From assembly GCA_027485235.1 (NCBI GenBank), contig JAIXRJ010000030.1:62001-126000 (forward strand): a stretch of DNA of 64,000 nucleotides, in the 5' to 3' direction. The notes under the pieces are model-generated. The model ran no database searches. It worked only from the letters and a program-made list of their open reading frames with translations, and was not told where the DNA came from. Origin of the DNA: Comamonadaceae bacterium (lineage in GTDB: Bacteria > Pseudomonadota > Gammaproteobacteria > Burkholderiales > Burkholderiaceae_C). Positions 1 to 64,000 of the stretch are shown piece after piece (positions within the stretch are counted from its first letter, which is position 1; each line of letters opens with the position of its first letter). The translations under genes were made by a program, and so were the position numbers.

Positions 1-362
1 GCGCGCTTGTTGCCGCGCTCCCAGGTCCAGTCCAGCCCCAGAGATTTGTCCAGGCGCTTTTGTGCCCAGAACGAGCCCCCGCCCACACCGTTTTGCAGGT
101 CAATGGACGAGACGCCTGCCGACAACGTGGGCGCGGGTGCGCGGTCGGCGGCCTGCACGTCGGCCCGGGCGGCTTCGGCCGCACGCTGTGCCGCCATCGC
201 GTCAGGGTTCTGCCGGGCCGCTTGCAGCACCTGCTCCAAGCGCAAGGCCGTCCCTGCAGCAGCAGGGACCACGAGGGTGTCCGCGGCGAGGGCCGCCGGA
301 CCCATCCATGGGGTGGCTGTGCCCATCAGGGCCAGCACGAAAAACAAGTGTCGTATGCTCAT
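1..362 (-). CDS. TolC-family outer membrane efflux protein, 5' part only
   Basis: The first 120 codons read from an ATG at 362 and run off the window start. The product begins with a signal peptide (MSIRHLFFVLALMGTA, ending near ALAA), followed by a helical stretch with LEQVLQAARQNPDAMAAQRA and RADVQAADRAPAPTLSAGVS. That is the usual opening of outer-membrane factor (OEP/TolC/CzcC) repeats, which form the exit duct of tripartite efflux pumps. It diverges from the two-component genes at 451, which may control it. The substrate is unknown because the rest of the gene and any pump partners lie outside the window. Confidence 0.75.
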   Translation of the reverse strand, partial: MSIRHLFFVLALMGTATPWMGPAALAADTLVVPAAAGTALRLEQVLQAARQNPDAMAAQRAAEAARADVQAADRAPAPTLSAGVSSIDLQNGVGGGSFWAQKRLDKSLGLDWTWERGNKR

Positions 363-450
363 GCCTTGTTTATCTGCGATGCCGCCTGACCAACACCTGA
401 CTCGGGTGTCTCGGGGGTGATGCGCAGGGTCTGACAAGGGCTGGAGGGGC

Positions 451-1143
451 ATGCGCATTCTTTTGGTGGAAGACGATCCGGTGCTGCAAACCGTCATGCA
501 GCGCAGTTTGGCCGCTGCGGGTCATCGGGTGGACCCTGCGTCGGACTTGGCCACAGCCGTCCACCTGTGGCGGGTGCAGGCGTTTGACGCCGTGCTGCTG
601 GACCTGAACCTGCCCGCCTCTGACCGCCAGCGCTCGGACATGGGCAGTGGCCTGGCCTTGCTGCGCGAGATGCGTGCCAAGGGTGACAAAACCCCGGTGT
701 TGGTGCTCACGGCCCGCAACCGCACCGAAGAGCGCATTGCCGGGCTGGACGCCGGTGCCGACGATTACCTTGGCAAACCCTTTGAGCTGGCGGAAGTCGA
801 GGCCCGTTTGCGTGCTTTGGTGCGCCGCAGCCAGGGCACGGACGACCAGACCCAGGTGGGCCAGCTGGTGCTCGACCGCAAAGGCCGCCGGGTGTTGGTG
901 TCCGCTGAAGAGTTGGTGCTGCCCGCCCGTGAGCTTGAAGTGCTGTGGGAGCTCATGACCCCCCCGGGGCGGACGGTGAGCAAGAAAGACCTGTCCCACA
1001 AACTCTCGGATTTTGATGGCGCGCTGGCCGACAACGCGCTGGAAACCTTCATTTCACGGCTGCGTAAAAAGCTGGCGCACTCTGGGGCGTCGATCCGCAC
1101 TTTGCGCGGCATTGGCTACCGCATGGAAGAAGAGCGGCCATGA
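451..1143 (+). CDS. OmpR-family response regulator
   Basis: A 230-residue regulator. It has an N-terminal receiver domain (acidic pair EDD at 7-9, phospho-acceptor Asp at about 51 in LLDLNLP, KPFE lysine near 108) and a C-terminal winged-helix DNA-binding domain (about 130-226, ending in RTLRGIGYRM). Just after the phosphorylation site there is an insertion (ASDRQRSDMGSG) where most relatives have a short PGMDG loop. The last codons overlap the start of the kinase gene by ATGA, so the pair is translationally coupled. It belongs to the TctD/QseB-like group. The likely target is the divergent efflux gene or the locus upstream of the window (inference). Confidence 0.9.
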   Translation: MRILLVEDDPVLQTVMQRSLAAAGHRVDPASDLATAVHLWRVQAFDAVLLDLNLPASDRQRSDMGSGLALLREMRAKGDKTPVLVLTARNRTEERIAGLDAGADDYLGKPFELAEVEARLRALVRRSQGTDDQTQVGQLVLDRKGRRVLVSAEELVLPARELEVLWELMTPPGRTVSKKDLSHKLSDFDGALADNALETFISRLRKKLAHSGASIRTLRGIGYRMEEERP

Positions 1144-2561
1144 ACGCCGCCCCACCGGCGCCGTGGTCTTTGCGCTCGCGCTTGCTGCTGCACGTGATCG
1201 TGCCGTTGGCCGTGACCTGGTTGCTGGGCACGCTGCTTGCTTTTGGGGTGGCGCGTTACTTCACCCAGCACGCGTTTGACCGTGCCTTGCTCGACGACGC
1301 GTATGCGGTGGCCCGCCATGTGCATGCGGTCGACGGGGGCGGCTTGACGCTGGGCCTGACGCCGGCAGAATTCGGCACCTTGCTGTTTGACCAGAACGAG
1401 TCGATTTATTTTGCGGTGTATGCGCAAGACGGCCGCTTGTTGGCCGGTCACCCGAGCCTCAAGCTTCCCCAGGATGGTGCGCTGGCTTCGCCCCGGTTTT
1501 CGGAAGTCATGTTCCAAAACCGCGCGCTGCGCGCTGCCGTGTTGGCGCGCCAGCTGCCCCTGCCCTTCACGGTGGTGGTGGCGCAGACCACCAACATCCA
1601 GGACCTTTTGTTCCAGCGTTTGTTTTTCATTTCGCTGGCACCGCAAGCCTTCTTGCTGATCTGCTTGGCCTTGTGGTTGCGCCGCGTGATTCAGGAAGAA
1701 GTGCAGCCCCTGATGGACCTGGAGCAGGCCGTGGCCCAGCGTGACGCGCGCGACTTCACCCCGGTGCAGGTCTCCCGTCGCACGCGCGATGTGCAGCGCT
1801 TGGGCGAATCCATCAACGCCCTGCTCTTGCGCATTGGCCACAGCGTGCGTGCGCAAAAAGAATTTGCAGGCAATGTGGCGCACGAGTTGCGCACACCGCT
1901 GGCCGGGGTGCGTGCGCTGGCCGAGTACGCCTTGTCGCAGTCCGACCCCAGGATTTGGCAAGAGCAGTTGCGCAGCATCGCCCAAAGCCAAGAGCGCGCC
2001 AGCCACTTGATTGACCAGCTGCTGGCCTTGGCCTTGGCTGAAGAAGCCGAGCAGGCCTTGCTGCCGCAGCGCTTGGCATTGGACGAGGTGGTGCGCGACA
2101 CCTTGATGCGCCAACTGCACCGTGCCGACGCGTTGGGTGTGGACTTGGGTGCAAGAGGACTGGACGCGCCGGTGTTCGTGTTGGCGCAACGCCCTTTGCT
2201 GGAAGGGGTGCTCGACAACCTCATCGACAACGCGCTGCGTTATGGCTTGCCCGATGACCCGCGGGAGCGCAACGTGACGGTCGAAATTGCGCGTGACCCG
2301 CAGACCGCGCAGGTGGTGTTGTCGGTGCTCGACAAGGGCCCGGGCATCACCGAGGCCCAGCGCAGCCGCATTCTGAGCCGTTGGGGGCAAGGCAGTGCGG
2401 GCGAAGCCCTCAAACAGGGCGCGGGCCTGGGCCTGGCCATTGTGTCGGAGTACGCCCGTATTTTGGGCGCGACGCTGACCTTGGGCACGGGCGACGACGG
2501 TCGCGGCCTCAAGGTCAGTCTGGCCTTCGCCGAGCAATCGAGCGTCGGGCCGTCTCTCTGA
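1140..2561 (+). CDS. TctE-like sensor histidine kinase
   Basis: A 473-residue inner-membrane kinase partnered with the regulator it overlaps. TM1 is at about 12-35, then a short periplasmic domain of the 2CSK_N type typical of TctE (to about 155), and TM2 at about 160-180. A HAMP-like linker follows, then HisKA with the phospho-acceptor His in AHELRTPLAG. The ATPase domain shows the N box (LDNLIDNALRYG), G1 box (DKGPGI) and G2 box (GAGLGLAIV). All kinase motifs are intact. TctE relatives sense tricarboxylates, but many 2CSK_N kinases sense other ligands, so the signal cannot be named. Confidence 0.9.
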   Translation: MNAAPPAPWSLRSRLLLHVIVPLAVTWLLGTLLAFGVARYFTQHAFDRALLDDAYAVARHVHAVDGGGLTLGLTPAEFGTLLFDQNESIYFAVYAQDGRLLAGHPSLKLPQDGALASPRFSEVMFQNRALRAAVLARQLPLPFTVVVAQTTNIQDLLFQRLFFISLAPQAFLLICLALWLRRVIQEEVQPLMDLEQAVAQRDARDFTPVQVSRRTRDVQRLGESINALLLRIGHSVRAQKEFAGNVAHELRTPLAGVRALAEYALSQSDPRIWQEQLRSIAQSQERASHLIDQLLALALAEEAEQALLPQRLALDEVVRDTLMRQLHRADALGVDLGARGLDAPVFVLAQRPLLEGVLDNLIDNALRYGLPDDPRERNVTVEIARDPQTAQVVLSVLDKGPGITEAQRSRILSRWGQGSAGEALKQGAGLGLAIVSEYARILGATLTLGTGDDGRGLKVSLAFAEQSSVGPSL

Positions 2562-2597
2562 GTGGCAAGACGCCCTGAGCGGCGCGCCCGTCGGATG

Positions 2598-3383
2598 TCA
2601 CTGCGCGTAAGCCGGGCTCTCGCGCTGCAGCTTGCGCAGCAGCGAAGGCCAGACAAACGCGCCGCCCAGGCCACCCGTTTGCACGCGCAGGGCGGTGGCC
2701 ACGCCGCTCAGGATTTGCGGGTCCACCGCTGTGAGGTCTTGCGGGCCGGACTGACCCGCCAGCGCATCGACCTGGATGCGGCAGGTGTTCTCAAAGGTGT
2801 ACATCGACAAGAACGCATCGGCAATCGTTTTGCCCACGGTGAGCAGGCCGTGGTTGCGCAGCATCAGGAAATTGGCCTCGCCCAGATCGGCCTGCAGGCG
2901 CCGCTTTTCGTCGTCACGGATCGCCACGCCTTCGTAGCCGTGGTAGGCCAAGGAGGCCAGCACAAAGGTGCTTTGCTGGCTGATGGGCAGCACGCCATGC
3001 GCTTGGGCGCTCACGGCCACACCCGCCCGGGTGTGCGTGTGCAGCACGCAGCCGGCATCGTGCCGTGCCTCGTGCACCGCGCTGTGGATCACAAAGCCCG
3101 CCGGGTTGACCGGGAAGGGGCTGTCGTGCAACTTGTTGCACTGCATGTCCACCTTGACCAGGCTGGAGGCCGTGATCTCGTCAAACATCAGGCCATAGGG
3201 ATTGATCAAAAACTGGTGCGCATCACCGGCCACAGACGCTGGCAGCTTGGCGCTGATGTGGGTGAAGACCAGATCGCTCCAGCCGTACAGCGCCACCAGC
3301 CGGTAGCAGGCGGCCAGGTCCAGGCGCAGCTGCCATTCGTCGGGGTGAACGCGGTCTTTCAAAGAGGGCATTTCAAACGCCAT
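2598..3383 (-). CDS. class II aldolase/adducin family protein
   Basis: A 261-residue protein of the class II aldolase/adducin fold. Family landmarks are ACYRLVALYGWSDLVFTHIS near the N terminus, the metal-site histidines in VLHTHTRAG, and LRNHGLLTVG, which carries the third conserved histidine region. Members are Zn-dependent sugar-phosphate aldolases or epimerases, but this Burkholderiales subgroup has no known substrate to my knowledge. It stands alone, with no kinase or isomerase beside it. A clear paralogue with the same motifs lies at 59432-60229. The ATG at 3383 is followed by MAFEMPSLKDRV, a plausible cytosolic start. Confidence 0.85.
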   Translation of the reverse strand: MAFEMPSLKDRVHPDEWQLRLDLAACYRLVALYGWSDLVFTHISAKLPASVAGDAHQFLINPYGLMFDEITASSLVKVDMQCNKLHDSPFPVNPAGFVIHSAVHEARHDAGCVLHTHTRAGVAVSAQAHGVLPISQQSTFVLASLAYHGYEGVAIRDDEKRRLQADLGEANFLMLRNHGLLTVGKTIADAFLSMYTFENTCRIQVDALAGQSGPQDLTAVDPQILSGVATALRVQTGGLGGAFVWPSLLRKLQRESPAYAQ

Positions 3384-3474
3384 GGCAAAGCTCCTGCAGG
3401 GTTGAAAAAAGCACGGGGTTCAGCTTAAACACAAGCGTCAGCAGCTTCAGACCTGTTGGTGACTCGGTGCACCC

Positions 3475-3750
3475 TCAGCCCGGGCGGGTTTGTGCTTCCA
3501 GTCGCGTCAGGTAAAGGTGTGCCCATTGCCCGCCATCGTCCACCGGGCCGCACATCTCCACAGACGCTTGCAACTGGCCACACACAGCAGGGCGGCTGGC
3601 TTGGCCAAAGATCTTGCAGCGCCGCTGCGCGTCGAGCTGCACACAAGGCACACCGGCCGGTTTGCCGCCTGGCATGCCGGGGATGGCCGAGGAGATGGAA
3701 GGCGCAATGCAGCAAGCCGCGCAGCCTGCGCGGCAAGACAGGTCCTTCAT
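3475..3750 (-). CDS. YkgJ-family cysteine cluster protein
   Basis: A 91-residue protein opening with the CxxCC pattern ([10 protein letters not shown]), with further cysteines in VPCVQL, RRCKIF, AVCGQL and EMCGPV. This arrangement is typical of the YkgJ / UPF0153 family, thought to bind zinc or an iron-sulfur cluster. It lies 10 bases downstream of mltA on the same strand and is probably co-transcribed. The function is unknown, and no catalytic assignment is possible from the sequence. Confidence 0.85.
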
Positions 3751-3760
3751 GTCAAGGCCT

Positions 3761-4918
3761 TCATTTGGGCCACAGGACCCACAGCTGCAAAGGCTGCTTC
3801 ATCCGCCCGGCCAGCTCGCCAGCGGCGGAGCCTGAGCCGGCGTAATAGTCGGCCCGCACCGCGCCCACGATGGCGGTGCCGGTGTCTTGCGCCAAGACCA
3901 GTTTGTCCAGCGATGTCACCGGCCCTTGCGAGCGCAACCACACGGGCGTGCCGAAGGGGATGCTGGCCCGGTCCACCGCGATGGAGCGACCGGCGGTCAG
4001 CGGCACGCCTTGTGCACCTTTGGGGCCGGGCGGTGTGACGCCTGTGGGCAGCACTTCTTCTTTGAAAAACACCACACGCGGGTTTTGCCACAGCAGCTCG
4101 TTCACGCGCGTCGGGTTGCGCACGATCCAGTCCTTGATGCCCGGCCAGGAAGCGTCGCGGATCAAGCCTTGGTCGAGCAGCCAGCGCCCAATGCTTTTGT
4201 AGGGCTGCTCGTTGGTGCCGGCAAAAGCCATCCGCACCAGGCGTTGGCGGCCATCGGCCTCGGTCACGTTCATCAGGCCCGAGCCCTGGATGTGCAGCAC
4301 CAAAGCATCCACCGGATCGGCCAGGTACATCAAGGCTTTGCCACGCAGTGCGGCACGGGCGGCAGGCAAGGTGTCTATTTCTTGGCGTGTGTACCAGGGT
4401 TTGCGTGTGGCCAAGTCAGCAGGGGGTGCATACAGGGGCACGTTGAAGCCCGCACGGGGCAAGCGCGAGGTGTTGAGCACCGGTTCGTAATAAGAGGTCA
4501 GCAGCCCTTCCCCAAGCTGGTCCGGTGACTCCACGCGGTAGGGCTGCAACTTTTGGCGCATCCATTGGCGCTGCTCAGGGGCCGAGGCAAAGGCCAGTTG
4601 CTGCACCTCGGCGCACAGCGTTTTCCAGGCGGCTGCAGGGCGCAGGCAGCTTTGTTGCCAAGCGGGCCAGGCTTCCTGGACCGGGTCGCTGTCGAGTCCG
4701 GGGAGGTCGGACCACGGCACGGGCACCCAGCGGCTTTGCGCTTGCAGGATGCTGGTAGCCGAGCTTGTGTTGTCGATGGAAGCCGATGGGGGGGGCCATG
4801 CGCCGGAAGGGTCGGGACGGCGGGTCGGTGCCGAGCAAGCGGTCAGACTGCCTACAATCGCGGCCAAAGCCCATGCGGCCCAAGCCGGTGGAAACGTCAA
4901 CAAGGGGAGTTTGCTCAT
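3761..4918 (-). CDS. mltA: membrane-bound lytic murein transglycosylase A (MltA)
   Basis: A 385-residue outer-membrane lipoprotein that cleaves the MurNAc-GlcNAc bond of peptidoglycan to give 1,6-anhydro products. From the ATG at 4918 it has a lipoprotein signal peptide ending in a lipobox (GSLTAC). The MltA domain follows, with [21 protein letters not shown] and [12 protein letters not shown]. The C-terminal 3D domain has the Asp-rich pattern [20 protein letters not shown], including the catalytic Asp region. A reading frame continues upstream of 4918, but that part lies antisense to the small gene at 4917 and would bury the signal peptide. No strong ribosome site is visible before 4918, so the start rests on the signal peptide. 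Confidence 0.9.
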
Positions 4919-5048
4919 GGGTTTGATTTTGCTGGAAGCGCTGTTGGCCTTGGGCGTTTTGGTCGCCATTGTGTGGTGGACCATGTTCTCGGGCCGCCGC
5001 AAAGGGGAGTTGCCACCTCCGAAAGACACGGGCGAGCAGACCAAGTAG
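4917..5048 (+). CDS. small single-pass membrane protein
   Basis: A 43-residue protein: one hydrophobic helix ([20 protein letters not shown], running into WTMF) followed by a charged tail (SGRRKGELPPPKDTGEQ). A good ribosome site, AAGGGGAG, sits about 7 bases before the ATG. Its start codon overlaps that of mltA head-on in one CATG tetranucleotide, so the two genes must share control sequence. I recall similar tiny membrane proteins next to mltA in Comamonadaceae (not verified). It may anchor or escort a cell-wall enzyme, but that is inference. Confidence 0.65.
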   Translation: MGLILLEALLALGVLVAIVWWTMFSGRRKGELPPPKDTGEQTK

Positions 5049-5071
5049 TGAGGGGCGGCCATGGTCAGGCT

Positions 5072-5581
5072 TCAATCGAGCAAGGTGTGGCCACCTTCAA
5101 AACGCTGCGCATAGTAGCGGTTGCTCAGCTTGTCGATGCGCACACCGGTGCGCGCATTGCTGGCGTGCACAAATCGGCCTTCGCCCACATACACCCCCAC
5201 ATGCGAGTGGCGCGCCCCCAAGGTGTTGAAAAACACCAGATCCCCGGCTTGCAAACGGGCGGCTTCGACAGGGCGCGACAGTTTGCCCAGATCAGCGGCC
5301 GAGCCATGCAGTGTCAAACCGGCCGCCTCTTTGTAAACGTGATACACCAGGCCCGAACAGTCAAAGCCCTTGGCCGGGCCACGCCCGCCCCAGGCATAAG
5401 GGGTGTCCAGCAAAGACATCGCGAACAAGGCCACATCGTTGCGGGTGCCGTGGTGTTTGGCCTCGGCCGAACTGGGCATTTGGCCTGAGGGGGGCTGGCG
5501 TGCCACGGTGCTGGGCTGCGTCGCACAGCCCAGCAACACGCTGGTCACCAGGAGCCCTGCGAGCGCCCGCCAAGGGTTCAT
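5072..5581 (-). CDS. NlpC/P60 family peptidoglycan endopeptidase lipoprotein
   Basis: About 169 residues from the ATG at 5581. The N terminus is a lipoprotein signal peptide with lipobox LLGC. The NlpC/P60 domain shows TPYAWGGRGPAKGFDCSGLV (catalytic Cys), RHSHVGVYVG (catalytic His) and a third polar residue near FVHAS. Such enzymes cut D-Glu-mesoDAP bonds in peptide stems. The start overlaps the stop of the upstream response regulator by ATGA, making it the last gene of a yhdP-kinase-regulator-nlpC cluster. An in-frame codon six residues upstream is a less likely start because it overlaps the regulator further. Confidence 0.9.
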   Translation of the reverse strand: MNPWRALAGLLVTSVLLGCATQPSTVARQPPSGQMPSSAEAKHHGTRNDVALFAMSLLDTPYAWGGRGPAKGFDCSGLVYHVYKEAAGLTLHGSAADLGKLSRPVEAARLQAGDLVFFNTLGARHSHVGVYVGEGRFVHASNARTGVRIDKLSNRYYAQRFEGGHTLLD

Positions 5582-6222
5582 GACAGGGTGCGCAACCAAT
5601 TGGCCAATTCCACGGCCGACTTGACCTGCATCTTGTCAAACACACGGGCGCGGTGCACTTCGACGGTGCGCACACTGATGTCCAGTTGGTCGGCGATCAA
5701 CTTGTTGGGCAGGCCTTCAACGACCAGACGCATCACATCGCGTTCGCGCTCGGTGAGTTCGTCCAGTTGCGATTGCAATTGGTTTTGCTGTTGCCGAAAC
5801 GCGAGGTGCTTGTGCGACAGGGACAGCGCTTGTTCGATCCGGTCCACCAGCGCGTTGTCTGAAAATGGCTTTTCACAAAAGTCGAAGGCGCCCCGCTTGA
5901 CGCTGTCCACAGCGGTGGGCACATCGGCGTGGCCCGTCAAGAAAATCACAGGCCAAGCGTGTGCGGTGCCGTTGGCCAACAAGTGTTCAAACAAAGCCAG
6001 TCCGCTCATGCCCGGCATGCGCACATCCAGCAAAATGCATGCGGCTTGCTGGGGTGAGCGGGTGGTGTTTGGCGGCGCGGTGTTCAGCATCGCCAAAAAA
6101 GCTTCGGCGCTGTCAAACGACTCGCTCAGCAGGCGGCGCGTGCGCAGCAGCCAAGCCATGCCTTCGCGCACACTGACGTCATCGTCCACGATGTAAACCG
6201 TGCTGTCTTGGGAGGGGTACAT
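5578..6222 (-). CDS. FixJ/NarL-type response regulator
   Basis: A 214-residue regulator. The receiver domain has DDD at about 13-15, phospho-acceptor Asp near 66 in LLDVRMPGMSG, a switch Thr in FLTGHAD, and Lys in CEKPF. The LuxR-type helix-turn-helix (about 148-205) has LTERERDVMRLVVEGLPNK and ISVRTVEVHRARVFDKM. The LTGHADVPTAVDSVKRGAFDF pattern is typical of FixJ/TodT-like regulators. It follows the kinase by nine bases and overlaps the NlpC/P60 gene, so kinase, regulator and hydrolase are probably one transcript. Confidence 0.92.
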   Translation of the reverse strand: MYPSQDSTVYIVDDDVSVREGMAWLLRTRRLLSESFDSAEAFLAMLNTAPPNTTRSPQQAACILLDVRMPGMSGLALFEHLLANGTAHAWPVIFLTGHADVPTAVDSVKRGAFDFCEKPFSDNALVDRIEQALSLSHKHLAFRQQQNQLQSQLDELTERERDVMRLVVEGLPNKLIADQLDISVRTVEVHRARVFDKMQVKSAVELANWLRTLS

Positions 6223-6231
6223 GGGCGGATT

Positions 6232-8295
6232 TTAGGCCGTCCCCGCAGCCGGCAAAGTGAAACGGAATGCGGTGCCCTTGGGCGTTTGGTTTTCAAAAAC
6301 CAGTTGGCCGCCGTGCTGCTCGATGACCGTGCGGCACAAACTCAAACCCAGCCCCATGCCCTCGGCCTTGGTGGTGAAGAACGGGGTGAAGAGTTGCTGG
6401 GCCACCTCAGGCGCGATCCCGCTGCCCACATCGGTCACGGCAAATTCGACCCAACTGTGCTGGGCATTGGAGGCTGCCCGCTTGGCTTGCAAAACCAGGA
6501 CACGGTCCTGGAGTTCGGTGCGGTCCATGGCTTGCATGCCGTTGCGCGTGAGGTTGAGCAGGACTTGTTCAACCATGGTCCGGTCACACCAAACGACGGG
6601 CAACCGTGCGTCGATGCGCGTCACGACGCGCACACGCAATTTGCGTGCTTGCAGGTTGACCAAAGGCAAGATGGCGTCAAACAGGTCATGTGGTGCCACG
6701 GCCTCGCGCGCTTGATCACGCCGGCGCACAAAATCGTGCACGCTGTTGATGACCCGCCCGGCGCGACTCGCCTGTTCGGCAATTCGGCGCAAGGCCATGT
6801 GCACATCGTCCATGCTTTGCGGCAGGGATTCCGGGTCGTTCAGCAGGTTCAGCGAGCCGTTGGCGTAGCTGGCGATGGCCGCCAGCGGTTGGTTCAGCTC
6901 ATGGCTGAGCAGTGATGCCATCTCACCCACGGTGGCCAGACGGGCGCTCGCTTGCAGACGCTCCTGACTGGCCCGCGACAATTCCTCCACCCGGCGCAGC
7001 TCACTGATGTCGATCACGGCACCCATCCAGCCGGTTTGGACGCCATCCGTGCTGATCAGAGGGGCTTCAATGATCAGCACCGGAATGCGTGTGCCATCTT
7101 GACGCATGAAGACCGATTCAAAACCTTCTCGCGGCGGTACATTGCCCGCCAGTCGGATCGCTTGGCGTTGTTTGTACTCGTCCACCATTTCCGGTGGCCA
7201 GTAAGGCATGGGGGTGTTTTGGCCCACCAGGGCGCCGGCTTCGAGGCCCACCATTTGGCAAAACGCAGGGTTCACATAGGTGATGCGGCCCTCCAGATCG
7301 CGTGCGCGCAAGCCCGTCACCAGCGAGTCTTCCATCGCTTTGCGAAAGGCCAGCGCATCGGCCAGATCGCGTTCGGCTTTGAGACGTCGCCGGGAGTCCT
7401 TGGCCAACAACACCATCACGGTGATCAAGGCGATCGACATGCCGGTCACCAAGGCCGTGAGCACATTGGGGAACAAGTCGGGCTCGCCGCGGCGTCCGTC
7501 CAGGCGCAGCAGCAAGGTGTTGCCGGGCAAATCGATCAATTGTTGCGCGGTGAATACCCGCAAACCACGCCAGCGACTGCCCGTGATGGCCAGTCTTGTG
7601 CCGTCGGCTTCGGTGAAAGCAACTTCGTTGCGACGGCCAAAGGTCTGGCCCAGCCGCTCCACCAAGAGGGCTTGCAGCCCATACGTCAGCACCACATAAG
7701 CGGTCGCTTCGCCGACTTGCGTGATGGGCAGGCACAACTCCATCACCTCCATGCCCAAACCCTCGGCTTGAGGCAAGTAGTACGAGTTGGAATAGGCCGG
7801 GCCGTTGAAGCGCCGGGCGCGCTGGCATGATTGCACGGCTTCGTTGATCACGCTGGGGCGTGGCGTCCATTCGAAAACGGGCGATCGCAAGGGGGAATCG
7901 GCAAAGTGGCGCACATTCATTTGGTGGTCACGCCACTCCAGGCGCAACCAGTCGGGGTTGTCCCGCAGCAAGCGCATGGCTTCGGGCTGCCACGTTTTGA
8001 TGCGCGTGTGTTCCGCTTGAAAGGCCTGCAGACTTTGCACATCGCGCGCCAAACCGGCGCGAACATCGCTCACGGCGTCGGCCGTGTCACGTTCGAGTTC
8101 GCTTTGCAATTGGCTGATTTCATAGCGCCCGGCGAGCCAGACCAGCGTCACCAAAACAGCCAGCACCAGCCCGATCAGGGCAGCCCACAGTGAGCGCCGA
8201 CCGGAGCCCCAAGGCAAAGCATCGTCCAAGGCTTTGAGCCAATGCGCCAGCCAAGGGGGTGCCCAAGGCCAGTTCCGAGAAGCCGTGTGCGCCAT
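6232..8295 (-). CDS. membrane PAS-domain sensor histidine kinase (DctB/FixL-like)
   Basis: A 687-residue kinase with TM1 at about 36-56 (LWAALIGLVLAVLVTLVWLA), a large periplasmic sensor of roughly 220 residues, and TM2 at about 280-300. A cytoplasmic PAS domain follows (GRITYVNPAFCQMVG to GWMGAVIDISELRRVEE). The HisKA domain has SHELNQPLAAIASY, and the ATPase domain has LLNLTRNGMQAM, DVGSGI and GMGLGLSLC. The ELNQPLAA histidine box is characteristic of FixL/DctB-type kinases that work with FixJ-type regulators, matching the next gene. The signal is unknown; no haem-PAS residues were assigned. It starts 6 bases after yhdP. Confidence 0.9.
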   Translation of the reverse strand: MAHTASRNWPWAPPWLAHWLKALDDALPWGSGRRSLWAALIGLVLAVLVTLVWLAGRYEISQLQSELERDTADAVSDVRAGLARDVQSLQAFQAEHTRIKTWQPEAMRLLRDNPDWLRLEWRDHQMNVRHFADSPLRSPVFEWTPRPSVINEAVQSCQRARRFNGPAYSNSYYLPQAEGLGMEVMELCLPITQVGEATAYVVLTYGLQALLVERLGQTFGRRNEVAFTEADGTRLAITGSRWRGLRVFTAQQLIDLPGNTLLLRLDGRRGEPDLFPNVLTALVTGMSIALITVMVLLAKDSRRRLKAERDLADALAFRKAMEDSLVTGLRARDLEGRITYVNPAFCQMVGLEAGALVGQNTPMPYWPPEMVDEYKQRQAIRLAGNVPPREGFESVFMRQDGTRIPVLIIEAPLISTDGVQTGWMGAVIDISELRRVEELSRASQERLQASARLATVGEMASLLSHELNQPLAAIASYANGSLNLLNDPESLPQSMDDVHMALRRIAEQASRAGRVINSVHDFVRRRDQAREAVAPHDLFDAILPLVNLQARKLRVRVVTRIDARLPVVWCDRTMVEQVLLNLTRNGMQAMDRTELQDRVLVLQAKRAASNAQHSWVEFAVTDVGSGIAPEVAQQLFTPFFTTKAEGMGLGLSLCRTVIEQHGGQLVFENQTPKGTAFRFTLPAAGTA

Positions 8296-8301
8296 GTCGG
8301 T

Positions 8302-11300
8302 TTATGGGCCGGCAGGCCGGGTGATGCGGTCGCTTGAGCGCAGTGAGCTCTCAACCCGGGTGACACGCGGTGCAGACCAACTGCCATCGATCAGGAACTC
8401 TTGTGCAGATGCACGGGACAAGGGGTTTTGCAAATACAGTTGCGCCAAGAAGGCGGTCAGACCCACCAAGGGGTTGACGGCGATGCCCGCCACCAAGGAG
8501 GCGGTTCCTGTGTCGACCAGCGGCAAAATCACGGCACGCAGGTGCTGGGTTTCCTTGGCGATGTCGGCCGACCCTTCGAGTTTCACCACGGCGTTGATGC
8601 CTTGGATTTGAAGATCCCGCGAGAAGGCGGTGCCGTGGTCGATGGTGACGAGTCCCGTCGCCGAGTCAAAAGCAAAGCCTTCGTAAAAGACATCGCGGAA
8701 ATCCAACAGCAAACGCCGAGGCAAGGCTTGCAAGCTGAGCACGCCCAACAGCTTGGCCGCGCCGGCATCGGCTTTGAGGAATTGGCCAGGACCCATTTTC
8801 ACGTTGAATTGGCCCCCCATGCTCGGGTAATGAAACGCCAGGGGTGAACCCATCCAGTGGATGTCGCCCTCGAGCACCCCACGGCCACCCCGCAAGGCGT
8901 CCGGCGTGCCCAGCCGGGTCAACAAGCCCCCGGCATCTTGGACATCCAGCTGGAAGCGCATTTCCGTCTTGCGTGCGGGGTTGCCCTCAGAGGCGGAGAG
9001 CCACCGTCCCCTGCTGCGCAAGGTGCCTTCTGGAAGGACGATGTTGAATTTGTTGAGTTGCCATTCGCGCGTGGGTTTGCCGCGGGTTTTTTGCAATTCG
9101 CTGTTGACCGCCTCGATTTCAATGCGGCCCAGCGTTTTGCCCCGCAGGGCCAGTTGATCGATCACGATGTCCAAGGCGGGCAACTGGGCAGGGCTGCTTT
9201 CCAGCAAACTCTCGACCTCAGCGGCACTGGATGCGGGCAGGTTCAAGCGGGCCAAGCGTGCATACAACTGGCCGGATTGTTCCTCCGTGGCTTGTCGAAA
9301 CGCGACTTGGCCACTGAGCTCCCGGGCATCGACATCGGCGCGCCACAAGCCACCTTCACGCGTGACGCCGGCGACCACCTGATGCAAGGTTCGACCGTCC
9401 GCGGTGAGGGTGTCTGATTGCAAAGCGATGCGTGTGGGCAAGTAACTTTGGCCAAGAGGACTCTTGGCGCGGGGCGAGTTGCCCCGGAGCGCATCGTTTT
9501 GGGCCGCAAGCCACAGTGTTTGCCACTCGTCCACTGAGAATGCGTTCAGCGAGACCTTGGCCGCAACGCCCGCATCGGGCATGGGGGGCATCTGGCGGGT
9601 GTTGCCCAGTGCCATGCTGCCGCGCTTGACCTGTGGCACTGGGCCGGACAGGTCTCGGATGTATTGCACAGAAGCGATGCCCCCTAAGTCGATTTGGACA
9701 TGGTCTTGAAAACCCGTCCCTGCGCGCTGTTCGCGGCTGCGAATGTGCAGTGGCATGGCCGTCTGTGCGGTCTTGCCCAGGGGCGCCGGCAGATTCAGGG
9801 CCAAGCCTTCGAGTCGGCTTTGGACTGACAAATCAGCTTGGCCATCTCGCCAAGCCCAATGGGCGCTGTAAGCGGTGCTGCCCGTGAAATGCTTGGCCAG
9901 CGTATCCAGTGCATGCCACTCGTGGGCTTGGCGCAAACCCTCCGCCGTGACTTCGCCTTGCGCCCGCAGCAGCAGCGAGGATGCTTGGCTGCTTTCGGGC
10001 TTCATGCCGCCTTCGAGGCGCACGGAGCCACCCAGCAAGCGGGCGCTCACCCCGTTCAGGGTGAAACCGGATTCGTTGAACTGGATCTGGCCTTGCACTT
10101 TTTCGAGCGTGGGCATGCTTTGCGTCATGCGCAAGTCGTTGCCACTGAGCACCACGGCGCCTTGAAATTTGGTGGGTTCAGATGCCCAAAGCGGGATGTT
10201 CAGTTTGAAGCGGGTCTGAAGCTGGCCATTGGCTTGTGCACCGTTCAGGGCACTGCCCAACAGTTTGTCAAGGGGCGAGGTTTGCACCCAGCCCAACACT
10301 TGCGAGGCTGGGCCTTTGTTTTCGGCCGACACTTCCAACACGGATGGCCCCACCAGGTCGGGAATTCGGGCTTGAATATTGCTCAGCAGCAAGCCTGATG
10401 GGGGTTCACCGGTGCGCGCTTTGGCATCGTTGAGTTTCATACCTTGGCGGTCAAAAACCAGAGCGCCCGACAGGCCGTACAAACGTGGCCATGGCGGCGA
10501 TCCTGGTGCCAGCAAGGCGCCCGGCATGTAGTCCAATTCAAGGTCACGCAAACGCCCCGAGACGTGGAATTCACCTTCTTGTGCAGAACGGAAGGGCAGA
10601 CGGGTCAAATCGCCATTGACCTTGATTTTTACCCCGGTGTAAGTGCCCTTCACCAAGGCATCGCGCAGGTACTCGCGCACCGATGCGGGTAGTTCGGTGG
10701 GTAAATAGCGGTGCACCCGAGCAGCCTGTATCTGTGGGATCTGACCTTGCAAATTGAGGACACCTGGCCCTGTGCCATCGGCGCTGGCTTGCCACTGGCC
10801 TTGCCAATCGCCCTGCAGGTCCTGGTTGTTCATTTGCAGGGACCATTGCGGAACAGCCCAGCGTCCGTCTTTGTGCTGCCAGCGCGCTTGGGCCTGCAGG
10901 CTGTCCACCGGCACCAAGGGTGCTTCCAGAATGCCAGGCAGGAACACCGCACCGCCGGCGCCCATCTTCAGTTGAACCTGGCCACCCGTCTGGTTCATCT
11001 TGAGCTGAACGTGAGCACCCTGGATGCCGGGCCAATCGGGTGTGGTGTTGTGCGAAGCGTCGATTTTTCTGCGCAGGCTCAGGTTCTCCAAGGTGGCCTG
11101 AACCTCGTACAGTTCGGGCTCTTGCCACGGACCTTGCCAGACCATGTCGAGTAACCGCACCTGGCCGGTCACGGCTTGCCATTGCAGGCGCCGGTGAAGT
11201 TCGTCAGGCAGAGGCAAGCGCAAAGACAAATCACGCAACGCTTCCAGATCGAGCGCATCGGCAATCAGACGCCCTTGGGCGGCCTGAGGCCGTGAGGCCT

Positions 11301-12471
11301 GCGCAGGGGTGTAGGTCAAAGCCAAGTTGCCGCCTGGCCAATGCAAGCCTTGCGCGGTGACAAATGACAGTTGTTTTGTCGCCAACTCAAAACCGGTGGT
11401 CTTGAAGCGGACAGCCACTCGGCCAGACAAGCGCTCGAGGGCCAGGGGCGGGTGTTGGGCATCAAAGTGGACGTTCAGGTCCTTCAGGTCGGTGTCGGCT
11501 GCGCCCCCGGTCCATTGACCTTTTTCAAAGTCGTGCCACATCCGCAGCGCGCCTTGCCCCGATCGGATGTCTGCGCCCAGTTGGACGTGTTGCCGCAGTT
11601 GTGAGACATCCACCTGTGGAAAGTAGGCATAGACCTGGCCTGACCAATCGTCGAACAGTCCCGCATGGGTGGACAGCAAACCGCGTTTGAACTGGCCCAT
11701 GCCCACAAAGCGTTCGCCCCAATCCTCAGGCGGGGTGGCGTCCAGACGGATGTCGTGCTGCCGTGATGCGTTGCGCAAGACCAAATCGACGTCGCGCAGG
11801 GCCAGCGTTTGAATGTCAGACCTTGGTCCATGGGTGTCGTGTGTCTCCCCAAAGTGGCGCAGGGCTGGCAGGGGCTGTTGCGCTCGCTCATCGGTCCAGC
11901 GCAAGGTGCCGTTGCGGATGAGCACTTCTTTTTGCGAGAACAACCAGTCGGCCGCAGCGCGCTCACCGCGAGGCGTTTGAGCCCAGTCGAGACCGGCGAT
12001 TTGCCATTGCCCTGAAGCCGTCAAACGGATGTCGAGTTCGGGGGCGTCCAGCACCAATTGCTCCAAACGCAGCTGCAAAACAGATTGAATGCTGACGGCC
12101 ACCATCACCCGGGGCAGACGCAGGGCCGTGCGGCCTTGCACATCCAGCAATTCGATGCGCCGCAATTCAAAGGACGGGGCCCACCCTGTTGATTGAGCAG
12201 ACAACTCGCCGATGCGCACCGGCACCCCGAGGGTTTGTTGGGTCAAACGCTCCAGCCAGGGGCGGTAATCGGCGATTCGCGGCACAATCCACAAATGCAA
12301 AATGCCCCAGGCCATGCCCAGCAAAACACCCAGCACCAGCAAGACCCAACCCACGGTCACGAGGCTGCGATGAAGCCAAAGTTTCAGTCGGTGGGATGGG
12401 GGCAAGGACAGCACAAACGGTTGATTCGGAAAGTAAGCAGGAATTATGACCCGCAGTGAGCCTTTGGCCAT
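8302..12471 (-). CDS. yhdP: YhdP family AsmA-like envelope protein
   Basis: A 1389-residue protein of the YhdP/TIGR02099 family, in the range of the recalled E. coli length of about 1270. One N-terminal membrane helix (HRSLVTVGWVLLVLGVLLGM) anchors a long periplasmic beta-rich body. The C terminus matches the family end (AKLLGVLSLQALPRRLLLDF, DLQIQGINAVVKLEGSADI, LVGLTAFLAQLYLQNPLS). AsmA-like proteins are proposed bridges carrying phospholipid to the outer membrane. The longest start (12471) overlaps glnE by 26 bases. GTG or TTG codons about 20 residues downstream, just before the SHRLKLWLHRS segment, are equally plausible and would nearly remove the overlap. Confidence 0.9.
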   Translation of the reverse strand: MAKGSLRVIIPAYFPNQPFVLSLPPSHRLKLWLHRSLVTVGWVLLVLGVLLGMAWGILHLWIVPRIADYRPWLERLTQQTLGVPVRIGELSAQSTGWAPSFELRRIELLDVQGRTALRLPRVMVAVSIQSVLQLRLEQLVLDAPELDIRLTASGQWQIAGLDWAQTPRGERAAADWLFSQKEVLIRNGTLRWTDERAQQPLPALRHFGETHDTHGPRSDIQTLALRDVDLVLRNASRQHDIRLDATPPEDWGERFVGMGQFKRGLLSTHAGLFDDWSGQVYAYFPQVDVSQLRQHVQLGADIRSGQGALRMWHDFEKGQWTGGAADTDLKDLNVHFDAQHPPLALERLSGRVAVRFKTTGFELATKQLSFVTAQGLHWPGGNLALTYTPAQASRPQAAQGRLIADALDLEALRDLSLRLPLPDELHRRLQWQAVTGQVRLLDMVWQGPWQEPELYEVQATLENLSLRRKIDASHNTTPDWPGIQGAHVQLKMNQTGGQVQLKMGAGGAVFLPGILEAPLVPVDSLQAQARWQHKDGRWAVPQWSLQMNNQDLQGDWQGQWQASADGTGPGVLNLQGQIPQIQAARVHRYLPTELPASVREYLRDALVKGTYTGVKIKVNGDLTRLPFRSAQEGEFHVSGRLRDLELDYMPGALLAPGSPPWPRLYGLSGALVFDRQGMKLNDAKARTGEPPSGLLLSNIQARIPDLVGPSVLEVSAENKGPASQVLGWVQTSPLDKLLGSALNGAQANGQLQTRFKLNIPLWASEPTKFQGAVVLSGNDLRMTQSMPTLEKVQGQIQFNESGFTLNGVSARLLGGSVRLEGGMKPESSQASSLLLRAQGEVTAEGLRQAHEWHALDTLAKHFTGSTAYSAHWAWRDGQADLSVQSRLEGLALNLPAPLGKTAQTAMPLHIRSREQRAGTGFQDHVQIDLGGIASVQYIRDLSGPVPQVKRGSMALGNTRQMPPMPDAGVAAKVSLNAFSVDEWQTLWLAAQNDALRGNSPRAKSPLGQSYLPTRIALQSDTLTADGRTLHQVVAGVTREGGLWRADVDARELSGQVAFRQATEEQSGQLYARLARLNLPASSAAEVESLLESSPAQLPALDIVIDQLALRGKTLGRIEIEAVNSELQKTRGKPTREWQLNKFNIVLPEGTLRSRGRWLSASEGNPARKTEMRFQLDVQDAGGLLTRLGTPDALRGGRGVLEGDIHWMGSPLAFHYPSMGGQFNVKMGPGQFLKADAGAAKLLGVLSLQALPRRLLLDFRDVFYEGFAFDSATGLVTIDHGTAFSRDLQIQGINAVVKLEGSADIAKETQHLRAVILPLVDTGTASLVAGIAVNPLVGLTAFLAQLYLQNPLSRASAQEFLIDGSWSAPRVTRVESSLRSSDRITRPAGP

Positions 12472-15187
12472 CGTTCCGATCGCAAACGAACAGGCTTGCG
12501 GGGATTTGGCCTCGCATTCTCGTTTTGTGCAGCGCTTACAACGCCGTTATGCCGACTGGTTGCCGTTGTTGTCACCCGGTGAGCCGACGCGCAGCAGTTT
12601 GAACGCCGCCTACCAGGCGCTGGCGGCGAAAGGTTTGGACACATCTGCGGCTTTGCGGGTCCTGCGACAACTGACCCTGGAGCGCCTGGCCCAGCTGGAC
12701 TGCTCGGGGCAGGCCGATCTGGCCACGGTCACACACGGCATGACCTGGCTGGCCGAGGTCACGCTTGACATCGCTTGGCGGCAGGTCATGGCCGATCTAG
12801 ACGCCCTGCACGGCATCCCTGCCCAAGCCGATGGCCAACGCGCCGAGATGTGGATCGTGGGCATGGGCAAGCTGGGTGCCCGTGAGCTGAACGTCTCGAG
12901 CGACATCGACCTGATTTATGTCTATGGCGCAGACGGCCAGACACTGGGCAACAGCGAAGGCCGCAACAAGGTCTCATGCCAGGAATACTTCAGCCGCGCC
13001 GTCAAGCGCATGTACGCACTGATTGGGGAGACCACCGAGCATGGCTTTGTGTTTCGGGTCGATTTGGCGTTGCGACCCAATGGCAACTCGGGGCCCAGCG
13101 TGGTTTCCCTGGACGCGCTGGAAGAGTACTTGCTGGTACAAGGGCGCGAATGGGAACGTTTTGCCTGGATGAAAAGCCGGGTGGTGGCGCCCCGCAGTGC
13201 CATGGTCAACGGCTCGGCCCAGGCGTTGCGGGCGGTGGTGCTGCCTTTTGTGTTTCGCCGTTATCTGGACTACAACGTGTTCGAGTCGCTGCGCACGCTG
13301 CACCAGCAAATCCGTGACCACGCGGCCAAACGCAGTGCCGGACACCCCGAACGCGCCAACGATGTGAAGCTCTCGCGGGGCGGTATCCGTGAAATCGAAT
13401 TCACCGTGCAATTGCTGCAGGTGGTGCGCGGCGGGCAATTTCCTGAATTGCGCACCCGCCCCACGCTCGACGCGCTGCAACGTGTGGCCAAAGCCGGCCT
13501 CATGCCCCAAGCCACGGCCGACGCCCTGAGCGCGGCTTATGTGTTTTTGCGTCAGGTGGAACACCGCATCCAGTACCTGGATGACCAGCAAACCCATGTG
13601 CTGCCCACCCGGGACGATGACCTGGACTGGATCGCGCAGACGCTGGGGCACGCCAGCACTTGCAGCTTTCTGAGCGCGCTGGACGCACACCGCGAAGGGG
13701 TGGCGCAAGAGTTTGACACCTTGCTGGGCGGCGACCGTGACTGCAAAACCTGCAACGGCAAGAACGGCACCGGCCGCGAGCACACCGAGCTGGATTCGGT
13801 GCTCACCGATTTCAAAGGCCCGGTGCGCGAACGCCTGTCGCAGTGGGCCGACAACCCGCGCGTGCTGGCCTTGCGCGACGATGCGCGTGGCCGGCTGATG
13901 CGTTTGCTGCAGCGCACCGCCCAATGGTTGGGCGAGGGCCGCATCAGCGAGGTGGCGGTGTTGCGCATGGCCGACTGGATAGAACCTCTGTTGCGCCGCG
14001 AAAGTTACCTGGCCCTGATGCTCGAGCGCCCCTCGGTTTACGAACGCCTGCTCCGTCTGCTGGGCGCAGCCAAGTGGCCTGCGCGGTATTTGTTGCGGCA
14101 CCCGGGCGTCATCGACGAGCTGGCGGGAGGCAACCTGTTTGACAGCCGCTTTGACGCCGCCGAGTTTGAGGCGGAGCTGCAATCGCGCCTGGTGGCCTTG
14201 CAGCGCACGGGCGAAGACGATGAGGAAAGCCTGCTCAATTTGCTGCGCCGCGCCCACCACGCCGAGCAGTTCCGCACACTGGCCCGTGACGTGGAGGGCG
14301 TGCTCACGGTCGAACAAGTGGCCGACGACCTGAGCGCCTTGGCCGACGCCGTGCTGCGCGTGACCGCGCGCTGGTGCTGGCGTCGCCTGAAAACCCGCCA
14401 CCGCGACGAACCGGCGATCGCCATCCTCGGTTACGGCAAATTGGGCGGCAAAGAGCTGGGATATGGCAGTGACCTGGACATCGTGTTTGTGTACGACGAC
14501 GACGATGAACGCGCCCAGGAAATCTACGCCGCCTATGTGCGCAAAATGATCCACTGGATGACGGTGAAAACGGCAGAAGGTGATGTGTATGAAATCGACA
14601 CCGCCTTGCGCCCCAACGGCAACTCGGGCTTGCTGGTGACCCGCTTTGAAGCCTACGCCGACTACCAGCAACAACGTGGCAGCAATACCGCTTGGACCTG
14701 GGAACACCAGGCCATGACCCGCGCCCGCTTCGTCATGGGCTTGCAGAGCCTGGCCCCCCGCTTTGATGCCGTGCGCCACACCGTCATCAGCGCACCGCGC
14801 GATGCCGCCAGCCTGAAGGCCGAGATCGTGGCCATGCGTGACAAAGTGCGCCAGGGCCACCCCGTCACAGCCGAACGCTTCGACGTGAAACACAGCCCCG
14901 GCGGCATGGTCGACGTCGAGTTTGCGGTGCAATACCTGGTGCTGCTGCACACCGCCGTCCATCCCGAGTTGGCCGACAACGTGGGCAACATCGCTTTGTT
15001 GCAACGGGCCGAAGCAGCGGGCCTGTTGCCCGCCTGCGTGGGTCAGGCTGCGGCCAACGCCTACCGAGAAATGCGCCGGCTCCAACACCAAGCTCGGCTG
15101 AACGAAGAGCCCACCCAAGTGGAACCGGCGAGCCTGACCGCTGAGCGCGAGGCGGTGCTGGCCTTGTGGCGGGGTGTGATGGCTTAG
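12446..15187 (+). CDS. glnE: bifunctional glutamine synthetase adenylyltransferase/deadenylylase
   Basis: A 913-residue enzyme (E. coli GlnE about 946) that adenylylates and deadenylylates glutamine synthetase in response to PII proteins. Both nucleotidyltransferase halves are visible. The N-terminal one has GMGKLGARELNVSSDIDLIY and the C-terminal one GYGKLGGKELGYGSDLDIVF, each with the GxG and DxD metal site. A PII-uridylyltransferase-like helical region follows each half (SRGGIREIEFTVQ and SPGGMVDVEFAVQ). The start at 12446 lies inside the divergent yhdP 5' end, so both promoters must be embedded in coding sequence. Confidence 0.95.
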   Translation: MTRSEPLAIVPIANEQACGDLASHSRFVQRLQRRYADWLPLLSPGEPTRSSLNAAYQALAAKGLDTSAALRVLRQLTLERLAQLDCSGQADLATVTHGMTWLAEVTLDIAWRQVMADLDALHGIPAQADGQRAEMWIVGMGKLGARELNVSSDIDLIYVYGADGQTLGNSEGRNKVSCQEYFSRAVKRMYALIGETTEHGFVFRVDLALRPNGNSGPSVVSLDALEEYLLVQGREWERFAWMKSRVVAPRSAMVNGSAQALRAVVLPFVFRRYLDYNVFESLRTLHQQIRDHAAKRSAGHPERANDVKLSRGGIREIEFTVQLLQVVRGGQFPELRTRPTLDALQRVAKAGLMPQATADALSAAYVFLRQVEHRIQYLDDQQTHVLPTRDDDLDWIAQTLGHASTCSFLSALDAHREGVAQEFDTLLGGDRDCKTCNGKNGTGREHTELDSVLTDFKGPVRERLSQWADNPRVLALRDDARGRLMRLLQRTAQWLGEGRISEVAVLRMADWIEPLLRRESYLALMLERPSVYERLLRLLGAAKWPARYLLRHPGVIDELAGGNLFDSRFDAAEFEAELQSRLVALQRTGEDDEESLLNLLRRAHHAEQFRTLARDVEGVLTVEQVADDLSALADAVLRVTARWCWRRLKTRHRDEPAIAILGYGKLGGKELGYGSDLDIVFVYDDDDERAQEIYAAYVRKMIHWMTVKTAEGDVYEIDTALRPNGNSGLLVTRFEAYADYQQQRGSNTAWTWEHQAMTRARFVMGLQSLAPRFDAVRHTVISAPRDAASLKAEIVAMRDKVRQGHPVTAERFDVKHSPGGMVDVEFAVQYLVLLHTAVHPELADNVGNIALLQRAEAAGLLPACVGQAAANAYREMRRLQHQARLNEEPTQVEPASLTAEREAVLALWRGVMA

Positions 15188-15256
15188 TCCCATTGTCTTC
15201 GTTGGGCCCATGACCGCACCCTTGGTGAATGCCAGCAGCGCTTGAAATTAACCCAT

Positions 15257-15285
15257 TCGTATAAATACTTGATTTAAAAATACGA
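15257..15285. promoter_or_regulatory. inverted repeat upstream of the TonB receptor
   Basis: In the AT-rich 175-base gap after glnE, TCGTAT (15257-15262) and ATACGA (15280-15285) form a perfect inverted repeat with a 17-base spacer. It lies about 80 bases before the receptor start. The spacing would suit an operator or a promoter region. It does not resemble a complete Fur box, so a regulator cannot be named. Confidence 0.3.
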
Positions 15286-15362
15286 GAAAACAGTGCTTAA
15301 TATTTGGTTGATGCCAAAATCCAAACTCTCTGAGCGCTCATCGCTCACATTTGGAGCGGGCC

Positions 15363-18149
15363 ATGAAATCAAAACCGTCATTGTTTCAACGTCTACGCAT
15401 GACCAGGTGGGCGGTTTGCAGCAGCTCTTGCGTGTGTGTATGGGCGCAAAGCACGGAACACGCGCTCACCACGTCTGCACAAGTGCAGGTGGCGGAAAAG
15501 TCGCTTGAATACCGGCAATTTGAAAAAGTCGAGATCACGGGGTCATCGATTGTTCGCAAAGAACAAACTCTGGCACTCCCCGTTCGGGTGATCACGCGCC
15601 AGGAAATCGAAAAAAAAGGGCACTTGTCGGTGACCCAGACCGTGCAGAGCCTGACCCAGGTGTTCAATGGTTTGGATTCGACACACAACAGCAAGCCGCT
15701 GGGGGGCTTCACCAATGGGGCCTTGCACGGCATGCCATCGGGTACCTTGGTGTTGCTCAACGGTCGAAGGCTGGCACCCTATGGAATCCAGAACGTCTCC
15801 GGAAATGAAGTGGCCCATGTGGACCTGGACAGTCTGCCTTTGGCCGCGGTTGAGCGGATCGAAGTCTTGAGCGATGGTGCTTCTTCTTTGTACGGAACAG
15901 ATGCCATTGCAGGGGTGATCAATGTCATCACCCGCACGGACAGGCAAGGGGTAGAAATCACGGTGGATCACAGCCGCCCCCGAGCTGGCGTGGGTCAGGC
16001 CTTGCGCGGCAGCTTGAGTTGGGGGCATGGGCAGTTGCAACGAGACGGCTTCAGTTTGCGCGTGACGGCAGAAATCGATGATGAAAAGGCCATCGGTATG
16101 GCCGATCGACCTGCCGGCAGCCAAGGACGGGTGTTCTTTGAACACCAAGGCAAGGCCTACCACATCGACAGCCCCAAAGTCTCCCCCTTCACGGCGCCAG
16201 CGTTGCTGTATTCACCGTCTGCCCCCCACCACAAAATGTGGTCGTCGTTGTTCAAAGATGGGCACTGCACGCAGGGAAGTCTCAGTTATCAGGGGTTTTT
16301 GGGGGGCTGCAAAGTCAACTTGTTGCCCACCTATGGTTTGTATCCTGACAGTCAAAACAGCAAGCTGCACCTCAGTGGGGAGTACAGGCTTCACGCGGGG
16401 GCCACGCTGTTTGCCGAGGGGCTTTATGCACAGCAGAAAACAAACCTGGCAAGCAAGGACTGGACCGCCATCAGCGGGCGCATTGCCAACCAGGCGAGTG
16501 CAGTGGGGTACAGCGAAGCCGTGGCGCAAGGTTTGAACCCTGCCAATTTGCAGTATTTTTTCCAACCCGATTTGCCTGCATTGCAAACGACACGTGACAA
16601 AACTCAGTGGCGCGCGACGGTGGGTGTCAAAGGCAAAATAGAGCAGTGGCATTACCAGGCCAGCGTGTACAGCGCACAGTCACAGGTGATCGCGGGGGCC
16701 GAATATGGGGACATCGGCAGTCTGGGCTTGCAAAAATCCACACCCCTGCCGAGTGCTTGGGTGCTGCACCCTTTGGATGCGCAAAACCCGCTGACCCAGC
16801 AAATACTGGACACACGACAATGGCAAAAAGACCGTGAAGGTCAAACGCAATTGACCGCATTGGATGTCCGAGCCTCCAAAGCGGTTGGTGAGCGCCACGG
16901 CAAAGACGTGTTGTTGGGGCTTGGCGTTGAGGGGCGACAGGAAAGGGTCAACACCCGCTACCTGGAAGCATCGGCTGCGTTCCCCGTCTTCAGTGACCAG
17001 CGCCACGTCATGGCTGCCCATGGCGAACTTCAGATCCCTGTCGCGCGCAACTGGGATGTGATCACGTCCTTGCGCCATGATCAATACAGCGATATGGGCG
17101 GGACCACCAACGGCAAACTGGCAAGTCGCCTCTTGATCAACCCCCTTTGGGCGGTTCGTGGCTCTTGGGGCACAGGATTCAGAGTGCCGTCAGTGGGGCA
17201 AACAATGGCCTTGTCCGAGCCGTATGTGCACTCTGTTTTGAGCGGCTTGATGTGCACGCCCGATCTGATCGCGGCCACCCGGACGCTCACGCCGAGCGCC
17301 ACGAGTACGGGCGTTTTCTGCCGAAACAACAATTTTTTGCGCGTCTATACCGACGGCAACCCTGATTTGAAACCGGAGACCTCTGAACAAATGACCTGGG
17401 GTCTGGCGCTGACGCCTTCGCGCAATTTCAGCATCAATGCAGATTACTGGCGAGTGCGGGTGAAAAACACACTGCAGTTCGAAAGCTCGGCCCAGGCCCT
17501 GGCCTATCCGCTTCAAAATGTGGGTCAATTCATCCCCAACCCCGAATTGATCCGAAACAATGGAGCGAACACGCGGTTCAACGACATTGCCCTGCTTTTG
17601 AAAATGCGCAATTTGGGCTCATCGGTCAAAGAAGGGGTGGATGTCGATGTGCGTTACAGAAAGCCAGGTGATTGGGGCAGATGGTTGTTGGGTTTGCAAG
17701 CCACTTACATGCTCAAGTCCAAAGAGCGCCAAAGTGAAACCACAGAGTGGACGTCAGACTTGGCCGCCTATTCCAGCACCTCCAATGGGGTCATACCCCG
17801 GTGGCGAAGCCAATGGACGCTGGGCCTGGAGCGCGCCGATGTGCAGTGGCAAATGGTGATTCACCACACGAGCGGATACCAAGACAAGGACATCACGGCA
17901 GTTCGGCTCGACACGGGTACGGGTGAACTCATCTCGGGCCGCAAAGTGCCGGGTTTTGTCACGGCCGATGTGATGGCTTTGTTCAAGTGGGGCACCAGCA
18001 CCCAAATTCGCGCCGGCGTGGTCAATGTGATGAACCACACACCGCCCTTGTCGTTTTATTCCGCCAATGGACTGTCATGGGGCGTGAACAGCGACCAGGG
18101 AAGTTTGAGAGGCAGAACGGTGCAATTGGGTATGAGCCACAGGTTCTGA
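15363..18149 (+). CDS. TonB-dependent outer-membrane receptor
   Basis: About 928 residues from the ATG at 15363, which has GGAGCGG nine bases upstream. A signal-like N terminus is followed by a TonB-box-like segment (EKVEITGSSI). Then comes the plug domain (LPVRVITRQEIEKKG, VLLNGRRLAPYG, VERIEVLSDGASSLYGTDAI, AGVINVITR). A 22-strand-type barrel ends in aromatic phenylalanine (VQLGMSHRF). Cysteine pairs in extracellular loops (HCTQG/GGCKV and MCTPD/FCRNN) may form disulfides. The GSSIVRKEQ/YGTDAIAGVINVIT type is common among carbohydrate or vitamin transporters. No linked gene reveals the ligand. Confidence 0.9.
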   Translation: MKSKPSLFQRLRMTRWAVCSSSCVCVWAQSTEHALTTSAQVQVAEKSLEYRQFEKVEITGSSIVRKEQTLALPVRVITRQEIEKKGHLSVTQTVQSLTQVFNGLDSTHNSKPLGGFTNGALHGMPSGTLVLLNGRRLAPYGIQNVSGNEVAHVDLDSLPLAAVERIEVLSDGASSLYGTDAIAGVINVITRTDRQGVEITVDHSRPRAGVGQALRGSLSWGHGQLQRDGFSLRVTAEIDDEKAIGMADRPAGSQGRVFFEHQGKAYHIDSPKVSPFTAPALLYSPSAPHHKMWSSLFKDGHCTQGSLSYQGFLGGCKVNLLPTYGLYPDSQNSKLHLSGEYRLHAGATLFAEGLYAQQKTNLASKDWTAISGRIANQASAVGYSEAVAQGLNPANLQYFFQPDLPALQTTRDKTQWRATVGVKGKIEQWHYQASVYSAQSQVIAGAEYGDIGSLGLQKSTPLPSAWVLHPLDAQNPLTQQILDTRQWQKDREGQTQLTALDVRASKAVGERHGKDVLLGLGVEGRQERVNTRYLEASAAFPVFSDQRHVMAAHGELQIPVARNWDVITSLRHDQYSDMGGTTNGKLASRLLINPLWAVRGSWGTGFRVPSVGQTMALSEPYVHSVLSGLMCTPDLIAATRTLTPSATSTGVFCRNNNFLRVYTDGNPDLKPETSEQMTWGLALTPSRNFSINADYWRVRVKNTLQFESSAQALAYPLQNVGQFIPNPELIRNNGANTRFNDIALLLKMRNLGSSVKEGVDVDVRYRKPGDWGRWLLGLQATYMLKSKERQSETTEWTSDLAAYSSTSNGVIPRWRSQWTLGLERADVQWQMVIHHTSGYQDKDITAVRLDTGTGELISGRKVPGFVTADVMALFKWGTSTQIRAGVVNVMNHTPPLSFYSANGLSWGVNSDQGSLRGRTVQLGMSHRF

Positions 18150-18168
18150 GTGGGCTTGATCGACCTCA

Positions 18169-18188
18169 GTCCCTCGGTCTGCAGGGAC
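18169..18188 (+). terminator. hairpin after the TonB receptor gene
   Basis: GTCCCT and AGGGAC pair around an 8-base loop, 20 bases after the receptor stop. There is no T-run, so it could be a weak or factor-assisted terminator, or a 3' stabilising hairpin. Confidence 0.3.
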
Positions 18189-18258
18189 ACAGCCGCCAGG
18201 CAAGCCATTTGCTTTCAAGGTTCAATTCAAGATGCATGCTGGACCGCTAAACTTGGCC

Positions 18259-18275
18259 CACGCCAACAAGGCGTG
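18259..18275 (+). promoter_or_regulatory. hairpin/dyad in the leader of the RND operon
   Basis: CACGCC-AACAA-GGCGTG is a perfect six-base dyad ending 17 bases before the adaptor start codon. It could be an operator for a repressor of the efflux operon or an RNA hairpin close to the ribosome site. No regulator gene is adjacent. Confidence 0.35.
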
Positions 18276-18292
18276 CAGTCAAGAGAAGTGTC

Positions 18293-19411
18293 ATGAAAAA
18301 AAGCGTTGTCTGGGTGTGGGCTGGGGTTTTGTGGGGCTTGACTGGGGTCGCCCAAGCAGCCGATGACCGCCAGTCAGCCGCGGCCACCAAGCCATCACTG
18401 ACGGTGAACGTGGTCACACCTCAAACGGCAAGCATGGCTCAAAAAATCAGCGCCAACGGCAGCCTCGCCGCTTGGCAAGAAGCCATCATCGGTGCAGAAG
18501 CCAATGGCCTGAAGATCACCGAGGTGCGGGTCAATGTGGGTGACCGGGTGCAGCGCGGCGATGTGTTGGCGGTTTTGCAGGCCGACACCCTGCGCGCCGA
18601 GTTGGCACAGGCTGAAGCGGCCTTGGCCGAAGCCACGGCCAGTGCGCAAGAAGCCAAAGCCCAATCCGACCGTGCCCGCAGCTTGCAGCAGCAGGGCTTT
18701 TTCAGCAACGCCCAATTGAGTCAGACTTTGGCCGCCGATGCGTCGGCGCAGGCGCGTGTGCAATCGGCGCGTGCCATGGTGCAGCTGCAATCCGTGCGCT
18801 TGTCGCAAACCCAGGTGCGTGCGCCCGACGGCGGCGTGATCTCGGCACGACAAGCCACCGTGGGCAGCGTGGTGGGGGCGGGCACCGAGTTGTTCCGATT
18901 GATTCGCCAGGGCCGCATCGAGTGGCGCGCTGAAGTGACGGCCGCTGAGATTGGCCGCATCCAGGTGGGCGCGCCGGTGCAAGTGAAGGCCGCCAGCGGC
19001 CAGCAGCTGCAAGGCAAGGTGCGCATGGTGGCGCCTTCGGTCGATGCGCAAACCCGCAACGCCATCGTGTATGTGGACTTGCCCGCCGCCACCGGCAGCG
19101 CCCGCGCCGGCATGTATGCCCAAGGCGAGATCGCGCTGGGCCAAAGCCAGGCGCTCACCGTGCCACAAAGTGCCGTGGTGGTGCGTGATGGTTTCAGCTA
19201 CGTTTACACCGTCGGGCCTGATCAGAAAGTCAGCCAGCTCAAGGTGCAAACCGGACGCCAAAGCGGTGACCGTGTGGAGGTGACCAGCGGCCTGAAAGCC
19301 GATGCCCGTGTGGTGGCCAGCGGCGGTGCATTTTTGAACCACGGTGACACGGTGCGTGTGGTGGAAGCGCCGGCCGCTCAAGCTGCACCCGCTGCCTCCG
19401 CCAACAAATAA
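18293..19411 (+). CDS. RND efflux periplasmic adaptor (HlyD/MFP family)
   Basis: A 372-residue periplasmic adaptor. It has a signal peptide (VWAGVLWGLTGVAQA). The barrel-sandwich/lipoyl half-motifs are GSLAAWQEAIIGAEANGLKI and VRAPDGGVISARQATVGSVV, flanking an alpha-hairpin rich in Ala/Gln (LRAELAQAEAALAEATASAQ). A beta-barrel and membrane-proximal domain follow (SAVVVRDGFSYVYTV). It starts a three-gene operon, nine bases before the pump gene, and links the inner-membrane pump to an outer-membrane channel. No channel gene is in the operon; the TolC-family gene at the window start is 18 kb away. Confidence 0.93.
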   Translation: MKKSVVWVWAGVLWGLTGVAQAADDRQSAAATKPSLTVNVVTPQTASMAQKISANGSLAAWQEAIIGAEANGLKITEVRVNVGDRVQRGDVLAVLQADTLRAELAQAEAALAEATASAQEAKAQSDRARSLQQQGFFSNAQLSQTLAADASAQARVQSARAMVQLQSVRLSQTQVRAPDGGVISARQATVGSVVGAGTELFRLIRQGRIEWRAEVTAAEIGRIQVGAPVQVKAASGQQLQGKVRMVAPSVDAQTRNAIVYVDLPAATGSARAGMYAQGEIALGQSQALTVPQSAVVVRDGFSYVYTVGPDQKVSQLKVQTGRQSGDRVEVTSGLKADARVVASGGAFLNHGDTVRVVEAPAAQAAPAASANK

Positions 19412-19420
19412 AGAGACGCC

Positions 19421-22400
19421 ATGATCAACGTCTCTTCCTGGTCGATCCGCAACCCGATTCCGGCCGTCATGCTGTTTGTGCTGCTGACGGTGGCAGGCTT
19501 CATCGCCTTTGGTTCGATGAAGGTGCAAAACTTTCCCGATCTGGATGTGCCCACCATCTCGGTCACCGCCAGCCTGCCCGGTGTGGCGCCCTCGCAGCTC
19601 GAAACCGATGTGGCCCGCAAGCTCGAAAACGCGCTCGCGCCCTTGCAGGGCCTGAAGCACATCACCACCAAGGTGCAAGACGGCGTGGTGTCGATCACCG
19701 CCGAGTTCCGCATGGAAAAGCCCAGCCAAGAAGCCGTGGACGATGTGCGCTCGGCCATTCAGGGCGTGCGGGCTGACCTGCCCGGCGACCTGCGCGACCC
19801 GGTGGTGCAAAAGCTCAACCTGGCGGGCACGCCCGTGCTGGCCTACACCGTGCGCTCGGCGCGCATGGACGACGAGGCCTTGTCTTGGGTGGTCGACAAA
19901 GAAATCACCCGCAAGCTCTTGTCGCTGCGCGGTGTGGGCGCCGTCAACCGCGTGGGCGGCGTCACGCGCGAGGTGCGTGTCGCTTTGGATGTGAACCGTC
20001 TGCAGTCGCTGGGCATCACGGCAGCCGAGGTGTCGCGCCAGCTCAAGCAGGTGCAGCAAGAAGGCTCGGGTGGGCGCATGGCGCTGGGCGCGGGTGAGCA
20101 ACCCGTGCGCACCCTGGCCACCGTCAAGACGGCGCAAGAAGTGGGGCAGATCGAGTTGGCCACCTCGCGTGGTGGGCGCGTGCGCTTAGACCAAGTGGCG
20201 ACGGTGAGCGACACGCTGGCCGATGCGCGGTCTGCCGCATCACTCGACGGCAAGCCCGTGGTGGGCTTTGAGGTGGTGCGCAGCAAGGGCGAAAGCGAAG
20301 TGGCCGTGGGCCGCTTGGTGCGCCAAGCCTTGGCCGATTACCGATTGCAAAACCCCGACATCGAGATCACCGAAGCCTTTGACTTTGTGACCCCGGTGGA
20401 AGAGGAATACAGCGGCTCACTCGTCTTGCTGTACGAAGGCGCGATTTTGGCGGTGCTGGTGGTCTGGCTGTTTTTGCGCGACTGGCGGGCCACCTTTGTG
20501 TCGGCGGTGGCGTTGCCGCTGTCGGTCATCCCTGCTTTCATTGGCATGGCCTACCTGGGCTTTTCCATCAACGTGGTGACTTTGCTGGCGCTGTCTTTGG
20601 TGATTGGCGTGCTGGTGGACGACGCGATTGTGGAGGTGGAAAACATCGTGCGCCATTTGCGCATGGGCAAGTCGCCCTACCAGGCGGCCATGGAAGCGGC
20701 CGACGAAATTGGCCTGGCCGTGATCGCCACCACCTTTACCCTGATCGCGGTGTTTTTGCCCACGGCCTTCATGAGCGGTATTCCGGGCAAGTTCTTCAAG
20801 CAGTTTGGTTGGACGGCGTCGCTCGCGGTGTTCGCCTCGCTGGTGGTGGCCCGGGTGCTCACGCCCATGATGGCGGCTTACATTTTGAAGCCCATCGTCA
20901 CGGCCGAGCGCGAGCCGGGCTGGCTCAAACGCTACATGGTCTGGGCCACTTGGTGCATGCGGCACCGCCTGGTCACCATGGTGCTGGCCACGCTGTTTTT
21001 CATCGGCTCCATCATGCTGGTGCCTTTGCTGCCCAAGGGCTTCATTCCGCCGGACGACAACTCGCAAACCCAGGTCTATGTGGAGCTGCCCCCGGGTTCG
21101 ACTTTGGCGCAAACCCAAGCGAGTGCCGAACACGCCCGCACGCTGCTCATGACGGTGAACGATGTGCAAAGCGTCTACACCACGATCGGCGGCGGCAGCG
21201 CGGGCAGCGACCCGTTTGCCGGTGGCGGCGCGGCCGAAGTGCGCAAGGCCACCCTCACCATCCAGCTGACCGAGCGCGGCCAGCGGCCGCGCAAGCAGGC
21301 GATTGAAAACGACATCCGCACAGCGCTGCAAGCCTTGCCTGGCGTGCGCACCAAGGTGGGCTTGGGCGGCTCGGGCGAGAAATACGTGCTGGTGCTGACA
21401 GGCGAAGACCCGCAGGCCCTGCAAACCGCTGCCATGGCTGTCGAGCGTGATCTGCGCACCATTTCAGGCTTGGGGTCGATTGCGTCCACCGCCAGCCTGG
21501 TGCGCCCCGAGATCGCGGTGCGCCCCGACTTTGCCAAAGCTGCCGATTTGGGCGTGACCAGCGCCGCCATCAGCGACACCTTGCGCGTGGCCACGCTGGG
21601 CGACTACGACCAAGCATTGCCCAAGCTCAACCTGTCGGAACGCCAAGTGCCCATTGTCGTCAAACTGGGCGACGCATCTCGGCATGACCTGGCCACACTG
21701 GAGCGCCTGATGGTGCCCGGCAGCCGCGGCCCCGTCATGCTGGGCCAAGTCGCCAACATCGAGGTGGCGGGCGGCCCGGCCGTGATCGACCGTTATGACC
21801 GCCAGCGCAACATCAACTTTGAAATCGAACTCTCGGGCATGCCGCTGGGAGAAGTGACCCAAGCGGTGCAACAGCTGCCCGCCTTGCAAAGCCTGCCGCC
21901 GGGCGTGAAGATCGTCGAGGTGGGCGACGCGGAAGTCATGGGCGAACTCTTCGCCAGCTTTGGCCTGGCCATGACGATTGGCGTGTTGTGCATCTACATC
22001 GTGCTGGTGTTGCTGTTCAAGGGCTTTTTGCACCCCGTCACGATTTTGGCGGCGCTGCCGCTGTCGCTGGGTGGCGCATTCGTGGGTCTGCTGATCGCGC
22101 AAAAGAGTTTCTCCATGCCCTCGCTGATTGGCTTGATCATGCTGATGGGCATCGCCACCAAAAACTCGATCTTGCTGGTGGAATACGCGATTGAAGCACG
22201 ACGCGGCCAACCCGCCGAGGGTGATCGCCCCGCTGTGCCTGGCATGAGCCGCTGGGACGCGATGCTGGACGCATGCCACAAGCGCGCTCGGCCGATTGTC
22301 ATGACGACGATTGCCATGGGTGCAGGCATGCTGCCCATTGCGGTGGGCTGGGGCGCGGCCGACGCGAGCTTCCGCTCGCCGATGGCCGTTGCTGTGATCG

Positions 22401-22528
22401 GCGGCCTGCTCACCAGCACCGTGCTCAGCTTGCTGGTGATCCCGGTGGTGTTCACCTACCTCGACGATTTGGGCCAGTGGTCTGGCAAGCTGTTCAGAAA
22501 ACTGACACAAACCAGGAGCAAAGCATGA
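19421..22528 (+). CDS. RND-family efflux pump permease
   Basis: A 1035-residue inner-membrane pump of the AcrB/MexB/HAE1 superfamily, with 12 membrane helices and two large periplasmic loops. It opens with ISVSSWSIRNPIPAVMLFVL-like sequence (the first residues are MINVSS). The proton-relay acidic pair is present in helix 4 (VIGVLVDDAIVEVENIV). The second-half signature is PSLIGLIMLMGIATKNSILL, VEYAIE. The sequence type (single pump with one adaptor, IPPDDNSQTQVYVELPPGST) resembles drug/solvent exporters rather than metal pumps of the CzcA type. Its stop overlaps the next gene's ATG (ATGA). Confidence 0.95.
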   Translation: MINVSSWSIRNPIPAVMLFVLLTVAGFIAFGSMKVQNFPDLDVPTISVTASLPGVAPSQLETDVARKLENALAPLQGLKHITTKVQDGVVSITAEFRMEKPSQEAVDDVRSAIQGVRADLPGDLRDPVVQKLNLAGTPVLAYTVRSARMDDEALSWVVDKEITRKLLSLRGVGAVNRVGGVTREVRVALDVNRLQSLGITAAEVSRQLKQVQQEGSGGRMALGAGEQPVRTLATVKTAQEVGQIELATSRGGRVRLDQVATVSDTLADARSAASLDGKPVVGFEVVRSKGESEVAVGRLVRQALADYRLQNPDIEITEAFDFVTPVEEEYSGSLVLLYEGAILAVLVVWLFLRDWRATFVSAVALPLSVIPAFIGMAYLGFSINVVTLLALSLVIGVLVDDAIVEVENIVRHLRMGKSPYQAAMEAADEIGLAVIATTFTLIAVFLPTAFMSGIPGKFFKQFGWTASLAVFASLVVARVLTPMMAAYILKPIVTAEREPGWLKRYMVWATWCMRHRLVTMVLATLFFIGSIMLVPLLPKGFIPPDDNSQTQVYVELPPGSTLAQTQASAEHARTLLMTVNDVQSVYTTIGGGSAGSDPFAGGGAAEVRKATLTIQLTERGQRPRKQAIENDIRTALQALPGVRTKVGLGGSGEKYVLVLTGEDPQALQTAAMAVERDLRTISGLGSIASTASLVRPEIAVRPDFAKAADLGVTSAAISDTLRVATLGDYDQALPKLNLSERQVPIVVKLGDASRHDLATLERLMVPGSRGPVMLGQVANIEVAGGPAVIDRYDRQRNINFEIELSGMPLGEVTQAVQQLPALQSLPPGVKIVEVGDAEVMGELFASFGLAMTIGVLCIYIVLVLLFKGFLHPVTILAALPLSLGGAFVGLLIAQKSFSMPSLIGLIMLMGIATKNSILLVEYAIEARRGQPAEGDRPAVPGMSRWDAMLDACHKRARPIVMTTIAMGAGMLPIAVGWGAADASFRSPMAVAVIGGLLTSTVLSLLVIPVVFTYLDDLGQWSGKLFRKLTQTRSKA

Positions 22529-23226
22529 GCAACAAAGTGGCGATGGTGGTGGGCGGCGGCAGTGGCATGGGCGCAGCGGCGGCCCGCAAGCTGGCGCAAG
22601 ATGGCTTTCAGGTGGCGGTCATGTCCTCGTCCGGCAAGGGCGAGGCGCTTGGCCGGGCGTTGGGCGGCATCGGCTTGACCGGCTCGAACCAGTCGAGCGA
22701 CGACCTGCAAAAGCTGGTCGACCAAACCATGGCGCGCTGGGGCCGCATCGACGTGCTGGTCAACAGCGCAGGCCACGGCCCCAAAGGCCCGGTGCTGGCG
22801 TTGACCGATGCGCAGTGGCACTTGGGGCTCGACATGTATTTCATGAATGTGGTGCGTGCCGTGCGTCTGGTGGCGCCCATCATGGTTCAGCAAAAAGCGG
22901 GTTCCATCGTCAACATCTCCACCGCCTGGGTGCTTGAGCCCAGCGCCATGTTCCCGACCTCGGCGGTGGCACGCGCGGGCTTGACCGCCTTCACCAAACT
23001 CTTTGCCGACGAGCACGCGGTGCACCAGGTGCGCATGAACAACGTGCTGCCCGGCTGGATCGACAGCCTGCCCGCCCAGGAACAGCGCCGCCAAAGTGTG
23101 CCCATGCAACGCTACGGCACCAGTGAAGAAGTGGCCGCCACGATTGCCTTTTTGGCCTCAGAAGGCGCGGCCTACATCACGGGCCAGAGCCTGCGCATCG
23201 ATGGTGGGTTGATGCGCTCGGTCTAG
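22525..23226 (+). CDS. SDR-fold protein lacking the usual catalytic Tyr/Lys
   Basis: A 233-residue short-chain dehydrogenase/reductase-fold protein. The Rossmann dinucleotide motif is present (VVGGGSGMGAAAARKLA), as are NSAGHG (NNAG-like) and the serine strand VNISTAW. Where SDRs carry YxxxK, this protein reads FPTSAVARAGL: Phe replaces Tyr and Ala replaces Lys. The C-terminal part is typical (NNVLPGWIDSLP, GAAYITGQSLRIDGG). I recall close relatives sharing this altered site, which would make it a conserved atypical subfamily rather than a mutation (not verified). It is translationally coupled to the RND pump, so its role may relate to the exported compound. Confidence 0.85.
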   Translation: MSNKVAMVVGGGSGMGAAAARKLAQDGFQVAVMSSSGKGEALGRALGGIGLTGSNQSSDDLQKLVDQTMARWGRIDVLVNSAGHGPKGPVLALTDAQWHLGLDMYFMNVVRAVRLVAPIMVQQKAGSIVNISTAWVLEPSAMFPTSAVARAGLTAFTKLFADEHAVHQVRMNNVLPGWIDSLPAQEQRRQSVPMQRYGTSEEVAATIAFLASEGAAYITGQSLRIDGGLMRSV

Positions 23227-23230
23227 GCGG

Positions 23231-24238
23231 TCACCCCAACACCGTTTGCGCCACCGCCAAATAGACCGGGATGCCCAGCACGATGTTCAGCGGAAAGGTC
23301 AGCCCCAAACTCAGCCCGAAATACAGCGCAGGCTTGGCTTCGGGCAAGGCGGTGCGCAGCACCGCGGGCACGGCAATGTAGGATGCGCTCGCGGCCAACA
23401 CCATGAGCAAGGCCCCATCGCCAGCGCTCAGTTCCAAGACAACCGCCACGCCCAGAGCCAGTGCCGCATGCACGATGGGGCCGAGCACGGCATAGGCGAT
23501 CAGCACGGGCGATTGGCCTTTGACCTGCGGCAAGTTGCGCGCGGCCATCAAACCCATGTCGAGCAGGAAAAAGGCCAGCATGCCCTTGAAGAGGTCCACC
23601 GAAAAGGGCGCCATCGCGGCCTTGCCGGATTCGCCTGTGATCAGGCCGATCAGCATGGCGCCCAGCAGCAGCAACTGCGCGCCATCGGTGAAGGACTCGT
23701 GCAGGATCTTGCCCACCGACGCACCCTGGGGAACGGCAGGTCCACCCAGAGCGGCCACGCCACCCGCTGGCAGAACCATGCCGGAAGTCTGTTTTTGACG
23801 CAGCGAATTGGCCAACACCACGGCCAGGATGATCGCGGGTGATTCCATCAAGGCCATGGCCGCAGCCATGTGTCCGCCGTAAGCCACGCCTTGGTTTTCC
23901 AGCGTCTGAACGGCCGTGACAAAAGTCACCGCGCTCACCGAGCCATAAGTGGCCGCCACGGCGGCCGCGTCAAAGCCCGACACACAGCGCCGCAGCACCG
24001 CGTAACCGATCAGCGGGATGACGATGGCCAACGCCACCGCAGCCGCCAGGCTGATGCCCACGCTGGCGGTCAGGCCCGATTGCGACAGCGCAAAGCCACC
24101 TTTGAGGCCCAGCGCCATCAACAGGTAAAGCGACAAAAAGCGGGAGATGGCGGGTGGGATTTCGAGGTTGGACTTGACGGTGCCCGCCAACACGCCAAAG
24201 ATGAAAAAGAGGATGGCGGGGTCGATCAGATTTTGCAT
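23231..24238 (-). CDS. sodium-dependent bicarbonate transporter, SbtA-like
   Basis: A 335-residue inner-membrane protein with about ten helices in two inverted halves. The start is MQNLIDPAILFFIFGVLAGT, and the family patterns GYAVLRRCVSGFDAAAVAAT, YGSVSAVTFVTA and MALMESPAII are present. These match the SbtA family (DUF897), first known as the cyanobacterial Na+/HCO3- symporter. ATG at 24238 is preceded by AAGGAA; the open frame extends far upstream but only as an antisense shadow of the LysR gene. It converges with the SDR gene (4-base gap) and diverges from a LysR regulator, probably its activator. The substrate in heterotrophs is not certain. Confidence 0.85.
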   Translation of the reverse strand: MQNLIDPAILFFIFGVLAGTVKSNLEIPPAISRFLSLYLLMALGLKGGFALSQSGLTASVGISLAAAVALAIVIPLIGYAVLRRCVSGFDAAAVAATYGSVSAVTFVTAVQTLENQGVAYGGHMAAAMALMESPAIILAVVLANSLRQKQTSGMVLPAGGVAALGGPAVPQGASVGKILHESFTDGAQLLLLGAMLIGLITGESGKAAMAPFSVDLFKGMLAFFLLDMGLMAARNLPQVKGQSPVLIAYAVLGPIVHAALALGVAVVLELSAGDGALLMVLAASASYIAVPAVLRTALPEAKPALYFGLSLGLTFPLNIVLGIPVYLAVAQTVLG

Positions 24239-24265
24239 GTGGGTGTTCCTTGCGCAGATCATAGA

Positions 24266-24301
24266 AACAGACGGCATGCTTGTAAAATCGATTCTTCTGT
24301 T
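24266..24301. promoter_or_regulatory. divergent sbtA-like/lysR control region with inverted repeat
   Basis: In the 84-base divergent gap, AACAGA (24266-24271) and TCTGTT (24296-24301) form a perfect inverted repeat around a 24-base AT-rich centre. LysR regulators usually bind such gaps, through T-N11-A half sites. This dyad is a candidate, not a proven site. Confidence 0.3.
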
Positions 24302-24322
24302 GTCAGCTATAGGTAAAAGTCT

Positions 24323-25219
24323 ATGAATGTCAGCTTCCGGCAATTGCGCCTGTTTCTGGCTTTGGCCGAAACCGGCAGCGTCAGCGCTGCGGCCAAAGTG
24401 ATGCACGTCACCCAGCCCACGGCCTCGATGCAACTCAAGGACATGGCTTTGGCCGTGGGCTTGCCGCTGTTTGAGATTGTGGGCAAACGGATTTACCTGA
24501 CCGAGGTGGGTCAAGAGTTGGCCCAGACCGCCCGCGCCGTGGCCCAGAGCTGGGATGCCTTTGAACAAAACGTGGACGCGGCCAAGGGCTTGTCGCGCGG
24601 CAAGTTGCGCGTGGCGGTGGTCAGCACCGCCAAATATTTCATGCCGCATTTGATCGGCAGCTTTTGCAAGCAGCACCCGGCCATCGACGTGTCGCTGGAA
24701 ATACTGAACCGCGATGGCGTGGTGCAGCGCTTGCGTGACAACCTGGACGACCTGTACATCATGTCCATGCCGCCCAAAGACATGGACCTGGGCGACGAGG
24801 CCTTCATGCCCAATCCGATCGTGGTGATCGCGCCCACATCCGACCCGCTGGCCAAACGCAGCGCTGTGCCTTTGCAAGAGTTGGCGCAGCGCCGCTTCAT
24901 CTTCCGCGAGAAAGGGTCGGGCACGCGCATGGCGGGCGACCAGTTTTTCCGCCAGATGAAGTTTCGCCCTGATGTGCGGCTGGAGTTGGGCAGCAACGAG
25001 GCCATCAAGGAGTCGGTGGCCGGTGGCTTGGGTCTGGGTGTGGTCTCTGGCCACGCCTTGCACGGGCAGCAAAAGGAAAACGGGGTCAGCGTGATCGATG
25101 TGCAGGGCTTTCCCCTGACTTCGGCCTGGCACATCGTGTACCCGGCGGGCAAAAAACTGTCACCGCTGTCGCGGGCGTTCAAACACCATGTGCTGGCGCG
25201 AATCGGACGCAGCGGATGA
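24323..25219 (+). CDS. LysR-family transcriptional regulator (CbbR/CmpR-like)
   Basis: A 298-residue regulator with an N-terminal winged helix (FRQLRLFLALAETGSVSAAA, then HVTQPTASMQLKDM) and a C-terminal co-inducer domain starting GKLRVAVVSTAKYFMPHLIG. The STAKYFMPHLIGSFCKQHP segment resembles CbbR/CmpR-type regulators, which control carbon fixation or bicarbonate uptake genes. That fits the divergent SbtA-like transporter. No CBB-cycle genes are in the window. Confidence 0.9.
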   Translation: MNVSFRQLRLFLALAETGSVSAAAKVMHVTQPTASMQLKDMALAVGLPLFEIVGKRIYLTEVGQELAQTARAVAQSWDAFEQNVDAAKGLSRGKLRVAVVSTAKYFMPHLIGSFCKQHPAIDVSLEILNRDGVVQRLRDNLDDLYIMSMPPKDMDLGDEAFMPNPIVVIAPTSDPLAKRSAVPLQELAQRRFIFREKGSGTRMAGDQFFRQMKFRPDVRLELGSNEAIKESVAGGLGLGVVSGHALHGQQKENGVSVIDVQGFPLTSAWHIVYPAGKKLSPLSRAFKHHVLARIGRSG

Positions 25220-25334
25220 CGATCAAAAGGACAAGCGCAAGAAACCCATGGAACCGTTGTTGGGTGTGCCTGGCCCGATCATTGCGCTGTTCCAGGCATC
25301 AGATCAGTGCCTTTGCCAAGGCGCTACAAGATGC

Positions 25335-25949
25335 TCAAGCAGGCAGGCTGTCGAGGAAACTTTGCCGCTGCGAGAGTTTGTCGTAAAGCCTGTGCAGGTT
25401 CGGGTGGGGGGGGCGCCAATCGATGTGCGGGAAGCGAAAGTCCAGATAGCCCACAGCGCAGCACACGGCAATGTCGGACAAGCTCATGTGGTTGCCAGAA
25501 CAAAAAGCCTTCTCGCCCAAGCCCGACCCCATGCCGCGCAAGGCGTGTTGGATTTTGTCCAGCTGACGCTCGATCCAGGCTTGGCTGCGTTGGCTGTCGT
25601 CTCGCCCGGTCCAGACCGTTTCCATGCGGGCCAACAAGGCGGCGTCCAGCAGCCCATCGGCCAAGGCTTCCCAGGTTTTGACTTCAGCGCGTTCGCGACC
25701 GCCACTGGGGATCAATTTGCCAACGGGGGACAAAGTGTCGAGGTATTCAACGATCACACGGGAGTCGAACACGGCCTCTCCGCCTTCCATGATCAGGCAG
25801 GGAACCTTGCCCAAGGGGTTGGATTCGTGGATGCGTGTCTGTGCAGACCAGACGTCTTCGCTGATGAACTGGTAATCCAGTTTTTTCTCGGCCAGGACAA
25901 CGCGCACTTTGCGCACGTAAGGGCTGGTGATGGAGCCGATGAGTTTCAT
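25335..25949 (-). CDS. glutathione S-transferase family protein
   Basis: A 204-residue GST. The N-terminal thioredoxin fold has MKLIGSITSPYVRKVRVVLA with Ser-Pro-Tyr at the glutathione site, NPLGKVPCL with the cis-proline, and FDSRVIVEYLD with the Asp-Ser glutathione pair. The helical C-terminal domain carries the N-capping box (LSDIAVCCAVGYLDFR). The ATG at 25949 was chosen because the frame's long upstream extension is antisense to purB. It most resembles bacterial YibF-like GSTs. The substrate is unknown. Confidence 0.88.
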   Translation of the reverse strand: MKLIGSITSPYVRKVRVVLAEKKLDYQFISEDVWSAQTRIHESNPLGKVPCLIMEGGEAVFDSRVIVEYLDTLSPVGKLIPSGGRERAEVKTWEALADGLLDAALLARMETVWTGRDDSQRSQAWIERQLDKIQHALRGMGSGLGEKAFCSGNHMSLSDIAVCCAVGYLDFRFPHIDWRPPHPNLHRLYDKLSQRQSFLDSLPA

Positions 25950-26072
25950 GTGTCCAGTGGTCGTGTAAAAGTTGAACTTGGATTCTAGGTGAACGGCGAC
26001 GCTCAGAGGCCGGCCAACAGGGGCAAGGTGTCGTCTGGGGTGGAGGAAAAGCCCGCCAACTACAATTGGGGG

Positions 26073-27473
26073 ATGAATTTTTCCCCCATTTCCGCCCTTT
26101 CGCCGCTGGACGGGCGTTATGCCAGCAAACTCCAGGCTTTGCGTCCGCTGATGAGCGAGCAAGGCTATATGCACCGGCGTGTGCAGGTGGAGATGGCCTG
26201 GTTCATTGCCTTGTCTGACGCGGGCTTTGCCGAGTTCAAACCGTTGACGCCGGGTGCACGCAGTTACCTCACCACCTTGGTGAAAAATTTTTCCGAAGCC
26301 GATGCCGTGGCCATCAAGGATTTCGAGAAGGTCACCAACCACGATGTGAAGGCGGTGGAGTACTGGATCAAGTCCAAGTTCAAGGACCGCCCTGAGTTGG
26401 AAAAAGTCGCCGAGTTTGTGCACTTTGCCTGCACCAGCGAAGACATCAACAACACCAGCCATGCCTTGCAGCTCAAGGGCGCAAGGGCACAGGTGATCCT
26501 GCCCGGACTGGATGGCTTGATCAGCAAGCTGCGCGAGATGGCCCATGCATTTGCCGAAGTGCCGATGCTCAGCCGCACCCATGGTCAGACCGCCAGCCCC
26601 ACCACCGTGGGCAAAGAAATGGCCAACGTGCTGGCGCGCCTGAGCGGGGGCCGTGAAAAAATCGCGGCCGTCAAGCTCATGGGCAAGATGAACGGTGCCG
26701 TGGGCAATTACAACGCCCACCTGTCGGCCTGGCCCGACTTTGATTGGGAAGCCTTTGCCCAAAAGGTCATTGAAACGCCTGAACTGAGCGAAACCCAAAG
26801 CAGCCATTGGGGCTTGGGACTGACTTTTCAGCCCTACAGCATCCAGATCGAGCCACACGATTACATGGCCGAGTTGTTCGATGCCGTGGCCCGTACCAAC
26901 ACCATCTTGATCGACCTGTCGCGTGACATCTGGGGTTATGTGAGCCTGGGTTACTTCAGGCAGCGCCTGAAGGCGGGCGAGATTGGCTCCAGCACCATGC
27001 CGCACAAGGTCAACCCGATCGATTTTGAAAATGCCGAAGGCAATCTGGGCTTGGCCAATGCCCTGCTCAAGCACCTGAGCGAAAAACTCCCTGTCAGCCG
27101 TTGGCAGCGGGATCTGACCGATTCCACCGTGCTGCGCAACATGGGCGTGGCTTTGGGTTACACCGCGCTGGCGCATGCCTCGCTCATGACCGGTTTGAAC
27201 AAGCTCGAATTGAACGAAGCAGCGCTGGCGGCTGACCTGGACGCTGCCTGGGAAGTGCTGGCCGAGCCGATCCAGACCGTGATGCGCCGTTATGGCGTGC
27301 AAGGCGCCTATGAAAAGCTCAAGGAAGCGACCCGCGGCAAGACCGTCACCGCTGCCGACCTGCATGGCCTGATTCGGGGCTTGGAGATCCCGCAAGCCGA
27401 CAAGGACCGCCTGCTGGCCATGACGCCGGGCAGCTATGTGGGCAAAGCCGCAGAACTGGCGCGTCGCGTCTGA
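26073..27473 (+). CDS. purB: adenylosuccinate lyase
   Basis: A 466-residue enzyme (E. coli 456) acting twice in purine synthesis: it splits SAICAR to AICAR and adenylosuccinate to AMP, each releasing fumarate. It starts MNFSPISALSPLDGRYASKL, the standard PurB opening, after a GGGGG ribosome site. The fumarase-superfamily loop SSTMPHKVNPIDFENAEGNL is present, with catalytic Ser, as are the histidine regions VTNHDVKAVEYWIK, CTSEDINNTSHAL and SRTHGQTASPTT. No other purine gene is adjacent. Confidence 0.97.
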   Translation: MNFSPISALSPLDGRYASKLQALRPLMSEQGYMHRRVQVEMAWFIALSDAGFAEFKPLTPGARSYLTTLVKNFSEADAVAIKDFEKVTNHDVKAVEYWIKSKFKDRPELEKVAEFVHFACTSEDINNTSHALQLKGARAQVILPGLDGLISKLREMAHAFAEVPMLSRTHGQTASPTTVGKEMANVLARLSGGREKIAAVKLMGKMNGAVGNYNAHLSAWPDFDWEAFAQKVIETPELSETQSSHWGLGLTFQPYSIQIEPHDYMAELFDAVARTNTILIDLSRDIWGYVSLGYFRQRLKAGEIGSSTMPHKVNPIDFENAEGNLGLANALLKHLSEKLPVSRWQRDLTDSTVLRNMGVALGYTALAHASLMTGLNKLELNEAALAADLDAAWEVLAEPIQTVMRRYGVQGAYEKLKEATRGKTVTAADLHGLIRGLEIPQADKDRLLAMTPGSYVGKAAELARRV

Positions 27474-27504
27474 GGTTTCAACGAAGTCAGTTTTTTCTTC
27501 ACTT

Positions 27505-27571
27505 GTCACCCCGGACTTGATCCGGGGTCCATCTTTCCCCGCCATGGATGCCGGATCCAGTCCGGCATGAC
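27505..27571. repeat. double-hairpin palindromic element
   Basis: A 67-base element bounded by GTCA and TGAC, holding two hairpins. ACCCCGGA/TCCGGGGT (27508-27528) has a 5-base loop and ATGCCGGA/TCCGGCAT (27548-27568) has a 5-base loop, joined by GTCCATC...ATGGAT. This matches the design of a dispersed intergenic palindrome I know from many alpha- and some beta-proteobacteria. It sits between purB and yaeQ and may also end purB transcription. Confidence 0.7.
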
Positions 27572-27598
27572 CGATGCAGGCGCAAACTCAAGAACCCC

Positions 27599-28159
27599 AT
27601 GGCCCTCAAATCCACCATCTACAAAACCAACCTGTCGATCGCTGACATCGACCACAGCTATTACGAAGACCACCAGCTGACCTTGGCGCGTCACCCCAGC
27701 GAGACCGACGAGCGCATGATGATCCGCCTGCTGGCGCTGGCCATCAACGCCTACAAGCTGCAAGCCGTTTGCAAGGGCGACGGCAAGCTGGTCTTTGGTG
27801 CGGGCTTGTCGGACCCGGACGATCCGGATGTGAGCCTGCGTGACTTCACGGGCCAGACCCGCATGTGGATCGAAGTGGGTCAGCCCGAAGACAAGCCCAT
27901 CATGAAAGCCTGTCAGAAGTCCGATGAGGTGCTGTTGTATTGCTTCAACCATGCGGCCGAAGTCTGGTGGAAAGGCATCGAGACCAAGCTCACCCGCCTG
28001 GACAAGCTGCAGGTCTGGCGTGTGCCCACTGAGCGCTCACAAGAGCTGGCCCAGTTGGCCGAGCGCAGCATGCAGCTGCAGGCCACGGTGCAAGAAAGTG
28101 AAGTCACGTTCAGCAGCGACAAGGGCAGCGTGCACATCGAACTCATCCGTTGGAAATAA
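27599..28159 (+). CDS. yaeQ: YaeQ family protein
   Basis: A 186-residue protein matching YaeQ from end to end: MALKSTIYKTNLSIADIDHS, YYEDHQLTLARHPSETDERM, GLSDPDDPDV and WIEVGQPEDKPIMKAC. The YaeQ fold resembles PD-(D/E)xK nucleases, and E. coli YaeQ was once proposed to rescue RfaH mutants, but the cellular role is unsettled. The ATG at 27599 is preferred over an upstream codon that lies within the palindromic element. Confidence 0.93.
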   Translation: MALKSTIYKTNLSIADIDHSYYEDHQLTLARHPSETDERMMIRLLALAINAYKLQAVCKGDGKLVFGAGLSDPDDPDVSLRDFTGQTRMWIEVGQPEDKPIMKACQKSDEVLLYCFNHAAEVWWKGIETKLTRLDKLQVWRVPTERSQELAQLAERSMQLQATVQESEVTFSSDKGSVHIELIRWK

Positions 28160-28163
28160 GCCC

Positions 28164-28188
28164 GTGGGAGCCGCACCTTGTGCGCGAT
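28164..28188 (+). repeat. REP-like GGAGCCGCACC...GTGCGCGAT element
   Basis: GTGGGAGCCGCACCTTGTGCGCGAT starts four bases after the yaeQ stop. It contains a GCAC/GTGC stem. It differs at 3 of 25 positions from the copy at 49504-49532 and is nearly identical to the reverse-strand copy at 49415-49441, so it is a dispersed family resembling Pseudomonas REP elements. A second hairpin, GTCGG/CCGAC, lies about 25 bases further on. Confidence 0.65.
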
Positions 28189-28268
28189 TCCCCAATCCAA
28201 GACATGCCAAGTCGGTGCGAAGACGCCGACCAGCCAAGAGCCGATGCACCTCCCAGCGCAAGCAGGAC

Positions 28269-28724
28269 CTACAGGTCCAGTTTGGTTTGCGCCTCTGACG
28301 CCACTTTGGCCAGATGGCGGTCTTCGGCAGCCCGTTCGGCGTATTTGTTGAAGCGCCAAGACGTGCCATCGGCGGTGATTCTTTGCCAGACGCCGCGCTT
28401 TTCGCCGGGGGTCATTTCGATCCAGAGTTGAACTTCGTCGAAGGTGCGGCCGCAACCCTTGCACCAATCATCGCCTTGGCTGGTCGAGCAAATCGCAATG
28501 CATGGGGTGTCCGGCGTGCTCTGGTACCAATCTTGCCAGGCCTGCGCAGCGGCCAGCGGCAGGCTGAACTCGTCGGCGTAATCTTGCTTGAAATACACCA
28601 TCTGGCCATACACATCGGCCAATGCGCGCAGCTCGCGCGGCAAGCTGACCCCGTCAGGAGAGGGGTTCTTGATCCGCCAGTGGTTGATGGCGGCTTCGAT
28701 GTCGGTGATGTGGATGCCGGCCAT
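28269..28724 (-). CDS. DUF3717-DUF1289 fusion protein
   Basis: A 151-residue protein with two small domains. The N-terminal half (ITDIEAAINHWRIKNPSPDG to DFSLPLAAAQAWQDW-like sequence) matches DUF3717. The C-terminal half (TPCIAICSTSQGDDWCKGCG, RTFDEVQLWIEMTPGEKRGV) matches DUF1289, a short cysteine module that probably binds metal through four cysteines. The function of both is unknown. It faces yaeQ convergently across about 110 bases of repeat sequence. Confidence 0.8.
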   Translation of the reverse strand: MAGIHITDIEAAINHWRIKNPSPDGVSLPRELRALADVYGQMVYFKQDYADEFSLPLAAAQAWQDWYQSTPDTPCIAICSTSQGDDWCKGCGRTFDEVQLWIEMTPGEKRGVWQRITADGTSWRFNKYAERAAEDRHLAKVASEAQTKLDL

Positions 28725-28820
28725 GGTCTTTGGAGCGTTGGACCGGCATCATAGCGGGTCAGGGGGCTTGCGGGTTCATGCGCATTCGGCTAGCCATGGT
28801 GCGGCCCAGTCCAATAACGC

Positions 28821-30371
28821 TCAACGCTCGGACTGCACCTCGCGCAACAGGGCTTGTGCTTGTCGCAAGCGGGTATCGACAATGGACGCTTCGATGTGAT
28901 CACCTGCTTGCAATGGCTGCGTTTTACCCCGGTCTTGTGCAGCGCGGAATCGGTCAATGGCACCTTGCCAATCCATGCGCGCCATTTGTGCCTCTCCTTC
29001 GGCGCGCAGCGATGGCAAGGCTTGGCCCTGTGCTGCCAAGAGATGTGCCAAGGTGTTCCAGGCTTGCGCATCGAGGGGATAAGCCTGAACCTGTTCGCGC
29101 AACTGGCCCAACACGTTGACGCGCGCGGGCACCGCCTGCAGGTGCAACAAGGCTTGCGCGGTGGCGATCAGCTCTGGGCGTTCGAGTTTCGAGCCTTTGT
29201 TCGGGGAGGCCAACAGCCCAGGGACTGCATCCCATCGACCTTGTGCGGCGGCCAGTTCGGCGCGCAGCAATTTGGCCAAGCGGGCCGGTGCACTTTGGCC
29301 ATCCACCAAGCGATCCAGGTTTTGCAAACTGCGCTCGGCTGCAGCAAAGTCCTTGAGCTGCACATGCGCCAAAGTGGCCCCGTACCAGACCCCGGCTTGG
29401 CTGGCCGTTGTGGCCTGCGGCAAGTTGACTTGGTTCGTTTGCGTGGCAGCGCGCCAGCCCTCGACATGGCCTTGAGACAAAACGCGCGCGCGCGCCGACA
29501 GCATGGCCTGTTCCACATCGGCCACTTTGGACGCCGCAGCCGGATTCAATTGCAAACGGGCCTGCATGTCGGCGATGCGCTCGGTCGTCAGCGGGTGGCT
29601 GCGCAAATAGGGAAAGGCACCGTTGTCGTTGAGGCCGGCCGCTTGTTGAAGTTTGCCGAACATGCCGACAAAGCCTTGGGGGTCAAAGCCGGCCTCGCTC
29701 ATGACAGCATAGCCCACACGGTCGGCTTCGCGTTCCATGTCGCGCGAATAACTCAGTTGTGACTGGATGGCCGCCGCCTGCCCGCCCACGATCAGAGCTT
29801 GCGCGCCCTGGGCGCTTTTGCTGGCGGCCAACACACCCAAAATCAAAGAGCCAATGACCCAAGGGGTCATCTTGCCTTGCGCGCCCATCGAACGCGCAAT
29901 GTGGCGTTGCGTGACGTGGCTCAATTCATGGGCCAGCACAGAAGCCAACTCGTCGTGCGTGCTCACCACCGCGATCAAGCCCAGGTGCACGCCCAGATAA
30001 CCGCCGGGCAAAGCAAAGGCGTTCACATTGCGGTCGCGCCCCAGCAGGATGCGCCAGGCAAAGCGTTCTTGCAGCTCGGGCGACAGCTCGCCCCGTGCGG
30101 CGGCCGATTTGACCAGGGGCGCCCACAAGCGCTGGATGTACTCGTCCAGCACCGGGTCTTCCAGGTAATCCGGGTCGCGGTACAACTCGCGCGCAATGCG
30201 GTCACCCAGTTTGCGTTCGGCCGCCAAGGAGATGCCATCACCATCGCCCAAAGAGGGCAGTGCAGAGCCTTGCGGCCACGCAGCCTGAATACACAGGCTC
30301 GTTGCCAGCAGGGCCAAGATCAACCGGGTGCGCCGAAACTTGTTTTTCACAACAAAGGGTGTCCTATTCAA
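28821..30371 (-). CDS. periplasmic M48 metalloprotease with TPR tail (BepA-like)
   Basis: A 516-residue protein with a signal peptide (LILALLATSLCIQAAWP). The M48 domain has HELSH at 148-152 as the zinc site and MEREADRVGY supplying the third ligand. The C-terminal half (about 280-510) is made of TPR-like helical repeats. This is the architecture of BepA/YfgC, the periplasmic chaperone-protease that helps assemble or clear LptD and BAM substrates. It diverges from moaC across 60 bases. Confidence 0.92.
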   Translation of the reverse strand: MNRTPFVVKNKFRRTRLILALLATSLCIQAAWPQGSALPSLGDGDGISLAAERKLGDRIARELYRDPDYLEDPVLDEYIQRLWAPLVKSAAARGELSPELQERFAWRILLGRDRNVNAFALPGGYLGVHLGLIAVVSTHDELASVLAHELSHVTQRHIARSMGAQGKMTPWVIGSLILGVLAASKSAQGAQALIVGGQAAAIQSQLSYSRDMEREADRVGYAVMSEAGFDPQGFVGMFGKLQQAAGLNDNGAFPYLRSHPLTTERIADMQARLQLNPAAASKVADVEQAMLSARARVLSQGHVEGWRAATQTNQVNLPQATTASQAGVWYGATLAHVQLKDFAAAERSLQNLDRLVDGQSAPARLAKLLRAELAAAQGRWDAVPGLLASPNKGSKLERPELIATAQALLHLQAVPARVNVLGQLREQVQAYPLDAQAWNTLAHLLAAQGQALPSLRAEGEAQMARMDWQGAIDRFRAAQDRGKTQPLQAGDHIEASIVDTRLRQAQALLREVQSER

Positions 30372-30431
30372 TGGCCGTATGATGACCTGATAGCGTGAAT
30401 TTTTTGTAAACGATGTGGACCTTCATTACCC

Positions 30432-30920
30432 ATGACGACCTCCGATGTTCTGACCCATTTTGACGCCCAAGGGCAAGCCCACATGGTGGATGTGGGTGCG
30501 AAAGCGAGCACCCAGCGCACCGCTGTGGCCGCTGGGCGCATCAGCATGCTGCCCGCGACCCTGGCCTTGATTGAATCGGGTAGCGCCAAAAAAGGCGATG
30601 TGCTGGGCATTGCCCGCACTGCCGGCATCATGGGCGCCAAGAAAACCAGCGAACTGATCCCCTTGTGTCACCCGATTGGCTTGACGCATGTGGCGGTGGA
30701 GTTTGAAGTGTTGACCTCTGAATCGACGGTGCTCTGCAAAGCCACTGCCGAGACCGTGGGCCAGACCGGTGTAGAAATGGAAGCCCTGACCGCCGTGAAC
30801 GTCGCCTTGCTCACCATTTACGACATGTGCAAAGCCGTGGACCGGGGCATGACCATCACCGATGTCAAGTTGCTGGAAAAGCATGGGGGTAAAAGCGGAA
30901 CATACATGGCCGAGAAGTAG
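30432..30920 (+). CDS. moaC: cyclic pyranopterin monophosphate synthase
   Basis: A 162-residue enzyme of molybdenum cofactor synthesis that turns 3',8-cyclo-7,8-dihydro-GTP into cPMP. It has the full family pattern: [73 protein letters not shown], and [20 protein letters not shown] followed by GGKSG. No other mo-cofactor gene is adjacent. Its last 50 bases include the 28-base stretch repeated at 38469, which may mark the insertion of the downstream island. The gene itself is intact. Confidence 0.96.
30871..30898 (+). repeat. 28-bp direct repeat, copy A (inside moaC 3' end)
   Basis: The bases encoding [10 protein letters not shown] near the end of moaC are repeated exactly at 38469-38496 in the same orientation. 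Together the copies bracket the AT-rich glycan region. Confidence 0.85.
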
Positions 30921-30940
30921 GCGCTGACTTGTTGGCGTTT

Positions 30941-30964
30941 TGGGGCCCGGTGCCAAGGCCCCCA
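30941..30964 (+). terminator. candidate hairpin after moaC
   Basis: TGGGGCC and GGCCCCCA pair (one extra C) around a 9-base loop, about 20 bases after the moaC stop. No clear T-run follows. Confidence 0.35.
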
Positions 30965-31745
30965 TGCTGCCCACATTGGTGTGGTCTTGCTGGACTTGAG
31001 CGCTGGCCGGCCAACTTGCTGTTGCGTCCACAATGGCACAGTTCTACAACAAAGACAGCTGAAGCGGACACCTGCCAAAAAAAGGACGGCATCAGATCAT
31101 TTTTTCAGGCGTCAATTGGAAACACATTGATTCAACCAATCAACGCATTGTATTTTTGCAATCCATGAATCACGCCTTTTGTGAGTTTTTGAAAGAGTCA
31201 CGAGCATTTTTGTGGTTTTGCAAAGTCTGGTGGATTTAATTTGATGCCATCATTGATAAAAAGGTTTTCTGAAATATTGACGGCACAACCTAGATCGGCA
31301 ATTGAAAATGCTAATAGCTCTGACAGCTCTAAAAAAATGGACGACCAAATATAACCACTTGGTCTTATGAATCAAATATGATACTTTTCCTTCATTTTAA
31401 TTACTTAACTTTTTATAATTTTATCCATGATGCCAATTTATCAACTCAAGAAGATTTTGTTTATTCTCAAAATTCAATTTAATAAGTCCAAAAAATATGT
31501 TGCGCGTTTCGAATGAAATTTTTTGCATTTGATTGACAACAGTGTTATTTTTCCATCTTTAAGAATATCAAAATCAAACCTCTTAAATCGCTCATAAATA
31601 ATATTCAATATTTCGTCCAAAAATATAATTCGCCTTGCACAGCCTTGAGTTCGTGAGAATGAAGCCCGCGCTTTTTGGTTTTAGTCATTGGTAACCTCAT
31701 TCTTTAGAAAGTGCCCCACTTAAACACAAATACCATATTTGGGGT
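30965..31745. other. AT-rich stretch without an intact gene
   Basis: About 780 bases between moaC and the fusion gene. GC content falls sharply from about 31080 on, with runs such as AATTTTAATTAC, in contrast with the GC-rich flanks. No frame carries a recognisable protein. A short minus-strand frame at 31605-31688 with a good ribosome site may be what is left of a gene. The composition suggests foreign DNA decaying after transfer. Confidence 0.7.
31605..31688 (-). pseudogene. possible remnant of a gene start
   Basis: A 27-codon frame, MTKTKKRGLHSHELKAVQGE and seven more residues, is preceded by GAGG with good spacing and then stops. The basic start vaguely recalls transposase OrfA beginnings, but it is too short to assign. 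It is recorded because it is the only frame with a credible start in this AT-rich gap. Confidence 0.25.
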
Positions 31746-34493
31746 TCACTTCACCTGCTCCTTGGCTGCAGTATCGGCCGCCCGCATTCTGGCCTCAGCA
31801 GCTAGTCGCCACTGCCGAACAGGCTCGCCGAAACGCTGCTCCAAAGTGACTATCATGGGCAACCAGCGGCGAGACAGATGTGCCTTGACGCTTGCCAGAG
31901 CTGGCCAAGACAAGCCTTGTGGGTCAACGGCATTGAGTCGTTTCGCTGCCATGGCGCGCACCTTCTCTGCAGGCATAGGGGGTATTCGCAGGAAGTCACA
32001 AATCTGGTTGACCCAATGTAAAGGTTCGCACTCGAGGTCTTCATGAAATAGGACTAGCAACTGGTCTTCAGGCAGTGCTCGTTCCCAGATGTCCAAGGTT
32101 CGGAGGTAGTTAGTACGTAGCTCGCAGTATGTGCTCTCGCAGACTTTTAGCAGTTGTGCCACATCTGGCTTTTTTACTCCAGAGCGGTGCAGTAAGTGCA
32201 ATGCACTAGAGATGGTTCTGGTCACTGGATCGCGCAAGATGAAGATCACCTTAACATGAGGCATCACCTTGATGATTTCGGCAACCTTGTTTTCATCGAG
32301 CGTGGCATATGCGGGGGTGAAGTCGCATACAAGTTGCCCTGCGGGTGCCGCCTGCAAGCTGGCTGAATAGTTTTCCCACATGCCTGAGACGGGGAATGCG
32401 TGTCGCAATGCCATACGCACAGCTTGATCACGCTGGGGCGTTCCATCAGCGTAAGCATGTTTACTCAGAAGGGCCATCGCCTGGGTTTGTCTAAATTTTC
32501 CAATGACAGGGTCCGCGCCGTCCCAATCGAATTGGTGGAACTCCTTGATCCCCCATCGCCAGACGTTGGGGTGCGTTTGCAGGGCTGCGTACAGCCAGGT
32601 GGTTCCCGAGCGTTGTGCACCGATACACAGCACATCCGGCAGTCTTGGGGAGACTGACATCTGGTTGAGGCTGGGTACTGCATCGGCAAAGCGCAGCATG
32701 GTGTGGCTTGCGGATATAGGTTTGATTTCTCCACCCTGCTGGGATAAGCCGAACGCACACAGTGGTTCAGGGGCATTGAGCAAAATCCAGGTCCGATCCG
32801 GGCTGGTGCAGTTCAGTGGTAACGATTGACGCAGCGTCAGAACTGATTGGCTGCTGTAATGAAAATTCAGCGTTTTGTTAGTGACTGGCAGGTCCAGGCC
32901 GATCAGATAGAGGCCTGGCGCTGTCAGTGGATCGTTTAAATTGGGTAATTGTGTTTGCTCACCGACCAGTGAAGATGGGGTCTTGATCCACAAGATAACT
33001 TGCCGTGCGTTGGAAAAAAAATCAGGCAGCGGAGCTTCCTCGGGCCATGCCTTCACAAATTCGTATGCTCGACAATGGTCAAGTTGGGGTGAATTTGGAG
33101 CATCCCTCGGCGAAATGCGAAGGTGCCATATGGCTAGCTCCTGCGGGCAAACTGTGATGGGTTCTGTTTGGGCTAGGCGTTTGTTGAAATGCCAGTCACC
33201 AAGTGCGGGAAGCTTCTCATGAAATTCGCCTATATTGTGCAACATCCTACGACGAAACAGTAATGAAATCGGAGGGAACAGGTTGCGTGTCTTTAGATGT
33301 GCTGGCGTAATCTGTTCGAGTTTGGGTCCGAACGATGTGCGTTTTATGGTTTTGTAGCGTCCGTTGATCCATGCTTCCCTTACCAGCAAGCTGTGTGAAA
33401 CGCCAGCCGTGGCATTTTGAGTGTCGAGCCACCCTGTCATTACCTCTAGATATTCAGGTCGCCATGAGTCGTCGTCGTCATGGATGGCGATGAAGTCGCT
33501 GTCCTGTGCGGCTATGCCAGCATTGCTTGCGGCCTCCATACCCAATTGGCTTGGCAGGTGCATGACGTTCAAACGGCCTTGAAACAAGTGCAAGTAAGGT
33601 TCGATTTCGGATTCAACAAGGCGAGTAGGTCCACCGTCATTGACGATTTGCAGGAACCAATTACGGTAAGTTTGGGCCAGTACGCTGCGCAATGCACGGG
33701 GCAACAAACCCAGACGCCAGCGTGTGCGCATGACGATCAGAACTTTGCCACGATCAGTAGGAACTCCAGTTGTTGCGGCTGTAGAAAAAATCTGGCTGTT
33801 CAGCGAGGATCGCAAGGGTGTTTCATCTTGGCGGTGATGCCACAGATCCTCCTCGATCAGTCCGGCACAGTTCGCTGCCATGGCCTCGGGGTCGAGCACA
33901 CCGCAAAATGCCCCCATGCTAGCCAGCTGGGTCTGAGGTGAGCGCATGATGTCACGGTGTTCGAAGCGTGCATAAACTAGACCTATGCTGTCGCGCTCGA
34001 TGGCCGATTGGTGTTCGAACCATATTTGGCAGGCCAGTTCATAGGGCATGCCCTGTCGTGCATGCAAGGAAGCCGCTACTTCATCACAGTCTCTGTAGAC
34101 ATGCAGTACCCGAAGCTCAACCTGGAGGTTGTCTGCTACGGTGGACCATAGTGGCAACAACAGGCTTGAGCGCGGGTCCTTGACCAGCCAGTGGCCATGA
34201 TGTGACATTTCTTCGCGTGCAATCCCTGCAAACAGTTTGTGGACAGATTGTGCTTCAGGCCAATCGATCCACTTCGATGGCAAGGGGCCAGGCGAGCTGT
34301 GCCATTCCCGTCCCAGATCAGTCAGCAAATTTTCCTGTGCTTGCCAAACTATGCTGTGTTCCCAGTGCCCATTGGGATTGGCCGGGTCTGGCTTAATGTC
34401 GACTTGCTTGCCAAGATTCAGGCCCATGGCATGCATTTCACGGGCGACCATCGATGTGCCCGATCTGTGCATGCCAACTACCAGAATGATCAT
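31746..34493 (-). CDS. sulfotransferase - glycosyltransferase family 2 - sulfotransferase fusion
   Basis: A 915-residue protein with three enzymatic modules. Residues 1-225 form a P-loop sulfotransferase domain (GMHRSGTSM at 7-15 for the PAPS 5'-phosphosulfate; HVYRDCDEVAASLH for the 3'-phosphate). Residues 249-480 form a GT2 GT-A domain (LIVMRTRWRLGLLPRALRSV, LAQTYRNW, DFIAIHDDDDSW with the metal-binding acidic cluster at 339-342). Residues 485-615 are a linker of unclear fold. Residues 619-890 form a second sulfotransferase (IGAQRSGTTWLYAALQTHPN, FILRDPVTRTISSALH). GAGG precedes the ATG. It may add and sulfate a sugar of a surface glycan (inference). GC content is lower than in the flanking core genes. 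Confidence 0.85.
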   Translation of the reverse strand: MIILVVGMHRSGTSMVAREMHAMGLNLGKQVDIKPDPANPNGHWEHSIVWQAQENLLTDLGREWHSSPGPLPSKWIDWPEAQSVHKLFAGIAREEMSHHGHWLVKDPRSSLLLPLWSTVADNLQVELRVLHVYRDCDEVAASLHARQGMPYELACQIWFEHQSAIERDSIGLVYARFEHRDIMRSPQTQLASMGAFCGVLDPEAMAANCAGLIEEDLWHHRQDETPLRSSLNSQIFSTAATTGVPTDRGKVLIVMRTRWRLGLLPRALRSVLAQTYRNWFLQIVNDGGPTRLVESEIEPYLHLFQGRLNVMHLPSQLGMEAASNAGIAAQDSDFIAIHDDDDSWRPEYLEVMTGWLDTQNATAGVSHSLLVREAWINGRYKTIKRTSFGPKLEQITPAHLKTRNLFPPISLLFRRRMLHNIGEFHEKLPALGDWHFNKRLAQTEPITVCPQELAIWHLRISPRDAPNSPQLDHCRAYEFVKAWPEEAPLPDFFSNARQVILWIKTPSSLVGEQTQLPNLNDPLTAPGLYLIGLDLPVTNKTLNFHYSSQSVLTLRQSLPLNCTSPDRTWILLNAPEPLCAFGLSQQGGEIKPISASHTMLRFADAVPSLNQMSVSPRLPDVLCIGAQRSGTTWLYAALQTHPNVWRWGIKEFHQFDWDGADPVIGKFRQTQAMALLSKHAYADGTPQRDQAVRMALRHAFPVSGMWENYSASLQAAPAGQLVCDFTPAYATLDENKVAEIIKVMPHVKVIFILRDPVTRTISSALHLLHRSGVKKPDVAQLLKVCESTYCELRTNYLRTLDIWERALPEDQLLVLFHEDLECEPLHWVNQICDFLRIPPMPAEKVRAMAAKRLNAVDPQGLSWPALASVKAHLSRRWLPMIVTLEQRFGEPVRQWRLAAEARMRAADTAAKEQVK

Positions 34494-34565
34494 GTTTTTT
34501 CCTCGGGGCAGATGTATGAAGGGCTCAGCATGCTACTTCTGGGTTTTGACCTTGACTTGAAAATG

Positions 34566-34757
34566 CTACGAGTTGCTTGTTTCCAAGCAGGGCAAGTAGC
34601 TTATGTACTGTGCAGTACAGATGAGACCAACCAGCAACAGGATGAATGCAACAAAAAGGCCTAAAACGGTTGCAGCTGCGCCCAAGCCCATGCCCGGCCC
34701 GATGTAGGCGTAGGCTTGGATCGGAGTATTAGCCAAAAAAAGTGGCAAAAACCACAA
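34566..34757 (-). CDS. small YIGPG-motif membrane protein
   Basis: Up to 63 residues. There is a hydrophobic N-terminal segment (LPLFLANTPIQAYA), then AYIGPGMGLGAAATVLGLFV and a second hydrophobic stretch. I know the AYIGPG opening from tiny membrane proteins in exopolysaccharide and sulfatase-type loci; their function is unknown. The start is uncertain: the longest frame begins with TTG and has no strong ribosome site. It lies 72 bases upstream of the fusion gene on the same strand. Confidence 0.5.
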   Translation of the reverse strand: MWFLPLFLANTPIQAYAYIGPGMGLGAAATVLGLFVAFILLLVGLICTAQYISYLPCLETSNS

Positions 34758-34939
34758 AAAAATTCACCATTTGATAAAACTTTTAAACCCGCACTCTCTA
34801 TTGTAATGCTCAAATAACGAAGCTTCTGTCAGTTAAGATACCGCGGCACCTCAAATTTTTCCCTTGTGATGAAGGGCCAAAATGCACTTTTATCAGGTCT
34901 GGAATGGTTGGTAAAAGACACCTTAATTGAATCCGCCTT

Positions 34940-36739
34940 TTAAATATACAGAATTCTTATTGAATTATCACCATAATTTGCCACGGCCAAAGATTTTCCT
35001 GAAGGTGAAACATCTATACCGTGAGGGAAGAAAACGTCATCACTGACCGTTCCAACAAATTGAATTTCCAAGGCGTCTGTATTGCACAAAAAATTCAATA
35101 CTTGATCGTTGGCCTGATCCACGCAAATCAGATTAAAACAACTTCCTTCGCCGTTTGGTGAAACAATGCAGCAATCTTCGATGGAAACATATTTTTCATT
35201 GGCATATTCGAGTTCTGCAACAGGTAAATCTTCAAAAGTACCTTCTTGTTGGTCGAATTTATGAAGACTTATGAATGAAGTAGAGCTTTTTTCAGTATTT
35301 TCTTGCTTTACCACGACTCCGGAAATAAGGACAATGTAATCACCGTTGGGTGTTATGAGCACTGACTTTGGCCTCAGAGGAGACAATCTGCTGGTTTGTT
35401 GATAAGTTGTTTTGCCCGTGAGGACGTCAATGATTTCTACAAAACCGATCTTGCCTATTTCACTTGCAGCAAGGAATCGAGAGTCAGGCGAAAAGCAAAG
35501 CGAGTGATAGGTTCCTGTTCTAATATCCTTGGAATATTTAATCTCAAATCCATGGAGGCACTCAATGGAATGCACCGATATTCCTTTGTTTGCCGACATG
35601 GTATGGCTTATGGCCATCAGTTTTTTATTGGGTGATACCTTCACAATTTCTGGAAATGTGATTCCTTTTGTGGCTTCGTACAGAAGTGCAACAGAACTGT
35701 CAGGGGATTGATCGGAAATTTTATAAACCCGAAGGTGCTGGCCATACAGGTTGACAGTGACAAATGTCGTGTCAGAGAGCCATGCCACGCCTGAGCATGT
35801 TGCAAAACGCTTTCTATCGCCCACAGTGAACGCATCGTATTGAGTGTCTGATTTTGAGTGGGACCTTGAATCATCAATATGAACCTTGAGTGTATTCTTA
35901 CTGCTGATGGTGTGGTTCACTTCTTGGTGGGTAACATGCTTTTTATCGACTTTATCTTTCACGTTTTCAATTGCACTTGTCACATTAGACGGGTTTATCC
36001 ACCAAGATTGCCATTGCGTATTGCTGTATTGCAAGAGCAAATCACACATAAATGATGTTTGCGTACGATCGTCCTTTTTTACCGATCGCCATAAACTATC
36101 ATCCTGATTTTCCTCTAAAGGAATCAACCATTTTTTATCTCGTTTCAATGAAATTAAAGAAAGGTTGGATTTTAATGCCTCTGCAGCCAAGTATAAATCT
36201 GCCATGTTGTGATGTTTCCAGTGCCGCGGATCGGGTTGAAAAACGCCCGAACAAAAAGCTGCAGTACCCGATCCGAGGAGATGAACCACCGTATCTTCGG
36301 GCAGTGCATTGGCGAAATGCAAACTGATCTGATCTTTGCGATAACTTGTATGCGGGGGGCGAAAAATTACACCATGAAAGCCGACGATAGATCGATGGCC
36401 ATAAGTGCTCAGTGCAAACTTGATTCGGCTCACATAGTCGGGTGGGTAAAATATGTCATCGTCAAAAAATACGATGATTGCATCTGAAGAAAAATGTACA
36501 GGTGCAAGGAATCGATTGCAGGTATGTAAATTATCATCGTCAGTCGGTAAAAATGGACGGCACTTGTGATGGTTGATCAATTCAACAGGAATTTTCTTAT
36601 ATCCATCAAGGTAGATATAAAGAATGTCAACTTGTGCAAGTATCCCGGGTAGCATTTTCACAAAGGTGTGAATACGGGTTGGCATTGTTGCAATAGAGCC
36701 AACCACAGGCAGTTTGTCTGTTGATAAATTGCTGTTCAT
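34940..36739 (-). CDS. glycosyltransferase fused to a beta-propeller
   Basis: A 599-residue protein. Residues 1-250 look like a GT-A glycosyltransferase: VVGSIATMPTRIHTFVKMLP, then IIVFFDDDIFYPPDYV with an acidic metal site at 93-95, and HHNMADLYLAAEA later. After a polar linker (about 265-305), residues 310-599 look like a WD40/YVTN-lactonase beta-propeller. Its repeated blade patterns are CSGVAWLSDTTFVTVN, ITFPEIVKVSPNKKLMAISH, YHSLCFSPDSRFLAASE, PKSVLITPNGDYIVLISG and PHGIDVSPSGKSLAVANYGD. The gene is AT-rich, pointing to transfer. The acceptor and donor are unknown; the propeller may bind a glycan or partner protein. Confidence 0.75.
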   Translation of the reverse strand: MNSNLSTDKLPVVGSIATMPTRIHTFVKMLPGILAQVDILYIYLDGYKKIPVELINHHKCRPFLPTDDDNLHTCNRFLAPVHFSSDAIIVFFDDDIFYPPDYVSRIKFALSTYGHRSIVGFHGVIFRPPHTSYRKDQISLHFANALPEDTVVHLLGSGTAAFCSGVFQPDPRHWKHHNMADLYLAAEALKSNLSLISLKRDKKWLIPLEENQDDSLWRSVKKDDRTQTSFMCDLLLQYSNTQWQSWWINPSNVTSAIENVKDKVDKKHVTHQEVNHTISSKNTLKVHIDDSRSHSKSDTQYDAFTVGDRKRFATCSGVAWLSDTTFVTVNLYGQHLRVYKISDQSPDSSVALLYEATKGITFPEIVKVSPNKKLMAISHTMSANKGISVHSIECLHGFEIKYSKDIRTGTYHSLCFSPDSRFLAASEIGKIGFVEIIDVLTGKTTYQQTSRLSPLRPKSVLITPNGDYIVLISGVVVKQENTEKSSTSFISLHKFDQQEGTFEDLPVAELEYANEKYVSIEDCCIVSPNGEGSCFNLICVDQANDQVLNFLCNTDALEIQFVGTVSDDVFFPHGIDVSPSGKSLAVANYGDNSIRILYI

Positions 36740-36812
36740 TTGATTTTTCTGTTTTGGCTTTGCTGCGACTGCAGGTGGATCACGGTCCCAGCCGTGTGAT
36801 TATTTGTGCAGT

Positions 36813-38108
36813 TTACAAGCGGAACACGGTAAAGCCTTGTTGCGCTGTCGCTTGGCGGTTGTACAGGCTTTTAACGTCGGTGAGGACAGGTTGGTTGCCT
36901 TGGCAGAATTGGCGCAGTTCGGCGGCTGTGGTGGTCCGGTATTCGCGGTGGCCGACGGCGACGACGAGCGCGTCCACTGGGTGTTGAGGGCTGATCTGGC
37001 CGAGGGTGAGCCCGTATTTGTCATGCACTTCTTGTGCGTCGGCCCAAGGGTCGGCGACGACGACACTGGCGCCCCAAGCTTCAAATTCACGAACCATGTC
37101 TACGACTTTGCTGTTGCGTATGTCGGGGCAGTTCTCTTTGAAGGTAATTCCGAGCACGCCGATGCGGCAGCGCGGAACGTCCATGCCGTTTTGGAGCATG
37201 AGTTTGATGGTGTTGCGCGCAACGTATCGGGCCATGTTTTCGTTGATACGGCGACCTGCCAAGATGATTTGGGGCTTGTAACCCACTTCTTGGGCTTTGT
37301 GGGTGAGGTAGTACGGGTCCACGCCAATGCAGTGACCGCCGACCATGCCCGGTCTGAAGGGCATGAAGTTCCATTTACTGCCTGCAGCCTCGAGCACTTC
37401 AAGCGTATCGATCTGAAGCCGTTCGAAGATGAGAGAGAGTTCGTTGACAAAGGCGATGTTGAGGTCGCGCTGACTGTTTTCGATCACTTTGGCGGCTTCA
37501 GCCACTTTGATACTGCCTGCTTTGTAGGTGCCTGCGGTGATGATTTGCCCATAGAGTTGGTCGACCGCGTCAGCCACTTCAGGTGTGCTGCCGCTGGTGA
37601 TTTTTTTGATGGTGGTCAGGGTGTTGATTTTGTCGCCGGGGTTGATCCGCTCAGGGCTGTACCCGCAAAAGAAATCCTGGTTGAACTTGAAGCCGCTGAA
37701 CTTTTCCAGCACGGGCACGCACACTTCTTCTGTGGCACCAGGGTAGACGGTGGATTCGTAAATGACCACATCGCCCACCTTGAGGACTTTGCCCAGGGTT
37801 TCACTGGCTTTGATCAAGGACGTCATGTCAGGGTGGTTGGCCTGATCTACCGGGGTGGGTACGGTGACAATGAAAATTTGTGCGAGTTGCAGGTCTTGTC
37901 GGTCTGCGCTGTAGCGCAGGTGTGTTGCGGCCCTCAGCGCTTCGGGGCTGCATTCGAGTGTGTGGTCCTTGTCCGATTGCAGTTCGGCAATGCGCGCTGG
38001 GTTGATGTCAAAGCCGATGGTGTCACGGTATTTGCCAAATTCAACGGCCAAAGGCAAGCCGACATAACCCAAGCCAATGATGGCAATGGTTTTGTTTTGC
38101 AGATTCAT
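36813..38108 (-). CDS. nucleotide-sugar (UDP-HexNAc) 6-dehydrogenase, TviB/WbpO-like
   Basis: A 431-residue NAD-dependent enzyme that oxidises C6 of a UDP-sugar to a uronic acid. It has the Rossmann start IAIIGLGYVGLPLAVEFGK, TVPTPVD, YESTVYPGATEE, YSPERINPGDK, and the catalytic cysteine in GGHCIGVDPYYL. The pattern is of the UDP-GlcNAc/GalNAc dehydrogenase (TviB/WbpO) type rather than UDP-glucose dehydrogenase. The ATG at 38108 (MNLQNKTIAIIG) was chosen because the upstream frame adds an unrelated stretch. It would supply an amino-uronic acid for the glycan made in this region. Confidence 0.92.
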   Translation of the reverse strand: MNLQNKTIAIIGLGYVGLPLAVEFGKYRDTIGFDINPARIAELQSDKDHTLECSPEALRAATHLRYSADRQDLQLAQIFIVTVPTPVDQANHPDMTSLIKASETLGKVLKVGDVVIYESTVYPGATEEVCVPVLEKFSGFKFNQDFFCGYSPERINPGDKINTLTTIKKITSGSTPEVADAVDQLYGQIITAGTYKAGSIKVAEAAKVIENSQRDLNIAFVNELSLIFERLQIDTLEVLEAAGSKWNFMPFRPGMVGGHCIGVDPYYLTHKAQEVGYKPQIILAGRRINENMARYVARNTIKLMLQNGMDVPRCRIGVLGITFKENCPDIRNSKVVDMVREFEAWGASVVVADPWADAQEVHDKYGLTLGQISPQHPVDALVVAVGHREYRTTTAAELRQFCQGNQPVLTDVKSLYNRQATAQQGFTVFRL

Positions 38109-38263
38109 GGGTGTGCGAATGAGAGCCGGCGCTTGAATGTGCCGCAGGAGATGTGCAGCGTTAGACCTTGTTGTGAACAAAACCTCTCAAGCTTTACACC
38201 TTGAACTGGGCCGCGGCTTGAAAGTCAATTTTGAGAGCCAGCCAGCCAAGCACAGCAGAAGCA

Positions 38264-38278
38264 TTGACTTTTTGTCAA
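38264..38278. promoter_or_regulatory. TTGAC-TTTTT-GTCAA dyad upstream of the dehydrogenase
   Basis: A perfect five-base dyad about 155 bases upstream of the dehydrogenase start. On the minus strand it presents TTGACA, a good -35 hexamer, but no good -10 follows. It could be a promoter element or a small hairpin. Confidence 0.3.
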
Positions 38279-38468
38279 AGGTGTCCTTGATTTACCCGCT
38301 CTCGGGAAAAATGGGGTGGGTTTGACAGTGAAATGCACCACCCTGCGTTTGAAGGGATGAGGGTGGAAACTTGCGGGGTGTGCAAGAAGAGTTCTCGATC
38401 ATGCAACAGGAAGTGGGGATTGTACGCACAGGTGGTCGGCACCAGGGAAGCCCCGAGCGACGTGATGA

Positions 38469-38496
38469 TGCTGGAAAAGCATGGGGGTAAAAGCGG
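38469..38496 (+). repeat. 28-bp direct repeat, copy B (moaC 3'-end remnant)
   Basis: This is an exact copy of 30871-30898, in the same orientation and in the same reading frame as in moaC. The frame ends at a TGA at 38516-38518. The flanking codons differ from moaC but keep the pattern [19 protein letters not shown], so this is the tail of a moaC-type gene and not chance similarity. Confidence 0.85.
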
Positions 38497-38587
38497 GAGC
38501 TTTGTAGTGAAGTCGTGAGCGGCAACAAATCGATTGCGGCGCCACCCATGGGTTGAAGCTTTGTCCCAATGCCGTCCCTGTTCAAGT

Positions 38588-40045
38588 TCAATTCGAGGGA
38601 TCCATGTCCAAGCCAAAAGCCACTTTCAGCCATCTGCGGTGCGTTGCGGCCGTTTTTTCATCCCCAAGCCTTTGCGCCGCATCGATCACCTTGCGGATCA
38701 CTTGGGGTTCGGGCGAGTAGTGCAGCAGCACCAAGCCGTTGGCGAGCATTGGGGCTGCATTTTCATCGGTGACTGGGGTGCTGGTGAATTCGGCAAACAG
38801 GGCGGTGGTGCGAAACAGCATGCTGCTTTTGGCCACGCCCATGGCCTCTCCTGACCAGAAGGCGGTGCGTTGATGTTCTGGAATGAAGATTTGCCGAACG
38901 CGCGAATAGTCCACCGCCGTGAAAGTGGCCACAGCCAGGAGGGTGGTGCCCAGCAGGGGTAAAACGCGCTGTTGGCCTGCCCAAGCAGGGGTTTGTGGCT
39001 TCAGCAAGAGCAGGATGCACAGCAAAACCGCCATTTGAAAGGGCCCGTACCACAGCGGAAACTCCAGCAGGCTGTGCAGGCCAATGACGGACAGAACGGT
39101 CCAGGCCAATTGATGCTGCGTCGCATGGGAACGCCAAGGTCGCATGCGCCCAATGGCCCAGATCACGCCCAGTAGGAGGACTGTGGCCGCGGGGACACCC
39201 AAGGCAAAGGCGAGGTGCAAAGGCCCGTTGTGGGCGTTGCCCAGAATTTCGCAAAAGCGTTCGCCCGAATAATTGGCGCTGTAATGCGCGTATTTGAGTT
39301 CGTTCCAGCCCCAACCCCACCACGGCTTTTGCGCGATCAATTCGATGACATTTCGCCACAACACTTTGCGGCTGCCACAGCCATCGTCATGGGCCAGACG
39401 CGCCAAGGCGCTGACCGCGTCCGCGCCGGAGTTCATGGACAGCGATTGCGGCAAAGCCCAAAGCGCAAGCATGTAAACGCCCAAAGCCCAAATGGCCAAA
39501 CGCCGAGACAGCGAGCGCGCGCTCTGGCGGCTCAGGGATGCCCACCCGATGACCCATGCGCTCACCAGCAGCATTTGCAAGAGCCCTGTGCGCGAATTGG
39601 TGGCCGCGTTGCCTGTGGCGATGAGGGCCAGCATCCACAAAGCATGGGGACGTGACAAACCGTGCTGCGCCCACCACAGCACGGCCACGATGCCCATGGC
39701 CGTGAGGGTGGCCAACTGGTTGCGTTGTCGCAAGTTGGCTTGGGCCTCGCCCAAACCATTGAGGGCATGCACCCAGGGGCTCAAGGTTTCGGCCCAGCCG
39801 AAATACTGCAAAACGCCCATCGCGCTGCTGGCCAAGGCGGCAATGGCCCAAGATTGGGCAATGTCTTGGGCCCGCAGGGCTGAGCGAGAGACCATGAGGA
39901 GGCCCACGCATGACCAGGTGATCAGCAGTGGCACCACATTGGGCAAGGGGCTTGTGGCCCAGGGCTGTACCCAGGGCAGGACCAACAAGAAGCCCAGAAG
40001 GGGTGCCGCCCAAGGTGAGGACGGGCCGTCAGCCACGCGGTTCAC
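38588..40045 (-). CDS. PglL/TfpO-type O-oligosaccharyltransferase (Wzy_C family)
   Basis: A 485-residue membrane protein with about 10-12 helices. Landmarks of the PglL/O-antigen ligase superfamily are TNSRTGLLQMLLV, WWGWGWNELKYAHY, then a large loop with ILGNAHNGPLHLAFALGVPA (catalytic histidine region) and HSLLEFPLWYGPF. The C terminus is a soluble domain. It lies immediately downstream of a type IV pilin on the same strand (55-base gap), as TfpO/PilO ligases do, so pilin glycosylation is the likely job. An O-antigen ligase role cannot be excluded. Confidence 0.85.
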   Translation of the reverse strand: MNRVADGPSSPWAAPLLGFLLVLPWVQPWATSPLPNVVPLLITWSCVGLLMVSRSALRAQDIAQSWAIAALASSAMGVLQYFGWAETLSPWVHALNGLGEAQANLRQRNQLATLTAMGIVAVLWWAQHGLSRPHALWMLALIATGNAATNSRTGLLQMLLVSAWVIGWASLSRQSARSLSRRLAIWALGVYMLALWALPQSLSMNSGADAVSALARLAHDDGCGSRKVLWRNVIELIAQKPWWGWGWNELKYAHYSANYSGERFCEILGNAHNGPLHLAFALGVPAATVLLLGVIWAIGRMRPWRSHATQHQLAWTVLSVIGLHSLLEFPLWYGPFQMAVLLCILLLLKPQTPAWAGQQRVLPLLGTTLLAVATFTAVDYSRVRQIFIPEHQRTAFWSGEAMGVAKSSMLFRTTALFAEFTSTPVTDENAAPMLANGLVLLHYSPEPQVIRKVIDAAQRLGDEKTAATHRRWLKVAFGLDMDPSN

Positions 40046-40100
40046 GGCGGTTCCAAGTCAAACGCCCTGCGTTGCAGGGCGTTGGCGCAGGTTAAAGAGA

Positions 40101-40583
40101 TCACGAAGCTTTGCAAGAAGCCGGCAAGTACTTCACCGGCAGACCATTGCTGGTGGCCGGCCCACAGCGCCAAGCGGCGATGGTTTTGCCACCATCGGTG
40201 TTGCCATTGATGGGTGTGTTGCCGGTTTGCAGGGGTGTCAAGGCCATGGCGTTAGCCGAGCTGCTGGTCGTGCCACGCAGGGCTTCATGCTGGCCCACCA
40301 CGGTGATCACGCCATTGGCATCGACCGCGAGGCTGGCGACGTATTTGCTGGTCTGGCTGTCGCACGCTTTGGGCAGTGTGGTCGAAACGTTGGCATCGGA
40401 TGCGGAGCTGACAGCCTCGTTGACCGCTGTTTTGCAACCGTTGGCGGCCAGCAGCATTTCCGAGACTTTGGCGCGGATGGTGTAGTCCTGGTAAGCCGGC
40501 AAGGCCAGCGCGCCCAATATGCCGATGACCGCGATCACGATCATCAGCTCAATCAATGTCAAACCTTGTTGCCTTTTTTGCAT
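40101..40583 (-). CDS. pilA: type IV pilin
   Basis: A 160-residue prepilin. A short basic leader (MQKRQQG) precedes the PilD cleavage site G^[19 protein letters not shown], with Glu at mature position 5. A C-terminal disulfide loop is bounded by WRCGP and ASCKAS. The protein ends in serine, like P. aeruginosa group I pilins in which the terminal serine is glycosylated by the adjacent TfpO; here a PglL-like gene is likewise adjacent. The function is adhesion, twitching or DNA uptake as the major pilus subunit. Confidence 0.93.
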
Positions 40584-40664
40584 GGCATTGCCTCCTTGGT
40601 GAATGGAGAACCATGGTAATTCATAGAACCAAAGTTCGCCATCACGTATCCACGAAGACGGTGT

Positions 40665-41363
40665 TCAGGTCTGAGCAGTGCGGCGTGACTGGATGAATTT
40701 GCCCGTTGCCAACACCAACAATGCGCCCGCAATACCCAAACCATAACCCCAGGCTTTGTCCTGAGGGATGTAGCTGACCAAACCCGGATCGGTTTGGATC
40801 ATGGTGCCCGCAATCCAGCCCAGGAGCATGCCACCAGCGGTGATGATCATCGGGAATCGGTCCATCAATTTCAGGACCAGCTGGCTGCCCCAGACGATGA
40901 TCGGGATGCTGACCAGCAAGCCGAAGATGACCAAAGGCATTTGGTGGTCGGCATTGCCTGAGGTCTGGGCGGCACCGGCGATGGCGATCACGTTGTCCAC
41001 ACTCATCACCAAGTCCGCAATGATGACGGTCTTGACGGCGCCCCAGAGTTTGTCGCTGCCCTGGATGTTGCTGTGATCGTCTTCATCGGGGGTCAGCAGT
41101 TTCACGCCAATCCAGATGAGCAAGACGGCGCCCACAAATTTGAGGAAGGGGATCGCCAACAAAGTGAGTGCAAAGAAAATCAAGATGACGCGCAGCACGA
41201 TGGCACCGGCCGTGCCCCACAGGATGCCCTTGGTGCGTTGGTGCTCAGGCAGTTGGCGGCAAGCCAGGGCAATCACCACGGCATTGTCGCCACCGAGCAG
41301 GATGTCGATCATGATGATCTGGCCGACGGCGAACCAGAAAGCAGGGGTCAGAAATTCTTCCAC
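40665..41363 (-). CDS. TerC family integral membrane protein
   Basis: A 232-residue membrane protein with about seven helices. It opens FWFAVGQIIMIDILLGGDNA and has a second acidic motif IIADLVMSVDNVIAIAGAA. These GDNA/SVDN acid-containing helices define TerC/Alx proteins, several of which export manganese or work with exoenzymes during metalation. The central loop is acidic (TPDEDDHS). It follows sucD after a terminator-like hairpin. Metal export, probably Mn2+, is the best guess from the family. Confidence 0.9.
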   Translation of the reverse strand: MEEFLTPAFWFAVGQIIMIDILLGGDNAVVIALACRQLPEHQRTKGILWGTAGAIVLRVILIFFALTLLAIPFLKFVGAVLLIWIGVKLLTPDEDDHSNIQGSDKLWGAVKTVIIADLVMSVDNVIAIAGAAQTSGNADHQMPLVIFGLLVSIPIIVWGSQLVLKLMDRFPMIITAGGMLLGWIAGTMIQTDPGLVSYIPQDKAWGYGLGIAGALLVLATGKFIQSRRTAQT

Positions 41364-41417
41364 GGTATTCCTTTGACGTCGAAACGAGGCCGACGAATCT
41401 TGATTTCAGAAAACGAA

Positions 41418-41448
41418 AAGCCGGATTGTCCCGCGGGGCAACCGGCTT
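41418..41448 (-). terminator. terminator after sucCD
   Basis: On the minus strand AAGCCGG and CCGGCTT pair around a 17-base loop that has a small inner CCCCGCGGG stem, followed by TTCGTTTTC. It lies about 65 bases after the sucD stop and before terC. Confidence 0.6.
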
Positions 41449-41512
41449 CGCTATTGTGGCAAACCACAGCCCCAAGCGGAGGGGGGGCTTGCCGCACAAG
41501 GGAAAACCCCGA

Positions 41513-42409
41513 TTACTTCAGCTGGGCCTTGAGCAATTGGCCCAGTTCAGAGGGGTTGCGTGTGACGATGAAGCCGCACTCTTCCATGATGGCCAACTTG
41601 GCATCGGCCGTGTCGGCACCGCCAGAAATCAAAGCACCTGCGTGGCCCATGCGCTTGCCGGGAGGGGCAGTCACACCGGCGATGAAGCCCACCACCGGCT
41701 TCTTCATGTTGGCCTTGCACCACATGGCGGCTTCGGCTTCGTCTGGACCGCCAATTTCACCGATCATGATGACGGCGTCGGTGTCGGGATCGTCGTTGAA
41801 AGCCTTCATCACGTCGATGTGCTTCAAACCGTTGATCGGGTCGCCACCGATACCCACGGCGCTGGACTGGCCCAGACCCACTTCCGTCAACATCGCCACA
41901 GCTTCATAGGTCAAAGTGCCCGAACGGGACACCACGCCAATGCGGCCTTTGCGGTGGATGTGACCGGGCATGATGCCGATCTTGATTTCGTCGGGGGTGA
42001 TCAGACCAGGGCAGTTGGGGCCCAGCAACAGTGTGCGCTTGCCGCCAGCGGCTTCTTTGGCCTTCATCTTGTTGCGCACGTCGAGCATGTCACGCACTGG
42101 AATGCCTTCGGTGATGCAAATCGCCATGTCCAAGTCGGCCTCTACAGCTTCCCAGATCGCAGCGGCCGCGCCTGCTGGGGGCACGTAGATCACGGACACG
42201 GTCGCACCGGTTTGGGTGGCAGCTTCCTTGACGGAGGCGTAAATGGGGATGTTGAAGATGGACTCGCCCGCCTTCTTGGGGTTCACACCCGCGACGAAGC
42301 AGTTCTTGCCGTTCGCGTATTCCTGGCATTTCTCAGTGTGGAACTGACCGGTTTTGCCGGTGATGCCTTGGGTGATGACTTTGGTGTCTTTGTTGATGTA
42401 GATGGACAT
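41513..42409 (-). CDS. sucD: succinyl-CoA synthetase (ligase) alpha subunit
   Basis: A 298-residue TCA-cycle enzyme subunit that binds CoA and carries the phosphohistidine. It opens MSIYINKDTKVITQGITGKT with the CoA-binding Rossmann domain. The phospho-histidine region is PPGKRMGHAGALISGG and the CoA region is LLGPNCPGLITPDE. It follows sucC on the same strand after a spacer of about 135 bases filled with three copies of a 41-base repeat, longer than the usual few bases. AGGAAA precedes the start. Confidence 0.97.
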   Translation of the reverse strand: MSIYINKDTKVITQGITGKTGQFHTEKCQEYANGKNCFVAGVNPKKAGESIFNIPIYASVKEAATQTGATVSVIYVPPAGAAAAIWEAVEADLDMAICITEGIPVRDMLDVRNKMKAKEAAGGKRTLLLGPNCPGLITPDEIKIGIMPGHIHRKGRIGVVSRSGTLTYEAVAMLTEVGLGQSSAVGIGGDPINGLKHIDVMKAFNDDPDTDAVIMIGEIGGPDEAEAAMWCKANMKKPVVGFIAGVTAPPGKRMGHAGALISGGADTADAKLAIMEECGFIVTRNPSELGQLLKAQLK

Positions 42410-42419
42410 GGGATTTCCT

Positions 42420-42542
42420 AATCAGTTGAGGACAGAGCTGAAGATCTGTCCCACAAAGTTAATCAGTTGAGGACAGAGCTGAAGATCTGTCCCACAAAGT
42501 TAATCAGTTGGGGACAGAGCTGAAGATCTGTCCCACAAAGTC
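42420..42542. repeat. three tandem copies of a 41-bp hairpin unit between sucC and sucD
   Basis: Units at 42420-42460, 42461-42501 and 42502-42542 are identical except for one internal A/G change and the last base. Each holds the inverted repeat GGACAGA-GCTGAAGA-TCTGTCC, so the sucCD mRNA would carry three successive hairpins between the two cistrons, ending just before the sucD ribosome site. Confidence 0.95.
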
Positions 42543-42544
42543 AT

Positions 42545-43705
<1,161 letters not shown>

Positions 43706-43893
43706 GAGGTCTTCTCTCAGAGGGGTGTAAATTCGACCGGTCCGCCGGGGTGCCCTGAATCAGGCAAAGTACGCCGGCAGGCGCTGGACACTGCAGCGTG
43801 CGACTGTATCATGCTGCTTTGCACCAATCTTGGGCCTTGCGTCTTACAGCGGCATGACGCAGAGCGCTTGTTTTCATGAGGAAAAACGCAAAA

Positions 43894-44817
43894 ATGGCCA
43901 AAATTTTCATCGATGGTGAAGCGGGCACCACGGGCCTGCAGATCCGCGAGCGCTTGTCGCTGATGCCCCAGATTCAGCTGCTGAGCATCGATCCGGCCCG
44001 CCGCAAAGACCCCGAAGCCAAGCGAGAACTGATGGCGACCGCCGATCTGGTGGTGCTGTGTCTGCACGACGATGCCGCCATGGAGTCGGTGGCCATGATC
44101 GACAGTTTGGTCGGCAAAAAACCCCGCATCGTGGACGCCTCCACCGCGCACCGCTGTCACCCCGCATGGGTGTATGGCTTTCCGGAACTGGCTGCGGGCC
44201 AAAGCGAGGCTGTGATCGCTGCTGAGCGCGTGGCCAACCCCGGTTGCTACGCCACCGGTGCCATTGCTTTGTTGCGTCCTTTGGTCGATGCCGGCCTGAT
44301 CCCCAGCGACTACCCGGTCTGCTTGCCTTCTGTCAGCGGCTATTCGGGCGGTGGCCGCGCCATGATCGAAGACTACGAAGCGGGCAAAGCACCCTTGCAC
44401 GAAGCCTACGCCTTGGGCCTCCAGCACAAGCACATCCCTGAAATCATGCACTTCACAGGATTGACCTGCCGTCCGCTGTTTGTACCGGCAGTGGGCAACT
44501 TTCGCCAGGGCATGCTGGTGCAACTGCCTTTGCATCTGGACGCCCTGCCCGGCAAGCCCCAAGCCGCTGATTTGCAGCAAGCCTTGCGTACCCATTACGC
44601 GGCCAGCCAGGCGGCAGGTGGCTGGGTCAGTGTGGAGCCCGCAAGCGAGAACGGCAAGCTCGATGCCTTGGCGCTGAACGACACCAACAAGTTGGAGTTG
44701 CGCGTGTTTGCCAACGAAGATGCCCGCCACGCGGTGCTGATCGCCCGCTTGGACAACCTGGGCAAGGGTGCCAGCGGTGCGGCGGTGCAAAACATCCAGT
44801 TGATGTTGGGCCTTTGA
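43894..44817 (+). CDS. argC: N-acetyl-gamma-glutamyl-phosphate reductase (short type)
   Basis: A 307-residue arginine-synthesis enzyme of the short (type 2) ArgC class. It has an NAD(P) domain starting [27 protein letters not shown], and the catalytic cysteine in [12 protein letters not shown]. Also present are [17 protein letters not shown] and [11 protein letters not shown]. The ATG at 43894 has GAGGAAA nine bases upstream; an in-frame ATG six codons earlier would lie on that ribosome site. No other arg gene is nearby. Confidence 0.94.
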
Positions 44818-44841
44818 GGGTGGCCTGAACCAGGCCGAGGT

Positions 44842-45324
44842 TCAATCCCTGTCGCCTTGGACGACCCGGCGGACCACTTCGGCAGCGAATCCCCGGGCGA
44901 TCAAAAAGCGCATTTGTTTGGCCTGCTCACGGCCGTCGGCAGGCGGCTGACCGAATTTTTTGCGCCAGACCTCTTGGGCGCGCTGCCATTCGCTGTCGCG
45001 CAAAGCGTTCAGCGCATCGGCCACCGCTTCGCCAGACAAACCTTTGGTGGCCAACTCTTGCCGCACACGGGCCGCGCCCAGTTTCCCAGCACGGCGGTTG
45101 ACCACCGACGCCACCACTCTTTGCGCGTTGATGTAATCCTTGGCCTCTAAAAAATCCAAAGCGGCGGCGAGCTCGCCGGGCGTTTCCTCGTACGGGGCCA
45201 ACTTGCGCTCCAACTCCGTGCGTGAATGCTCACGTTGGCTCAAAAGCCGCAAGGCGCGGCCTTTGAGGGAGGGCTGAAACCCCAAACCCTTGCGGGGTTC
45301 GGGCAGGCGCTGTTCGTCGCTCAT
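44842..45324 (-). CDS. recX: regulatory protein RecX
   Basis: A 160-residue helical protein of tandem three-helix RecX repeats: LKGRALRLLSQREHSRTELE, LDFLEAKDYINAQRVVASVV, then RVRQELATKGLSGEAVADAL, with EWQRAQEVWRKKFGQ near the C terminus. RecX binds RecA filaments and limits recombinase and coprotease activity. The ATG at 45324 is 13 bases after the recA stop, so it is co-transcribed with recA; the longer frame upstream is a shadow of recA. Confidence 0.93.
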   Translation of the reverse strand: MSDEQRLPEPRKGLGFQPSLKGRALRLLSQREHSRTELERKLAPYEETPGELAAALDFLEAKDYINAQRVVASVVNRRAGKLGAARVRQELATKGLSGEAVADALNALRDSEWQRAQEVWRKKFGQPPADGREQAKQMRFLIARGFAAEVVRRVVQGDRD

Positions 45325-45337
45325 GCCTGCCTTGCCT

Positions 45338-46429
<1,092 letters not shown>

Positions 46430-46518
46430 GAAAATCTCCTTGAATATCAATGGTTTGGGGCATTCGCTCCCTTGAAAGCCCGCGCTTTACTGGATGCGTG
46501 AACAGTACTGTAAATCAA

Positions 46519-46534
46519 CTGTATAAACGAGTAA
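46519..46534. promoter_or_regulatory. degenerate LexA/SOS-box-like site
   Basis: CTGTATAAACGAGTAA keeps the left half of the CTGTATATATATACAG consensus but has TAA instead of CAG on the right. It lies between recA and the divergent marR gene, where an SOS box is expected. Nearby ACTGTAAAT and ACTGTTTAAAGTCAGT (46538-46553) offer further half sites; the latter dyad could be the MarR operator. Confidence 0.35.
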
Positions 46535-46571
46535 AGACTGTTTAAAGTCAGTTTGCCTTACTATTTGAGGC

Positions 46572-47075
46572 ATGACTGAATCAGCACCAAACGCCGCCAA
46601 CGCACACGGCAACCCCGTCGATGACCGCTGGCGTCAAACCCACTTGGGGCGCTTGCTGGGCCACGCAATGCGCAGGTTCGACGAGCGCGTTTTGCAATTG
46701 ATGGCGCACAACGAGGGTGTGCCATTGGCTTTGGCCAATTTAGCCGCACGCGATCAAATCAGCGCCGCCCATGTGCACATCACTCGGCATTTGGCGCTCG
46801 AAGGCTCGCGCTTGACCGATCTGGCGCAAGCGGCTGGCATGAGCAAACAAGCCATGGGCGATTTGGTGGACCAGTGCACCGCCTGGGGCTTGGTGCAAAG
46901 ACAAAACGATTTGCAAGATGCGCGGGCCAAACGCGTGGTGTTCACCCCCGATGGATTGGCGTGGTTGCAGGCCTTCAAAGATGCGGTGTCTCAAGCTGAG
47001 ACCGAGTTCAGGCAAGCCGTGGGCGCCGATGTGGCCACGGTGGTGGCTTTGGGCTTGGAGGCTTACGCGCATTGA
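46572..47075 (+). CDS. MarR-family transcriptional regulator
   Basis: A 167-residue winged-helix regulator: an N-terminal helical dimer part, then ISAAHVHITRHLALEGSRLT and DLAQAAGMSKQAMGDLVDQC as the helix-turn-helix. The wing is NDLQDARAKRVVFTPDG and a C-terminal helix follows. The gene diverges from recA across 142 bases. The ligand and targets are unknown; a dyad just before its start suggests autoregulation. Confidence 0.88.
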   Translation: MTESAPNAANAHGNPVDDRWRQTHLGRLLGHAMRRFDERVLQLMAHNEGVPLALANLAARDQISAAHVHITRHLALEGSRLTDLAQAAGMSKQAMGDLVDQCTAWGLVQRQNDLQDARAKRVVFTPDGLAWLQAFKDAVSQAETEFRQAVGADVATVVALGLEAYAH

Positions 47076-47217
47076 AGCCGCCCCCATGCCAGCGCCCATG
47101 CGGCCCAAGCCCGTCCCAGCGCGGCTGAATGAACAGCCTTGAAGCAGACACTAAAATCAGAACGGCTGCACGGACACAAGCCGACAGGCCAGCATCGACA
47201 ACAAAAAGGAGACAAGC

Positions 47218-47892
47218 ATGCGAATTCTCATTGCCGAAGACGACCAAGTGCTGGCCGATGGCTTGTTGCGCACTTTGCGCAACGCAGGCGCGGCGGTTGA
47301 CCATGTGGCCAGTGGCAGCGAGGCCGATGCCGCCCTCATGACCAACAACGAATTTGACCTGCTGATCCTGGATTTGGGGCTGCCCCGCCTGCATGGCCTG
47401 GAAGTGCTCAAGCGTTTGCGCGCCAGAGGTTCAGTGTTGCCGGTGTTGATTCTCACGGCCGCTGACAGCGTGGAAGAACGTGTCAAAGGGCTGGACTTTG
47501 GCGCTGACGATTACATGGCCAAGCCCTTCAGCTTGCAAGAACTCGAAGCCCGTGTGCGCGCCCTCACCCGCCGCGGCATGGGCGGTGCCACGTCGCAAAT
47601 CAAGCACGGCCCTTTGGTCTACGACCAGTCCGGCCGCGTGGCCACGATCGACGGCAAGATGGTTGAGCTGTCAGCCCGCGAACTGGGTTTGCTCGAAGTG
47701 CTGCTGCAGCGCGCAGGCCGCTTGGTCAGCAAAGACCAGCTGGTCGAGCGCCTGTGCGAATGGGGCGAAGAGGTCAGCAACAATGCCATCGAGGTGTACA
47801 TCCACCGCTTGCGCAAGAAAATCGAAAAAGGGCCGATCCGCATCGCCACGGTGCGGGGTCTGGGCTACTGCCTTGAGAAAATCCCGGGCTGA
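47218..47892 (+). CDS. OmpR-family response regulator (TctD/QseB-like)
   Basis: A 224-residue regulator. The receiver domain has EDD at 7-9, phospho-acceptor Asp at about 52 in LLILDLGLPRLHG, Thr in LILTAAD and Lys in MAKPFSL. The winged-helix domain ends ATVRGLGYCLEKIPG. AAGGAG precedes the start. It is followed after 50 bases by its kinase. It is similar to the pair at 451-2561, so the window holds two TctDE-like systems. Confidence 0.93.
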   Translation: MRILIAEDDQVLADGLLRTLRNAGAAVDHVASGSEADAALMTNNEFDLLILDLGLPRLHGLEVLKRLRARGSVLPVLILTAADSVEERVKGLDFGADDYMAKPFSLQELEARVRALTRRGMGGATSQIKHGPLVYDQSGRVATIDGKMVELSARELGLLEVLLQRAGRLVSKDQLVERLCEWGEEVSNNAIEVYIHRLRKKIEKGPIRIATVRGLGYCLEKIPG

Positions 47893-47942
47893 GCGTGTCC
47901 GGGGCCGTGCATCCACACTGCGGCACGCGTGCCCACTGAGCC

Positions 47943-49400
47943 ATGAAGTCCAAGGGCTGGGGTGTCAATATCTTCAAGCGTGAGCAGCGCTCTTTGTTCG
48001 GGGAAATTCTCGACTGGATGCTGACCCCGCTGCTGCTTTTGTGGCCCATCAGCTTGGCCTTGACCTGGCTGGTGGCCCAAGGCCTGGCCAACAAGCCGTT
48101 TGACCGTGCCATGGTCTACAACGTGCAGGCCTTGGCGCAACAGGTCAAGCTGGGAGCCGACAAAAAAGTTCAATTCAACCTGCCTCAGCCTGCCAGCGAA
48201 TTGCTGCGTGCCGATGAAACCGACTTGGTGTACTACCAGGTGCGCGGGGCCAACAACGAACATTTGAGCGGCGACCGAGATGTGCCTTTGCCCTCGGACG
48301 ACGAAGACAAGGGAAGCAGTTACGAAGTGCGCATCCGTGACGACGAAATGCGCGGCATGGAAGTGCGTGTCGCCTACACCTGGATTCGCTTGGATGCCGA
48401 TGGCAAGCGGCCGGCCCTGGTGCAAGTGGCCGAGACACGCGAAAAACGCTCGGTGCTGGCGGCCGAGATCATCAAGGGCGTGATGCTGCCGCAATTCGCT
48501 TTGTTGCCCTTGGCGGTGCTGTTGGTGTGGCTGGCTTTGGTGCGCGGCATCAAGCCGCTGTCGGAGCTGGAAGAGCGCATCCGCGCCCGCAAGCCCGATG
48601 ATTTGAGCCCCCTGGACGACAAAGCGGTGCCCATGGAGGTGGCGCCACTGGTCTTGTCGGTGAATGACTTGCTGGAAAGACTGAAAGACTCCATCATGAC
48701 GCAAAAGCGTTTTTTGGCCGACGCGGCACACCAGCTCAAAACACCATTGGCCGGTTTGCGCATGCAGGCCGATTTGGCGCAGCGCTCAGGCTCCAGCCAA
48801 GAAGAGCTGAAAAGATCACTCCAGCAAATTGGCCGCGGCAGCATGCAGGCCACGCACACGGTGAATCAACTGCTGTCTTTGGCCCGCGCGGAAGGGGGCG
48901 GAACCAGCGTACCGCAGCAAGCATGTGACATGGCCCGCATGGTCAGCGATGTGCTGCAAGACAGCCTGCCCAGCGCGATGGACAAGGGCTTGGATCTGGG
49001 CTACGAAGGTGTGCAGCCCGACTCGCCAGGGGTGAAGGTGATGGGTTATCCGATTTTGCTCAGGGAGATGGTGCGCAATTTGGTGGAGAACGCCATCAAC
49101 TACACGCCCTCAACGGCAGATCGCCCAGGCGTGATCACGGTCCGTGTGCTGGTCGACCCCTACAGCAAGGTCTTGGTTTTGCAGGTTGAGGACAACGGAC
49201 CTGGCATTCCCTTGGCAGAACGCGATTTGGTGTTTCAACCGTTTTACCGTGCTCTGGGAACCAATGTGGACGGCTCAGGACTGGGCTTGCCCATCGTGAG
49301 GGAAATTGCGCAACAACACGGCGCCAGCATCAGCATCGACGCCACATTTGAGCACCAGACGCCGCCTGGGGCCTGCTTCACGCTGCGTTTTCAGGGGTGA
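47943..49400 (+). CDS. TctE-like sensor histidine kinase
   Basis: A 485-residue kinase with TM1 at about 24-44 (LTPLLLLWPISLALTWLVAQ), a 2CSK_N-type periplasmic domain (VYNVQALAQQVKLGADKKVQ) and TM2 at about 180-200 (LPQFALLPLAVLLVWLALV). Then come HAMP-like and HisKA domains with phospho-acceptor His in DAAHQLKTPLAGLRMQ, and an ATPase domain (VRNLVENAINYTP, EDNGPGIP, GSGLGLPIV). The HQLKTPLA variant is normal for the TctE branch. The signal is unknown. The gene is followed by REP-like repeats. Confidence 0.92.
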   Translation: MKSKGWGVNIFKREQRSLFGEILDWMLTPLLLLWPISLALTWLVAQGLANKPFDRAMVYNVQALAQQVKLGADKKVQFNLPQPASELLRADETDLVYYQVRGANNEHLSGDRDVPLPSDDEDKGSSYEVRIRDDEMRGMEVRVAYTWIRLDADGKRPALVQVAETREKRSVLAAEIIKGVMLPQFALLPLAVLLVWLALVRGIKPLSELEERIRARKPDDLSPLDDKAVPMEVAPLVLSVNDLLERLKDSIMTQKRFLADAAHQLKTPLAGLRMQADLAQRSGSSQEELKRSLQQIGRGSMQATHTVNQLLSLARAEGGGTSVPQQACDMARMVSDVLQDSLPSAMDKGLDLGYEGVQPDSPGVKVMGYPILLREMVRNLVENAINYTPSTADRPGVITVRVLVDPYSKVLVLQVEDNGPGIPLAERDLVFQPFYRALGTNVDGSGLGLPIVREIAQQHGASISIDATFEHQTPPGACFTLRFQG

Positions 49401-49414
49401 ACTGGGGCTTGAGA

Positions 49415-49532
49415 GATCGCGCACAGGGTGCGGCTCCCACAAGTCAGCAGCGCCGCTGCGCCATCGGGCTTCGCAGGAGCAGCGCGGCAGCGCCATCGGG
49501 CTTTGTAGGAGCCGCACCCCGTGCGCGATCGC
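49415..49532. repeat. inverted pair of REP-like elements
   Basis: GATCGCGCACAGGGTGCGG (49415-49433, running on into CTCCCACA) and TGTAGGAGCCGCACCCCGTG (from 49504, running on into CGCGATCGC) face each other. Between them lies GCGCCATCGGGCTT, itself present twice with a following GGAGC. The arrangement is that of a two-REP module. A third relative is at 28164-28188. It sits between the kinase and the convergent GST gene. Confidence 0.75.
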
Positions 49533-49536
49533 TTGA

Positions 49537-50196
49537 TCAGGCGGTTTTGCCCATGTCGAGCTGCAGGCGTTCGCGTTCCATCACGCGAGCCACAGCAGGC
49601 TGCGCAGCCACTTTTTGCACAAAGGCCCACAGATCGGGATGCTCTGTGGGTGGGATGCCAGCGATCGTGCCCCAGCGGGTCAGGGTCAGGCTGTAGGCGT
49701 CCAGCACACCAAACTGAGGCCCGCTCAACCAGGCGTGGCCTTTGGCCTCAGCCGCATTCACCAAAGCCTGCAATTCGCCCAACATGCCCCGGAACAACTG
49801 TGTGTTGTAAGGCTTGAGCGCTGCTTGTACGTCGGGCAAGTTTGAAAATTTTTGCGGCATGAAGATGTGGGTGAAGGTCGGGTGCACCGTGTTGTTCATC
49901 CAGGCCAGTGTGGAGATGGCCTGGGCACGGGCCAGGGGCTCGGTGGGCAAGAAGCCCGCCTGCGGAAAGAGCTGGTCCAGGTGAAGCACGATCGCCACGA
50001 TCTGGCTGACGACCTGACCGTTGTTGACCAGCACCGGCACTTGGCCGCGTGGGTTGATGGCTTTGTAGGCCTCGCTGTTTTGTTCGCCTTTGTGCAGCTT
50101 GACCATGTGCGGCTCAAACTCGGCGCCGCTCATCTCGAGCAGCACATGGGGCACAAAAGAACAGGCGCCAGGGGCGAAATACAGGGTCAGGCTCAT
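49537..50196 (-). CDS. glutathione S-transferase (beta-class-like)
   Basis: A 219-residue GST. The thioredoxin fold has MSLTLYFAPGACSFVPHVLL (the ACS cysteine typical of beta-class GSTs), INPRGQVPVLV with the cis-proline and VVSQIVAIVLHLDQ with the glutathione-binding polar pair. The helical domain has FGVLDAYSLTLTRWG (N-capping box). It is not obviously linked in function to its neighbours; it ends at the REP-like module. Confidence 0.88.
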   Translation of the reverse strand: MSLTLYFAPGACSFVPHVLLEMSGAEFEPHMVKLHKGEQNSEAYKAINPRGQVPVLVNNGQVVSQIVAIVLHLDQLFPQAGFLPTEPLARAQAISTLAWMNNTVHPTFTHIFMPQKFSNLPDVQAALKPYNTQLFRGMLGELQALVNAAEAKGHAWLSGPQFGVLDAYSLTLTRWGTIAGIPPTEHPDLWAFVQKVAAQPAVARVMERERLQLDMGKTA

Positions 50197-50214
50197 AGGC
50201 TCTCCGCGAAAGGG

Positions 50215-50502
50215 TTAATGGTTTGCTGGTTTGGCCGGCAAGGCCTCGGGTGTATTGCCCGCAGGCGCGGCAGCCGCTTCAGAAGCGGGCACAGCAGGCG
50301 CAGACAAGGCAGGCGCAGGCTCAGAGGCCGCCTGGCCTGGCAGTGTGAACAGCAAGTCCTCGGGCTTGATTTGCTGCCGCAAGCGCTCTGGCTCGCGTTG
50401 CACATGGGGGCCCCAGCCCCAGCGGGCAAAGGCGTCCCATTGCCATGCCAGAGCGATGGCATTGAGCAGCAGCAACAGGGCTATCCACCCGCGGATTTTC
50501 AT
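50215..50502 (-). CDS. membrane-anchored small protein of unknown function
   Basis: A 95-residue protein with one N-terminal helix (GWIALLLLLNAIALAWQW), a charged middle (VQREPERLRQQIKPEDLLFT) and an Ala/Pro-rich tail. It overlaps birA by four bases (ATGA), so it is translated with it. Small inner-membrane proteins in this position are familiar from Burkholderiales, but no function is known to me. Confidence 0.7.
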   Translation of the reverse strand: MKIRGWIALLLLLNAIALAWQWDAFARWGWGPHVQREPERLRQQIKPEDLLFTLPGQAASEPAPALSAPAVPASEAAAAPAGNTPEALPAKPANH

Positions 50503-51269
50503 GCTGGGTCCTCGACAAAGGGGCGCACGCTGACTTCGGAACTGTGGATGTCCACCACGCCAGCATCGGTCTGCAATCGTAGCGCACCGCTGGCGCTGAC
50601 ACCCAGAGAAGTGCCCTGCAGCCCATCGCTGGTGTGCACGCGCCGGCCTTTGAGCACGTCTCGCGCTTCAAAGCGTTCACGCAGGGGGGCAAAGCCGGTG
50701 GTTTCAAAAGCCAAAAGAGTCTGGATCAAGGGCGCCGCAATGCGCCCCAGCGCCGCAGCGCCGCTCACATCAGGCCAACATTCGGTCAAGGCCGCAGGCG
50801 GGGTGTTCAGGCCATCGGCCGGGCGCGGGCGGAGGTTCAGGCCCACACCGATCACCACTTGGCTGCGCCCAGCCATGCTGGCCGCCTCCACCAGAATGCC
50901 GCCGAGTTTGCGTTCTTGCAGCCACAAATCGTTGGGCCATTTCAGGCCCACATCGGGGTGCAGGCTTTCGGCCAGGCTCAGACCTACAGCCAAGGACAGA
51001 CCTGACCAGTCTTGGGGGGCGATGGGCAGGCTGAGCGAGAAGGTCAGGGAATCGCCTGGCTGGCTTTGCCACACGCGGCCCATGCGGCCACGGCCTGCAG
51101 TTTGGCGCTCAGCCACCAGCAGCGTGGGTTCGTGTTGGCCATCGCGGGCACGGCGCATCAGTTCGCTGTTGCTGGAGTCGATCTCGGGCAGGATCTCGAC
51201 AGTGAAGCCGGGCAGCAGCGGGTGGACCTGCTCCCAGATGGCTTCGGCAGGCCAGGTGTGGGGGCTCAT
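50499..51269 (-). CDS. birA: biotin--[acetyl-CoA-carboxylase] ligase
   Basis: About 256 residues. It makes biotinyl-AMP and attaches biotin to the BCCP subunit. Motifs are IDSSNSELMRRA, the nucleotide loop AGRGRMGRVW, LKWPNDLW and KLGGILVEA. The N-terminal DNA-binding domain of E. coli BirA is absent, so this is a monofunctional ligase that does not repress bio genes itself. The ATG at 51269 is chosen; a GTG at 51284 is possible and would abut the stop of the SET-domain gene. Confidence 0.93.
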   Translation of the reverse strand: MSPHTWPAEAIWEQVHPLLPGFTVEILPEIDSSNSELMRRARDGQHEPTLLVAERQTAGRGRMGRVWQSQPGDSLTFSLSLPIAPQDWSGLSLAVGLSLAESLHPDVGLKWPNDLWLQERKLGGILVEAASMAGRSQVVIGVGLNLRPRPADGLNTPPAALTECWPDVSGAAALGRIAAPLIQTLLAFETTGFAPLRERFEARDVLKGRRVHTSDGLQGTSLGVSASGALRLQTDAGVVDIHSSEVSVRPFVEDPA

Positions 51270-51284
51270 CGGTGTGCCAGGCAC

Positions 51285-51995
51285 TCAGCCCTTTTTGGAG
51301 GGCTTCTTGAGCTTGTCTGTGGGTTTCTTTTTGGCCTTGGTTTTCGGATCGGACTTGGGCTTGACCTTGACCTCGACTTTGGACTCGGCCTTCACCTTGG
51401 ACTTGGATTGAGATTTGGCTTTGGCTTTGGCATCCGACTTGACCTTGTCCTTGGATGGGCTTTTGGTTTTTTTTTGCCCCGGAATCTTGGGCGTGTCGTC
51501 GCGGTCTTTGGGTGACAGCAGCGTGCCGCGGCAGTTCTTGGCACCGCACCAGCAGGGGTATTCGGCCAAAAGTTTTTTGGTGTAGGGCTCGTCGATGATC
51601 AGGCCGTAGTCGTAATTCAGCTCTTCACCGGCTTGGATGTTGCGCAGCGCTTTGATGAAAACGCGCTCATTGTCTTCGTCGGCTTCGCAGTTGGGCTGGC
51701 AACTGTGGTTGATCCAGCGTGACGAGTTGCCACCGTGCAGCGCATCGATCACCCGGTCTTCGTTGACATGGAAATAAAAGGTGTGGTTCGGGTCCTTGGG
51801 GTCGTGTGGGTGGCGGTCTTGCGCCTCGTCCCAGCTGATGACCTCGCCCACGTACTCCATCAGGATCTCGCCTTCGGCCAGGTCTTGCAGCGCAAAAACG
51901 CCCTTGCCGTGTACACCGGAGCGGCGCACCTGGATGCGCTTGCCGGCTCGCTTCGGGGTGGAGGGGCTGGGGGAGAAAACGGGTGTTTTGGCCAC
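51285..51995 (-). CDS. SET-domain lysine methyltransferase with lysine-rich tail
   Basis: A 236-residue protein. The SET core starts RIQVRRSGVHGKGVFALQDL and contains the cofactor-binding SSRWINHSCQPNCEA (NHSC at 96-99) and the catalytic ELNYDYG (125-131). A post-SET cysteine motif follows (CWCGAKNCRG, cysteines 148, 150, 155). All signature residues for an S-adenosylmethionine-dependent lysine methyltransferase are there. Residues 170-236 form a histone-H1-like tail of K/S/V repeats. The start is a GTG at 51995 with no clear ribosome site. It is divergent from topB. The substrate is unknown. Confidence 0.88.
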   Translation of the reverse strand: MAKTPVFSPSPSTPKRAGKRIQVRRSGVHGKGVFALQDLAEGEILMEYVGEVISWDEAQDRHPHDPKDPNHTFYFHVNEDRVIDALHGGNSSRWINHSCQPNCEADEDNERVFIKALRNIQAGEELNYDYGLIIDEPYTKKLLAEYPCWCGAKNCRGTLLSPKDRDDTPKIPGQKKTKSPSKDKVKSDAKAKAKSQSKSKVKAESKVEVKVKPKSDPKTKAKKKPTDKLKKPSKKG

Positions 51996-52090
51996 GGCGT
52001 CAAAAATTTGTTATGGTGAATTCATGTGGGCGCCTGCGTGAGCGCGTGCCCGGGCGCGTGCGCACACGCGAGACAACGGATTGTAATGAC

Positions 52091-55015
52091 ATGAAGACAC
52101 TGGTAATTGCAGAGAAGCCTTCGGTGGCCCAAGACATCGTGAAAGCTTTGACCCCGACCTCGGGCAAGTTCGAGAAACACGACGACCATTTCGAGAACGA
52201 CACCTTTGTCGTGACCAGCGCGGTGGGCCACTTGGTGGAGATCCAGGCCCCCGAGCAATACGACGTGAAACGCGGCAAGTGGAGCTTTGCCAATTTGCCG
52301 GTCATTCCGCCGCACTTTGACCTGAAACCCGTCGACAAGACCAAGAGCCGTTTGAGCGCTGTGGTCAAGCAGGCCAAGCGCAAGGACGTGAGCGCCCTCA
52401 TCAACGCCTGTGACGCGGGCCGCGAGGGGGAACTGATCTTCCGCCTGATCGAACAGTACGCAGGCGGCGCCAAACCGCTGAACAAGCCCGTCAAACGCCT
52501 GTGGCTGCAGTCCATGACGCCGCAAGCCATTCGCGACGGCTTTGACAGCCTGCGCAGCGAACAACAAATGCAGGGCCTGGCCGACGCCGCCCGCAGCCGC
52601 TCCGAGGCCGATTGGCTGGTGGGCATCAACGGCACCCGCGCCATGACCGCCTTCAACTCGCGTGACGGTGGCTTCTTCTTGACCACCGTGGGCCGGGTGC
52701 AGACCCCAACGCTGGCCGTGGTGGTCGAGCGCGAAGAACAAATCCGCAAGTTCGTCAGCCGTGACTACTGGGAAATCCACGCCGAGTTCGCAGCCGCTGC
52801 AGGCACGTATCCGGGCAAGTGGTTCGACCCCGCTTGGAAAAAAGAAGAAGACGCCGAGAAAAAAGCCGACCGCAAATGGACCGCCGCCGAGGCGCAAGCC
52901 ATTGTTCAGGCTGTGCGCGGTAAAACCGCCAGCGTGACCGAAGAGGCCACACCCACCACCCAAGCCAGCCCCGGCCTGTTTGACTTGACCAGCCTGCAGC
53001 GCGAGGCCAACGGCAAGTTCGGCTTTTCGGCCAAAACCACGCTGGCGCTGGCCCAAAGCCTGTACGAGCGCCACAAGGCCCTGACCTACCCGCGTACCGA
53101 CTCGCGCCACCTGCCCGAAGACTATGTGCCCGTGGCCAAACAAACCTTCGAGATGCTGGCCGACAGCGGCATGCGCCACCTGGCCCCGCACGCGCTCACG
53201 GCCCTCAACAACAACTACGTGCGCAAGATCCCGCGTGTGTTCGACAACAAAAAGGTCTCGGACCACTTCGCCATCATCCCCACACTGCAAGCGCCCAGCG
53301 GTCTGTCCGAGGCCGAGCAAAAGCTGTACGACCTGGTGGTGCGCCGCTTCATGGCGGTGTTTTTCCCCAGTGCCGAATACCAAGTCACCACCCGCATCAG
53401 CGTGGCCGCTGGTCACAGCTTCAAGACTGTGGGCAAGGTCTTGGTCAAACCGGGTTGGCTGGCGATTTACGGCAAGGAAGCCGCCCAAGAAGTGGAAGAC
53501 GCCAAAGACGGCGACAAGGGCCAGAACCTGGTGCCGGTGCAATCGGGCGAACAGGTCGGTGTGGACTCGGTCGAGGCCAAGGGCCTGAAAACCCGTCCGC
53601 CGGCACGCTATTCAGAAGCCACGCTGCTGGGCGCCATGGAAGGCGCGGGCAAGATGGTGGACGACGACGAACTGCGCGAAGCCATGCAGGAAAAAGGTTT
53701 GGGCACGCCTGCTACCCGCGCCGCCACCATCGAAGGCCTGATCAACGAGAAATACATGCTGCGCGAAGGCCGCGAGATGATCCCGACGGCCAAGGCCTTC
53801 CAGCTCATGACGCTGCTGCGCGGCCTGCAGGTTGAAGAACTGTCCAAGCCCGAATTGACGGGCGAATGGGAATACAAACTCGCCCAAATGGAGCAAGGCA
53901 AATTGAGCCGCGCCACCTTCATGGCCGAGATCGCGGCCATGACCGAGCACATCGTCAAGAAAGCCAAAGAGTACGACCGCGACACCGTGCCCGGTGACTA
54001 CGCCACCGTCACCACGCCTTGCCCCACCTGCGGGGGTGTGGTCAAGGAAAACTACCGCCGGTACACCTGCACAGGGGCCGATGGCGCCAGCGAAGGCTGC
54101 GGTTTTTCGTTTGGCAAGACGCCCGCAGGCCGCACCTTCGAGCCTGCCGAAGTCGAGCAGTTCATGCGCGACAAAAAGATTGGCCCACTGGACGGTTTCC
54201 GCTCCAAAGCCGGCTGGCCCTTTGTGGCCGAGATGGCGCTCAAGTACAACGAAGAAGACAAGAACTGGAAGCTCGAGTTCGACTTTGGTGACGACAAGAA
54301 AAACGAAGAGAGCGGCGAGATTGTCGAGTTCACCGACGAGTCGCTGGGCGTCTGCCCCAAATGTGGCAGCGCTGTGCACGAGCACGGCAGCAACTACGTG
54401 TGCAGCAAAGCCGTGCCGACGAACGAGCAACCCACACCGAGTTGCGACTTCAAGACCGGCAAGATCATCTTGCAGCAAGTGGTGGAGCGCGAGCAAGTCG
54501 TCAAGCTTTTGGCCGCTGGCAAGACCGACCTGCTCGACAAGTTCATCAGCAACCGCACCCGCCGCCCCTTCAAGGCCATGCTGGCCTGGAGCCCCGAAGA
54601 GGGCAAAGTGAGCTTTGAGTTTGAGCAGCGCGAAGGCGGCAAGAAATACCCGCCGCGCAAGACCGCTGCCAAAAAGACGCCGTTTGGCAAACCCGCTGCC
54701 AAAAAGACTGCCGCCAAGACCGCCAAGGCCCCAGCCGCCAAAAAAGCCGCCAAGCCCGCAGCAGAAAAAGTCCCACGCAAAGCCGCCGTCGGCACCTTGA
54801 AGCCCAGCGCCTCACTGGCCGCCGTGATTGGCGAAGGCACCTACGCCCGCACCGAGGTGGTCAAGAAAATCTGGGACTACATCAAGGAAAAAGGCCTGCA
54901 AGACCCCGCAGACAAACGCTCCATCAAAGCCGACGGCAAACTCAAGGAAGTCTTCGGCAAAGACCAAGCCACCATGTTTGAACTGGCGGGGATCATTGGC
55001 AAGCATTTGAGCTGA
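52091..55015 (+). CDS. topB: DNA topoisomerase III with C-terminal SWIB domain
   Basis: A 974-residue type IA topoisomerase. The Toprim domain starts MKTLVIAEKPSVAQDIVKAL and has CDAGREGELIFR. The active-site tyrosine is Tyr333 in LTYPRTDSRHLPEDY. Two zinc modules follow (CPTCGG...CTGADGASEGC and CPKCGS...CSKAVPTNEQPTPSC), with topoisomerase C-terminal repeats. Residues about 855-900 are a K/A/P-rich linker (AAKKTAAKTAKAPAAKKAAK). Residues 903-974 form a SWIB/MDM2-like domain (GEGTYARTEVVKKIWDYIKE, ADGKLKEVFGKDQATMFEL). The ATG at 52091 fits the family; upstream frame sequence is not conserved-looking. Confidence 0.93.
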   Translation: MKTLVIAEKPSVAQDIVKALTPTSGKFEKHDDHFENDTFVVTSAVGHLVEIQAPEQYDVKRGKWSFANLPVIPPHFDLKPVDKTKSRLSAVVKQAKRKDVSALINACDAGREGELIFRLIEQYAGGAKPLNKPVKRLWLQSMTPQAIRDGFDSLRSEQQMQGLADAARSRSEADWLVGINGTRAMTAFNSRDGGFFLTTVGRVQTPTLAVVVEREEQIRKFVSRDYWEIHAEFAAAAGTYPGKWFDPAWKKEEDAEKKADRKWTAAEAQAIVQAVRGKTASVTEEATPTTQASPGLFDLTSLQREANGKFGFSAKTTLALAQSLYERHKALTYPRTDSRHLPEDYVPVAKQTFEMLADSGMRHLAPHALTALNNNYVRKIPRVFDNKKVSDHFAIIPTLQAPSGLSEAEQKLYDLVVRRFMAVFFPSAEYQVTTRISVAAGHSFKTVGKVLVKPGWLAIYGKEAAQEVEDAKDGDKGQNLVPVQSGEQVGVDSVEAKGLKTRPPARYSEATLLGAMEGAGKMVDDDELREAMQEKGLGTPATRAATIEGLINEKYMLREGREMIPTAKAFQLMTLLRGLQVEELSKPELTGEWEYKLAQMEQGKLSRATFMAEIAAMTEHIVKKAKEYDRDTVPGDYATVTTPCPTCGGVVKENYRRYTCTGADGASEGCGFSFGKTPAGRTFEPAEVEQFMRDKKIGPLDGFRSKAGWPFVAEMALKYNEEDKNWKLEFDFGDDKKNEESGEIVEFTDESLGVCPKCGSAVHEHGSNYVCSKAVPTNEQPTPSCDFKTGKIILQQVVEREQVVKLLAAGKTDLLDKFISNRTRRPFKAMLAWSPEEGKVSFEFEQREGGKKYPPRKTAAKKTPFGKPAAKKTAAKTAKAPAAKKAAKPAAEKVPRKAAVGTLKPSASLAAVIGEGTYARTEVVKKIWDYIKEKGLQDPADKRSIKADGKLKEVFGKDQATMFELAGIIGKHLS

Positions 55016-55016
55016 A

Positions 55017-55032
55017 CCTCGGTTCACCGAGG
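55017..55032 (+). terminator. hairpin just after topB
   Basis: CCTCGG-TTCA-CCGAGG, a perfect six-base stem with a four-base loop, begins two bases after the stop codon. There is no T-run. It may end transcription with help from Rho, or protect the 3' end. The remaining roughly 250 bases to the next gene show no feature. Confidence 0.45.
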
Positions 55033-55290
55033 CTGCGTGCATTGGGCCCACCAGGTTTTGAGGCCTTGCGGACCACGGGGCCTTGAAGGCTGTGCGGTCG
55101 TTGAGCTCAATGAGCTTGTGAGCTTGTAGGGGCCCAACCGTGCTGGGCGATTGCTCGCAAACCACCGCATCCTGTCATCGCCCAGCACAGCGGGTTTCCT
55201 GCAAAACTTCCACTGGCAGGCGCTGAACTTGTTCGGCGATGGGTGGGCTGTCAGGCGACCCATGCGTGGTCTTTTCTGCGAAGAGGCCAC

Positions 55291-56220
55291 TCACGCATTG
55301 AAGTTCAACGCCAGCCCCGCCACCGGCCAGTCGTCCACCGCAATCAGTCGCCCTGTGCCCGACAGGGTGATGTAGGCGGTGCGGTGGCCCGGGCCGCCAA
55401 AGCAGATGTTGGTGGTGTAGGGGTCGGGCAGGGGCAGGTGTTGCACGCTTTGGCCGTCGGGGCTGACGGTGGAGATGCCGCCGTGCAGCAAGGTGGCCAC
55501 GCAGATGTTGCCTTGGGCATCCACGGCCATGGAGTCAAAGCGTTGGTAGTGGCCGCCGGGTGATGCGGTCACCATGCGTGCGCCCTGCGGCGATGGCCAG
55601 GGGTCTTTGTGCACCTGGCCGGGGGCGGTGACGTCAAAGGCCCACACGCGGGCACCTTCGGTTTCGGCGTAGTAGAGCGTTTGGCCATCGGGCGACAGGG
55701 CAATGCCGTTGGGCGTCATGGCCGGTCTGGCCACGGCGTGGACGCCCGCGCCGTTGGGTTGTGCATAGTACACGCCGCCCCGGTCCATGTCGTGGTGGCG
55801 CACTTTGCCCAGGTCGGTGAAATAAAAGCCCCCATGGGCGTCAAACACCAGGTCGTTCGGGCCGCGCAGGCCGATGCCGTCCACCTGTTCGTACAGGCGC
55901 TCAAATGTGCCGGTGTTGAGGTTGACGCGCTCGATCCGCCCGCCCGAATAATCGTGCGCTTGGGCAATGGGGCGCAGGCAGTTGCCCGGGTCGCGTGTCC
56001 ACTCAAAACCGCCGTTGTTGCAGATGTACACCGCACCATCGGGGCCGATGGCCGCGCCGTTGGGGCCCGCTCCCAAGTCGGCCACCACTTGCACGCGCCC
56101 CTGAGCCGTCACGCGGGTGAGTGTGCCGCGTGCAATTTCGACCAAGAGCACCGAGCCGTCGTCCATGGCCACGGGCCCCTCGGGGAATTGCAGTCCTGTG
56201 GCCAGTTCGCGGATTTTCAT
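55291..56220 (-). CDS. SMP-30/gluconolactonase family protein
   Basis: A 309-residue six-bladed beta-propeller hydrolase. It begins MKIRELATGLQFPEGPVAMD with the metal-binding Glu (EGP). It has ICNNGGFEW, GPNDLVFDAHGGFYFTDLGK with the Asn/Asp metal ligands and PNGIALSPDGQTLYYAETEG. The family cleaves sugar or other lactones with a divalent cation. The FPEGP/GPNDLVFD pattern is of the broad SMP-30 group, so the lactone cannot be specified. It is divergent from the pyrroline-carboxylate reductase gene. Confidence 0.9.
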   Translation of the reverse strand: MKIRELATGLQFPEGPVAMDDGSVLLVEIARGTLTRVTAQGRVQVVADLGAGPNGAAIGPDGAVYICNNGGFEWTRDPGNCLRPIAQAHDYSGGRIERVNLNTGTFERLYEQVDGIGLRGPNDLVFDAHGGFYFTDLGKVRHHDMDRGGVYYAQPNGAGVHAVARPAMTPNGIALSPDGQTLYYAETEGARVWAFDVTAPGQVHKDPWPSPQGARMVTASPGGHYQRFDSMAVDAQGNICVATLLHGGISTVSPDGQSVQHLPLPDPYTTNICFGGPGHRTAYITLSGTGRLIAVDDWPVAGLALNFNA

Positions 56221-56392
56221 GGGTCACCTTGTTGGGTTGGAACCCCCAATGTAATGACAGCAAAGCCTGTATCAAGCGGGGATTCCCTAGGAAGTTGGCT
56301 GGCCATGGCACATGGGCCGTGCACAGGCGACAGAAGGCGGTGGCGCCTTCTTTGAAAATGGCCTTTCTTTTCAGCTGCACACAAGAGGCCAT

Positions 56393-56509
56393 ATGCAACA
56401 CATCGGATTTGTCGACGCTTCGGCTTGGATGGGCCCTGGCAGCGAGATGCTGCCCTCGCTGGTCAAGGCGCAGGCCCAGCCCAAGCAGATCAAGATCGGT
56501 CAGCCTTGA
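56393..56509 (+). CDS. short open frame coupled to the downstream reductase
   Basis: A 38-codon frame, MQHIGFVDASAWMGPGSEML and so on, starts at an ATG with AAGAGG correctly placed upstream. It ends in TGA overlapping the likely TTG start of the reductase (TTGA). The peptide matches nothing I know. It may be a leader peptide that couples translation, or the remnant of a longer gene. Confidence 0.4.
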   Translation: MQHIGFVDASAWMGPGSEMLPSLVKAQAQPKQIKIGQP

Positions 56510-57438
56510 GCGATTCGATCCTGAGCCCTGAACAAACCGCCAGGGCCTTGCCCTACAGTGCCTTGGCGCAAGAGATCGCGGCTTTGCTGCAAGACCCCAC
56601 GGTGGCCGTGCCGCCGCGCATCGTGCAGGCCTTGCAGGGCGGTGGCAGTTTGTTTGTCATGCCTGCGGCCGATGCGCAGGTGGCGATCACCAAACTCATC
56701 AGCTTCGTCCCGGACAATGCCGAGCGCGGCTTGCCCACCATCCAGGGCGATATCGTGGTGTTCGATGTGCAAACCGGTCGGCGTGTGGCCTTGCTCGATG
56801 GCCCCACCGTCACGGCGCGCCGCACCGCCGCCGTGTCTTTGCTGGCGGCCCAACAGCTGGCGCCGCGCCGCGATGGACCGATGCTGATCGTGGGTGCCGG
56901 GGTGCAGGGCCGATCGCATCTGGAGGCGTTTCACCAAGGCTTGGGTGTGCAGGAATTTTGGGTGGCCTCGCGCAGCCCAGCCAGTGCCGATGCGCTGGTG
57001 GCGCATGCCCACAGCATGGGCCTTCAGGCGCGGCGTGTGGATGAGCCCAACGCCGCATTGGCCGATTGCCCGCTGGTGGTCAGCACCACGCCCGCTCAGC
57101 AAGTGGTGTTGACCGCACGGCCCCGCAGCGATGCTTTTGTGGCCGCCGTGGGGGCCTTCACCCCCCGCATGGTCGAGTGGTCGGCCCAGGTTTGCCAAGA
57201 CCTGGCCCGTACCGGCACTTTGGTGGTGGACACCCGCGATGCCGACCACGAAGCCGGCGATTTGCTGCAGGCGGGCATCGATGTCAGCGCCTTACCGAGC
57301 TTGGCCGATGTGCTGGGCCAGACTGCGGCTTGGCAAAGAGCGCACCGGCTTGCGCTTGGCCCGGTGTTTTTCAAAAGCTGCGGCTGGGGCGGCTGGGATT
57401 TGGCGGCGGCCCGTTGCGTGGCGCGAGGAGGCGCTTGA
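56506..57438 (+). CDS. delta-1-pyrroline-2-carboxylate reductase (ornithine cyclodeaminase/mu-crystallin family)
   Basis: A 310-residue NAD(P)H-dependent imine reductase. It has LSPEQTARALPYSALAQEIA, ITKLISFVPDNAERGLPTIQ, the Rossmann motif LIVGAGVQGRSHLEAF, GPTVTARRTAAVSLLAAQQL and VGAFTPRMVEW. The pattern is of the Pyr2C/Pip2C reductase branch, acting on proline or lysine breakdown (trans-3-hydroxyproline or D-lysine routes). No upstream ATG exists in frame, so translation probably begins at the TTG at 56506, overlapping the stop of the short frame before it. Confidence 0.85.
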   Translation: MSDSILSPEQTARALPYSALAQEIAALLQDPTVAVPPRIVQALQGGGSLFVMPAADAQVAITKLISFVPDNAERGLPTIQGDIVVFDVQTGRRVALLDGPTVTARRTAAVSLLAAQQLAPRRDGPMLIVGAGVQGRSHLEAFHQGLGVQEFWVASRSPASADALVAHAHSMGLQARRVDEPNAALADCPLVVSTTPAQQVVLTARPRSDAFVAAVGAFTPRMVEWSAQVCQDLARTGTLVVDTRDADHEAGDLLQAGIDVSALPSLADVLGQTAAWQRAHRLALGPVFFKSCGWGGWDLAAARCVARGGA

Positions 57439-57669
57439 CAAGGCTGATCGGGCCTGTTGCCAGGGGTCCTTGGGCTGGATGCCACCGCTGTTGGATGTCG
57501 CTTTGCCCTCAGAGGGTGCACGGTTGGGATCCCGGAACTGGCATCGTTGCAGATGCTTCGCGCACGGGCTGCTCGCACACGGTATGAACCCTTAGGCGCA
57601 ACGCCCGGCGGCGAACCATGGCGCGGCCATGCCCTGGAGGAGCAGCGCCCTGCGCGCGATGCGCCAGTG

Positions 57670-57697
57670 GTGTGCCGGTGTCTCCTGTACCGCACAC
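57670..57697 (-). terminator. hairpin after the GAPDH gene
   Basis: On the minus strand GTGTGCGGT and ACCGGCACAC pair with one bulged base around a nine-base loop, starting about seven bases after the GAPDH stop. The 230 bases from there to the reductase stop hold no recognised feature. Confidence 0.45.
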
Positions 57698-57704
57698 ACG
57701 CAGC

Positions 57705-58703
57705 TCAGCGGCCAAGCACCCGCACCATCTCCAAGCATTTGTTCGAATACCCCCACTCGTTGTCGTACCAGGCCACCACCTTGATGAAGGTGCTGTCCAG
57801 CGCCATGCCTGCATCGGCGTCGAACACGCTGGTACACACCTCGCCCCTGAAGTCGGTCGACACCACCTTGTCGCTCGTGTAGCCCAGCACGCCCTTCAAA
57901 GCGCCTTCACTTTGCGCCTTCATCTCTGCGCAAATGTCGGCATAGGTCGCGGGGGTGTTCAGCTCGGCTGTGAGGTCCACCACCGACACGTCCGAGGTGG
58001 GCACGCGAAAAGCCATGCCCGTCAGCTTGCCCTGCATGGCCGGGATCACCACGCCCACCGCCTTGGCCGCGCCCGTGCTGCTGGGGATGATGTTTTCCAA
58101 AATGCCGCGGCCGCCGCGCCAGTCCTTGTTGCTCGGGCTGTCCACGGTTTTTTGGGTGGCCGTGGCCGCGTGCACGGTGGTCATCAGCCCGCGCTTGATG
58201 CCCCATTTGTCGTGCAGCACTTTGGTGATGGGGGCCAGCGCATTGGTGGTGCAACTGGCGTTGCTGATGATGGCTTGCCCAGCATAAGACCGATGGTTGA
58301 CGCCAAACACAAACATGGGCGTGTCGTCTTTGGACGGCGCGGACATCAGCACCTTCTTCGCTCCTGCGGCCAGGTGCTGGCCTGCGCTGTCTTGGTCCAG
58401 AAACAGCCCGGTGGCTTCGATCACCACATTGGCGCCAACCTCGTTCCACTTCAGCTTGGCCGGGTCACGCGCTTGCGTCAGGCGAATGCGCTGGCCGTTC
58501 ACCACCAGGGAGTTGCCCTCCACGGCGATGCTGCCTTTGAAGCGGCCATGCACGCTGTCGTATTGCAGCAGGTAGGCCAGGTACTCAGGTTCGAGCAAAT
58601 CGTTGATGCCGACGATCTCGATGTCCTTGAAATTCTGCACGGCGGCGCGCAGCACCATGCGGCCGATGCGGCCAAAGCCGTTGATGCCGATTTTTGAGGT
58701 CAC
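57705..58703 (-). CDS. gap: glyceraldehyde-3-phosphate dehydrogenase, type I
   Basis: A 332-residue glycolytic enzyme oxidising glyceraldehyde-3-phosphate to 1,3-bisphosphoglycerate with NAD. The NAD domain is [18 protein letters not shown], and the catalytic cysteine is in [13 protein letters not shown]. The catalytic histidine is in [12 protein letters not shown], and the C terminus has [16 protein letters not shown]. The start is a GTG at 58703 with GGGAGA correctly spaced upstream; the frame before it is a short unrelated extension. It stands alone, without pgk or tkt neighbours. Confidence 0.97.
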
Positions 58704-58979
58704 GAAAGTCTCCCTTGGGTTGTGTGGGCGATGCACACCCCAAGCAGGCGGGCCGAGCCTGTAACCATCCTATGCGAGTTTGTGAAACTTTATTGCATCG
58801 GCCAGCCTATCCGGTGGTTTGTTCTGCTTGTGTAACTCTTGCATGGCCATGCCGCGCCTGCTGTTTTTCGGTGTGCAGGGCAACAGACGGCTGGCGCGGC
58901 AGGCTCAAAAATGTTCGCGTGGACCAGGTGCACCTGGTTCACGCCCCTGCGTTTTTCTCATTTTTTGAAAGCCCTCTCC

Positions 58980-59228
58980 ATGTCATTCGAAAACAAAACA
59001 CCCGCCACATCCACGCCCACAACCGCCATGCTCAAACCAGAGCAGCACCACACCAAAGTTGCCGAGCACCTGGAGTCGGCCGCCAAGTCCCACAAAGAAG
59101 TGGCCAAATTGATCGGCGCGAACGACCACGCCGGCGCACAGGCCCATGCCAAAGTGGCACAAGAGCATTGGACACAAGCGCAAACGCACGCAGATGCTGC
59201 CAAAAAAGCGATGCCGGCTGCCAAGTAA
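58980..59228 (+). CDS. small helical protein of unknown function
   Basis: An 82-residue protein (MSFENKTPATSTPTTAMLKP and so on) with a low-complexity Thr/Pro start. It is then strongly helical and rich in Ala, His and Lys (HHTKVAEHLESAAKSHKEVA, AHAKVAQEHWTQAQTHADAA). No signal peptide or membrane helix is evident. The helix with its heptad-like Ala spacing may form a bundle. The ATG at 58980 follows a pyrimidine-rich stretch and has no strong ribosome site, so the exact start is uncertain. The 276 bases upstream to gap contain nothing recognised. Confidence 0.6.
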   Translation: MSFENKTPATSTPTTAMLKPEQHHTKVAEHLESAAKSHKEVAKLIGANDHAGAQAHAKVAQEHWTQAQTHADAAKKAMPAAK

Positions 59229-59431
59229 CTGGCCTGGCAGGTGTTGAGCCGCCAGCCCCACCCGGGCTTGGCGGCTTTTCTTTGGATGGGCGCATTGGAA
59301 TGGGCCAATTGGGAGGGGGTTGGCGTGGCCGTCACCTGCGGCGCAGCGGGTCTGCGCGGTCCTGATAGAGTTCAAACGCTGGATGGCGGCCGCACCTTTC
59401 AGCCGCAAGCCCTCACTGGAGTGACCCCCCC

Positions 59432-60229
59432 ATGAACGCCCCCATTGCACAGCATTCAGACCGTCCCTTGGCCCCCATGTCCCCCCAAGAGTGGCAGGCC
59501 CGCATCGACTTGGCGGCTTGCTACCGGCTGGTGGCTCACCACGGCTGGACCGACCTGATTTACACCCACATTTCGCTCAGGGTGCCGGGCACCGCGCATT
59601 ACCTGATCAACCCTTTTGGCTGGTCATTTGACGAGATCACGGCGTCGAGTCTGGTCAAAATTGACAGCGAGGGCCAAAAGGTCGACGACAGCCCACACGG
59701 TGTGCACCGCGCCGGTTTTGTGATCCACAGCGCCATCCACACGGCACGCGACGATGCCCATTGCGTGCTGCACCTGCACACCCGCGCCGGCATGGCGATT
59801 TCCATGCTCAAGTGCGGTTTGTTGCCATTGAGCCAGCACGCCATGCTGTTCCACGGCAAGGTGGCTTATCACGAGTCGGAAGGCTTGGCTGTGAACCTGC
59901 AAGAGCGTGAGCGCCTGGCCAGCGATCTGGGCGACAAAATGGTCATGGTTTTGCGCAACCATGGCACGCTGGTGGTGGGCACCACCGTGGCCGAAGCCTT
60001 CAGCAGCATGTGGCACCTCGAAAAAGCCTGCCAGGCGCAGCTCGACGCCATGGCCTGCGGGCAAGCGCTGAACTTTCCGCCAGATGGGGTGGCCGAGCAA
60101 ATCAGCCGTTTGGGTTTCAACAAAGCGGCCTTGCGCGAATACCCGCAAGGCCGAAGCCCCTTGGGATGGAAAGAATGGCCGGCCATGCTGCGTTTGGCGG
60201 ACAAGGTTTCGCCCGGTTACGCACAGTAG
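59432..60229 (+). CDS. class II aldolase/adducin family protein (second copy)
   Basis: A 265-residue paralogue of the protein at 2598-3383. Shared landmarks are the start region RIDLAACYRLVAHHGWTDLI, NPFGWSFDEITASSLVKID, metal-site histidines in VLHLHTRAGMAI, and VLRNHGTLVVGTTVAEAF. The C-terminal part differs in its last 40 residues. It lies before an N-formylglutamate amidohydrolase gene on the same strand (160-base gap). The substrate is unknown. Confidence 0.86.
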   Translation: MNAPIAQHSDRPLAPMSPQEWQARIDLAACYRLVAHHGWTDLIYTHISLRVPGTAHYLINPFGWSFDEITASSLVKIDSEGQKVDDSPHGVHRAGFVIHSAIHTARDDAHCVLHLHTRAGMAISMLKCGLLPLSQHAMLFHGKVAYHESEGLAVNLQERERLASDLGDKMVMVLRNHGTLVVGTTVAEAFSSMWHLEKACQAQLDAMACGQALNFPPDGVAEQISRLGFNKAALREYPQGRSPLGWKEWPAMLRLADKVSPGYAQ

Positions 60230-60388
60230 CGGGGGCTGTTTGGTCAAAGGCCGTCGCCCTGTGGAGCGCAGCGTTGCGCTCTGGCAAGCGGGACAGCCCC
60301 AAAGCCTTTATGCAGGAACACCAAGCGGGTGCCATTCCCGATGCCGTTTGGGGCTTGGACAGGGACAAACAGGGCTGGAGACCACGCC

Positions 60389-61201
60389 ATGACTTTTCAA
60401 ACCACCGAGCCGCCTTTTCGCTTTCGCCAGGGCACACGCCCTTTGCTGATTTCCCTGCCGCATGTGGGCACGCATGTGCCGCCCGCATTGGAGGCACGCT
60501 TGAGCGACGAAGCGCGGCGCGTGCCCGACACCGACTGGCATCTGGAGCGTTTGTACGACTTTGCCGACGCGCTGGGGGCCTCGGTGCTGGTGGCCACGCA
60601 TTCGCGCTTTGTGATCGACCTGAACCGCCCGCCCGATGACGCCAGCCTCTATCCCGGGCAAAGCGTCACCGGCCTGTGCCCGGTGGACATGTTCGATGAC
60701 CAGCCGCTGTACCGCGAGCCGAGCGACGTGCCGGGCGTAGCCGAGATGGCCCAGCGCCGCGAAGCCATCTGGGCACCCTACCACGCGCAACTTGCGCAAG
60801 CGCTGGCCCGCATGAAGGCCCAGCACGGCGTGGCCGCTTTGTGGGACGCGCATTCGATCCGCTCGGTGGTGCCGCGGTTTTTTGAGGGGCGCTTGCCCGA
60901 TCTGAACCTGGGCACGGCGGACGGTGCCAGCTGCTCGCCTGCGCTGGCCGAGCAACTGCTGGCGATTGGCCAATCGGCCCCGGGCTATTCGGCCGTGCTC
61001 AACGGCCGCTTCAAGGGCGGGCACATCACCCGCGCGTACGGCAAGCCAGCCCAAGGCATCCACGCGGTGCAGCTGGAGATGACGCAATGCACCTACATGC
61101 AGGAAAGCGGGCCCTTTGCTTACTTGCCCGATGTGGCCGCGGGGGTGCAGCCGCATGTGCGGCGCATGCTGGAGGCCGTGTTGGCGTTTGTAGAACAGTG
61201 A
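60389..61201 (+). CDS. N-formylglutamate amidohydrolase family protein
   Basis: A 270-residue enzyme of the N-formylglutamate deformylase family (HutG type). The start is MTFQTTEPPFRFRQGTRPLL. It has ISLPHVGTHVPP, DTDWHLERLYDFAD, IDLNRPPDDASLYPG, ALWDAHSIRSVVPRFFEG and LNGRFKGGHITRAYG. In histidine breakdown it yields glutamate and formate, but no other hut gene is near, so a related deformylation is possible. Some frame upstream of 60389 is open but not similar. Confidence 0.9.
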   Translation: MTFQTTEPPFRFRQGTRPLLISLPHVGTHVPPALEARLSDEARRVPDTDWHLERLYDFADALGASVLVATHSRFVIDLNRPPDDASLYPGQSVTGLCPVDMFDDQPLYREPSDVPGVAEMAQRREAIWAPYHAQLAQALARMKAQHGVAALWDAHSIRSVVPRFFEGRLPDLNLGTADGASCSPALAEQLLAIGQSAPGYSAVLNGRFKGGHITRAYGKPAQGIHAVQLEMTQCTYMQESGPFAYLPDVAAGVQPHVRRMLEAVLAFVEQ

Positions 61202-61217
61202 GCCCTCGGCACAACGC

Positions 61218-62375
61218 TCAGCCCCAGCGTTGGGTCAATTTGGCCCGAGCCGACGTTTGCAGGTTGACCCTGGCCAAGTCACCGCCACAGTGGGCCATCA
61301 CGCGGGGGTCCATCCACGCAAACCACAGGGGCGGCAGATAAGCCACGCTGATCATGGTGGCGTAACCTGCGGGCAGTTGAGGTGCGCTGGCGAAATGCCG
61401 CAGGGCTTGGTAACGCCGACGGGGGTGGGCGTGGTGGTCGGAATGCCTTTGCAGGTGGTAGAGCAACAAGTTCCCCACCAAATGGTTGCTGTTCCACGAA
61501 TGCTCGGGCTCGCAGCGCACATAGCGGCCGCTGGTGTCCTTTTGTCTGAGCAAACCGTAGTGCTCCACATAGTTCACCACCTCCAGCATCGAGGCGGCGT
61601 ACACCGCCTGCAACAGCAGAAACGGCAACACCACCCAGCCCAGCCACACCACCAGTGCACCCAACAGCAGCAGCGTCAGACTCCAAGCCTGCAGGTTGTG
61701 GTTTTGGGGGTGCCAAACGCTGTGGCCTTGAAGCTTCAAGCGCTCTCGCTCCAGTGCCCAAGCCGATTGCCAGCTGCCCCACACCGAGCGCGGCAAGAAG
61801 GCCCAAAAGCTCTCGCCCATGCGGGCGCTGGCGGGATCTTCCGGGGTGGCCACGCGCAGGTGATGGCCCCGGTTGTGCTCTACAAAAAAGTGGCCATAGG
61901 CACTGGGCGCCAAAGCGATCTTGGACAGCCACCGGTCCAAGCTTTCTTTTTTGTGGCCCAACTCATGCGCGGTGCCAATGCCAATCCCGTTGATGGCGCC
62001 CACCGTCAAAACCATGGCGATGTAGCCCAACCAAGACAGCGGCTGAGTGGCCGCGATCCAGGCGCCCAACACCGTGCCGATCATTTGCAGGGGCACATAG
62101 GCCCACACCATGGCGCGGTAAAACAGGTCTTGGTCGAGTTGCGCCACCGCGGACTCGGGGGGGTTGCTGAAGTCCTCGCCCAACACCCGGTCGAGCACCG
62201 GCAACAAGACATGGATCACCACTGGGGCCAGCAGCATGCACCCCCATTGACCTGTCCAGACGAAAGCCAGCAAGGAGCTGGTGAACGCCAGCGGAATGGC
62301 GGGGCTGAGCAGCCACCACCAGCGCTTGTCTTGCCAAGCTTGTTCGAGTTCGACGGCAGGGCTGCTCATGGGCAT
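61218..62375 (-). CDS. AlkB-type membrane alkane 1-monooxygenase
   Basis: A 385-residue integral-membrane di-iron monooxygenase. The eight-histidine boxes are HELGHK, HNRGHHLRVATPEDPASARM and LQRHSDHHAHPRRRYQALR, with the extra NYVEHYGL motif that separates alkane hydroxylases from desaturases. About six membrane helices are present. The ATG at 62375 has GGAG seven bases upstream; ATG 62369 is an alternative. It diverges from a GMC alcohol dehydrogenase, the expected next step. It may hydroxylate alkanes or another hydrophobic chain; no rubredoxin gene is visible. Confidence 0.9.
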   Translation of the reverse strand: MPMSSPAVELEQAWQDKRWWWLLSPAIPLAFTSSLLAFVWTGQWGCMLLAPVVIHVLLPVLDRVLGEDFSNPPESAVAQLDQDLFYRAMVWAYVPLQMIGTVLGAWIAATQPLSWLGYIAMVLTVGAINGIGIGTAHELGHKKESLDRWLSKIALAPSAYGHFFVEHNRGHHLRVATPEDPASARMGESFWAFLPRSVWGSWQSAWALERERLKLQGHSVWHPQNHNLQAWSLTLLLLGALVVWLGWVVLPFLLLQAVYAASMLEVVNYVEHYGLLRQKDTSGRYVRCEPEHSWNSNHLVGNLLLYHLQRHSDHHAHPRRRYQALRHFASAPQLPAGYATMISVAYLPPLWFAWMDPRVMAHCGGDLARVNLQTSARAKLTQRWG

Positions 62376-62500
62376 GGTTTGTCTCCAATTGTTCTGCCAT
62401 TGTGAAGGGTGTTTGCGCCAAGGAGATGTTGCCATGGCGAGGGGCTGGTTGGGGAAAAACCCGATGCACACAAGACAGGCCAAGGCACGCTACAGCCCTT

Positions 62501-62520
62501 ATATTGGCCACACATAATAT
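62501..62520. promoter_or_regulatory. dyad in the alkB-GMC divergent region
   Basis: ATATT-GGCCACACAT-AATAT lies in an AT-rich patch 16 bases before the GMC start and 125 bases before alkB. It includes a CATAAT/TATATT-like -10 hexamer and may be an operator or promoter for either gene. Confidence 0.3.
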
Positions 62521-62536
62521 TTGGACGGGGGGAATC

Positions 62537-64000
62537 ATGGACTTTGACTACGTGATCGTGGGCGGTGGCTCGGCCGGTTGTGTGCTGGCCAGCCGACTCA
62601 GCGAAGACCCTGCCGTGCAGGTGGCCCTGATCGAGGCCGGGCCGCCCGACACCAGTGCTTTGGTCCATTGCCCTGCGGGAATCGCGCTCATGGCCCGCAC
62701 CGAAATCGTCTCGCAAGGCCTGAACACCGTGCCGCAACCCGGCTTGAATGGCCGCATCGGTTTTCAGCCGCGTGGCCGCACCTTGGGGGGCTCCAGCTCG
62801 ACCAATGCGATGGCTTACATCCGTGGTCAAGCCGTGGATTACGACACCTGGGCACAGATGGGTTGCACGGGCTGGTCATGGGCCGAGGTCTTCCCCTACT
62901 TTCTGAAGGCCGAGCACAACGAGCGCATCCACAACGAATGGCATGCTCAGAACGGCCCCTTGAACGTGGCCGATCTGCAAAGCCCCAATGCGTTCGCCAA
63001 GCGCTTTGTGGAGGCGGGCGTGCAAGCGGGGTTGACGCGCACCAGCGACTTCAATGGCCCCACACAAGAAGGCGTGGGCCTGTACCAAGTCACGCAGAAG
63101 GCGGGTGAGCGTTTCAGCGCCGCCAAGGCCTACCTCACGCCCAACTTGGGCCGCCCCAATTTGCATGTCATGACCGGTGTCACCGTGGACCGCATTGGCT
63201 TGGTGGATGGCGTGGCGCGGCAGGTGCACACCTTGCAGGGTGGTAAGGCACAGACCCTGACCGCCCGGCGCGAAATCATTGTGAGTGCAGGCGCTTTCCA
63301 CTCGCCCGCCATCCTCATGCGCTCAGGCATTGGGCCAGCCGCGCATTTGCAAAGCCTGGGCATCGAGGTGCTGCGCGATTTGCCCGGCGTGGGCGAAAAC
63401 CTGCACGACCACCCCGACGCGGTGCTGGTGGCCGATGCGCCGGGGCACACCGACTTGATCGGCGTCTCGCCCAAAGGCGCGTGGCAGACCTTGCAAGCCC
63501 TGTGGGCCTGGCGGCAACACCGCAAGGGGCCGCTCACCACCAATTTCGCTGAAGGCGGTGCCTTTTACAAAAGCCGACCCGAAGAGGCGCACCCGGACAT
63601 TCAGCTGCACTTTGTGGTGGCCAAACTGGTGGACCATGGCCGCCAGTTGACGCTGGGGCATGGTTACTCTTTGCACGTGTGTTTGTTGCAACCGGACAGC
63701 CGTGGCCGCGTGCAACTGGCCGACCGCAACCCGCACAGCGCCCCGCTGATCGACCCGCAATTTTTGAGCGACCCGCGCGACCTGCAGCGCTTGCGCGACG
63801 GGGTTCGCCAAGCCCAAAACATCTTGTCCCAACCCGCCTTGGCCGCGTATGGCCAAGAGTGGGCAGCGTCTGCCGATGCGCGCAGCGACGAACAACTCGA
63901 CCACTGGATTCGCCAACACGCCGACACGGTCTACCACCCGGTGGGCACCTGCCGCATGGGCCAAGACAACATGGCGGTGGTGGACGCGCAACTGCGCGTC
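62537..64000 (+). CDS. GMC-family FAD alcohol dehydrogenase (AlkJ/choline-dehydrogenase-like), 3' end missing
   Basis: The first 488 codons are present and the gene runs off the window; relatives are about 530-560 residues. The FAD motif is VIVGGGSAGCVLASRLSEDP, and GMC signature 1 is RGRTLGGSSSTNAMAYIRG. Signature 2 region is VSAGAFHSPAILMRSGIGP. The catalytic histidine is in VYHPVGTCRMG. ATG 62537 follows GGGGGGAA. Such enzymes oxidise medium-chain alcohols to aldehydes in the membrane; beside an AlkB-type gene this is the likely role. No stop or frameshift is seen. Confidence 0.92.
   Translation, partial: MDFDYVIVGGGSAGCVLASRLSEDPAVQVALIEAGPPDTSALVHCPAGIALMARTEIVSQGLNTVPQPGLNGRIGFQPRGRTLGGSSSTNAMAYIRGQAVDYDTWAQMGCTGWSWAEVFPYFLKAEHNERIHNEWHAQNGPLNVADLQSPNAFAKRFVEAGVQAGLTRTSDFNGPTQEGVGLYQVTQKAGERFSAAKAYLTPNLGRPNLHVMTGVTVDRIGLVDGVARQVHTLQGGKAQTLTARREIIVSAGAFHSPAILMRSGIGPAAHLQSLGIEVLRDLPGVGENLHDHPDAVLVADAPGHTDLIGVSPKGAWQTLQALWAWRQHRKGPLTTNFAEGGAFYKSRPEEAHPDIQLHFVVAKLVDHGRQLTLGHGYSLHVCLLQPDSRGRVQLADRNPHSAPLIDPQFLSDPRDLQRLRDGVRQAQNILSQPALAAYGQEWAASADARSDEQLDHWIRQHADTVYHPVGTCRMGQDNMAVVDAQLRV

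Follow-up and report, generated by a model that had tools for sequence, protein, structure and literature searches.

The gene at 31746..34493 of the window (the whole 64,000-nt stretch of DNA analyzed here) encodes a 915-residue chain in which a GT2 glycosyltransferase domain is flanked by two unlike domains, an N-terminal putative sulfotransferase domain (STn) and a C-terminal sulfotransferase domain (STc). On balance, we favor a soluble cytosolic three-part enzyme that makes one doubly sulfated glycan unit and is encoded on a horizontally acquired island. This reading builds on features seen by computation: the three domains and their motifs, the island itself, genes for PAPS synthesis in the host genome, and homologues of the domains that occur as separate neighbors in other genomes. 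The parts of the gene are:

31746..34493, minus strand: sulfotransferase-GT2-sulfotransferase gene, 915 aa (open reading frame, Pfam, motif positions)
33804..34493, minus strand: putative sulfotransferase domain STn, residues 1-230 (family alignment, PDB profile matches, motifs)
34449-34475, minus strand: STn P-loop GMHRSGTSM (motif)
34065-34097, minus strand: STn 3'-phosphate motif with R134 and S142 (motif)
33054..33749, minus strand: GT2 domain, residues 249-480 (Pfam)
33468-33482, minus strand: HDDDD of GT2 (motif; LGDWHF at residue 431)
32652..33053, minus strand: interdomain stretch, residues 481-614, 134 residues (no Pfam match)
31824..32651, minus strand: STc domain, residues 615-890 (Pfam, profile matches, motifs)
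32595-32621, minus strand: STc P-loop GAQRSGTTW (motif)
32205-32237, minus strand: STc R754/S762 motif (motif)

Searched as a whole, the protein matches the Pfam families Sulfotransfer_3 (E 1.5e-23, in two stretches), Glycos_transf_2 (E 7e-16 at residues 260-362) and Sulfotransfer_1 (E 7.1e-16 at residues 619-843). The motifs GMHRSGTSM, HDDDD and GAQRSGTTW lie at residues 7, 338 and 625, where an earlier note on this DNA had placed them. That note had also proposed that a GT2 domain stands between two sulfotransferase domains of the PAPS type. The GT2 and C-terminal parts of this proposal are clear in Pfam, as the isolated GT2 segment scores 62.4 bits against a cut-off of 23.3 and carries the acidic metal site, and isolated STc passes the cut-offs of both PF13469 (72.1 bits, cut-off 27) and PF00685 (56.4 bits, cut-off 22), whereas STn taken alone falls below the cut-off. 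Residues 481-614 match no Pfam family and, by phmmer, nothing in the fetched loci. Membrane-like windows above 1.6 number 0 of 897 in the protein versus 17 in PglL, and on this basis the protein is most likely cytosolic and soluble. When a profile of the STc family was compared with the PDB, it matched the sulfotransferase 3rnl (6.1e-49), heparan sulfate 3-O-sulfotransferase 3A1 (1.5e-38) and NDST (3.8e-31); because the family is broad, these matches leave the substrate of STc unfixed.

The gene and two others lie between two copies of a direct repeat, one of them in the 3' end of moaC:

30432..30920, plus strand: moaC, the inferred integration target (Pfam MoaC)
30860..30898, plus strand: 39-nt direct repeat in the 3' end of moaC, island boundary (repeat comparison)
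34940..36739, minus strand: 599-aa protein, KfiA/heparosan-synthase-B-like glycosyltransferase in residues 3-231 (profile matches)
36813..38180, minus strand: nucleotide-sugar dehydrogenase, TviB-like (Pfam, NCBIfam)
38458..38496, plus strand: second copy of the repeat, 90% identical, other island boundary (repeat comparison)
38588..40045, minus strand: PglL/O-antigen-ligase-like oligosaccharyltransferase, outside the island (Pfam Wzy_C_2, Wzy_C, PglL_A)
40101..40583, minus strand: type IV pilin, outside the island (Pfam Pilin, N_methyl)

The island thus delimited holds the 915-residue protein gene, the 599-residue protein gene and the dehydrogenase gene, and its GC of 0.486 compares with 0.616 for the window outside it; no integrase matching those of congeners was found in the 64,000-nt window. 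Pilin and pglL stand together in 20 of 20 fetched congener loci. Beyond pglL, moaC or its 3' end is present in 14 of the 20, and the moaC 3' sequence is doubled in seven of these 14. One congener locus (L319) carries a phage-type integrase gene in the slot beside moaC, L325 and L331 hold similar frames, and congeners carry different inserts, unrelated to these, in the same slot. Within the genus, the moaC 3' end acts as a hotspot for integration. The DNA of the island was acquired recently and is not necessarily expressed, and promoter-like sites within it are fewer than in shuffled sequence (4 versus 8.1); both points were counted against a trifunctional enzyme.

It is conceivable, though doubtful, that the product is the O-glycan of the adjoining type IV pilin, attached by PglL. 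The pilin and pglL genes directly adjoin the island and the pair is constant in the fetched genus loci, yet the island is bounded by moaC repeats, its slot is filled by unrelated inserts in congeners, and a match to the 915-residue protein is present in 0 of 20 congener slots, so the proximity may be accidental. Because the slot is a hotspot with varied inserts, closeness to pilin and PglL is no proof of a pilin glycan, and the idea of a dedicated pilin-glycosylation gene is weakened.

From its sequence, we read STn as a sulfotransferase domain like STc, although isolated STn scores 20.5 bits with PF13469, under the cut-off of 27 (E 6.4e-4). A relative (L053) reaches 36.2 bits with Sulfotransfer_3, over the cut-off of 27. 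Its family of GMHRSGTS sulfotransferase-like proteins was aligned from 47 sequences that share 22-31% identity with the query. Of the invariant residues in this alignment STn retains 10 of 10, including H9-R10-S11, S14, E45, K105, R134 and S142, and of the near-invariant ones 14 of 15, the exception being P136, which is C. The profile of this alignment finds sulfotransferases in 13 of 13 PDB sequences below E 0.001, the best being the aryl sulfotransferase 1cjm (7.2e-6), and these matches span mainly the 3'-phosphate half, not the P-loop; this limited span and the low score of isolated STn were counted against a trifunctional enzyme. The STn and STc profiles are related to each other (hhalign 93.7%, E 1.9e-7), and both domains have, by sequence, the 5' P-loop and the 3' R-x7-S that we take to be motifs of PAPS-dependent sulfotransferases.

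An arrangement in which only STc transfers sulfate and STn is a degenerate or substrate-holding domain appears unlikely to us. The score of isolated STn below the Pfam cut-off and the altered residue at 136 would fit it, but STn retains every invariant residue of its family and is found alone or with GT2 in many genomes. That STn is some other P-loop enzyme, such as a kinase, seems very improbable: a weak Pfam match of the isolated domain to AAA_18 (E 0.0089) points that way, but none of the 45 PDB sequences listed for the family profile (E up to 5) is named a kinase, the 13 strongest are sulfotransferases, and the loop GMHRSGTS is without the Lys that kinase P-loops carry.

The STn-GT2-STc order was found only here. 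Searches with the 915-residue protein in 100, 399, 398 and 369 genomes (overlapping draws, the last three being limited to two scored candidates per genome) gave no full-length relative, and no record among 72,556 plasmids and 50,697 phages had 80% coverage of it; the lack of a relative that would show selection on the entire chain was also counted against a trifunctional enzyme. Viral contigs gave nothing with the same query, which speaks against a viral origin of the whole protein; STn relatives are present on 70 viral contigs, and one phage record has an STn-like stretch. No report of an STn-GT2-STc fusion was found among open-licence papers. A fusion of separate genes by an assembly or sequencing error, for which the lack of a second full-length example in the searched genomes would speak, is scarcely credible: the frame runs from a single ATG at 34493, with GAGGA placed 6 nt upstream, to a stop codon ending at 31746 with no internal stop in 915 codons, GC3 is 0.53-0.60 across four long segments with no break suggestive of joined genes, and the gene lies well within a 181-kb contig, which also speaks against the frameshift-joined genes against which the earlier note had cautioned.

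Domain architectures were compared among 264 distinct sulfotransferase-bearing frames, with duplicates strictly removed, from 401 sequences (400 loci and the window); the genome_contigs scan contributed the best 80 of 578 matches. Loci were fetched by similarity to the 915-residue protein or to STn, so that the sample is biased, and frames cut at locus ends hide fusions. STn stands alone in 161 frames, as STn-GT in 47 and as STn-GT-GT in 16, STc is found in 36, and GT-STn, STc-GT, GT-STc-GTx4 and STn-GT-STc (the query) occur once each. Fusion of STn to a glycosyltransferase is counted in 64 of the 264 frames, 63 with STn N-terminal to one or two GT2 domains and one as GT-STn. The STn-GT2 fusion is a known, frequent kind, which counters the notion of a wholly unique kind of fusion; the second sulfotransferase is the new part, and only the sandwich is unique in the sampled frames. 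Two other frames stand out by their make-up, a 2219-residue frame with the order GT-STc-GT-GT-GT-GT (L394) and an STc-GT fusion gene followed directly by an STn gene with GT1-type matches (L106:610-4599).

STn and STc occur as separate frames of one locus in 20 of the fetched loci, 14 of which also have a GT2 match. The 20 comprise 12 of the best 80 genome_contigs loci, three of the 70 viral loci and five others, of which two represent one and the same place. Stella sp. ATCC 35155 (L136) has, as separate stretches within 4 kb, matches to GT2 at 44% (residues 256-464), to STn at 38% (residues 2-161) and to STc at 28% (residues 617-895), and its GT2 is the best match to the query GT2 among the fetched loci. 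Within 9.2 kb, one congener (G026) carries STn and STc as separate units together with an APS-kinase match. That the parts are fused here and are neighbors elsewhere argues for one shared pathway. The architecture, which had been presented as unfamiliar, is so in the sandwich as such, of which no second example was found; it is less foreign than supposed because STn-GT2 fusions are frequent and the three parts are adjacent in Stella.

A search of the host genome for PAPS-synthesis genes, as had been suggested, found CysC, CysD and CysN. There is one strong APS-kinase gene (cysC; E 1.8e-61, and 234.6 bits versus 163 with NCBIfam adenylyl-sulfate kinase), which adjoins nucleotidyltransferase, sugar dehydratase/epimerase and DegT aminotransferase genes in a sugar-nucleotide locus, and CysD, CysN and CysH frames are on the same contig. 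This contig is a different one from that of the fusion gene, a point counted against a trifunctional enzyme. CysH shows CC...CxxC, presumably the APS-reductase pattern; with a CysH of this type, PAPS would not be needed for assimilation. Two more sulfotransferase genes of the host (Sulfotransfer_1 and Sulfotransfer_2) stand beside a weak fucosyltransferase match at L118:7369-10026.

Across 90 genomes of the genus, APS kinase (E <= 1e-20) is present in 12 and Sulfotransfer_3 (E <= 1e-4) in seven, all of which are among the 12; the chance of this overlap is 1.1e-7 if the genomes are independent, odds that ignore relatedness and incomplete genomes. In four of the seven (G826, G048, G026 and G825) the two genes share a contig and are within 9 kb of each other; in three, the host genome included, they are on different contigs. 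Genome G049 has an intact cysC and, 55 nt on, a decayed STn with two stops that is 70% identical to the query STn over 64 residues. The row in that genome (L097:2593-5196) comprises, besides the APS kinase and the decayed STn, a frame resembling glycosyltransferases and another sulfotransferase-like gene, which at 25.9 bits falls slightly short of the cut-off. A study of Vibrio sp. KMM 8419 and its sulfated capsule regards PAPS genes together with sulfotransferases in a polysaccharide cluster as a hallmark of the synthesis of sulfated polysaccharides (PMC11641403). The link between APS kinase and sulfotransferase in the genus provides a simple marker by which further producers may be recognized from their genomes.

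The other island genes bear on the kind of sugar involved. The 599-residue protein matches residues 292-526 of heparosan synthase B (PmHS2; E 1.8e-28) and KfiA (3.4e-20), and its C-terminal part has weak WD40/beta-propeller matches. The dehydrogenase scores 374.7 bits with TIGR03026, over its cut-off, and 557.3 bits with TviB (UDP-GlcNAc dehydrogenase, NF011729), just under the cut-off of 592, versus 101 bits with the UDP-glucose-type TuaD; because it is closest to TviB, its sugar-acid product may be HexNAcA and not GlcA. We regard it as improbable that the island encodes a compact route to a sulfated glycosaminoglycan, which would be a natural equivalent, in bacteria, of heparan sulfate. On this reading the KfiA-like alpha-GlcNAc transferase would alternate with the fusion GT2, the latter adding the sugar acid that the dehydrogenase supplies, and STc (kin of 3-O/N-sulfotransferases) and STn would sulfate the growing chain. 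KfiA-like genes are rare (five of 398 genomes, the host included, and eight plasmid records, one annotated kfiA). In six of nine other loci the KfiA-like part is either fused to a GT2 match or immediately adjacent to one, the match being weak in one of the six, and none of the nine matches the STn or STc profile, so that KfiA-like genes do not generally travel with sulfotransferases. The GT2 domains that partner other KfiA-like genes are far from the query GT2 (ranks 55, 65 and 77 of 92), which is no proven partner of the heparosan type. On a Sinorhizobium meliloti plasmid, a KfiA-like domain is fused to a GT2 match in a 1143-residue frame (L407:7141-10572).

For the three-part enzyme that we favor, GT2 would extend a growing oligosaccharide, which is probably lipid-linked, by a sugar, and the two unlike sulfotransferase domains would then pass sulfate from PAPS to two positions of the GT2 product, with the fusion holding the intermediate on one protein. 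PAPS would come from CysND and CysC of the sugar-nucleotide locus, and the KfiA-like transferase and the sugar-acid-forming dehydrogenase, which arrived with the fusion on the island, would probably feed the same glycan. We infer the domain activities, the acceptor, the order of steps and the number of sulfates, as well as the action of both sulfotransferases on the GT2 product at two positions. Sugar addition and sulfation are normally carried out by separate enzymes. A natural chain doing both, if that is what the gene encodes, would serve directly for making defined sulfated glycans and would put the coupling of sulfation to chain building to a direct test, and the gene hints at a doubly sulfated sugar on the host cell. 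According to the 2021 synechan paper, sulfated polysaccharide in bacteria had been reported from cyanobacteria only (PMC8205485); a marine Vibrio with sulfated polysaccharide has been described since 2021 (PMC11641403).

Among related systems, STn-GT2 fusions and separate GMHRSGTS proteins share the STn family with the protein described here, but the STn-GT2 fusions of our sample have no further sulfotransferase of a different kind at their opposite end. By profile, STc belongs to the broad family of the heparan sulfate 3-O-sulfotransferases and NDST, which differ in being animal Golgi enzymes without a GT2 fusion. The heparosan synthases PmHS2 and KfiA resemble the island in that the 599-residue protein matches their KfiA-like half and a GT2 is encoded beside it; they differ in that the query GT2 is weakly like the GT2 half of PmHS2 (E 0.0018) and in that their product is unsulfated, heparosan being, to our knowledge, unsulfated in the bacteria with PmHS2 or KfiA. 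In Stella the same parts are unfused and STc is on the other strand. The wps-1 cluster of Actinoplanes missouriensis has separate genes, and its sulfation is proposed only, as here, but it likewise pairs sulfotransferases from different families within a single glycan cluster (PMC13390465). The xss (synechan) cluster of Synechocystis PCC 6803 differs in its separate genes, Wzx/Wzy cluster and known product; it is alike in that two sulfotransferases of distinct subfamilies and glycosyltransferases serve one sulfated exopolysaccharide (PMC8205485).
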